Assembly: GCF_000336675.1 (NCBI RefSeq)
Contig: NZ_AOMB01000034.1
Coordinates: forward strand, 1-36,527
DNA: 36,527 nucleotides
Direction of reading: 5' to 3'
From: Halococcus hamelinensis 100A6
GTDB taxonomy: Archaea; Halobacteriota; Halobacteria; Halobacteriales; Halococcaceae
The notes below the pieces were generated by a model. That model was not told the DNA's origin. It searched no databases and saw nothing but the letters and a program-made list of their open reading frames with translations. A program made the translations under genes and the position numbers. Each line of letters opens with the position of its first letter. The stretch's first letter is position 1. Shown here piece after piece: positions 1 to 36,527 of this stretch.

Positions 1-834
1 CAGCTTGGACTGGAAGCTGCCGTGGAGGTCGTCGAGACGTGACCGATACTCGTCGGCGTTGTTCGAGAACGCGTCCTCGTTTCCACCACCGATCTCCGTG
101 AACCCCTGCTCGATGGTGCCGACGGCCGTCTTCGCCCGCAACGGGTCGAGCCAGAAGTGCGGATCCACCCCGCCCGAGAGGTCGTGTTCGTGGTCGTGAT
201 GTTCGCCCTCGCTCTCGTTTTCGTGGCGCTCATGTTCACTCTCGTTTCCGTTGTGCTCGTCCTCGCCCTGATGGTCGTGCTGCCCGCCCTCGTTCTTGTG
301 GTGCTCGTGGTGGTCGGATTCGTTGCCGGCGCTCTCGTTCTCGTGGTGTTGTCCTCCCTCCCTGTCGTGGTGGTGATGACCCTCACCGGCTTCGAGCAGT
401 TCGACGTTCGAACCCACCGTGACGACCGCCACGTCCGCGTTGTCCGCCTGAAGACTCGATACGAGGTCGTCCGCCCACGGTTGGAACCCCTCCATCCCGG
501 AGACGAACAGGTCGGAATCGAGCACCGTGCCCTGTAGTTTTGGCCCCGGTTCCCAGCCGTGGCCGTGCTGACCGACCGGAACGAGCGTGTTCGCCGTCGC
601 GGCGTCGCCGGCGACGTACGAGGCGAAGTCGCCGAAGACGAAGAACGACGCCTGTGCCGTCTTCTGCTCCTTCGACGTGCTCGACGCAGCGGAACTGGTG
701 TTCGATCCATTGCCACCGCCGCCGGATTCGTTGCCACTCCCGGTCCCGCTCCCGCCGAGACAGCCAGCAACGCCACCGACACCCGCCACTCCAGCACCGG
801 CCAAGACCCGCCGCCGTGTGTAGCCTTTCGTCAT
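1..834 (-). CDS. ZnuA-like metal ABC transporter substrate-binding lipoprotein (partial, 3' end off window)
   Basis: The frame is open from the ATG at 832-834 to the left edge, giving 278 residues without a stop, so the C-terminus is missing. The N-terminus has a Tat motif (TRRRVLAGAG) and a lipobox (VAGC), followed by a Gly/Ser/Asn-rich linker, as expected for a haloarchaeal membrane-anchored binding protein. The body matches the cluster A-1 (ZnuA/TroA) family: a His ligand region around GQHGHGWEPGP, a long disordered His/Glu-rich loop (about residues 150-215, many HH and HEHH clusters), then DPHFWLDP, a family signature containing a metal-ligand His. A His-rich loop of this kind is typical of zinc-specific members. 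The permease and ATPase genes would be expected left of the window. Zinc is likely but manganese is possible. Confidence 0.85.
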   Translation of the reverse strand, partial: MTKGYTRRRVLAGAGVAGVGGVAGCLGGSGTGSGNESGGGGNGSNTSSAASSTSKEQKTAQASFFVFGDFASYVAGDAATANTLVPVGQHGHGWEPGPKLQGTVLDSDLFVSGMEGFQPWADDLVSSLQADNADVAVVTVGSNVELLEAGEGHHHHDREGGQHHENESAGNESDHHEHHKNEGGQHDHQGEDEHNGNESEHERHENESEGEHHDHEHDLSGGVDPHFWLDPLRAKTAVGTIEQGFTEIGGGNEDAFSNNADEYRSRLDDLHGSFQSKL

Positions 835-858
835 CCTAATTGCTAATTTCCCCTCACG

Positions 859-869
859 ATATAATAACA
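859..869 (-). promoter_or_regulatory. TATA box for the metal-binding protein gene
   Basis: On the minus strand the AT-rich string GTTATTATATC is centred about 30 nt upstream of the ATG at 834, the spacing expected for a leaderless or nearly leaderless haloarchaeal transcript. No ribosome binding site is seen next to the start codon. Confidence 0.5.
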
Positions 870-1014
870 GTTGTGATCGAGTACGTAGATGTTGTTAAAC
901 CCGGCCGAAAGGGGTTCAGCCTCCCTCCTCTCGTCGATGAACCGCTCGCGGCCGGACACTGACCACTCGGACGATGCCGGTACCTCTATCGGTACCCGGA
1001 GAGGGTGAGGACGA

Positions 1015-2265
1015 TCAATCGGGTGCACGACCTGCGGAGAGCGCCGCGACACGACCATCGCCGTACATCACGTATATTTCGTCGGCTCCATCCCCGTCCG
1101 TATCCGCCAACTGTGGATGGTCCCAGATCGGGACGTCACGCTCGTATGACCCGAGAACGTCGCCGGTCCGTGGGTCGATGACCGAAACGACTCCACCGTT
1201 CGTTACCGAGACGAGCTCTGGTCGTCCATCCCCATCGACGTCACCCAGGCTCGGTGCCGGTACGACCTGGATATCACCGGTGTCGAGGGTCGTCGTCCAT
1301 TCGGTTGCCCCGGTGGTTGCGTTGAGACTTCTGAGCTTTCCGTCACGTGCGACGACGTAGAGTTCCGGCTGCCCGTCTCGGTCCCCGTCTTCGAGGGAAC
1401 GGACCGCGGAGAAGTCCCCGAAGTCACGTTTCCACTCGATCTCCCCTTCGGCCCCATCGAAGACGACTACCTGCCCCTTCGTGTTGGCGACGACGATCTC
1501 AGTAGGCGGATCCTCGTCAGTCTGCCCAGTCGCCATCCACGTGATGGTCGAATTCAGCGGTGAAGACCGACTCCACTCGACGGCTCCGTCGGCGTCGAAC
1601 ACAACGAGAGCATTGGCTCCAAAACCGACCGCCAGCTCCGTGGTGCCGTCGCCGGAGAAGTCCGCGAGTGCGGGCTGTGAATTCACGTAACCGGACACAT
1701 GCTGTCGCCATGCCACCGTTCCATTCGGGTGGATCACGATGGCCGTTCCATTGGTGTCGACTGCGATGATCTCCTTGCCCTCACCCTCGACGAAGTCCGC
1801 TACAATCGGTTTGGTGTACCCATAGGACGTGAGGTTATAGCTGAAGAGTCGTTGACCAGATAGTCCCTCGAATCCGTGGACTCTGTTCTCGGTCGTTTCG
1901 ACGAGCACTTCCTTGGTACCATCCTGGTTCACGTCTGCTATTGCTGGGTCTGCAACTGAATGAATCGTACAGTTCTTCAGGGGGATGGAATAGTTCCATA
2001 TCTGGTCCCCGGTCGTCCCATCGAGCGCCACGAACGCACATTGGTCGGAGCTGTAGTTCCCACTGATCGGCGCGTAGACGACCGACTGGCCGTCGATCCG
2101 TCCAGCGGCCGGTGCGTGATGGTTGGAGAGCACTGGCTGTGCAGTATCACTGACCCAGAGCGTCTGCAGTCCGCCGCCACCTCCGCCCGCCGTGAATCCA
2201 TAGACGGCAGCGCCGCCGAGCGATAGGGTCACGATGAGAACTACTATCGCCGTTCTAGACCGCAT
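1015..2265 (-). CDS. Membrane-anchored FG-GAP/VCBS beta-propeller protein (paralog 1)
   Basis: This 416-residue protein starts with an uncleaved-looking signal/anchor (about residues 5-24) after a short basic stretch, then a Gly-rich linker, so it is probably displayed outside the cell. The rest is a beta-propeller with repeated calcium-binding loops of the D-x-D/N-x-D-G type followed by E-L/I-x-V, near residues 111, 202, 297, 347 and 392. Between blades are PQQ-propeller-like strands (for example TGDVLGSYERDVP). Residues near 48-50 read NHH, and two cysteines (76 and 99) could form a disulfide; both features recur in the next two genes. It is the third of three same-strand paralogs. Its function is unknown. 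The neighbouring metal-binding genes suggest an envelope or metal-related role, but this is only context. Confidence 0.85.
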   Translation of the reverse strand: MRSRTAIVVLIVTLSLGGAAVYGFTAGGGGGGLQTLWVSDTAQPVLSNHHAPAAGRIDGQSVVYAPISGNYSSDQCAFVALDGTTGDQIWNYSIPLKNCTIHSVADPAIADVNQDGTKEVLVETTENRVHGFEGLSGQRLFSYNLTSYGYTKPIVADFVEGEGKEIIAVDTNGTAIVIHPNGTVAWRQHVSGYVNSQPALADFSGDGTTELAVGFGANALVVFDADGAVEWSRSSPLNSTITWMATGQTDEDPPTEIVVANTKGQVVVFDGAEGEIEWKRDFGDFSAVRSLEDGDRDGQPELYVVARDGKLRSLNATTGATEWTTTLDTGDIQVVPAPSLGDVDGDGRPELVSVTNGGVVSVIDPRTGDVLGSYERDVPIWDHPQLADTDGDGADEIYVMYGDGRVAALSAGRAPD

Positions 2266-2342
2266 TCCGTCTGATACACAACGGGGGGAAAACTAAGTGA
2301 TGTGGTTCATACCTCGATACCCTCCCACTGGCTCTCCGCTCA

Positions 2343-3557
2343 CTACGAATCGTACGAGAGCGCCACCACCCGCCCGTCGCCGTACATCACCAGTACCTCC
2401 TCGGTCCCATCGCCATCGAGGTCGACGAGCGTCGGATGCGTCCAGACGGCGACGTCACGCTCGTAGGACGCGAGACGATTTCCGTTCGCCGGGTCACGCA
2501 CCGAGACGGCCCCACTGTTCGTTACGGTCACGAGTTCCGGCTCACCGTCGCCGTCGAGGTCACCGAGGTCGGGCGGCGGGGCGACCGAATCCTCCGTCGA
2601 GAGGTCCGCGTGCCACTCGACCTCGCCGGTTCGCGCCGAGAGCGCATCGAGGTTTCCGCCGCCAGTCGTGACGTAGATCTCCTTCGCTCCATCCCCGTCG
2701 CCGTCGCCGAGCGCGTGGATCGCGGGCCGGTTGTTCGAGGTGTTCCAGCGCCACTCCGTCGCCCCCGTCGTCCCGTCGAGCGCCACGACGCCGTCCCCGG
2801 TGGCGACGAACAGCGTCTGCTCCCCTTCGACCGACCCGCTGACGGCGAAGGCGGCGTAGACCGAGCGCTCCCAGACGAGGGTTCCGTTCGGTTCGTAGAG
2901 CGTGACGTTTCCCGGCGCGCTGACGGCGACCTCCGGACCGCCGTCGCCGTCGAAGTCCGCTTTCTTCGTGTCGGCGGTCACGCCGGCCGCGACCTGGTCC
3001 TGCCACGCGACGGTTTCGTTCGGCCGTACCGCGAACACCGAGCCGTCGAAGTCCGCGACGACGGTTTCACGGACCGGTTCGGCGAACACTGCAGGCGCGC
3101 TGTACCCGAACGAAGTGAGGTCGAAGCGGAGGGTTTCGGTTCCGTCGTTCGCGTCGTAGCCGTAGAGCACGTTCTCGGTCGTGGGTATGAGCACGTCCAG
3201 CTCACCGTTACCGTCGAAATCCGCGATCGTCGGGTCGCCGATGCCGTGGGTGGCACACGACCGGTTCCGGATGGTCCGCTCCCAGTCGGTCGTCCCAGTA
3301 CTATCGAGCATGACGAGTGCGCACTTCGCGTCAGGCGTGCCAGCGACCGAACTCACCGGGGCTGCGATGAACGTCTGCCCTCCAGTACGGACCGCGGCCA
3401 CGGGATGGTGGTTGACTTGGTTCGGCCGTGGGGTGTCGCTCACCCACTCCTCGGTGAGCGTTCCGCTGGACGCTGTAACCGTATCGTAGCCGACCACCGC
3501 CGCCCCAGCGAGTGCGACGACGACGACGGCCGCGACCAGCCCGGTCCGCACCTGCAT
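2343..3557 (-). CDS. Membrane-anchored FG-GAP/VCBS beta-propeller protein (paralog 2)
   Basis: This 404-residue protein has the same plan as its neighbours: a basic start, a hydrophobic anchor (about residues 7-25, with Ala/Val runs), a Thr/Ser linker and a beta-propeller. Calcium-loop motifs include DFDGNGELDV, DFDGDGGPEV, DGDGDGAKEI, DLDGDGEPEL and DLDGDGTEEV. The C-terminus (MYGDGRVVALSYDS) is almost superimposable on that of paralog 3 (IYDDARVVALAYDS). The N-H-H motif (QVNHHPVAAV) and the cysteine pair (KCALVML and RSCATHG) are kept. The 77-nt gap to paralog 1 and 63-nt gap to paralog 3 suggest duplication and co-transcription. No enzymatic motif is recognisable. A long antisense ORF across this region is a codon-usage shadow. 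Confidence 0.85.
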   Translation of the reverse strand: MQVRTGLVAAVVVVALAGAAVVGYDTVTASSGTLTEEWVSDTPRPNQVNHHPVAAVRTGGQTFIAAPVSSVAGTPDAKCALVMLDSTGTTDWERTIRNRSCATHGIGDPTIADFDGNGELDVLIPTTENVLYGYDANDGTETLRFDLTSFGYSAPAVFAEPVRETVVADFDGSVFAVRPNETVAWQDQVAAGVTADTKKADFDGDGGPEVAVSAPGNVTLYEPNGTLVWERSVYAAFAVSGSVEGEQTLFVATGDGVVALDGTTGATEWRWNTSNNRPAIHALGDGDGDGAKEIYVTTGGGNLDALSARTGEVEWHADLSTEDSVAPPPDLGDLDGDGEPELVTVTNSGAVSVRDPANGNRLASYERDVAVWTHPTLVDLDGDGTEEVLVMYGDGRVVALSYDS

Positions 3558-3620
3558 ACCCGCTCCTGTCCTCGTGCCCGAATAAGGCCTCGCGTTGGTG
3601 CCCCCGATTCGAGGCCCGTA

Positions 3621-4883
3621 CTACGAGTCGTACGCGAGCGCGACCACCCGCGCGTCGTCGTAGATCACGAATATCTCGTCGTTGCCGTCACCGTCGACGT
3701 CAGCGACCCGCGAGAAGGTGTTGATCGGGACGTCGCGCTCGTACGAATCGACCGTTTCGCCGTTCGTCGGATCGACGACGAGGACCCGTCCGGCGGCGGT
3801 CACGGCGACGAGTTCGGGGTCGCCGTCGCCATCGAGGTCGCCGAGGCTCGGCGGCGGCATCACCCGCGCGTTCGTCTCGGCCGTGAGTCTGGTTCGCCAG
3901 TCGAGACTCCCGTTCGCGGCGTCGAAACTCCGGAGCACGCCGTCCCGCGCGACCACGTAGACCTCCGTTCGACCGTCGCCATCGCCGTCGCCCATCACAC
4001 GGACCGACGCCCCCTGCGCACTGAGGTTCCGCCGCCACTCGACCGACCCGTTCGCGCCGTCGAGCGTGACCACCTCGCCGAAGAAGGTCGCGAAGGTGAG
4101 TTCGAGCGCGGCGTCGTCGTCGGCCTGGCCGGTCGTCATCCACTTCGTGGCGCTCGCGTTCGGTATCGCTTGCCGCCACGCTACGCTGGCATCGCGTTCG
4201 AGCACGATCGCCTCGCCACCCAACTGTCCGATGGCGATCTCGGGCTCGCCGTCGCCGTCGACGTCCCCGATCGCCGGTTGACGGACCCGGGCGTCGCCGA
4301 ACGACCGCTGCCACGCGACGCTACCGTTGCCCGCGAACGTGAACACGCCGCCACCGAGGTCGGTGACGACCGTCTCGTTGCCCGCTCCTGGGAGGAGGTC
4401 GCCGACGAGCGGTTTCGAGTAGCCGTACGACGAGAGGTCGTGTCGGAACTCGACGCTCCCGTTCCGGAGGTCGTAGGCGACCACCTCCTCGGCGCTCGTT
4501 GCGGCGATCACCTCCCGATCCCCGTCGTCGTCGAAGTCGGCGATCGTCGGGTCCGAGATCGAGTGGATGGTACACTCCTCGGAGGCGATGGTCCGGTTCC
4601 ACCGTTCGGTGCCGTTGGCGTCGAGCGTCGTCAGCCGACACGTCGTTCCCCGGCGGCTGTTGATCGGCACGACGACGAACGATTCGCCGTCGACGAACGC
4701 CGCCGCCGGTGTGTGGTGGTTGGATTCGAGGGCTGCCGGTGGAGTGCTCACCCACAGCTCCGAGAGGGTTCCGTTGTCGGCGCTCTGGCCGGTGAGACCA
4801 CCGGGGTTCGTCAATCCGACGACCGCCGCACCAACCAGTCCGACCAAAACGATGGCCACCACCAACGCGGTCCGCGGACGCAT
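3621..4883 (-). CDS. Membrane-anchored FG-GAP/VCBS beta-propeller protein (paralog 3)
   Basis: I place the start at the ATG 4881-4883, giving 420 residues. The frame is open upstream to 4964, but this start puts the anchor (RPRTALVVAIVLVGLVGAAV) at the very N-terminus, exactly as in the two paralogs. The propeller has calcium-loop motifs DFDDDGDREV, DVDGDGEPEI, DGDGDGRTEV, DLDGDGDPEL and DVDGDGNDEI. The NHH (ESNHHTPAAA) and the cysteine pair (TTCRLTT and EECTIHS) are conserved. It is the first gene of the three-gene set and diverges from the membrane-protein gene at 4998. The export signal and calcium loops indicate a surface protein; its ligand is unknown. Confidence 0.83.
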   Translation of the reverse strand: MRPRTALVVAIVLVGLVGAAVVGLTNPGGLTGQSADNGTLSELWVSTPPAALESNHHTPAAAFVDGESFVVVPINSRRGTTCRLTTLDANGTERWNRTIASEECTIHSISDPTIADFDDDGDREVIAATSAEEVVAYDLRNGSVEFRHDLSSYGYSKPLVGDLLPGAGNETVVTDLGGGVFTFAGNGSVAWQRSFGDARVRQPAIGDVDGDGEPEIAIGQLGGEAIVLERDASVAWRQAIPNASATKWMTTGQADDDAALELTFATFFGEVVTLDGANGSVEWRRNLSAQGASVRVMGDGDGDGRTEVYVVARDGVLRSFDAANGSLDWRTRLTAETNARVMPPPSLGDLDGDGDPELVAVTAAGRVLVVDPTNGETVDSYERDVPINTFSRVADVDGDGNDEIFVIYDDARVVALAYDS

Positions 4884-4997
4884 TGGTCGGCAGTTTCGCC
4901 GTCGGATCATAAACGCTCGGCTTGGCCGCCCCGATTCGAGGATCGAACCAACACACCAGATCAATTACCTTTTTGTTCCCGTCGATGAAGCCATGGT

Positions 4998-6377
4998 ATG
5001 AGACCGCGCCGGGCAGCCGTCGTTTTCCTCTCCCTGCTCGTCGTCGCGGTCGGGACCGCGAGCGCCCACCAGATCCAGAGCTCGCGGTTCGCCGCGCCCA
5101 TCCCGCTGGAGTTCCTGTTCGGCGGTGCGGGCGTCACGGTCGCCGTCACCGCTCTCTGGGTCGGGCGAACCGGCGACGTGACCGAGTTTCGAACCTGGCG
5201 CACGCCGCTGGTGATACCATCTCGCATCGCGACTGCGGGGCGCTACGGGGTGAAGGCCGTCTTCTTCGTGGGCTTTCTCGTCACGATCGGACACGGCCTC
5301 GTCGGCCCCCAGGTCGAAGCCGAGAACGTCGCGACGGTGTTCGTCTGGTCGGTCTGGATCGCGGGGCTGGGGTTGTTCTCGGTGCTCTTCGGGAGCCCGT
5401 GGCGAACCCTCTCACCGTGGCGCGCGGTCTACGACGCGCTGATCCGCCTCGAAGGCCGGGAGATCCGACTGCTCGATTCGTATCCGTCGTGGCTCGCGTC
5501 GTGGCCGGCGTTCGTCGCCTTCGTCGTCGGCATCGGGATCCTCGAGAACCTGACGGTGGTCCCACGCTCGCCGGCATCGACCGCGGTCGTCGTCGCGGCC
5601 TACGCCGCGGTCATGGTGCTCGGTGGGATCGCCTTCGGTGAGGAGTGGTTCCGACGTGCCGACGGACTAGCAGTACTCTATCGGTTGTTCGGCCGGGTCT
5701 CGCCCGTGGGGTTCGCCGAAGCTCGTGACGGCTATCGGCTCCGATTGCGCCCGCCATGGGCGGGCTGTACGGAGGCGGTTTCGAACCTGAGCCTCGTGGC
5801 GTTCGTCGTCGGCGCGGTCTACACCGTGAGCTTCGACGGGTTCACGAGTACGCCGGAGTACCAGAACCTCCTCTTCGGGCTGCGCGACCTCCTCGACAGC
5901 GGGCCCACCACTAGCGTGCTGATCTACGTCATCGGGTTGGGTGGATTTCTCGTCGCGTTCGTCGCGGTGAGCATCGTGATGACGCAACTGAGCGCCCGGG
6001 AGTCGACCTGGCGGGAAACGGCGCTAGCGTTCGCGCCGACGGTCGTGCCGATAGCGGCCGCCTACGAGGTCGCTCACTACTACCCGCTCGTCGCCGAACG
6101 CCTCGGCGTGCTCGCCGCGCTCGCGTGGTCGATCGCGGTCGCGCCGGCGGACCCCGTGACGATCCTCGGGTGGCTCTCGCTCCCGGCGTTCTGGGGCTCA
6201 CAGGTCCTCCTTATCGTCGTCGGGCACGTCATCGCGGTCGTGGCCGCCCACGCCGTCGCTGTCGAGCGCTCGGTGAACCTCGCGGACGCCCGCCGGACCC
6301 ACCTCCCGCTCGTGGCGCTGATGGTCGGCTACACCGTCCTCTCGCTCTGGATCATCTCGCGGCCCATCGTCTCGTGA
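4998..6377 (+). CDS. Polytopic membrane protein, unknown function
   Basis: This 459-residue protein has a signal-like first helix ending in SAHQIQSS and roughly ten further hydrophobic segments. A mature N-terminus starting A-H and followed by PIPLEFLFGGAGVTVAVTALWVG resembles actinobacterial membrane proteins that are often labelled fenitrothion hydrolase (FedB)-like from weak similarity. I would not transfer that enzymatic name. An earlier ATG at 4993 is followed immediately by a stop in its frame, which supports the ATG at 4998. The gene diverges from the propeller cluster and ends 11 nt before the peroxidase-like remnant. Its placement beside metal-binding lipoproteins suggests a transport or redox-membrane role, as inference only. 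Confidence 0.75.
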   Translation: MRPRRAAVVFLSLLVVAVGTASAHQIQSSRFAAPIPLEFLFGGAGVTVAVTALWVGRTGDVTEFRTWRTPLVIPSRIATAGRYGVKAVFFVGFLVTIGHGLVGPQVEAENVATVFVWSVWIAGLGLFSVLFGSPWRTLSPWRAVYDALIRLEGREIRLLDSYPSWLASWPAFVAFVVGIGILENLTVVPRSPASTAVVVAAYAAVMVLGGIAFGEEWFRRADGLAVLYRLFGRVSPVGFAEARDGYRLRLRPPWAGCTEAVSNLSLVAFVVGAVYTVSFDGFTSTPEYQNLLFGLRDLLDSGPTTSVLIYVIGLGGFLVAFVAVSIVMTQLSARESTWRETALAFAPTVVPIAAAYEVAHYYPLVAERLGVLAALAWSIAVAPADPVTILGWLSLPAFWGSQVLLIVVGHVIAVVAAHAVAVERSVNLADARRTHLPLVALMVGYTVLSLWIISRPIVS

Positions 6378-6388
6378 CGATACGCCTA

Positions 6389-6706
6389 CTAGAATCGGTA
6401 CTCACCCGAGCACGTATTCCCGATCTCCGTCGAGTCGAAGTCCCGCCTGAGGGTGATCGGATGGTCGTTCTCGCGCGCCCGCATCCTCTTCCGGGAGCGG
6501 CCGACGACGTCGGATTCGCGCGCCACCGTCTCCGCCGACGCACAGCCGTCCATCCCGCTCGACGCCCCGAGGTTCTCGCCGATGGTTTCGACCATCCCCG
6601 ACCCGGCGTGGACGAGACAGAGGATCTTGCTGACCCGCTGGGACCGGCTGTCCTGATCGTACCACTGGTCGTGGTGAAGTCGGATCTTCGAGAGTTCGTC
6701 GAACGC
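6389..6706 (-). pseudogene. Remnant of a DyP/EfeB-like (haloarchaeal DUF7405-type) peroxidase-family gene
   Basis: The minus-strand translation contains a stretch with the look of a conserved protein: SKIRLHHDQWYDQDS, then GENLGASSGMDGC, ESDVVGRSRK, and RARENDHPITLRRDFDSTE, before running into unrelated residues and a stop. That order resembles the C-terminal half of haloarchaeal Tat-exported proteins related to DyP-type peroxidases, where a GxSSG turn, a VVGH.QK segment and an ARxxDxxPxxLRRDF segment follow one another. The family match is from memory. About 100 residues survive where about 400 would be expected; the N-terminal half and the extreme C-terminus are gone. Such genes often sit beside P19-like iron-protein genes, as here. 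Confidence 0.5.
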
Positions 6707-6789
6707 CAGCGAGGAACGTGAAACCGCGCGGCGTTTCGAGGGTTGCACCAGAATCGATAGGCCTCCCCCGCCCCGAGCGGGATTATAGA

Positions 6790-7998
6790 ATGAATCGTCG
6801 CACGTTCGTGCGCACCGGGGCCGCCGTCGGTACGCTCGGGTCGGTCGCGCTCGCCGGTTGCACGCAGTTGTTCACGACGGGCTCTCAGTACGCCCCGCCG
6901 ATGGTCGAGAACCGACCGAACGCCGTCTACATCCCCTCGCACAAGGAGGGGATGGAGATGGCCGGGATGTCTGGAATGGACAGCACGTCCGGAACGAACA
7001 ACAGCTCCTCCATGGACGGGATGTCGGGGATGAACGACAGTACCTCGACGAGTGGCATGTCGGGGACGAACAACTCCTCTATGGATAGTATGTCCGGAAT
7101 GGAGGGACAGCCGGCGACGCTCCGATGCGCGCTGACCTACAGCTACCCCCACCGATTCTGGACCGTCACCGGAAGTGATACCGAGAAGGTCTCGATCGCC
7201 TCCGACGACACGCTCCACCTCATGGTGAGCGTCTGGGATGCAGCGAGCGGAGTGTACGTAATGGACACCAGCCCGACGATTACGGTCTCCCAGGACGACG
7301 AGGAGGTCACGACGAACACCCCCTGGACGATGGTCTCGCAGAACATGGGCTTTCACGCGGGCGACAACGTCACGCTTCCGGGCGAGGGCACCTACACCGC
7401 GAAGGTGGAGGTCCCCGCCGTGACGACCCGACGACTCAGGGGGTTCGATGGACAGTTCACCACGCCACGGACCTTCGAATTCGAGTTCGACTACAGCCAG
7501 GAGACACTCGAGAACCTCTCCTTCCAACGCCTCGACGACCGGAAAGGGAATCGGCAGGCGATCAGCCCGATGGAGATGGATATGATGCCCCTGTCCACCG
7601 CACCCGCTGCCGGTTCGCTTCCGGGCCGGACGCTCGGCCGAACGAAGACGGCCGACGACATCGTGTTCGTCGCCACCGCGATACCGGACGCCGCCGACTT
7701 CGATATCGACGGGAGCACGTATCTCGCCGTCTCGGCGCGAACGCCGTACAACCGATACGTCTTGCCGGCGATGTCGCTGTCCGGGACGCTCACGCGCAAC
7801 GGACAGCAGGTGTTCGACGGCCCGCTCACGCCGGCGCTCGACCCGGAGCTCGACTATCACTACGGGACGGGGATCGATACCGTGCAGGCGGGCGACGTTC
7901 TCGAACTCTCCGTCGAAACCCCGCCGCAGGTCGCTCGACACGAGGGCTACGAGACCGCATTCCTCCAGACGGCCACGACTCGGATCACCATCGAGTAG
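6790..7998 (+). CDS. Tat-exported Met-rich lipoprotein, P19/Tp34-like metal-binding (DUF7350-type)
   Basis: The ATG at 6790 is chosen because it gives MNRRTFVRTGAAVG, a Tat motif, followed by the lipobox LAGC; the frame extends upstream to 6718 without conserved features. The 402-residue protein then carries MVENRPNAVYIPSHKEGMEMAG and a low-complexity Met/Ser/Asn insertion (about residues 57-106) built from GMSGM and MDSMSGM units. Two immunoglobulin-like domains follow (CALTYSYPHRFWTV and later FVATAIPDAADFDIDG...LAVSARTPYNRYVLPAMSLSG). The family is related to P19/Tp34 periplasmic iron or copper proteins that bind metal through Met and His. The Met-rich insert would suit Cu(I) or Fe(II). 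The gene is convergent with the ferritin-like gene. Confidence 0.75.
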   Translation: MNRRTFVRTGAAVGTLGSVALAGCTQLFTTGSQYAPPMVENRPNAVYIPSHKEGMEMAGMSGMDSTSGTNNSSSMDGMSGMNDSTSTSGMSGTNNSSMDSMSGMEGQPATLRCALTYSYPHRFWTVTGSDTEKVSIASDDTLHLMVSVWDAASGVYVMDTSPTITVSQDDEEVTTNTPWTMVSQNMGFHAGDNVTLPGEGTYTAKVEVPAVTTRRLRGFDGQFTTPRTFEFEFDYSQETLENLSFQRLDDRKGNRQAISPMEMDMMPLSTAPAAGSLPGRTLGRTKTADDIVFVATAIPDAADFDIDGSTYLAVSARTPYNRYVLPAMSLSGTLTRNGQQVFDGPLTPALDPELDYHYGTGIDTVQAGDVLELSVETPPQVARHEGYETAFLQTATTRITIE

Positions 7999-8092
7999 GA
8001 AGCGAGGCCAATGAACTACAAGCCGACCGGTACTGTTCCGATAACGAGTACCAGAACCGAAAGCTAAAACGAAAAAGGCTCCCCGACGAGTG

Positions 8093-9244
8093 CTACTCCG
8101 AGGCGACGAACTGTTTCGCGAGGGGGAGGACCTGCTCCATCGAGCGCGCCGTATCGAACGGGTCGGGTGCCGCTCGACGGAGGCTCAGCGTGTCGAAGTA
8201 ACTCGCGTGTCGGGCCTCGACCGAGTGGATACTGAGTGCCGACGTGAGCACCTCCGAACTGGAGATGGATGGTGCCGCACCAGCGTACGCCGACACACCG
8301 ACGTCTTCGAGACGGGCCGCGGTCGCGACGAACTCGGGAACGGTCTCGTACCCGAACTCGTACTCCGCTTCTCGGACAGGGGTGCCACCGAGATCGCTGA
8401 TAGTTTTCTTGAGTGCCTCAACATGCGCCTTCTCCTGGTCACGGATCTCCTCGAACTGCTGGTAGGTCGAGTACTGAAGCGTCGGTCGATCGAAGTAGTT
8501 CGCGACCTCGGACCGTTCGACCTCGCGTTCTGAGAAGGGTCCGCCGCTCGATGCCAGTGCGTCGCGGTAGAACGCGTATTCGAGGTGCTCGAGCGAAAGT
8601 GCGTAGTTCAGTACGTCGACATCGCTCGGGGACGTATCGTCCGGAAGTTCGACGGCGTCCGAGCCTGCATAGCCGTGCTTCCCGGACTCGTCTCGTTCCC
8701 AGTAGAGGGAGGCGCTCGTCTCGTCGCCGGTGAGCCCTGCCCCATCTGTTGGGAAGGTCAGAACGAGGTCGTCGGCACCATCGCCATCGACATCCTCGAC
8801 CGCACCGTCCTCGACTGGTCGAACACCACCACCGTTTGCGAGCAGATCTGTCGTTCCGAAGCGGTATCTGACGGCGCGCTCGGTTGGGTCGAACCTCACA
8901 TCGTCTCCATCCTCGTCCGTGAATTGGGTCGAGTGAACGGCGACTGCGACCCGACCGTTCCCGCTCGTGTCGATTCGGTTTCGCGTTGATTCGGGTTCGA
9001 TATCGATGTCGAGTTGCTTCGGGAAGTGAGCCGCAGCTACGCCGCTCATCATGGGAAGCGCAGTGGCAGCTGCAGCCGTCCCGAGAGCGAGTTTGACGAA
9101 CTGGCGGCGATCGGTGTGCTCCGACGATCGTCGGAGTGAAGGTGGGAAGTCCATGGCTGTTTCGGACCCGCTTACCGTGGGGTCGGTCACCGATTCGACG
9201 GGGACCGTATCGTGATTTCTGGCTTGAACGTCGAACTCAAACAT
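8093..9244 (-). CDS. Tat-exported ferritin-like domain protein
   Basis: The protein has 383 residues from the ATG at 9244, or 353 from an internal ATG at 9154. A TATA box lies 29 nt before 9244, which favours the longer, leaderless form, although this gives an unusually long N-terminal region before the Tat motif (TDRRQFVKLALG, then a hydrophobic stretch ending GVAAAH). After a beta-rich region (about 80-200, including DVDGDGADDLVLTFP) comes a four-helix ferritin_2-type domain: LEHLEYAFYRDAL, FEEIRDQEKAHVEALKKTI and LSIHSVEARHASYF. Their E..H spacing matches di-metal ligands. Related proteins are called desiccation-related or ferritin-like. The extracytoplasmic location and metal neighbours fit iron binding or oxidation outside the cell. 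Catalytic activity is not proven. Confidence 0.82.
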   Translation of the reverse strand: MFEFDVQARNHDTVPVESVTDPTVSGSETAMDFPPSLRRSSEHTDRRQFVKLALGTAAAATALPMMSGVAAAHFPKQLDIDIEPESTRNRIDTSGNGRVAVAVHSTQFTDEDGDDVRFDPTERAVRYRFGTTDLLANGGGVRPVEDGAVEDVDGDGADDLVLTFPTDGAGLTGDETSASLYWERDESGKHGYAGSDAVELPDDTSPSDVDVLNYALSLEHLEYAFYRDALASSGGPFSEREVERSEVANYFDRPTLQYSTYQQFEEIRDQEKAHVEALKKTISDLGGTPVREAEYEFGYETVPEFVATAARLEDVGVSAYAGAAPSISSSEVLTSALSIHSVEARHASYFDTLSLRRAAPDPFDTARSMEQVLPLAKQFVASE

Positions 9245-9267
9245 CAGCAGTGCGGCACGATCGCAAT

Positions 9268-9277
9268 GTAAATATAT
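9268..9277 (-). promoter_or_regulatory. TATA box for the ferritin-like gene
   Basis: The minus-strand string ATATATTTAC is centred 29 nt upstream of the ATG at 9244. It supports initiation at 9244 rather than at 9154, which would otherwise have a 90-nt leader. Confidence 0.5.
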
Positions 9278-9404
9278 CCGATACTTATGTCTCGTTTAGA
9301 GGTCTCCGATGAATTCAGTGGAGACCGTCCGACCGACCGGCACATCGTCAACGGGCTGCTTTTCGGAACAGAATCGTATTGCGATTTCGACAGTTTAGTT
9401 TCCT

Positions 9405-10640
9405 TCAGTCCGCCTGTACGCTGGAGGACGAGGAACGCTCGTTGATTTCACACGCCGGTGAGTCAGCAAGCGACGTGGCGGCGTGCAGGAGGCTCCCGGT
9501 GAGGAGTGCGATGCTCGTGACGAGAAAGAGCGTTCCGGCGGGCGAAGCGAGGTCGACGAACAGCCAGTAGATGGGTGCAGCAGCCGAAGAACCGGCGACC
9601 AGGATGACGAACTGTCCGATGATCGGCCCACAGCAACTACACGCGTTCGCCCCGATGAACGCCGCCGTTCCGACGGTGCTCTCGGTTACCTCCGTTTGCG
9701 CGCCCGACCTCCAGAGACGAGCGATGATCGCGGCGTTGAGGCCGATCAGCCCGCCGAGCATCCCGACGATGACGAAGACGCCGACCGAGAGCATTCCGAC
9801 GAAGGGAATCGTCGGGAAGAACCATTCGAGCGTGGGCCACGTCACGAGCGGGAACAGTGTCGGCAGCGTCGTTACGGTGGCCGTCTGCGGTGCGTTGAGA
9901 CCTTCCTCCGGTACGAAGGAGAAGAAGCCGGCCGCGAACATGAAAAAGAGCCCGGCGGTGAGCGCGACGCCACCACCGAACCGACGTGCCGTCCGGTCTC
10001 GAAGCACCGACCGGATCGCGCCAGCACAGTCCTGCCAGAGGATATATCCAACGGTAAGCGGAACGCTGAGAACGAGCGCGTACCCCAGCGGATTGGTGTA
10101 CTCACTCATCCCGACGAGTGCCGGATAGGCGATCCAGAGGCCGAGCTCGATCCCCAGGATGGAATACTCGGGCCGTGTCGGCCACTGGAGCCGGCCGAGA
10201 AGGAGGCTGCCGGTCATCATCACGAATCCAAGCAGTAGTGCGATTGGTTCGTACCACGCCCGCGGGAACGGAATCGAACTCGCGGTGTACTCGGTTGCGG
10301 TAGCCAGCTGTGTGAACAGGACACCACCGACCGCAGCCAGCACCAACCCGGCGAAGACGCTCCAGAGCGCGTAGTGTGAGTAGGATGGCTTGAGCACTCG
10401 CGGGAGATACGCGCTAACAGCGGCCATTCCGAGCCCGAGTCCGATCAGGCACAGGGCGTGCCACTGCTCGAGGTGAACACCGCCAGCGTAGACGTGGGTA
10501 CCACTGGTACCGTGCGCCGCGGCGAGCGGGGTCGCACAGAGAGCAACGAGAACGGTCCCGAGCCACACGACGACCCGAGTCGTTCGGCGTGACCGCCAGC
10601 CCGCGGTCGACCATTCGTCCTCATTGCCCGAGGGATCCAT
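9405..10640 (-). CDS. Polytopic membrane protein with ACSCCGP motif
   Basis: This 411-residue protein has a cytosolic Trp/Arg-rich start, a first helix ending ATPLAAAHG, and about nine further transmembrane segments. Near residue 335 a helix is interrupted by GANACSCCGPIIGQF, three cysteines in four positions followed by Gly-Pro, the sort of motif that can bind copper, heme or a thiol-linked metal. A histidine pair lies in the first loop (GVHLEQWHALC). The C-terminus is Ser-rich and polar. The gene runs in the same direction as the ferritin-like gene, 160 nt upstream of it. I do not recognise a named family, so a redox or metal transport role is inference from the motif and neighbours. Confidence 0.75.
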   Translation of the reverse strand: MDPSGNEDEWSTAGWRSRRTTRVVVWLGTVLVALCATPLAAAHGTSGTHVYAGGVHLEQWHALCLIGLGLGMAAVSAYLPRVLKPSYSHYALWSVFAGLVLAAVGGVLFTQLATATEYTASSIPFPRAWYEPIALLLGFVMMTGSLLLGRLQWPTRPEYSILGIELGLWIAYPALVGMSEYTNPLGYALVLSVPLTVGYILWQDCAGAIRSVLRDRTARRFGGGVALTAGLFFMFAAGFFSFVPEEGLNAPQTATVTTLPTLFPLVTWPTLEWFFPTIPFVGMLSVGVFVIVGMLGGLIGLNAAIIARLWRSGAQTEVTESTVGTAAFIGANACSCCGPIIGQFVILVAGSSAAAPIYWLFVDLASPAGTLFLVTSIALLTGSLLHAATSLADSPACEINERSSSSSVQAD

Positions 10641-10818
10641 ACGCGCCCTCGACTCTCGAAGGACATGACTCCGTCGAACGACGGTACAGTGCGTACGTTC
10701 CGGTCACGGTTACGTTCGGCAACCGAGGTCCGAACGAAGCGGAGAGAAAACCCCGTCAGAGGTTCTCTCGCTCGTTGGCTCACCTATCGCTCGGTCCCGA
10801 CCGAACCACTCACTGAGG

Positions 10819-10829
10819 AAGTTTATGTT
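10819..10829 (+). promoter_or_regulatory. TATA box upstream of the frameshifted gene
   Basis: AGTTTATGTTC is centred about 29 nt before the ATG at 10854, as expected for a leaderless gene. It indicates that translation was meant to begin at 10854, although that frame stops after 61 codons. Confidence 0.4.
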
Positions 10830-10853
10830 CGTCACCCTCCTATCGCAGGGTGT

Positions 10854-11532
10854 ATGGTGGACAACCGAGAGAGCCTTCAGGGAGAGTCTACGGCTATTCC
10901 CTCTCCGAGTCGTCCAGTAGTCGGACGGGTTCCCGAGAGACGGTGGTACACGGATGACGAGCGTGTCCGGACATCGCATCCCTTCGGCTGGGGAGCGGCG
11001 CTCGGTCCTCGCCAAACAACGCGCTGGGTTCATTCATAGATTGGACCCTCATCAAGCCGATCGGAGGGGACATCGCCGAGAGGGGAGACGCCTCTATCTC
11101 CAGCAACGATGTCCGAAGGCCATCTACTACATCGAATCCTCGAAGACGGGCATCTCTCGGATCTACGAGTCTCCCGAGGCGATCGACCCGGACGTACCGA
11201 TCGAGAAGGTCGTCATCGACACGCGTTACGAGACCGGTCTCTCGTTGCGGAAGTTCGGTGATGCGTCCCGTCTCTCCATACAGATGGTTCTCGCTTTCCT
11301 CGGAGTGTTGCTCATCGTGGGAACGCTCTATTGGCTTCCATCCCCCGGGTTCGGACTACCAGTCGATTGGTCGAGGCTGAGGCCAGCGATCGAGTTGGGT
11401 GCGGCCGCCATCGGTGGTGTTTGCCTCGCCGTCGATGTCCAGTCTTTCCACCGACTTCGTAGCCTTCGGGCGATCGGTTACACCGTGCCCGTCGAGCGTG
11501 AAACCGACCCCACAACCCAGAGTGCTCCATGA
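10854..11532 (+). pseudogene. Small membrane protein gene, apparently with two frameshifts
   Basis: Protein-like sequence moves through all three frames. From the promoter-supported ATG at 10854 the first frame gives a polar N-terminus (MVDNRESLQGES..., PERRWYTDDERVRT) but stops at 11037-11039. Around 11010-11110 the best codon usage lies in a second frame (NNALGSFIDWTLIKPIGGD, then IAERGDASISSNDV). From about 11112 to 11532 it lies in a third frame: AIYYIESSKTGISRIYESP, EKVVIDTRYETGL and two transmembrane segments (SIQMVLAFLGVLLIVGTLYW and AIELGAAAIGGVCLAVDV). Two single-base losses would join them into a protein of about 225 residues. This may be true decay or sequencing error. An intact 192-residue ORF from 10954 exists, but its first 50 residues look like a shadow. 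No family is recognised. Confidence 0.5.
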
Positions 11533-11954
11533 CTCGCTTGGATGAGGTTTCAAAACCGCAGTCAGGTCCAAGGCACTGGACTCGAGCGAGATTCGAGAGC
11601 TCTCAATGTCGGATGATCGTTTGACGGAACGATTGATATCACGATCAGGGTGCGAAGGCGATGAGCTCAGCTACCGACGCCACGTATCCGGTGTGAGTGA
11701 GCCCTCTTCGAGAGCCATCCACCGAGGAGACCGCCGAACGCTCCGATACGAGGAATTCACATCTGTACACTGGCAGTTGTAACCCTGAGCAGCTATTGAC
11801 CTCGATGGTGTGGATTCCTGGGCATCAGCCATGAGCGCTCGCTTGATATTCCGAAGATCTGGGAAGCCGGGGGCGAATCGACTACGGTAGAGACTTCTCA
11901 GCTGTTGGCTTTGTATGGTGTTGAGTTTTTCCGTGGCGGGTCGGATAGATAGGT
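11533..11954. other. Intergenic stretch, no gene recognised
   Basis: About 420 nt between the broken membrane-protein gene and the gene at 11955. A minus-strand open frame over 11671-12033 has no recognisable motif and overlaps the next gene, so I treat it as a shadow. No tRNA, repeat or strong TATA box is seen. Confidence 0.5.
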
Positions 11955-12977
11955 ATGAGTAGTCCGGAAGCCTCGAATCGGCAATCACGAACTGGCGAAA
12001 GTCGTCTGCGCTTGTGGATTTTGCTCGATGCACATCGGGTACTCATCGCAGGTGGCATGGCACTCGGCGTCTTTGGCGGATTGACCGTGCTCGGTGCACT
12101 TGATCCGACCCCGCTCAGAACGACGATGCGGGGGCAGGACCCAACCGATACAGCATTTCAAGCGCTTATTGCTGCTGTAATCACCGGCGTGACGCTAATC
12201 ATCTCGATTGCTCAACTGTCCGTCTCACAGGAACTCGCGGCAGCTGGCAGCCAACGCGAGCGAATGACGAGTTCACTTGCGCTGCAGGAAGATATCGAGG
12301 ATGCAGCCGACTCGATTGGTGATCCTAGCCCTGCAACATACTTGAGACTGCTCTGTGAAGCGAGTCGACGACAGGCGACGGCACTCGAAAAAGCGGTCGC
12401 CGAAAACAGCGACACGACACTACGCAAGAGGGTCGGTCGGTTTGTGAACCGGGTGAGCGAAAATGCGGATGGTATTGAAGGAGAGCTTGCGGACGCAGAG
12501 TTTGGCGAATTCGACGTCATTCGGGCGGCGCTCAACTATAACTACTCTTGGAAAATTTATGCGACGCGACGGCTCCGGATCGACCATGCGAATAGCCTCT
12601 CTGAGAAGGAGAACGACGCGTTTGACCGAATGAGTGACGTACTCCAGTTGTTCGGTCCAGCGCAGGAATATTTCAAGACCCATTACATTCAGTGGGAATT
12701 CGTGAACCTCTCGCGGGCAATCATGTATGTCTCAGCACCTGCGCTCACGGTCGCGGTCGCGATGCTCCTCTACGTGGATGCCGGCGTATTTCCCGGAGAA
12801 GTGCTTGGTATTGATAACATGACGTGGGTAGTGAGTGCGGCTGCCACATTTACCGCCCTCCCGTTTTTCATATTCATCTCGTATATGCTGCGGATCGCTA
12901 CAATATCAAAACGGACTGGAGCGACCGGCCCGTTCATTCTCCGCGATTCCGAGCGGCTCGACGTATTCGACTGGTAG
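11955..12977 (+). CDS. Conserved-type membrane protein, unknown function
   Basis: This 340-residue protein has two N-terminal transmembrane helices (about 27-50, HRVLIAGGMALGVFGGLTVL, and 70-92, LIAAVITGVTLIISIAQLSV). A long cytosolic helical region of about 170 residues follows, rich in Glu, Arg and Ser (QRERMTSSLALQEDIEDA; TALEKAVAENSDTTLRKRV). Two C-terminal helices (AIMYVSAPALTVAVAMLLYV and TWVVSAAATFTALPFFIFIS) and a short acidic tail end the protein. No enzymatic motif is visible. The two-plus-two helix plan with a central coiled domain suggests a sensor or structural membrane protein. Codon bias is clearly coding, and lower in GC than the genes at the left end, suggesting an accessory origin. 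Confidence 0.8.
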   Translation: MSSPEASNRQSRTGESRLRLWILLDAHRVLIAGGMALGVFGGLTVLGALDPTPLRTTMRGQDPTDTAFQALIAAVITGVTLIISIAQLSVSQELAAAGSQRERMTSSLALQEDIEDAADSIGDPSPATYLRLLCEASRRQATALEKAVAENSDTTLRKRVGRFVNRVSENADGIEGELADAEFGEFDVIRAALNYNYSWKIYATRRLRIDHANSLSEKENDAFDRMSDVLQLFGPAQEYFKTHYIQWEFVNLSRAIMYVSAPALTVAVAMLLYVDAGVFPGEVLGIDNMTWVVSAAATFTALPFFIFISYMLRIATISKRTGATGPFILRDSERLDVFDW

Positions 12978-13822
12978 AACAAGAGGAGTTGATGCCAATA
13001 TCACACAAGCATCATCGTGTGAGGATAAGTATCCCACCCGCTTGTGGCATCACGTGGTGGTCGCCAACTACGAGGGGCTCGCTGTTGACGAACTGCACTT
13101 CCCGAGACACGTACTTGCAATAGTGGGGTGAGGGTCGTAGCTCGGTGGCAGTACATCCAGGGACCTACTTGTCGGAGCTATGGAAAACGGCGGGCGGGGT
13201 TTCGATGTCGACGGTCGACCTCTCCCGCCCACTAAGCGATAGTACTGATTGTTGATGGATCTTTGGCCGACAGATCACGTATCCGTATTGCGCGGGATCA
13301 ACGAACAGGACGGTGAACGGGCAATTGGACGAACCGCACGGCCGTACACTCGAGGATGAATTTGAACGCCTGATAGCCACTGACTCGGATATCAAGAACG
13401 GACCAATCGATGAGCGATGAGAATAATGCGGATACGAGTCTCGCCTCTACCCGGACTGCGGTTCGAGAGGGCTGCTGACCACGACCGTGAAACGTAGGTC
13501 CTGGAAGAAGGACCAAGCGCTCGATGAGGCTGTGCTATTTGGTAACAAGACTCAAGAGGTAGCAACCCGTATCGAGACGTGCAGGCGCGTTGCCTGTACT
13601 ACGTGCGGCCAACACGGGGACACCGTGCGTAGGAGTAGACGCGAACCATGGGCCGGGGGGCAAACCGGCCGGCCCATTTTCCAGCCGGGTACCCGTTAGA
13701 AGGTAGCCACGGGAGTAGGAGACGCGCCCATCCCGTTCGTTTTTATTTCGGCGGCTAGGAGTTTCCGCCGCTCTCGGCAGTGGGGGTTGTGGAAACATCA
13801 TCGACGACGAAGGCGATGAGAC
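12978..13822. other. Long non-coding or decayed stretch
   Basis: About 845 nt with no confident gene. A possible 35-residue remnant starts at a GTG at 13313 and ends at 13420; its translation is acidic and protein-like (HGRTLEDEFERLIATDSDI) but has no recognised family. The part from 13421 to 13822 shows only short shadow frames. The density of stops in all frames and the flanking recombinase-family gene suggest a decayed insertion region. Confidence 0.4.
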
Positions 13823-14245
13823 TTATCGCAGCGTCTCAGGGGAAGCTGTCAGCTTCTGCCGTATCTCCAGGCCTGTGTGGAATCGCTCGATGATCTCTGT
13901 TTGGTGCTCTTGACACGCAAGGACGGCAATTGCTCCGTTCTGGACTGGGATCAGGGGTTGGTTCGGGTCGGAAGGGGCGAGGTGACAGCTGGGACAACTG
14001 ATACCTCCGGCTGGTCGGTGGGAGAGGAGTTCAGCGGTATCTCCGGTAGTGAGTCCACAGATGGCGGTGAACTGCTCAAGGTGGTTATCACAGCCGATGA
14101 GGGGAAGCGTGAGCTGATCGAAGAGAAGGAATGAGATCGTGTGGTCTCCGTGGGAGTAGAGAGCGGACTCGCATGCATCACACGGAATGGACGGACGATC
14201 CCGGAAATCTTCGCGCTGTTGCTGGGAAGCATCTGGTGGAGGCAT
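13823..14245 (-). CDS. Small Cys/His-rich, probably zinc-binding protein
   Basis: This 140-residue protein carries several paired metal-ligand motifs: PCDACES (about 22-28), GCDNHLEQF (about 51-59), SCPSCHLAP (about 83-91) and LACQEHQTE (about 109-117). Together they could hold two zinc ions. Between them is a hydrophobic stretch (HTISFLLFDQLTLPLIG). I recognise the style of haloarchaeal accessory-region proteins but no named family. It lies downstream of, and on the same strand as, the DUF5783-type gene, with about 300 nt between. A regulatory or nucleic-acid-binding role is plausible from the zinc motifs but unproven. Confidence 0.65.
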   Translation of the reverse strand: MPPPDASQQQREDFRDRPSIPCDACESALYSHGDHTISFLLFDQLTLPLIGCDNHLEQFTAICGLTTGDTAELLSHRPAGGISCPSCHLAPSDPNQPLIPVQNGAIAVLACQEHQTEIIERFHTGLEIRQKLTASPETLR

Positions 14246-14543
14246 AGCAACAATTCGCTCGCCAAACGGGTAAGCTACGGGGCTTCGCGGTTTCCCGAAC
14301 CCACTCCCTATTAGGTATCGTCTGCGGGTTTACACGCTGATCATCGCCCACGGACGTATCTCGCCGCTGGTGAATTTCGACTGGGGTACGTGTTCGCTCG
14401 GTGTAGGAATCCAATTCTGAACAAGGTATAGAGGATCGGTCCCAGTGGCCGAGTAGTCGGGTCCGTTAAAAGTGGTGAGGGACTATATCGAGTTCGAAGA
14501 TTCTAGATAGGAATGCCAGAAGAGGTAGTTTTTCGGACAGTTC

Positions 14544-14864
14544 TCAATTGGTTTCGAACTCGAAAATTCGCTGCAACTCGGTTTCTATTCGGGTAACAAA
14601 CTCGGCAAGGATGGTATCGAACTCCTCCTCGTCGGGTATGTTCTGGACGCGATCGTGGGGATTCTCCGGGAGTTCAACACGAAATTCACCATTGCCATCG
14701 TAGAACGGCTCGCTCTCGTTGAGCACTTGGCGGTCGATCGACCGAAGGGGAGTCGAATCATATCGGTCATGCATGTATTGGTAGGCGTTTTTGTATGCTT
14801 CCTGAAGTTCATCGAGGTAGTGACTGTACTTCTCCTCGAATTTCTCGGGATCGAACGTGGTCAC
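14544..14864 (-). CDS. DUF5783-type small haloarchaeal protein
   Basis: The frame is open from an ATG at 14945, but I choose the GTG at 14862-14864. It begins the protein at VTTFDPEKFEEKYSHYL, matching where this family normally starts, and gives about 106 residues, close to the family length as I recall it. The residues upstream are low in similarity and basic. Conserved-looking segments are DPEKFEEKY, LQEAYKNAYQ, DRQVLNESEPFYDGNGEFRVELP and a C-terminal helix ending ELQRIFEFE. A weak TATA-like ACTTACCC lies about 25 nt upstream of the GTG. Its function is unknown; the family is characteristic of Halobacteria. Confidence 0.7.
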   Translation of the reverse strand: MTTFDPEKFEEKYSHYLDELQEAYKNAYQYMHDRYDSTPLRSIDRQVLNESEPFYDGNGEFRVELPENPHDRVQNIPDEEEFDTILAEFVTRIETELQRIFEFETN

Positions 14865-15071
14865 AACCGTTTGTTGGACGGCTGTCGGGTAAGTGATCGG
14901 GCGAGGGCCACCAGACTGTTTCTGCTGGATGGTCGATCTAGCCATCGGAGCCCGAAGAGAACGAGGGCGAGGTCTATGCCGTCACCTGACTCTCGGTTGG
15001 AGAGCAAAGCACGAGTAACAGGTAACGAGGACATCACCGAGACAACTTCCGGCCATGCTGTTTTTCCACAA

Positions 15072-15093
15072 GCGCTCCCCAGTACAGGAGCGC
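15072..15093. repeat. Inverted repeat upstream of the serine-recombinase-family gene
   Basis: GCGCTCC (15072-15078) and GGAGCGC (15087-15093) form a perfect 7-bp dyad separated by 8 nt (CCAGTACA), 51 nt before the recombinase start. It could be an operator or crossover-like binding site for the adjacent protein, or a hairpin. Confidence 0.45.
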
Positions 15094-15144
15094 AAACGAA
15101 AGTTCAAAGTCCTCTAGACCGTTGCTCGGTCAACAAACATCCCG

Positions 15145-15840
15145 ATGTGCCGCGCAACAATACTCTACATCCGTACTGCGGTATCCTCACAGGAAGATGC
15201 CAAGAGAGTGCAGCGCAGGCAAGCAGTCACGTACGCTACTGAGACTTTGGGAATCGCTCCTCGCGGTCTCCGAATTCTTCGCGACAGTGGTACGGAGGCT
15301 CGAAATGACGACTCATCATCGTATCAACGGCTGCTGGATCTCGTCACAAACGGGAAAATATCTCGTGTCATCGTTACCGATGCAGCGCGTTTAGGAAAGA
15401 ACGTTCATGACCTTCACCGCATCGTCACCGAGTTCACCGACAACGGGGTTGCAGTCCACGTCATTGATGTAGGGCTGCAGGTCGGAGAATCTGAATTTGG
15501 GGCAGCGAGCAGGACTCCAGCTGAAACCCTCGAAATGGCAAAGGATTTGGAAATGAGTATCAAGTCCGGTCGAACGAAGGATGGCGTCGTTCTTGCTCAA
15601 GAACAGGGGTCCCACATCGGGAGACCTCCATTTGGCTTCGATAGCGACGGGAACGGTGGTCTCGTCCCAAATGAGAACTTCGAAACAGCGTTGGAGGTTA
15701 TCGAACGGATCAAGACTGGGTCAAGCAAACGGTCGACAGCTAAGAGGGCCGGCACCACCCGCTCGACCGTTAGCAACATCATCAAGCAAAAGCGACTCTA
15801 TCTGGACACGGAAACCCAATCCAAAGGGCACACTGAGTAA
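15145..15840 (+). CDS. Serine-recombinase-family protein with altered catalytic residues
   Basis: This 231-residue protein has the resolvase/invertase fold order: a first strand and active-site loop (ATILYIRTAVSSQEDA), a DSGTEA turn, YQRLLDLVTNGKISRVIVTD, ARLGKNVHDLHRIVTEF, a long helix E, then a C-terminal helix-turn-helix (TAKRAGTTRSTVSNIIKQKR). Active members have R-x-S at the start of the loop; here residues 10-12 are R-T-A, so the nucleophilic serine position is alanine (codon gcg). The Asp-Arg-Leu-x-Arg equivalent reads ARLGK (81-85), replacing the second arginine with lysine. The fold and DNA-binding domain are intact, so it may act as a DNA-binding protein rather than a recombinase, unless a nearby serine (14 or 15) substitutes. 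Confidence 0.8.
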   Translation: MCRATILYIRTAVSSQEDAKRVQRRQAVTYATETLGIAPRGLRILRDSGTEARNDDSSSYQRLLDLVTNGKISRVIVTDAARLGKNVHDLHRIVTEFTDNGVAVHVIDVGLQVGESEFGAASRTPAETLEMAKDLEMSIKSGRTKDGVVLAQEQGSHIGRPPFGFDSDGNGGLVPNENFETALEVIERIKTGSSKRSTAKRAGTTRSTVSNIIKQKRLYLDTETQSKGHTE

Positions 15841-15974
15841 CTAGCTGAGAACTCCGACCAGCTTGAATCCTCGTTGTGGCGTACACTAGATGACCCTCGT
15901 TGGCTAAACAAGCGTCGAATGTGACTGGGGTCCAACAGTCGAATCACCCGGTCCTCGTTGAACAAATATCCGCC

Positions 15975-17168
15975 TTAGAGTATGCCTTGTTCGTCGAGTT
16001 CGACTATCGCATCAGCCGAGAGCCCCAATCGGTCTTTGAGGATATCGCTAGTATCCTCACCTTTGCGCGGAGCAGGCTCGACATCAGGTTCGGGAGCGTC
16101 CGAGAAGTGGATCGGTGAACCGAAAACGCGGATGCCGTCCTCGAAGTCTGGGTGGGATACCTCCGGTGCCATCCCCCGCTCGGAGAGATGAGGGTCCTGA
16201 AGCACCTCCTCGATGGTCTGTACTGCACCGGCTGGGACGCCGGCATCGACGAGGCGATCCTCGATGGCCTGACGGTCCCGATCAGCGGTCCATTCCCCGA
16301 TAACTCTATCAACTTCATCCATGTGATCGACCCGCTTGACGTTGGTTTCGAATCGGTCGTCATCGATGAGATCGGTCCGACCCATCACTTCGAGCAGCGT
16401 CTCCCAGTGGTCGTCCGAGGCACAGAGAATGGTGACGTATCCATCCTGTGTTTCGTAGGCGTTGTATGGAGCCTTCGCGAGGCTACTGTGGTGATTGCCC
16501 GTCCGCGGTGGAACGTCCGTTTCCTTGTACGCCGCCGCCAACTGTGATAGCAACGCTGGGAACACCGACTCGTACATGCTCGCCTCGACATACTGTCCCT
16601 CTCCCGTACGTTCGCGCTGGAAGAGTGCCCCAAGCACGCCTGCCGCGAGGTGGGTTCCGCCGAGGAAGTCGCCCGGTGCGATGCCAGTCTTGACGGGAGT
16701 GTCATCCGGAAACCCCGTTGCGTCCATCACCCCACCAGTTGCCTGCACGACGAGGTCCATCGCGAGCATGTCGCTTCTGGGACCGGTGTCGCCGAACCCA
16801 CTACCGTGGGCGTAGATGAGTTCGGGATTGACCGACGAGAGCGTCTCGTAGTCAATGCCGAGTTTCTCCATCGTGCCAACGGCGTAGTTTTCGACCAGTA
16901 CATCGGTCTCTTCGACGAGGTCTTTCAGCAGCTCCGTCCCGCGCTCCTCGGCGAGGTTGAGCGTGATGGCGTCCTTTGAGGAGTTGAGCATCACGATTTC
17001 GGGCGGTTCGCCGCTCTCGACACGTGACCGGAGCGGCTCGCCGAACGGGGGCTCGACCTTCACTACGTCCGCACCCATATGAGCGAGCAGCAACGAACAG
17101 TAAGGGCCGTTGTAGATCTGTCCGAGGTCGAGTACCTTGATACCGTCGAGTGGTTGTGAAGGTGTCAT
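15975..17168 (-). CDS. Class III CoA-transferase (CaiB/BaiF family)
   Basis: The start is the ATG at 17166-17168, giving 397 residues beginning MTPSQPLDGIKVLDLGQIYNGP, the usual family opening; the frame upstream to 17270 lacks conserved sequence. Family landmarks are ADVVKVEPP (33-41), the NLAEERG and LVENYAVGTMEKLGIDYE region, HGSGFGDTGP (121-130) and MDLVVQATGGVMDATG (137-152). Asp138 there is the expected catalytic aspartate that forms the acyl anhydride. Such enzymes move CoA between carboxylates such as formate/oxalate, carnitine or dicarboxylates. The gene diverges from a CoA-acylating aldehyde dehydrogenase, so it probably activates or releases the same acid, possibly sulfoacetate. 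The substrate is inference. Confidence 0.9.
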   Translation of the reverse strand: MTPSQPLDGIKVLDLGQIYNGPYCSLLLAHMGADVVKVEPPFGEPLRSRVESGEPPEIVMLNSSKDAITLNLAEERGTELLKDLVEETDVLVENYAVGTMEKLGIDYETLSSVNPELIYAHGSGFGDTGPRSDMLAMDLVVQATGGVMDATGFPDDTPVKTGIAPGDFLGGTHLAAGVLGALFQRERTGEGQYVEASMYESVFPALLSQLAAAYKETDVPPRTGNHHSSLAKAPYNAYETQDGYVTILCASDDHWETLLEVMGRTDLIDDDRFETNVKRVDHMDEVDRVIGEWTADRDRQAIEDRLVDAGVPAGAVQTIEEVLQDPHLSERGMAPEVSHPDFEDGIRVFGSPIHFSDAPEPDVEPAPRKGEDTSDILKDRLGLSADAIVELDEQGIL

Positions 17169-17309
17169 ACAGGATGGCTGTCCCGGCCGCGTATTAGCGT
17201 TCGGCTTCCTGCTTCCAGTAGTGAACATACTGAGCGTTCGGCGCTCGAGTTTGCTAATCCGTATGTCCACCAGCCAAAGACTATTCCGTTACGGGAGTAA
17301 ATCCCCCGC
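17169..17309. promoter_or_regulatory. Divergent promoter region between CoA-transferase and aldehyde dehydrogenase
   Basis: These 141 nt separate the two divergent start codons. A short dyad GAGCG-TTCGG-CGCTC lies at 17232-17246. TATA-like AT-rich strings lie near 17284 (ACTATTCC, 26 nt before the dehydrogenase ATG) and near 17195 on the minus strand (GCTAATAC). One regulator could control both genes from here. Confidence 0.35.
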
Positions 17310-18740
17310 ATGAGTCTTCAAAAGAACACTTCAACCGATCACGAGCCAACAGTAATCGTCTCCGAACTCATCGAGAACGCCGAAGCGGCGATGGCTGCCA
17401 TCGACGACTACGACCAAGAGCGCACCGACGAGTTGGTTCAAGCAGTTGGGTGGGCCATCTACCCTGAGAAACGCGCACGTGAGATATCAGAAGTGGCCGT
17501 CGAGACCACGGGACTTGGCAACGTCGAAGACAAGATAAGCAAAAAACAGCGCAAGACGAAAGGCACCCTCTCGGACGTTCTTGGCAAGCCATCCGTGGGT
17601 GTCATCGACCGCGACGAGGAGGCCGGCCTGGTCGAAATCGCAAAGCCTGTCGGCGTCGTCGGCGCTGTAGTACCCTCGACGAATCCGGGCGCAACGCCGG
17701 GGAACCTCGCCATGATGGCGCTCAAAGGTCGCAACGCCATTGTGCTTTCGCCCTCGCCGGGCGGGGTCGAGACATGCGAACTCGTCGTTGAGTACATCCA
17801 CGAAGAACTCGAAAAAGTGGGTGCGCCAACCGACCTCGTTCAAATGGTTCCGCGACCGATCAACAAAGCAACCACTTACGAGCTGATGGAGCAGGTCGAT
17901 CTGCTACAGGTAACCGGGTCAGGTAGCAACGTGGAACATGGCGAGGAATCAGGGACGCCGAACTACTGTGTTGGCGAAGGAAACGCGGTATCGGTCGTTG
18001 ACAGCACGGCCAACCTTCCGGCGGCCGCCAACCGGATTCAAGAGAGCAAGACGTTCGATTACGCAACGAGCTGTTCGAGCGATAACTCCGCTGTGGTCGT
18101 TGAGAGCGTCCATGAGGACTTCCTCGCTGCGCTCGAAGCCGAGGGTGGCTACGTCTGCAGTGACGAGGAGCGCGCGAAACTCGAATCGACCATGTTCCCG
18201 GAGGGCCACGGCTCACTCAGCGGCGAGGTCGTCGGCCAGCCGCCTGCGGACATCGCCGCCGCCGCAGACCTCGGAGAGGAAGCGCAGGATGCGTCCTTCT
18301 TCGTCGTCGAGGGCGAAGGCGTTGGTTCTGACTATCCGCTGTCCGGCGAGAAGATATCGGTCGTGCTCACCGTTTACGAAGCTCCTGATTTCGATTCGGC
18401 GCTCGACCGAACTAGTGATATCCTCGACTTCGAGGGTACTGGTCACTCTTGTGGCCTTCACACCACCGATGACGACCACGCTGAACGTATCGGACACGAG
18501 ATCGATGTTGCCCGCCTCCTTATCAATCAGCCACAATGTTACGGCAACGGTGGAAACTTCGATAATGGCTTGGAGTTCACTCTCTCGATGGGGGCTGGGA
18601 CGTGGGGGGGCAACCAGACCGACGAAAACATCAACTATACACACTTCCTCAACACGACGACCGTATCGCGCCCTCTCTCCGAGGAGGTCCCAAGCGACGA
18701 GGCGGTATTCGGATCCTATCTCGAAAGATACGGACGATAG
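17310..18740 (+). CDS. CoA-acylating aldehyde dehydrogenase, sulfoacetaldehyde dehydrogenase (SauS)-like
   Basis: This 476-residue protein belongs to the short CoA-acylating branch of the aldehyde dehydrogenase superfamily (EutE/PduP/SauS). Landmarks are VGVVGAVVPSTNPGATP (114-130), the nucleotide-binding region around GRNAIVLSPSP, VTGSGSNVEH (201-210), YCVGEGNAVSVVD (219-231) and the catalytic cysteine 255 in FDYATSCSSDNS. The TSCSSxNS form recalls the sulfoacetaldehyde-specific SauS rather than the ICASEQ form of EutE. A C-terminal NGGNFDNGLEFTLSMGAGTWGGN is also typical. The enzyme would interconvert an aldehyde and its acyl-CoA using NAD(P) and CoA. The family call is firm; the sulfoacetaldehyde substrate is an inference from the motif and the comAB genes 12 kb away. 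Confidence 0.8.
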   Translation: MSLQKNTSTDHEPTVIVSELIENAEAAMAAIDDYDQERTDELVQAVGWAIYPEKRAREISEVAVETTGLGNVEDKISKKQRKTKGTLSDVLGKPSVGVIDRDEEAGLVEIAKPVGVVGAVVPSTNPGATPGNLAMMALKGRNAIVLSPSPGGVETCELVVEYIHEELEKVGAPTDLVQMVPRPINKATTYELMEQVDLLQVTGSGSNVEHGEESGTPNYCVGEGNAVSVVDSTANLPAAANRIQESKTFDYATSCSSDNSAVVVESVHEDFLAALEAEGGYVCSDEERAKLESTMFPEGHGSLSGEVVGQPPADIAAAADLGEEAQDASFFVVEGEGVGSDYPLSGEKISVVLTVYEAPDFDSALDRTSDILDFEGTGHSCGLHTTDDDHAERIGHEIDVARLLINQPQCYGNGGNFDNGLEFTLSMGAGTWGGNQTDENINYTHFLNTTTVSRPLSEEVPSDEAVFGSYLERYGR

Positions 18741-19149
18741 AGTTCCTCGGTTTCGTAGTCAGCAAACGGCCCATCCCGTTATCGTTGGTCCCGAAGCGTC
18801 TATCAAACGTATTGAAGCCAAACCTTCTCCATGTTCTAGAATGGAGTATTGGGTTAGTTCGAGACAGATGCACGATCTGTCCGTGTTTCCCTCTTAGATA
18901 TCCCCGAATAATCTCCTCGAAGCTCAAATAGTGGGGAGGACAACCAGAACAAGTAGTAACGGGGTCACTGTACATTTGCCGCTGGGATCGACAAACGTAC
19001 CAACGGTAACGATGTCGGTACAATTCTCGGTAATTGTGAGCGAAGCACGGCGGTCCTCGCGTTGATGAAGTTGGTACGGAATCAGTGCAGCCGGCCGATT
19101 CTATCAATTATACAATATAAAAGACCGATTGATCTAACTCGATTGAAAG

Positions 19150-19161
19150 GTGGTTAACCAC
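19150..19161. promoter_or_regulatory. Perfect 12-bp palindrome, candidate operator
   Basis: GTGGTTAACCAC is self-complementary and lies about 250 nt upstream of tctC, just downstream of an AT-rich run. It could bind a dimeric regulator. No matching copy was noticed upstream of the other operons. Confidence 0.3.
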
Positions 19162-19254
19162 GATCCGTCGTAAAGTGAGAGACATCGCCATATCGAATCA
19201 GAGGTTAGCTTTAATAGCCTGTTCGTTTTTCGTCGCTCATGGAGCTTTCTCACG

Positions 19255-19322
19255 CAAGCACCACGCTTAATTGGTTGTTATGTTATCTACTCATGTGAGA
19301 AAGGGGTCGGATTCCGTCATGC
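19255..19322 (+). promoter_or_regulatory. Promoter-proximal element shared with comA (tctC copy)
   Basis: CAAGCACCA (19255-19263), TAAT (19268-19271) and a 26-nt element (19297-19322) with core AGAAAGGGGTCGG then TTCC and CATGC recur at 29481-29549 with the same order and spacing (42 versus 43 nt between first and last parts). The 26-nt parts match at 22 positions. If TAAT is the TATA box, transcription would start at or near the 26-nt element, so it could be an operator over the start site or a 5' leader signal. It ends 85 nt before the tctC ATG. Confidence 0.6.
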
Positions 19323-19407
19323 AGCGCTGACGGATATATATCGAATATCCCTTCCAAGAAGTCTGTAAGAGAGTTCCAGCCTATGCGGCGAAGTAGATAA
19401 AACAAAG

Positions 19408-20469
19408 ATGGATCAAATGTTCACTCGGCGGGAGGTCGTTGGCACAGGAATCGGACTCGGAGCGGCTGGTTTAGCTGGTTGTACCAGTATATCCGGTGAG
19501 AACACAGGGTCTGGCGGAACGAACAACTCTACAAGCGGATCAGGTGGGAACTATCCCTCTGAAGAGGTCTCGGTCATCGTTCCGTGGTCTCAAGGTGGTG
19601 GAACGGATCGTTCGACCCGTGCACTCACCCCGACGTGGTCGAAGAAGCTCGGGGCGAATTTCGTCGTCCAAAATTATCCCGGCGGCTCCACACAGGTCGG
19701 TGGCGAGAAGCTCTACAACGCCACTGCGGACGGGTACAACATCGCCATGTGGAATCTGCCACAAATGCAAGCGACTTGGCTGTTTCAAGACGCTCCGTAT
19801 GATGGGTCGGACTTTGATTATATAGGGACAAACCACTGGGACCCAACGATGTGGTTTGCCCCGCAGGATAGTCCATACGAGAACATGACGGAGTTCATCG
19901 AGTACTCGCGAAATAATAGTGTCACTGTAGGGACGACAGCAGCTATCGGGAATACCGCACTGTCAGCACTCCTCGTTAAAGATTCCTATAATCTCGATTA
20001 CCAGCTGGTGAACCTCGAAGGTGGCTCTTCGGTCCGGCAGGCAGTGCTGGCCGGCGACGTCGATGCAGCAGTCAACCAGCCATGGGCATTCAACCCATCG
20101 AACGTTGGGAAAGTAACCGCACTTGGAACGCACACTTCTGAGCCACAGAGCCTCTGGCCGAATACTCCGACGTTCAAGCAGCTCGGTATGACTGACGTCC
20201 CCTTAGTCGACGAGGGGCTTGGACAGTGGAAACTAGTCGTTGCACCCGGTGGGCTCAAGAAGAACCACCCTGACCGGTTTCAGCAATTAGTGAAGACGTA
20301 CAAACGGACGATGAACGACAATGACTACCGCCAACGGGCGAAACAGCAGGGCAAACTTACCAAGATCCTTCAGTACAATGGTCCAGAGAAGACCAAGAAC
20401 ATCGTCAACCAGAACACGAAGTTTATGAAGAAATACCGCTCACTGATCGAGAACTTCAGACAAGGGTAA
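19408..20469 (+). CDS. tctC: Tripartite tricarboxylate transporter substrate-binding lipoprotein
   Basis: This 353-residue protein starts MDQMFTRREVVGTGIGLGAAG, a Tat-type signal with lipobox LAGC, then a Ser/Gly/Asn linker. The binding domain has the TctC/Bug family opening VIVPWSQGGGTDRSTRAL (usually P-x-x-x-GGGTD), VQNYPGGSTQVGGEKLY, WFAPQDSPYENMTEFIEY and GGSSVRQAVLAGDVDAAVNQP. The family delivers carboxylates or sulfonates, including tricarboxylates and, through SlcHFG in Chromohalobacter, sulfolactate. It heads an operon with tctB 20 nt downstream. The long upstream region shares an element with the comA promoter, linking it to sulfonate metabolism. The actual ligand cannot be read from the sequence. 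Confidence 0.88.
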   Translation: MDQMFTRREVVGTGIGLGAAGLAGCTSISGENTGSGGTNNSTSGSGGNYPSEEVSVIVPWSQGGGTDRSTRALTPTWSKKLGANFVVQNYPGGSTQVGGEKLYNATADGYNIAMWNLPQMQATWLFQDAPYDGSDFDYIGTNHWDPTMWFAPQDSPYENMTEFIEYSRNNSVTVGTTAAIGNTALSALLVKDSYNLDYQLVNLEGGSSVRQAVLAGDVDAAVNQPWAFNPSNVGKVTALGTHTSEPQSLWPNTPTFKQLGMTDVPLVDEGLGQWKLVVAPGGLKKNHPDRFQQLVKTYKRTMNDNDYRQRAKQQGKLTKILQYNGPEKTKNIVNQNTKFMKKYRSLIENFRQG

Positions 20470-20489
20470 TACCTTCTACACACATATCT

Positions 20490-21062
20490 ATGAACATATC
20501 CGATTCGGATAAACCAAGCTTCAGCTTACTGGATAGAGAGGTGGTCGTTGATCCCGGTGAGGCGATCTTGCCGGTAGTAGTGCTGATTGGGTGCGGTATA
20601 TACTACGGAGGGACGCGTAGCCTACCCAGCCAGTCCATGGTATATGCTGGACCGTTGCTGTACGGAACGGCGGCGCTTGCAGTTATTACATTTGCTCAGC
20701 ATTCACTCACTATCGGACAAAAAACCGGTGAAGCTACCCCTCCCACACAAACATCTGAAGGGCAGACGGTCACCTCAGCAACCGATGCCGCTGAAGCGAC
20801 CGCTGAGTCTGGGACCGGGACCGAACCCGAGTCAAACAACAAATACTTCAATCGCTACACTGCGGCTGGGCTAGTTGTTCTCTCGGCTGGCTACGTGTTT
20901 TCGCTTGAGATACTCGGGTTCATCTTTCCGACCGTTGGGTTTCTGGCAGCGTTGGTAACACTGTTCGGTGAACGCCGGCCGATATACATTACCACGTACT
21001 CAGTCGCTCTAACAGCCGTAACATGGGCAATCTTCATCTACTGGCTGAACATCCCGCTATGA
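20490..21062 (+). CDS. tctB: Tripartite tricarboxylate transporter small membrane subunit
   Basis: This 190-residue protein has four transmembrane helices (about 27-42, 52-68, 129-150 and 156-188), the usual TctB plan. A polar Thr/Ser/Glu-rich loop of about 55 residues lies between helices two and three (about 72-126), longer than usual and typical of halophilic adaptation. Sequence conservation of TctB is always weak, so the call rests on topology and its place between tctC and tctA. Its stop codon overlaps the tctA start by four bases (ATGA), indicating translational coupling. Confidence 0.82.
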   Translation: MNISDSDKPSFSLLDREVVVDPGEAILPVVVLIGCGIYYGGTRSLPSQSMVYAGPLLYGTAALAVITFAQHSLTIGQKTGEATPPTQTSEGQTVTSATDAAEATAESGTGTEPESNNKYFNRYTAAGLVVLSAGYVFSLEILGFIFPTVGFLAALVTLFGERRPIYITTYSVALTAVTWAIFIYWLNIPL

Positions 21063-22585
21063 ACGGAGCTCCCATTCAATTGGCTAGCGGTTCGCTCGGA
21101 GAAGGTATCGGAGTGTTGTTCGATCCTGTTATCATAGCCGTGATATTTGTTGGAACAGCTATTGGTATCGTCTTCGGTGCTATCCCTGGCTTTTCCGCTA
21201 CGATAACGATCATACTTCTTACACCCGTCACTATCCCACTTCAGCCCGCTGTTGCACTGATTCTCCTCGTATCAGCGTATGGTGGTGCGGTCTACGGAGG
21301 ATCTATCCCGGCTATTCTCATCAACACCCCAGGTGCACCCGGTTCAGTAGTGACTTGCTGGGATGGATACAAGCTCACTCAGCAAGGAAAAGCCGTCTAT
21401 ACACTTGCTGTTTCAGCGTTCGCCTCTGGTATGGCTGGGATACTCGCAGCTGCCGTACTCCTATTGGCGGCCCCGATCGTCGCCGAGTTCGCCCTCGAAT
21501 TTGGGCCCCCCGAGATGTTCCTTCTGGCGATTTTCGCGCTAACGATCATTCCAGCAGTGAAGAACTCCTCGCTCAGTAAGGGACTACTTGCGGGGCTGTT
21601 CGGTCTCTTGGTTGCAACCGTTGGAAACGACCCGCAGCTTGCACAACCCCGGGCGACTTATGGGTTGACGATACTACAAAGTGGCCTCGATTATATCGTC
21701 ATCCTCATTGGACTGTTCGTTCTGACAGAGATGATTCGACTCGCGATGCGGGGGTCGACAGCTGAAAAAGTGGAGGATGAGACACTCGGTGGCTACGATC
21801 AAGTAGTTGCTGGCGTCAAGGCAGTGATCGCTCGCCCAGTTGATTTCCTTCGTTCAACGGCTATCGGGGCATTTGTCGGGTCGCTGCCGGGCGCAGGAGC
21901 TGATGTCGCCAACTTCGTCTCATACAACGAAGCTCAACGATGGTCGGGCGAAGAGAAATCCGCACTCTATGGAACGGGAATAATTGAGGGGGTCATCGCT
22001 GCTGATTCGAGCAACAATGCCACTCAGGGTGGGGCGCTCATCCCGACATTAACCCTTGGCATTCCTGGAAGCGGATCAACAGCAGCATTAATCGGGGCGC
22101 TCGCTATCCACGGCCTGAATCCCGGCCCAGGACTCTTCCAACGCTCTGGACCGATCGTCTACGCGATGATACTCTCGTTGTTCCTCGGAAATATACTCAT
22201 AATTGTCTATGGACTCCCCGGCTCACGATACTTCGGGAAAGTAGCCTATATCCCGGTTCGTTTCATTATCCCGATCGTAACTGTGCTCGCGGTAGTCGGG
22301 GCATTTGCAGTGCGGAATGCACCATTCGACCTGTATGTCATACTCGTCGTCGGCGTCCTTGGACTCGTCTTTGTCAAGTACGACTATCCACTCGTCAGTC
22401 CCGTACTCGGGGTTATTGTCGGTGATATCGCTGAAACGGGGTTCGCACGAGGATGGCTACTGAACAGCGAAAGTTGGAGTGCTTTCATCACTAATAGTGG
22501 AGTGTCCATCGGCCTCACCGTTCTGATCTCCCTCTCACTCTTGACAACGATAGTCGGAAACTACCGCAAAGGACAAAGCAATTAG
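21059..22585 (+). CDS. tctA: Tripartite tricarboxylate transporter large membrane subunit
   Basis: This 508-residue protein starts at the ATG 21059 that overlaps the tctB stop; the frame upstream inside tctB is not used. It has about twelve transmembrane helices and the two TctA family signatures: GAIPGFSATITIILLTPVT near the N-terminus with YGGAVYGGSIPAILINTPGAPGS, and the second-half counterpart GSLPGAGADVANFVSYNEAQRW with NATQGGALIPTLTLGIPGSGSTA. These glycine/proline-rich hairpins form the substrate pathway. Transport is normally driven by a cation gradient, sodium being likely in a halophile. Both pore repeats are complete, so the operon appears functional. Confidence 0.93.
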   Translation: MNGAPIQLASGSLGEGIGVLFDPVIIAVIFVGTAIGIVFGAIPGFSATITIILLTPVTIPLQPAVALILLVSAYGGAVYGGSIPAILINTPGAPGSVVTCWDGYKLTQQGKAVYTLAVSAFASGMAGILAAAVLLLAAPIVAEFALEFGPPEMFLLAIFALTIIPAVKNSSLSKGLLAGLFGLLVATVGNDPQLAQPRATYGLTILQSGLDYIVILIGLFVLTEMIRLAMRGSTAEKVEDETLGGYDQVVAGVKAVIARPVDFLRSTAIGAFVGSLPGAGADVANFVSYNEAQRWSGEEKSALYGTGIIEGVIAADSSNNATQGGALIPTLTLGIPGSGSTAALIGALAIHGLNPGPGLFQRSGPIVYAMILSLFLGNILIIVYGLPGSRYFGKVAYIPVRFIIPIVTVLAVVGAFAVRNAPFDLYVILVVGVLGLVFVKYDYPLVSPVLGVIVGDIAETGFARGWLLNSESWSAFITNSGVSIGLTVLISLSLLTTIVGNYRKGQSN

Positions 22586-22862
22586 ACCCGGATAAGCAGG
22601 GGAATACGCCGTGTTGAGGTTAGTAGGAACCATCCGCTCGCGAGAACGGAAACACATGCGGCTTGAATTATCCACTGGGTAGCAAATAGGGCAGTGGTAT
22701 GACCAATCAAGACGGCTGACGGTACACCCTGATGCCGCCATCCCTGAAGCGATGGTTTATAGCAGGTCAAACGACCAGACCAGTGACGATTGGTTACACA
22801 AGGATTTTGTGGAGTTGATGCTGGTGTTTTTTACGCTGGCTAACGGTATCTCCTCTATCGTT

Positions 22863-23912
22863 ATGCAAACAGCCACCTATCACGGCAAAGGCGACGTTCG
22901 CATCGAAGAACGACCTGATCCGGAGGTCAAGAACGCGACTGATGCCGTCGTTCGTATCACCCATACCGCTATCTGCGGGTCAGATCTTTGGTACTACCGC
23001 GGACAGCGCGACCATCCCGAGAATTCACCTATCGGTCACGAACCGATGGGTATCGTCGAGGACGTTGGCGATGCCGTTCGTCATGTCGAACCCGGGGACC
23101 GTGTACTTGCACCATTCACTATCAGTTGTGGTTCCTGTGAGTTCTGTCGGAAGGGACTCACTACCTCTTGTGTGAATGGTTCCTCCTGGGGTGGCGACGA
23201 AAGCGGAGCGCAGGGAGAAAAGATCCGTGTGCCTCATGCTGGTGGAACCCTGGTTCGGGTACCTGATCGATACAAGGACAACGAAAAGACACTCGAAGCG
23301 CTTCTGCCGCTTACTGACGTCATGTGTACCGGCCATCATGCTGCCGTCAGTGCTGGCGTCGATACCGGTGATACCGCCGTCGTCATCGGGGATGGAGCCG
23401 TTGGGTTATGCGGCGTTCTTGCCTCAAAACGCCGTGGAGCTGAACGAATCATCGCGATGGGACACCACGAGGACCGCCTCGAGATCGCCGAATCGTTCGG
23501 TGCGACCGAGATAATCTCAGCGCGCGGCGAGCAGGCTATCACGGAGGCTCGTGACCAAACCTACGGTGGTGCGGACCACGTTCTCGAATGCGTCGGCACG
23601 GAATCATCGATGGAGACAGCCGCCGCAGTTGCTCGACCGGGCGGGTCAGTCGGCTACGTCGGCGTCCCAATGGGTGTCAAAGATACTGAGTTTCTCCGGA
23701 CTATGTTCAGCAAGAACATCTCGCTCGCTGGTGGTATCGCTCCAGCTCGGAGTTACATCGATGACCTCATGAACGATATACTACAGGGAACACTTGACCC
23801 ATCACCGGTGTTCACAAAGACCGTCGAGCTTGATGATATCCCTGAAGGATATCGAGCGATGGATGAACGCAACGCAGTGAAAGTGATGGTGAAAGTCGAC
23901 AGATCCGGCTAA
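22863..23912 (+). CDS. Zinc-dependent medium-chain alcohol dehydrogenase
   Basis: The ATG at 22863 (349 residues, MQTATYHGKGDVRIEER) is chosen because it gives the normal family N-terminus; the longer frame from 22752 adds a non-conserved hydrophobic stretch. Catalytic zinc ligands appear in ICGSDLWYYRG (Cys) and GHEPMGIVEDVG (His-Glu). The structural zinc lobe has four cysteines in SCGSCEFCRKGLTTSC. The Rossmann motif is VVIGDGAVGLCGVLASKR. TTTTTTAC about 30 nt upstream may be the TATA box. The enzyme would oxidise an alcohol or reduce an aldehyde with NAD(P). Next to a sulfoacetaldehyde-type dehydrogenase it could act on isethionate or a related hydroxy-sulfonate, but that is speculative. 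Confidence 0.9.
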   Translation: MQTATYHGKGDVRIEERPDPEVKNATDAVVRITHTAICGSDLWYYRGQRDHPENSPIGHEPMGIVEDVGDAVRHVEPGDRVLAPFTISCGSCEFCRKGLTTSCVNGSSWGGDESGAQGEKIRVPHAGGTLVRVPDRYKDNEKTLEALLPLTDVMCTGHHAAVSAGVDTGDTAVVIGDGAVGLCGVLASKRRGAERIIAMGHHEDRLEIAESFGATEIISARGEQAITEARDQTYGGADHVLECVGTESSMETAAAVARPGGSVGYVGVPMGVKDTEFLRTMFSKNISLAGGIAPARSYIDDLMNDILQGTLDPSPVFTKTVELDDIPEGYRAMDERNAVKVMVKVDRSG

Positions 23913-24424
23913 TTCGATCGCGAGCAAGCCTGTAGTCCCCTATACTCCCCTCCTAAACCTCCGACGCAGCACTATAAACGTAAGCTGCGCCTTTTGAACA
24001 CCATCACTTAAACGATCTCTCCGATTCCCCATCGATGATGTGTTCCTCATTCGAAAGATGAGGCGCTCATCCTCGTTCAGTTGGGAAAACCCGCGAACTG
24101 CAGATTCAGAAGCCTTGCTTCTCCTGTCGTCGATCACTACGCTACTGACAGGGCTCCTCTCTTAGAAATCGTCCTCAAAGCGATGCAAGCAGTCCACCAA
24201 TCCTCGATAGTGAGAGAGTTTTTCATTCCCAAAATAGAACGTGGAAATTGTGCCGCCGGACGATTTACAGGTCATTACTGGTTCACTATCGTCCTCGGAG
24301 TCGGGTTGAGTCATCCATTCGCCTCTCCTCAGTGGCTGAGTCGTGATCGACTCCGAGGAGAGTATTCACCGATTCACTATGCGTTCGTCGAAGAGGCTCG
24401 GAGAGCGCCTGTTGTGAAATGCTG

Positions 24425-24545
24425 AGGGGGGGCTACTTCCGCAGAAGTAGCGGATAACCTAGATATCTCAGAATCGCCTGCCTTCGTTACCTCGATCAGT
24501 GCTTCTCGCTCGGTTAAGTTCGGTAATAGCGGTATCTGCTTCTGA
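24425..24545 (+). pseudogene. Possible remnant of a winged-helix regulator
   Basis: One frame reads GGATSAEVADNLDISES, which resembles the first helices of haloarchaeal winged-helix domains (A-T-T-A-E-V-A-D-x-L-x-I-S-E-S). It loses similarity immediately after, has a stop just upstream, and ends at 24543-24545. The same bases contain a perfect 8-bp hairpin (24432-24451) that may simply reflect this codon string. Confidence 0.3.
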
Positions 24546-24710
24546 CTTTGACGGTATTCATCTGTCGTTCGTGAGACAAGTAGCTATCCATCGATCCACC
24601 CCAAGTGACTCATCGAGAAGAGTGATCAATAGAACCTGTGACCGATAGGAGGCTTCCTATTCGTACGGTCTCATAAGTTTGACAGCAACAGTCACATACT
24701 GTACCACGAT

Positions 24711-24720
24711 ATTTTTATAC
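24711..24720 (+). promoter_or_regulatory. TATA box for nadE
   Basis: ATTTTTATAC is centred about 26 nt before the GTG start at 24741, so the transcript would begin at or next to the start codon (leaderless). Confidence 0.6.
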
Positions 24721-24740
24721 AGTGACGAACGTGTAAGGCC

Positions 24741-25595
24741 GTGGGAGATCTCTACGACCAGACCCAAGACGAAATTGCACCGATCGACCTCAGGTTTTCA
24801 GGCGACGAACTCGAGGCGGAACTCGACCGTATCACGTCGTTCATCGACGAACAGGTCGCAAAACAAAACGTCGAAGGGGTCGTCGTCGGACTCTCGGGGG
24901 GTATCGACAGTACGGCGGTCGCTCACCTCGCCGTTGAGGCGCTCGGCGTCGAGGCGGTCCATGGTCTCGTTCTCCCCCGTGAAGTGAACCGGGACAAGAA
25001 TATGAATGATGCTGAGCAGGTCGCCACCGATCTCGGGATCACTTACGATGTCGTCGAGATCGACCCTCTCTTAGAGCAATTCCTCGATCTCGAGATGGGT
25101 GAGAACCCAGAGACCACTGAGGAAGAATGGGAACATCGTTTCGTTGGAAACACGAGCGCTCGCATCCGAATGACTATCGCATACCTTCTCGCCAACCGCG
25201 AGAACAAACTCGTGCTCGGGACGGGCAACCGGGTCGAACTCGGGCTTGGCTACGTCACCAAATATGGCGACGGCGGTGTTGACTGCAACCCTATCGGTGA
25301 CCTCTACAAACAGCAGGTCCGCCAGCTCGCTGCCCACTTCGGCGTTGACGAATCACTCGTCCAGAAGACCCCGACCGGTGGAATGGTCGATTACGATACT
25401 GATGAGGAGGAGTTCGGTGTAGATTACGATACTCTCGATGCCATTCTTGCACTTGCTTTTGACGACGGCACTCCGGTGTCAGCAGCCGCACGTATTGCTA
25501 ACACCACTCCCGAAGTCATCGAACAGATAGTGGAAATGAAACGAGGTAGCGAACACAAACGAACAGTACCTCCTACACCAGCCGATACTGAGTGA
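24741..25595 (+). CDS. nadE: NH3-dependent NAD+ synthetase
   Basis: The start is a GTG, supported by a TATA box 26 nt upstream and by the lack of an ATG in frame before conserved sequence. The 284-residue protein has the ATP-pyrophosphatase loop GLSGGIDSTAV (50-60), LPREVNRDKNMNDA, the substrate region RIRMTIAYLLANRENKLVLGTGNRVELGLGYVTKYGDGGVD, and the C-terminal KTPTGGM segment. It has no glutaminase domain, so it should use ammonia to amidate nicotinic acid adenine dinucleotide. The ancient enzyme is normally housekeeping; here it stands alone inside the metabolic island, and whether it is the only copy in the genome cannot be seen. It may be required cargo or an extra copy serving the NAD-dependent dehydrogenases nearby. 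Confidence 0.95.
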   Translation: MGDLYDQTQDEIAPIDLRFSGDELEAELDRITSFIDEQVAKQNVEGVVVGLSGGIDSTAVAHLAVEALGVEAVHGLVLPREVNRDKNMNDAEQVATDLGITYDVVEIDPLLEQFLDLEMGENPETTEEEWEHRFVGNTSARIRMTIAYLLANRENKLVLGTGNRVELGLGYVTKYGDGGVDCNPIGDLYKQQVRQLAAHFGVDESLVQKTPTGGMVDYDTDEEEFGVDYDTLDAILALAFDDGTPVSAAARIANTTPEVIEQIVEMKRGSEHKRTVPPTPADTE

Positions 25596-26002
25596 AAACG
25601 CGATAAGACCGGGATTAGCGTTCGATCTGTGATGAGCCATTGCATCGCTCTACGTGCTGTGTTCACAATGACAAGTCCTGTATGAACTCCTGATCGACCT
25701 TCTTCGGAGGTATGAACGTGGCTACGACTGGAATGTTATTAGCTGGGCTCACCAGATAGCAGCCGTATCCCTTAGTAGCAGCCATCTTCAAGCGTCGGCA
25801 CACTGCTCACGGACGACTGAAATTTCGGGAGCGAGCGGAGTAACTGGACTTTGTCGGGGTCATCGTCGACTCGTTACCCGATTGCCGGATAATGGCCAAC
25901 CCTTGCGAACTAAGACCGTGGTTACTTAACGCATGAATGTTTGCGGAGCATGTGAGTAAAGCACTTCCCGCAAGACGAGCTCGGATGAAATAAATAAGTA
26001 CA
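25596..26002. other. Intergenic region before the BCCT transporter
   Basis: About 400 nt with no gene. A CTTAACGC string near 25928 could be a TATA box. About 20 nt further, CATGTGAG followed by TAAAG resembles part of the tctC leader (CATGTGAGAAAG), but the match is short and gapped, so I do not count it as a third copy of the shared element. Confidence 0.35.
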
Positions 26003-27619
26003 ATGAGATATCTATCGAACGCAGCCGAGGAATTCAACCCGATAGTTTTGCTCACGTCTCTCTCGATTCTGGTTTCCATGACCGTGGTCATCGTTGGCTG
26101 GCCGGATGCCACCACGGCGACACTGTCGAGCCTCAACGAGACGATCATCACGAACGGCAGTTGGTTCTATCTTTGGCTGGTGTTCCTTTCGTTCGTGTTC
26201 CTTCTCTACGTTATACTGGGACCATGGGGGCGTATCACCCTCGGTAGTTCGGACGAGAAGCCCGAATACTCGTATCCGGAATACCTCGCGATGATGTTTA
26301 CCGCCGGACTATCCTCCGGTGGATTAGAGTACTGGGGGCCCGTCGAACCGCTGGTACAGTATCAGACACCACCGCCGTTTTTCGGGTCCGGTTTGACCGG
26401 GTGGGAGCAAATAACCGGGGGGCTTCAGTACGCGATTTTCCACTACGGAACCTCTGCGTGGTCCGTCTATCTCGTGTTCGGTGTTCTGATATCGTATTTC
26501 GTTTACCGAAAGGACATGCCGGTGAGACCCGCAGTCATCCTCGCACCGTTTCTGGGTACGGACAACATCGACGGCTGGATGGGGAAAGCGGTCGATACCC
26601 TCTCCGTGGTGGTCGCGGTGAGCGGAATCACGGTTTCGTTCGGACTCGGCATCGACCAGTTTCTTTCCGGCCTCTCGTATAACTGGGGCCTTCAAACCGG
26701 CGGGCTCGGCGAAACCGTCCTCATACTGCTCGTTACTTCGCTGTTCCTCGTTTCAGTGCTACTGGGGATACAGAAGGGAATTCGACGACTCGCTGACCTC
26801 AACGTCGTTCTCCTCGTTTTCCTCACGGTGGCGTTTTTGGTATTCGGCCCGTTGTCGTTTCTCCTCAACGTCGGCACCGGTGCGATTCAGGGGTATATAA
26901 CCGATTTCGTCGGGATGAGTCTGTTCTTCGATCCCAATGCTGTCGGCTGGCTTAGCTCCTGGACGGTGTTCTTCTGGGCGTGGTGGCTCACGTTTGCACC
27001 CATGATCGGGGTGTTCATGGCGCGAATTTCCCGTGGTCGGACACTGAGGCAGGTCGTCGTTGCAGGTATCATGGGATCGTTTGCGCTCACTGTCCCGTGG
27101 TATACGGCTACCGGTGGGTCCTCACTCTGGTTGCAAACCACTGGACAGGCCGACTTGCTGGGTATATACTCGGAGTTCGGTTTAGCAGGCGTGAGTTTCG
27201 GGGTTTTCGACCAAATACTCCCGTTCGCTGACGTTTTCTCGGTCGTTCTGCTACTCCTCGTGCTGAGCTTTCTGATCACGACGCTTGATTCGGCGACACT
27301 CAGTTTCTCCATCATCGCCACCGGCGGGGAGAAATCGCCGACGGCGTTCAATCGGGTCATCTGGGGCGTGATTCTGAGCGCGCTCACGGTCGCGCTCAGC
27401 CTCGCTGGCGGGATCTCGATACTTCGCTCGTTCACCGTCGTTGTCGGGCTGCCTGCGGCCGGTTTGTGTACGATTGCGCTGTTCGGTGCGATCGTCCAGC
27501 TCGAACGTGATTTCCCGGTTCTGGTCGGCGAACGGAAATACGCAGGAACGACTATTGTCTCGAAGGTGAACAGTGCGTTACCGAATCGGGAGGCGAATAC
27601 GAAAGAGTCGGATGATTGA
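26003..27619 (+). CDS. BCCT-family transporter (betaine/carnitine/choline type)
   Basis: This 538-residue protein has twelve predicted helices and the family signature WTVFFWAWWLTFAPMIGVFMARISRGRTLRQ (split: residues 320-334 and 335-350), close to BetP. A glycine-rich TM1' region reads AGLSSGGLEYWGPVEP (101-116). The second substrate-helix segment IFHYGTSAWSVYL (145-157) has Tyr where betaine-type members have Trp, while the later Trp is kept, so the aromatic box differs and the ligand may not be glycine betaine. Cytosolic tails are short, so osmosensing like that of BetP is unlikely. It sits 21 nt before an amidase gene, which suggests uptake of an amide or quaternary amine that the amidase then cleaves. 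Confidence 0.9.
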   Translation: MRYLSNAAEEFNPIVLLTSLSILVSMTVVIVGWPDATTATLSSLNETIITNGSWFYLWLVFLSFVFLLYVILGPWGRITLGSSDEKPEYSYPEYLAMMFTAGLSSGGLEYWGPVEPLVQYQTPPPFFGSGLTGWEQITGGLQYAIFHYGTSAWSVYLVFGVLISYFVYRKDMPVRPAVILAPFLGTDNIDGWMGKAVDTLSVVVAVSGITVSFGLGIDQFLSGLSYNWGLQTGGLGETVLILLVTSLFLVSVLLGIQKGIRRLADLNVVLLVFLTVAFLVFGPLSFLLNVGTGAIQGYITDFVGMSLFFDPNAVGWLSSWTVFFWAWWLTFAPMIGVFMARISRGRTLRQVVVAGIMGSFALTVPWYTATGGSSLWLQTTGQADLLGIYSEFGLAGVSFGVFDQILPFADVFSVVLLLLVLSFLITTLDSATLSFSIIATGGEKSPTAFNRVIWGVILSALTVALSLAGGISILRSFTVVVGLPAAGLCTIALFGAIVQLERDFPVLVGERKYAGTTIVSKVNSALPNREANTKESDD

Positions 27620-27640
27620 TACCGTGCCCTAACCGAGGGA

Positions 27641-29185
27641 ATGAGTATGACATTCAAACCGCCGACCGACGCTGAGTTGGCCGAGATCGCTGAGGAGCTG
27701 GGAATTTATTATACGGATGCCGATATCGCTGTCTACAAGCGCTTCATCGATAGAATACTGGACGACATTGAGTGGGTTGCTAGAGGGACGACTCCCCAGT
27801 TTGCTCCCCATGACATCGACTACTCGGATCGGGAGTTCGGACATAAGCCCACTCCCGAAAACAACCCCTACAACGCATGGATAACGAAGTGTCGGGTGGA
27901 GGGTGCGAAAAACGGTCCGCTTGCCGGAAAGACAGTGGGCCTCAAGGACAACATCTCGCTTGCGGGCGTCGAGATGACGTGTGGCTCCCGACTGCTGAAC
28001 GGCTATCGGCCGGGTATCGATGCAACCGTCGCCACGAGGTTGCTCGAATCCGGTGCGGAGATCACGGGAAAGCTCAACATGGAGAGTTTCTCCTTTTCCA
28101 CATCGAGCGACAGCTCGGACTACGGGAAGGTAACGAACCCGTGGGATCGAAACTACATTGCCGGTGGGTCATCCAGTGGAAGTGGTGTCGCACCGGCCAT
28201 CGACGAGGTGGACATCGCGGTCGGAACCGACCAGGGTGGTTCGATCCGCGTTCCAGCGGCCTGTTGTGGTATCGTCGGACTCGATCCCACGACCGGTCTC
28301 GTCCCGTACACGGGGATCTTTCCCCTCGATAATACCATGGATCACGTCGGCCCGATGGCGAAGACCGTCAAAGAGACCGCTGTCGCACTCGAAGTCATGG
28401 CTGGTAACGATGGACTGGACTCCCGACAGCCACCGTCGCTCGATACGGATACCTATACCGAGGGACTCGTCGAGGACGTGACCGACATCGAGATCGGCGT
28501 TCTCGCCGAGGGGTTCGAACACGACGAAAGCGAGCAGGTGGTCAGTGATGCAGTTCGGGACGCGATCGCCACCTTCGAAGATCTAGGGTCCACGATCCGA
28601 TCGGTTTCCGTTCCCCTCCATGACAAGGCATCCAAATTCGCGTTCGTCATCTGGGGCTATGGAGGGTTGCAGATCTACAAACAGTCGGGCCAAGGGTCAT
28701 TGTACAAAGACTGGTACAACACCGAGCTCATGGAGACGTTCAAGCGATCCAAAAATACTAGCATGAACGAACTCTCGGACACCGAGAAAGCGATACTATT
28801 GGCTATGGGATACTTCGACCACGGATATCCGGACCCGATATATGGGAACTCCCAAAACCTCAGTTTGGAACTCCAGCGGAAATACGACGAAGTATTCGAA
28901 GACGTGGACGTTATTGCCCTTCCGACGATCCCGATGAAACCGTTCGAAATGGACGGGGCGAACGACCGCGTCGACCGGCTTTTGCGTGAATCCCACCTCA
29001 CCAAGAACACGTCCCCATTCAGTACGACGAATCATCCGTCGATCTCCATTCCGGTTGGAACGGTCGATGGCCTACCTGTCGGTCTCCAGCTGGTCGCGGA
29101 CCATTTCGAGGAAAAGAAGCTGATCCGTGTCTCCTATACGCTTGAGCAGAACATCGATTGGAAGGACCGAACGTATAGCACCTGA
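27641..29185 (+). CDS. Amidase signature family hydrolase
   Basis: This 514-residue protein shows the complete Ser-cisSer-Lys triad: catalytic Lys102 in GKTVGLKDNISLAG, the glycine/serine loop GGSSSGSG (175-182) holding the cis-serine, and the nucleophile Ser201 in GTDQGGSIRVPAACCGIVGL. An N-terminal extension of about 80 residues and overall layout resemble the longer amidases found with nitrile hydratases. It has no signal peptide, so it works in the cytosol. A second ATG two codons in (27647) is an equal start candidate. It is the last gene of a two-gene unit with the BCCT transporter; a purine-rich GAGGGA precedes the start. The natural substrate is unknown; an N-acyl amine taken up by the transporter is the obvious guess. 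Confidence 0.92.
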   Translation: MSMTFKPPTDAELAEIAEELGIYYTDADIAVYKRFIDRILDDIEWVARGTTPQFAPHDIDYSDREFGHKPTPENNPYNAWITKCRVEGAKNGPLAGKTVGLKDNISLAGVEMTCGSRLLNGYRPGIDATVATRLLESGAEITGKLNMESFSFSTSSDSSDYGKVTNPWDRNYIAGGSSSGSGVAPAIDEVDIAVGTDQGGSIRVPAACCGIVGLDPTTGLVPYTGIFPLDNTMDHVGPMAKTVKETAVALEVMAGNDGLDSRQPPSLDTDTYTEGLVEDVTDIEIGVLAEGFEHDESEQVVSDAVRDAIATFEDLGSTIRSVSVPLHDKASKFAFVIWGYGGLQIYKQSGQGSLYKDWYNTELMETFKRSKNTSMNELSDTEKAILLAMGYFDHGYPDPIYGNSQNLSLELQRKYDEVFEDVDVIALPTIPMKPFEMDGANDRVDRLLRESHLTKNTSPFSTTNHPSISIPVGTVDGLPVGLQLVADHFEEKKLIRVSYTLEQNIDWKDRTYST

Positions 29186-29630
29186 AGGGTTTTAGCGCGA
29201 CGTCCCGGCTCGATAACTCGTTTATACGTCGTGGATCAGGTCGCGCTCGCGTGGTTACCGATGGGATGGGTAGTTGACTCCGTAGCGATCAGCACGTCAT
29301 TGGTCGGGTCGTGAACCCCCCCACCGTCTCACGTCCCAACCCTGAACAGGTTCCAAGCGAGAGAGCGTTGTTCGACTCTCATCCCGAAAAGTATGGGCGA
29401 TAAGAACTCTCATTTCAGGACGGCTCTCTCCGCACCGAAAGCTCGTTCAGCGACGTACATCACCGATTAGCTTGCCAGAACAAGCACCATCACTAATACG
29501 ATGTGGACTTCAGATGTAGTAGGAAGAAAGGGGTCGGTTTCCAACATGCTCCAAAGGGAGGGGTTTGCGCCAGTATCGAGCGCTGAACACCCGAGCGACG
29601 GGAGAGCAGCGAACCGGATCAGTAACCATC
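29186..29630. other. Intergenic region before comA
   Basis: About 445 nt without a gene. TTTATAC near 29222 is a possible TATA box. The notable content is the element at 29481-29549 shared with the tctC upstream region. Confidence 0.5.
29481..29549 (+). promoter_or_regulatory. Promoter-proximal element shared with tctC (comA copy)
   Basis: CAAGCACCA (29481-29489), TAAT (29494-29497) and the 26-nt element (29524-29549; core AGAAAGGGGTCGG, then TTCC and CATGC) repeat the tctC upstream arrangement. TAAT lies about 27 nt before the 26-nt element in both, which fits a TATA box and start site. The element ends 81 nt before the comA ATG, giving a leader of just over 100 nt, long for a haloarchaeon. 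Confidence 0.6.
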
Positions 29631-30521
29631 ATGACCATGTTAGATTTCCTCGACACACCAAGCCGTACCACAAAACCACGCGATGCCGGAATCACCCACG
29701 CACTCGACGCCGGGAAGGGCCCACAGGAGGTACGTGACCAGCTCGACGTCTGTGGGGAGTTCGTCGATATCGTGAAACTCGGCTGGGGGACCGGCTACGT
29801 CTCGAATCGGCTCGAAGAGAAACTGGCGCTGTACCGACGCCGCGACATCACGCCGTGTTTCGGCGGCACCCTGTTCGAGGTGGCGGTCATGCAGGACCGC
29901 TTCGAGCCGTTCCGCGAGAAATTGCTGGACCTCGACATCGACCTCGTCGAGGTGTCGACCGGGGTCATCTCACTCGATCACGACGAGAAATGTGAGTACA
30001 TCGAGCGTCTCGCCGAGGATTTCACCGTGCTCTCGGAGGTCGGTCGCAAGGATGGCGACGACAATCTCGACCTCGATGCGTGGGGCGACCGTGCGGTCCG
30101 CGAGCGCGAGGCGGGCGCGTGGAAGATCGTCGCCGAGGGCCGTGCGAGCGGATCGACCGGCGTCTACGGGACCGACGGAGACGTGCGCGACGACGTGGTC
30201 GAACGACTCACCGGCGACCTCGATCCCGAAGAGATCGTCTTCGAGACGCCACAGCGGAGCCAGCAGGTCTGGTTCATCGAACAGCTCGGCCCGTCGGCGA
30301 ACCTCGGGAACATCGAACTCGACGACGCAATCGGACTAGAGACGCTCCGGCAGGGACTCAGAGGTGACACGGCGGAGCTGTTCCACGGTACGGAGGGCAG
30401 TCCCACGGAGGACGGACGCTGTCTCGACGATATCGCCGACGGATCCGGGTGTACGGAAATCTGGGAGCACCTCTCCGAACAGCGCCAGTCATCCGACGAA
30501 CAGCGCGTTGAAAGTGAATAA
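29631..30521 (+). CDS. comA: Phosphosulfolactate synthase
   Basis: The ATG at 29631 (296 residues; a second ATG is two codons later) is chosen because the ComA domain begins at KPRDAGITHALDAGKG. Further family landmarks are VDIVKLGWGTGYV (45-57), PCFGGTLFEVAVMQDRF (75-91), DLVEVSTGVISL (104-115), LSEVGRKD (134-141) and WKIVAEGRASGSTG (164-177). The enzyme adds sulfite to phosphoenolpyruvate, making (2R)-3-phosphosulfolactate in a TIM-barrel, the first step of archaeal coenzyme M synthesis. The barrel is followed by a non-conserved acidic tail of about 45 residues. Haloarchaea of this type are not methanogens, so the product is more likely sulfolactate as an end product, solute or sulfite sink. 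The operon continues with the VOC gene 11 nt later. Confidence 0.9.
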   Translation: MTMLDFLDTPSRTTKPRDAGITHALDAGKGPQEVRDQLDVCGEFVDIVKLGWGTGYVSNRLEEKLALYRRRDITPCFGGTLFEVAVMQDRFEPFREKLLDLDIDLVEVSTGVISLDHDEKCEYIERLAEDFTVLSEVGRKDGDDNLDLDAWGDRAVREREAGAWKIVAEGRASGSTGVYGTDGDVRDDVVERLTGDLDPEEIVFETPQRSQQVWFIEQLGPSANLGNIELDDAIGLETLRQGLRGDTAELFHGTEGSPTEDGRCLDDIADGSGCTEIWEHLSEQRQSSDEQRVESE

Positions 30522-30532
30522 CTCGACACACA

Positions 30533-30982
30533 ATGACTGCCAACACCACAACTGCGACCGAAACCGAAGCGGCACTGAACATCGACGGCGAACACATCTT
30601 CCATCTGGCGATCCCTACCGATGATATCGACGCCGCCGAGGCGTTTTACATCGACGGAATGGGCGCTAAAAAGGCCAGGCGGAAGGACGACCGTCTCACG
30701 ATGGACTTCTACGGCGACCAGATAGTCTGTCACAAGGCCTCGCCCGAAGACATCGACGAGGACGTGACGATGTATCCGCGTCACTTCGGGATGACGTTCA
30801 CCGACGAAGCCGACTTCGAGGCACTCGTCGAGCGCGCCGAGACCCACGATCTCCCCTTCTTTGAGGAACCGATGCGTCGGTTCGAAGGTGAGCACGACGA
30901 ACACCGAACGTTCTTCCTCCGAGACCCCTCGAATAACCTCCTCGAATTCAAGTGGTACGAGAACAACGAGAACATGTATTGA
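30533..30982 (+). CDS. VOC-superfamily protein (glyoxalase/extradiol dioxygenase fold, COG3565-like)
   Basis: This 149-residue protein is one VOC unit of two beta-alpha-beta-beta-beta modules: FHLAIPTDDIDAAEAFYIDGMGAKKARR, FYGDQIVCHKA, then YPRHFGMTFTDEADFEAL and FFLRDPSNNLLEFKWYEN. His in FHLAIP, His in PRHFG and Glu in LLEFKWY are the expected metal ligands. The RRFEGEHDEHRTFFLRDPS segment matches the COG3565 group of predicted dioxygenases. A Thr/Glu-rich N-terminus of about 17 residues precedes the domain. The gene lies between comA and comB and its stop overlaps the comB ATG by one base, so it is almost surely part of the same pathway. VOC proteins include epimerases, lyases and dioxygenases; which applies here is unknown. 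Confidence 0.85.
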   Translation: MTANTTTATETEAALNIDGEHIFHLAIPTDDIDAAEAFYIDGMGAKKARRKDDRLTMDFYGDQIVCHKASPEDIDEDVTMYPRHFGMTFTDEADFEALVERAETHDLPFFEEPMRRFEGEHDEHRTFFLRDPSNNLLEFKWYENNENMY

Positions 30983-31692
30983 TGGAAGTCACCGTTCGTT
31001 CACCACCCGAAGCCGACGAGATCGTCACTAACGACGATGCCGTCGTGGTGGTCGATGCCCTACGGGCGAGCGCGACGGTCATCGCACTGCTCGAAGCCGG
31101 TGCGGAGTCGGTTCGACCGGTTGTTTCCGTTGATGATACGGATATTCCGGACGACGTGCTCACGGCGGGCGAGCACCATGGCGAGCGTCTCCCCGGATTC
31201 GACTTCGGCAACTCACCACGCACGGTTCGTAGACATGCCGATCGCGTGGCGGGCAACCGAGTCGTCATCCAGACCACGAATGGCACGAACTGCGTTCGCC
31301 GGTTCGACCACGCTGCCGACGTACTGATGGGCTCGGTAGTGAACGCCCGAGCGCTAGCCGACACCATCGGCAGAACCATTCCGGACTCACGCCGGGTGAT
31401 CGTCGTTCCCGCATGGCGACGGGGCGACTACGCTCCCGAAGACCGATATGCCGCCGAAACACTCGTGCGAGCAATTGAGCGTGCACTCGGACGTAACCTG
31501 TCGCCGTACTCCAATCGCTTCAAGAAGACCGACGCTGTAACCGTCTTCCGCGAGTCCGCCACTGGTGAATTTCTTACTGACAAGGGTGCTGAACAAGACG
31601 TTCGATTCTGTGCTCGACGAAATGAGTTCGACGCTGTCCCCTTCCTCCGCGAGGAGGGTTTTGTCGATCGAACCCGGTCAAGAGAAGAATAA
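30982..31692 (+). CDS. comB: 2-phosphosulfolactate phosphatase
   Basis: The start ATG at 30982 shares a base with the stop of the VOC gene (TGATG), giving 236 residues; the frame upstream to 30952 is inside the VOC gene. ComB landmarks are VVVVDALRASATVIALLEAGA (split at residues 21-31 and 32-41), AGEHHGERLPGFDFGNSP (62-79), VVIQTTNGTNCVRR (94-107), DVLMGSVVNARA and EDRYAAETLVRAI. The enzyme is a Mg-dependent acid phosphatase that removes phosphate from phosphosulfolactate to give sulfolactate. With ComA it completes sulfolactate synthesis from phosphoenolpyruvate and sulfite. The later coenzyme M genes (sulfolactate dehydrogenase comC, sulfopyruvate decarboxylase comDE) are not in this window. 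Confidence 0.9.
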   Translation: MEVTVRSPPEADEIVTNDDAVVVVDALRASATVIALLEAGAESVRPVVSVDDTDIPDDVLTAGEHHGERLPGFDFGNSPRTVRRHADRVAGNRVVIQTTNGTNCVRRFDHAADVLMGSVVNARALADTIGRTIPDSRRVIVVPAWRRGDYAPEDRYAAETLVRAIERALGRNLSPYSNRFKKTDAVTVFRESATGEFLTDKGAEQDVRFCARRNEFDAVPFLREEGFVDRTRSREE

Positions 31693-32039
31693 CCACGGGT
31701 CTCTATTGGGTGGAGGACCAATCATCGTGCACGCAGTCGGAACTGGTCTTAGCAGCTCGCCTGTCGTCTCGTGTCGCTCGTTGTTTTCGGGATGGGGTTT
31801 CCGACTGCTTCGAGCTGTGGTCAGGGAGATGGTCGAACGACCACTCCGCTTCGGTCCGGCGACATCCCACACCATTCACCACCAGATCGAGGATCGAGCA
31901 GCCCGTTTGGAAGAGAGTGACGACCAGCAAAGGGCTTCGTGAGGTACTGATCCCTCCGTTCACCTCGTTCATCGACGTGGGAATCGTCCGGTGGTACCCC
32001 CCACGGCAGTTTAAGCAGCTCCAGTCTATATTTCGAGGC
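31693..32039. other. Intergenic stretch after comB
   Basis: About 350 nt with no recognisable gene; open frames on both strands lack motifs. The last 35 nt hold the promoter of the NTF2-like gene. Confidence 0.5.
32009..32016 (+). promoter_or_regulatory. TATA box for the NTF2-like gene
   Basis: GTTTAAGC is centred about 27 nt before the ATG at 32040, indicating a leaderless transcript. Confidence 0.5.
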
Positions 32040-32396
32040 ATGGCTACGACTGGCCCGGAGTCAGTGGTACGGAGGTATTACGAGTTCGTGGACGCGGCTC
32101 GCTATGACGACCTCGTGGAGCTATTCGCCGAAGACGTCCGCTACGAACGGCCGGGACAGCCTCCTATCGAAGGACGGGATGCGCTCAGGGAGTTCTATGA
32201 ATCGGGTCGCCCGCTCGAAGACGGCACCCACGAGATTCACAGCGTGATCGTCGAGGGCCCCACCGCGGCGGTCCGGGGTTCGTTCAGTGGGAATCGACAT
32301 GGCGAGCAGGTCCGGTTTGGGTTTGCCGACTTCCACGAGTTCGAGGACGAGGTGATCACACGCCGCTACACCTACACCGACCGCGATGAAGTATAA
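32040..32396 (+). CDS. NTF2/SnoaL-like domain protein
   Basis: This 118-residue protein begins at the promoter-supported ATG 32040; the frame extends upstream to 31710 but that part lacks conserved sequence. The single domain has the SnoaL-like order: an N-terminal helix VVRRYYEFVDAARYDDLVELFAEDVRYERPG (split at the first and second halves), IEGRDALREFYES, then a curved sheet (HEIHSVIVEGPTAAVRGSF, GFADFHEFEDEVITRRYTYTD). The cone-shaped fold serves in isomerases, hydrolases and ligand binding; no catalytic residues can be assigned. It lies 8 nt before the zinc-finger microprotein and could share its transcript. Confidence 0.85.
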   Translation: MATTGPESVVRRYYEFVDAARYDDLVELFAEDVRYERPGQPPIEGRDALREFYESGRPLEDGTHEIHSVIVEGPTAAVRGSFSGNRHGEQVRFGFADFHEFEDEVITRRYTYTDRDEV

Positions 32397-32404
32397 CCTC
32401 TGGT

Positions 32405-32506
32405 ATGCCACGTTACGAATGTACCGAGTGTGAGTGGACGGGTGAAACGCTGTTCGATGCACTCGATCACGCAGAGGATCACGAGGTTCGCCTTGCTGGG
32501 AAGTAG
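32405..32506 (+). CDS. 33-aa zinc-finger microprotein
   Basis: The ATG at 32405 gives a 33-residue peptide, MPRYECTECEWTGE then TLFDALDHAEDHEVRLAGK. Cys6, Cys9, His22 and His26 have C2H2-like spacing, and CTECEWTG resembles a zinc knuckle. Small CPxCG-type zinc proteins are abundant in haloarchaea and often affect regulation. It starts 8 nt after the NTF2-like gene, which suggests co-transcription. Confidence 0.65.
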   Translation: MPRYECTECEWTGETLFDALDHAEDHEVRLAGK

Positions 32507-32819
32507 TCGCCATCTTCTCCATCTCCTACCCAACCCCCAACGGATGCTCATCTTCCAGTTTCGTGAGACGCAAAGTGCCAGCTAAACCACGGCAGTGCTG
32601 TTGATGATAGGTAGAAACTACGAGAACAGTCAGCGGTACATAGCGACCGATGTGTGCGGCCCTATAGTGTTGTTTCCAGCCCTCATAGTGTAGTGTTCAG
32701 AGGAGAACATGGTGTGTGCTGTTGAGATGTTCCGCCCCTGTCGACCCTGCAGTGTGTCTGGCACTTGCAGGCTATCCGCTTTCCCTCTAGAGGTTCCCAT
32801 TCTCATCCCGATCTCAATC
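32507..32819. other. Intergenic stretch before the SDR gene
   Basis: About 310 nt with no gene signal. The frame of the SDR gene is open back to 32709 but those residues are Cys/Pro-rich and unlike the family. Confidence 0.5.
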
Positions 32820-33704
32820 ATGGGAGAAGAAAGCGTCGAGAAGAAAGCCGAACAGATCGGTCCACAGAAACAGGACCGCCAACCAGGAACCGAAGAGGAG
32901 ATGCAACCACCCGCGGATTTCATCCGTAACAGCTACAACGGAAGCGACAAGCTTGCGGGAAAAGTTGCACTAGTGACCGGTGGTGATAGCGGTATCGGGC
33001 GTGCCGTCGCCGCCCATTTCGCTAGGGAGGGGGCGGACGTCGCTGTGCTCTATCTCGACGAGCATGACGACGCTCAAACAACCAAGGAGATGGTTGAGGA
33101 CGAGGGGCAAGAATGCCTCTTGATCGACGGAGATGTGCGTGATAGCGCCTTCTGCGAAGCCGTTGTTGAAAAGGTCCTTGACACACTCGGTGAGATCAAC
33201 GTTCTAGTCAACAACGCAGCTCAGCAAGTCGTCAAGACCGACCTCACCGAGATCGCCGACGAACAGTGGGAAGAGACCTTCAACATCAACATTCACGGCT
33301 ACTTCTATCTCACACGAGCCGTCCTTCCTCATCTGAACGAGGGCGATACGGTGATCAACACGACGTCGATCAATGCTTTCGTCGGCAACGACATGCTGAT
33401 CGACTACTCCTCGACGAAGGGTGCAATCGCCGGGTTCACACGGTCGTTGTCCCAACAAGTAGTAGGGCAGGGAATCCGGGTCAATCAGGTCGCACCGGGT
33501 CCGATCTGGACGCCCTTGATCCCAGCCACGATGGGTCAGTACGACCCCGAAGTCGTCGAACAGTTCGGAGAAGACGTTCCCATGGGTCGTGCAGGCCAAC
33601 CGTCCGAGCTCGGCCCGGCTTACGTATACCTCGCCTCGCAGGATTCGTCGTACATGAGCGGTCAAACGCTCCATCTCAACGGCGGAACTATCCTCAACGG
33701 ATAG
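32820..33704 (+). CDS. Short-chain dehydrogenase/reductase (general stress/YghA-like)
   Basis: The ATG at 32820 gives 294 residues; it opens with the polar segment MGEESVEKKAEQIGPQKQDRQPG followed later by PPADFIRNSYNGSDKLAGK, the usual N-terminal extension of the YghA/GsiB-neighbour SDR group, whose members typically have about 290 residues. The cofactor motif is TGGDSGIG (about 90-97), then NNAAQQ, the active-site serine region INTTSINAF, and the YSSTKGA catalytic Tyr-x-x-x-Lys. The C-terminus SYMSGQTLHLNGGTILNG is complete. Substrate is not predictable; related enzymes are NAD(P)-dependent oxidoreductases induced by stress. It stands alone, with a large gap on both sides. Confidence 0.92.
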   Translation: MGEESVEKKAEQIGPQKQDRQPGTEEEMQPPADFIRNSYNGSDKLAGKVALVTGGDSGIGRAVAAHFAREGADVAVLYLDEHDDAQTTKEMVEDEGQECLLIDGDVRDSAFCEAVVEKVLDTLGEINVLVNNAAQQVVKTDLTEIADEQWEETFNINIHGYFYLTRAVLPHLNEGDTVINTTSINAFVGNDMLIDYSSTKGAIAGFTRSLSQQVVGQGIRVNQVAPGPIWTPLIPATMGQYDPEVVEQFGEDVPMGRAGQPSELGPAYVYLASQDSSYMSGQTLHLNGGTILNG

Positions 33705-33853
33705 ATCTGGAACCGACCCTCTTTCGGGGGATTCGAGAGGACCCGAGTATAACTAGGGAGGGAGAATTTCTCCGCCCATTGTGCAGGAAGCGAATGCTAG
33801 TAACGAGATAGAGACGCTACGGTGTGATTCTACAGCCGCCACCGTTTCCCGGA

Positions 33854-33937
33854 ATGGACTGGTATCCCCTCGTCGCGATCGTCCTCCCTATCGCCATCGT
33901 TTGGTTCGCTTATCAGGTATATCTCGTCTATCGCTAG
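33854..33937 (+). CDS. Putative 27-aa single-helix membrane peptide
   Basis: An ATG at 33854 opens a 27-residue frame, MDWYPLVAIVLPIAIVWFAY then QVYLVYR, ending with TAG at 33935. Nearly the whole peptide is one hydrophobic helix with aromatic residues at both ends and a terminal arginine, as in real small membrane proteins. There is no family evidence, so chance is possible. Confidence 0.4.
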   Translation: MDWYPLVAIVLPIAIVWFAYQVYLVYR

Positions 33938-34003
33938 ATCGGCATGGAGAGTCGTGAACTTGGCACGACTGTTTCTCGACGGATGACTCGGAGCTCTGTC
34001 TAC

Positions 34004-34639
34004 TCAGTTTCCATTCCCTTCGGTGATATATTCTGGCGGCACTGTGTCAGTCGTGTAGATACCTCGTCCACGCTTGGCGATTTGATGCCCATCGTTGACC
34101 ATGCTGCGGCTATCGACCGTCAGGACGATCGGCTCTGCGGCATGGCGTTGCCCGACAGTTCGAGCCTCCGATTCCGTCCCCGAGAGGTGGACTGCCTGTC
34201 GGCTCATCGGCTTCAGTCCTTCTTGGAGGATCGCGGTACGGTTGCCGGGGGCGGTTCCGTGATAGAGCCGGGCTGGAACCGACGTGTCTCTGGGTTCGAG
34301 ATCGACGGCAACCGAATGGCCGTACGTTGCTCGGGCACGTCCTGCATCGCGCTCGTATCGACCTTTCGGGTCGGTTGCGATGACGCCGGCGACCTGCTCT
34401 GGGGTACTCCATGAGTATCGATGCAAGACACTCTCGACGAGAGCGTCGTATGCTGTCCACCCTCGCTTGTCGAGTTCCAAGTCGGCATCACTCGGGAAGT
34501 GCCGAAGCGCCCCGCTCATGAACTTTGAGAGGCGCATTCGGCGTTCGGAGGAGATGATATGCGCACCTATAGACTCACAGACAGGACACTTCTCCGTGGT
34601 GAAAAAGCCGTGCTCATCGCACGAGTGAATCGTGCTCAT
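34004..34639 (-). CDS. kptA: RNA 2'-phosphotransferase (Tpt1/KptA)
   Basis: This 211-residue protein has the archaeal KptA plan. An N-terminal zinc ribbon (SCDEHGFFTTEKCPVCES) precedes a winged-helix lobe (MRLSKFMSGALRHFP, LDKRGWTAYDAL) and the NAD-binding ADP-ribosyltransferase-like lobe. Catalytic landmarks are the first Arg in ALRHFP, Arg and His in RARATYGHSV, LYHGTAPGNRTAILQEGLKPMSR, and RGRGIYTTDTVPPEYI. The enzyme removes an internal 2'-phosphate from RNA using NAD; in eukaryotes this follows tRNA ligation, in archaea its natural RNA is uncertain. A TATA box 31 nt upstream supports the ATG at 34639. Confidence 0.93.
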   Translation of the reverse strand: MSTIHSCDEHGFFTTEKCPVCESIGAHIISSERRMRLSKFMSGALRHFPSDADLELDKRGWTAYDALVESVLHRYSWSTPEQVAGVIATDPKGRYERDAGRARATYGHSVAVDLEPRDTSVPARLYHGTAPGNRTAILQEGLKPMSRQAVHLSGTESEARTVGQRHAAEPIVLTVDSRSMVNDGHQIAKRGRGIYTTDTVPPEYITEGNGN

Positions 34640-34665
34640 GAGTGTTCTAGCTGGTCTTCAGGCTC

Positions 34666-34675
34666 GTATATCATA
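34666..34675 (-). promoter_or_regulatory. TATA box for kptA
   Basis: The minus-strand string TATGATATAC is centred about 31 nt before the kptA ATG, fitting a leaderless or nearly leaderless transcript. Confidence 0.5.
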
Positions 34676-34843
34676 CGAAGTCGTCGTCGACGACCGATAG
34701 CGCTCGTACAATCGGCGACCGTCTCTCGGACTCCCTGTCCCGATGCAATACTAGAGCACCAACGTTCCTCGTCCAATCCCGGATCATCTCGTATCGTGCT
34801 TCCTAAAGAGAGAGCTGATGCAAGCTAATCACCAGACGACGAC

Positions 34844-36130
34844 TCATCCGGCTCTCGTCTGATTGGCTTGCTGGAAGGTGCTGAAGCGAACGGTCACACG
34901 TGTGCCTCCCGCTCTCGATTGAATGCGATCGCGAAGGTGCTCCGAGAGGTTTGGATACGACTCGTTCGACGCGCTGACCGTGACCGTCGCTGATTTCGAC
35001 GACGACGTCAAACGACTTCCGAGTCCAGCATATTCGGTCTGGACCGACACCGAGTTCACGCCCGAGTAGGCCGGGTCGTCGAGAACTGCATCGACGCTCT
35101 GTGTTGCTGTTTGCTGAAAGAGTGCCTGTTGAGAGACTGCAATACCGGCGACAGCAACCGCTCCGACGATGAGAACGACCGTCACGAGAGCCGCGCGGGT
35201 TGGAACTCGATCCCCAAACGAGAGCTTGCTCGGGTCTTGGTCCCGGTACAGCACCCACAGGACGAGGTACATGGCGAGGTTGACGACCGCCATCGTGCTC
35301 ACCAAAAGCAGTCCACTCCCGAGCGCAACGAGATACTCACTCCATGCTAGCGCGATTCCGACAGTCGCTGCAGCAGGGATGAGCGCGGCGGCGATCATCA
35401 CACCGACGAGCGAGTTCGAGCCCTTCGTCGTGAGCCCGAACGCTGCAGCCGCCCCGGCGGCCGCCCCGACGATGATCGAAAACGGTGTCGGGGCTGCACG
35501 AAGGGATACGAGCTGCAGCGACGTGATATCGAGCGAGGTGGGAGCGAGCCCGATCGTTTTGACGACCAGTCCGAACAGAACTGCACCGATCACGCCGGCA
35601 ACGAGACCGAGTGCCTGAATTCGAACGCTGTCGACCAGCATGGGTCGATCGTCGGCGACAGCACCAACCGTTGCCGTAAGAACTGGCCCGACGAGGGGAG
35701 CGATCACCATCGACCCCACCACGATCGCCGGCGAACCGACGAGCAGCCCCGCTGCAGCGATGATTGCACTGAGGAATATCATCATCGCATACGAAAGCGG
35801 GTCCTGACTCTGGTCACGTGCTTTCGAACGCAGCTCAGGGAGACGAAGTGGGTCGTAGTCGTTGGCATACCGTTCCTGGAGTTCCTCGATGTGTGGTGTG
35901 TTTGCGTTTTCGGCGTTCAGAACGATGATGTAATCGTCGTCGAGTCCCGCCTCACGGATCTCCTCGAGGATGAGTCCGAGACCGTCCGTCGGAATCGGGA
36001 ATTCGATGACTTTCGAACTTGGAGAGTCCTCGTCACCCGGTGTGACGATGAAATCGATGTCGTTGTCGTCGAGGATCTCGAAGATCTCCTCGAGATGTTC
36101 TTCGTCGGCTAATAGACGAATGAGACGCAC
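34844..36130 (-). CDS. DUF389 (TIGR00341-type) membrane protein
   Basis: This 428-residue protein starts with a GTG (MRLIRLLADEEHLEEIFEIL). The first 90 or so residues form a cytosolic ferredoxin/ACT-like domain. About seven helices follow with the family motif SAIIAAAGLLVGSPAIVVGSMVIAPLVGPV (split at residues about 131-145 and 146-160) and TTKGSNSLVGVMIAAALIPAAATVGIALAW. A C-terminal extracellular domain of about 100 residues (SVDAVLDDPAYSGVNSV onwards) ends the protein. The family is widespread in haloarchaea and has no established function. The small motif residues suggest an ion or solute channel, but this is not shown. It is followed by kptA on the same strand after about 200 nt. Confidence 0.88.
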   Translation of the reverse strand: MRLIRLLADEEHLEEIFEILDDNDIDFIVTPGDEDSPSSKVIEFPIPTDGLGLILEEIREAGLDDDYIIVLNAENANTPHIEELQERYANDYDPLRLPELRSKARDQSQDPLSYAMMIFLSAIIAAAGLLVGSPAIVVGSMVIAPLVGPVLTATVGAVADDRPMLVDSVRIQALGLVAGVIGAVLFGLVVKTIGLAPTSLDITSLQLVSLRAAPTPFSIIVGAAAGAAAAFGLTTKGSNSLVGVMIAAALIPAAATVGIALAWSEYLVALGSGLLLVSTMAVVNLAMYLVLWVLYRDQDPSKLSFGDRVPTRAALVTVVLIVGAVAVAGIAVSQQALFQQTATQSVDAVLDDPAYSGVNSVSVQTEYAGLGSRLTSSSKSATVTVSASNESYPNLSEHLRDRIQSRAGGTRVTVRFSTFQQANQTRAG

Positions 36131-36316
36131 GATGGTATTGTTGACTCGACGGGCAAAACCGTTCGTTCTGCGAGTGACAGTCCGCTCTGTTCTCTCGAAT
36201 CGTCACGTTTGAGGGATACAGTAACCCGAGTTTGGCCAAGACCGACAAACGAATACATCGGTTTTAGGGTCGAGATCGGCGCATTGAGGCTACCGACTCG
36301 TCGACTTCCTAATTAG

Positions 36317-36527
36317 TCAATCCCCACTGGATCCGTCCATTTCCTCGATGACGTCGTCGGGGTCCTGGATGTCGGTGGTGGCCTTGCCGGTCTTGATGGC
36401 TTCGGCCTCCTGTTCCATCTCCTCGACGTCGAGTTTGGCCTCCTCGTCGATGTTGCCGAGTATCTCGTCGATGTTGTCGAGGCCGATGAGTTCGCGGGTC
36501 TCGGCGTCGAAGTCGAGGCTCTGGAGG
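36317..36527 (-). CDS. C-terminus of an unidentified acidic protein (partial)
   Basis: The frame is open from the right edge to the TGA at 36317-36319, giving 69 residues of C-terminus. It is helical and very acidic: LQSLDFDAETRELIGLDNID, then EEAKLDVEEMEQEAEAIKTG and a tail DPDDVIEEMDGSSGD. The charge pattern and codon bias are those of a real haloarchaeal gene. I do not recognise the family; the N-terminus lies outside the window. Confidence 0.6.
   Translation of the reverse strand, partial: LQSLDFDAETRELIGLDNIDEILGNIDEEAKLDVEEMEQEAEAIKTGKATTDIQDPDDVIEEMDGSSGD

Follow-up and report, generated by a model that had tools for sequence, protein, structure and literature searches.

Related systems and gene content of the locus

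Several described systems come close to the arrangement reported here. Regulators of haloarchaea act at activator sites or operators that lie next to the BRE and TATA box, the GvpE site being one example. In bacterial sulfoacetate degradation, SauS works together with CoA activation, and Xsc is the sulfite-releasing enzyme. ComA and ComB, which include phosphosulfolactate synthase, are described for coenzyme M synthesis (Graham et al. 2002, as cited in PMC3448663). For the control of organosulfonate metabolism in haloarchaea, the literature searched, which was limited in coverage, yielded no report.

We analyzed a stretch of 36,527 nt, hereafter the window, which is the forward strand of contig NZ_AOMB01000034.1 of the haloarchaeon Halococcus hamelinensis 100A6; copies of the elements were sought in the 3.42-Mb, 96%-complete draft genome of this strain. 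The genomes used for comparison included two members of the same family (G013 and G015), one genome of a third family (G076) and Natrialbaceae. The window contains two operons 10 kb apart, tctCBA and comA-VOC-comB, and sauS adjoins tctCBA on its upstream side (Table 1). The comA start is either ATG 29631 or ATG 29637, the latter being suggested by the G076 ortholog.

Table 1. Genes and predicted regulatory elements of the window
Feature	Position	Strand	Remarks
Class III CoA-transferase	15975..17270	-	divergent from sauS; recurrent near tctCBA in relatives
sauS, acylating sulfoacetaldehyde dehydrogenase	17310..18740	+	NF047625
Imperfect dyad GCTTTC-TCAC-GCAAGC, predicted operator	19244..19259	+	upstream of tctC
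CAAGCACCA-N4-TAAT half	19255..19271	+	upstream of tctC; CAAGCACCA 19255-19263; TAAT, candidate weak TATA box, 4 nt later (19268-19271)
AGAAAGGGGTCGGATTCCGTCATGC, lineage-specific element near predicted transcription start	19298..19322	+	upstream of tctC
tctCBA, TTT-type (tripartite tricarboxylate-type) transporter operon	19408..22585	+	domain matches; tctC 19408-20469, tctB 20490-21062, tctA 21023-22585
Imperfect dyad GCTTGC-CAGA-ACAAGC, predicted operator	29470..29485	+	upstream of comA
CAAGCACCA-N4-TAAT half	29481..29497	+	upstream of comA; CAAGCACCA 29481-29489; TAAT 4 nt later (29494-29497)
AGAAAGGGGTCGGTTTCCAACATGC, second copy of the lineage-specific element	29525..29549	+	upstream of comA
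comA-VOC-comB operon	29631..31692	+	Pfam ComA and 2-phosphosulfolactate phosphatase domains; comA 29631 or 29637-30521, VOC protein 30533-30982, comB 30952-31692

As in bacterial sulfoacetate degradation, the window combines a CoA-transferase and a transporter with SauS, which at 647.1 bits passes the curated equivalog cut-off of 600 for NF047625. The window differs from the bacterial systems in having a TTT transporter and a class III CoA-transferase, and in that the relatives combine these genes with comA-VOC-comB. A further difference is that Xsc was not found in the draft genome, where the best TIGR03457 match (278 bits) is below the cut-off of 676, and it was rejected as a pathway partner there; in other genomes it scores over the cut-off (G013) or just below it (G087). 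Judging from what is known of the enzymes, sulfoacetate taken up by the cell would be turned into sulfoacetaldehyde by the CoA-transferase and SauS. The gene set also fits a capture of sulfite by ComA as phosphosulfolactate during sulfonate degradation, which is speculation.

The comA operon shares its Pfam domains with ComA and ComB of coenzyme M synthesis and departs from them by the VOC protein between comA and comB. The window ComA contains the Pfam ComA domain, and its score against archaeal ComA (TIGR03849) is 221 bits, below the equivalog cut-off of 280. Its identity to Bacteroidota proteins amounts to 43-49%, versus about 29% to the usual haloarchaeal ComA, which suggests gene transfer. 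Among 392 genomes of the order, the window-type operon was otherwise present only in G013, G015 and G076. The gene for the VOC-fold protein overlaps comB and is retained in each of the four genomes that have the operon (69-75% identity), so that a pathway role of the protein is probable. In G013 and G015, tctCBA directly follows comA-VOC-comB, sauS is adjacent and the CoA-transferase is close by. Gene order thus supports a functional link between the transporter and sulfonate chemistry, a tie that a sequence-only reading of the window had drawn from the promoters and to which sauS beside tctCBA also points.

Two side observations concern the gene products. A BCCT transporter and an amidase are encoded between the two operons (26003-29185) and might have sulfonate-related substrates. 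The window ComA ends in a C-terminal tail, DDIADGSGCTEIWEHLSEQR (within 30380-30518), for which Pfam shows no domain; in G013 and G015 this tail ends ComB instead (ComB loci L113:5637-6665 and L114:10946-11989), and elsewhere in haloarchaea (L013-L082) it closes small reading frames that stand alone (HLDDVxDGxGCTEIWEHLSExR). The tail seems to shift from one protein to another within the operon.

A shared layout at the two promoters

According to the sequence-only reading, both operons are preceded by CAAGCACCA, a TAAT and a longer element matching at 22 of 26 positions. All of these are present, and their likeness exceeds chance as judged by shuffling. The long element has the pattern AGAAAGGGGTCGG-N-TTCC-NN-CATGC, its two copies being identical at 22 of 25 positions (22 of 26 with one base more). 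It begins 43 nt (tctC) and 44 nt (comA) after the start of CAAGCACCA, and the start codon follows at a distance of 85 nt for tctC and 81 nt for comA, counted to ATG 29631. The best ungapped 25-mer match between the two 300-bp upstream regions is 22, compared to a mean of 15.9 and a maximum of 19 in shuffled sequences (0/300). The 13-mer core of the long element was without significance by itself, whereas the bipartite arrangement was significant.

When up to 3 mismatches were allowed, the long element had two sites in the draft genome, both upstream of these operons, and a strict search in 59 relatives returned no copy; it is thus not the common dispersed repeat that would have spoken against a promoter role. 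Identity between the promoters is 73% in the dyad half described below and 88% in the long element, and falls to 45-47%, the level of shuffled sequences, in the spacer and in the upstream and downstream flanks. This background identity speaks against a recent duplication, and the conserved islands fit selection on separate sites instead.

The conserved half belongs to an imperfect dyad site that recurs in relatives

The CAAGCACCA-TAAT half proved real, but the earlier reading had missed that it belongs to an imperfect dyad: its CAAGC is the end of a 16-nt GCTTnC-N4-RCAAGC, and the TAAT lies 8 nt past the dyad. In a genome-wide search with the pattern CTTGCNNNNRCAAGCACCA, the window sites were the sole matches with 0 (comA) and 1 mismatch, all others having 2; since the pattern was written from these sites, only the absence of more close copies is informative. 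Sixteen of the sites were aligned. Dyad positions pair in 72% of cases versus 27-46% in slid controls, a value that is not above column shuffles, and the 5' half is variable.

Upstream of tctC, a dyad-type site occurs in 12-13 Natrialbaceae genomes, within an island TTGCAnnnGCARGCMGAAyannCAAC that lies about 170-270 nt upstream amid otherwise diverged flanks. With up to 3 mismatches, most of the Natrialbaceae genomes searched have this island at the same position, and one of them has an additional match; these sites are related by descent and hence were not counted as independent. The sole genome-wide match of G076 to the Natrialbaceae pattern is located upstream of its own tctC (CTTTGC-AAGC-GCAAGC), and a second site, GCTTGC-AGAG-TAAGGC, precedes its comA. 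The place of the TAAT is taken by TAAC at G076 tctC and by CAAC in most Natrialbaceae. No clear site was seen at the tctC orthologs of G087, G243, G057 and G074.

We assessed this recurrence with shuffles that preserve dinucleotide content, though not all structure of real sequences. The two window and two G076 upstream regions, scored jointly with the Natrialbaceae profile, reached 170.5 versus 133.3 (sd 3.6; 0/400 shuffles). When shuffling was confined to G076 comA and tctC and the window sites were kept constant, the score was 82 versus 63.2 (sd 2.7; 0/1000). Taken singly, G076 tctC was matched by 0/1000 shuffles and G076 comA by 12/1000; when the window sites alone served for scoring, G076 comA scored the same as other sequence of G076 that was partly chosen for likeness. 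Four-way searches that were blind to the dyad site reached it in every set tried, with scores near the shuffle maxima. The reverse complement of the long element was rejected as a match to the Natrialbaceae profile (7 and 58 of 200 shuffles), the forward CAAGC half being the true match.

A third kind of sulfur gene is linked to the site through seven Natrialbaceae loci, in which a gene with a PAPS-reductase domain (cysH-like) is located no more than a few kb from tctCBA. A core CCCGGAtnTGCAGGCASAAC is present 94-137 nt upstream of the cysH-like gene at five of these loci (at most 1/500 shuffles each) and was not found at the remaining two.

In G013 and G015 the forward strand gave no match to the dyad site. 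A comparison of the reverse strand, prompted by a scan, yielded GCTTTCTAACACCGGCAWCA as the best match upstream of comA (0/500 shuffles in each of the two genomes) and CCTTTCACACACTGGGTCAA upstream of G015 tctC (24/500 alone; 0/200 jointly with the comA site); G013 tctC was left out of the shuffle test because its upstream region contains a run of N. The inverted match of G015 falls in promoter-proximal sequence common to comA and tctC, a few nucleotides before TTTTTA. A GAAAnGGGG motif of G015 was considered as a conserved long element and rejected (5/1000 shuffles with the pair term, 77/1000 without); in both genomes this stretch overlaps the inverted dyad site and so lends the long element no separate support.

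The dyad half is thus conserved upstream of orthologous operons, directly in Natrialbaceae and G076 and, more provisionally, inverted in G013 and G015. The weight that had been placed on the 26-nt element shifts to this half, the conservation of the long element in relatives being unconvincing.

Predicted regulation and alternative explanations

We consider it likely, on the strength of these sequence comparisons, that the shared region is the regulatory site of one predicted, probably dimeric transcription factor governing tctCBA as well as comA-VOC-comB. A single regulator is predicted because the site recurs before the same operons in distant relatives, and the adjacency of the operons in G013 and G015 adds to this support. 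The same site accompanies several functionally linked operons: both operons in the window, G076 and G013/G015, and tctC and cysH in Natrialbaceae. The protein would bind at the GCTTnC-N4-RCAAGC dyad, probably just upstream of the weak TATA-like TAAT. It would act beside the promoter as an activator, a repressor being less likely; the poor TATA boxes (TAAT, TAAC, CAAC) suggest activation. The signal may be sulfur or sulfonate supply, given that the genes encode a TTT transporter next to sauS, enzymes of phosphosulfolactate synthesis and, in Natrialbaceae, a PAPS-reductase-like protein. As at GvpE-type sites, a short dyad-like site lies directly upstream of a TATA-like sequence and is common to operons of one process; the window differs in sequence and genes and by the second, lineage-specific element downstream.

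The AGAAAGGGGTCGG element follows the TAAT by about 27 nt and hence lies near the expected transcription start, so that the start at the 26-nt element proposed earlier from the TAAT position is plausible. A start about 25 nt after the TAAT would mean that both transcripts begin with AGAAAGGGGTCGG, and the element, an extra lineage-specific part, may serve either as a further binding site or as the first stretch to be transcribed. Read by eye as a peptide, its two copies give RKGSDSVMQR and RKGSVSNMLQR. For tctC, ATATATAT at 19332 was considered as the TATA box, which is possible, although nothing comparable precedes comA. A TATA-like inverted repeat past the shared elements, GGATATATATCGAATATCC (19331-19349), is likewise confined to tctC and could be an alternative promoter or operator. 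A FilR1-like gene was rejected as the regulator, as it lies beside the cluster in G013 only (L113:17857-18702, next to the CoA-transferase); genes with a FilR1 domain occur elsewhere in the genome of the window strain and none within the window.

A common 5' leader signal had been proposed as the alternative to one regulator; it would be an RNA signal of both mRNAs, riboswitch-like or translational. If the TAAT is the TATA box, the long element would indeed form the 5' end of both transcripts, and the leaders, at about 110 nt, are long by haloarchaeal standards. We nevertheless regard such a signal as very improbable, since the window has no Rfam match, the leaders fold with z values of -1.7 and +0.5 and thus with no unusual stability, and covariation within the dyad is not above that of shuffles. 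Moreover, the conserved half is situated before the expected start, and its inversion in G013 and G015 fits a dyad bound by a protein and speaks against an RNA signal.

Likeness by descent alone, the promoters being copies that arose by duplication or as a dispersed repeat, would account for a long element that is 88% identical and lacks a convincing counterpart in relatives. With only two genomic copies, spacer and flanks at background identity, and the dyad half conserved at orthologous operons elsewhere, we consider this origin improbable. There is similarly little likelihood that the site serves the tct transporter alone and that the comA match is a weaker chance likeness, even though most genomes bearing the tctC site lack a window-type comA operon and G076 comA alone is the weak case noted above (12/1000, with ties under window-only scoring). 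The window comA site is the sole exact genomic match to the dyad pattern, which was, however, drawn from it; comA also has both elements in common with tctC at the same spacing, and the comA sites of G013 and G015 stand at 0/500 shuffles.

Implications for haloarchaeal sulfur metabolism

Beyond the regulator shared by the two operons, we tentatively propose, as a possibility somewhat short of even, a dedicated and so far undescribed haloarchaeal sulfonate/sulfur regulon, in which one regulator at a GCTTnC-N4-RCAAGC-type site would jointly control the uptake of sulfonates, the formation of sulfolactate from phosphoenolpyruvate and sulfite, and PAPS reduction. If this regulon exists, the co-control of import and degradation with ComAB could mean that intracellular sulfite is captured as sulfolactate. 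A predicted operator common to a transporter and a biosynthetic operon offers a handle on finding the regulator and its signal, and phosphosulfolactate synthesis outside methanogens becomes linked to sulfonate uptake.
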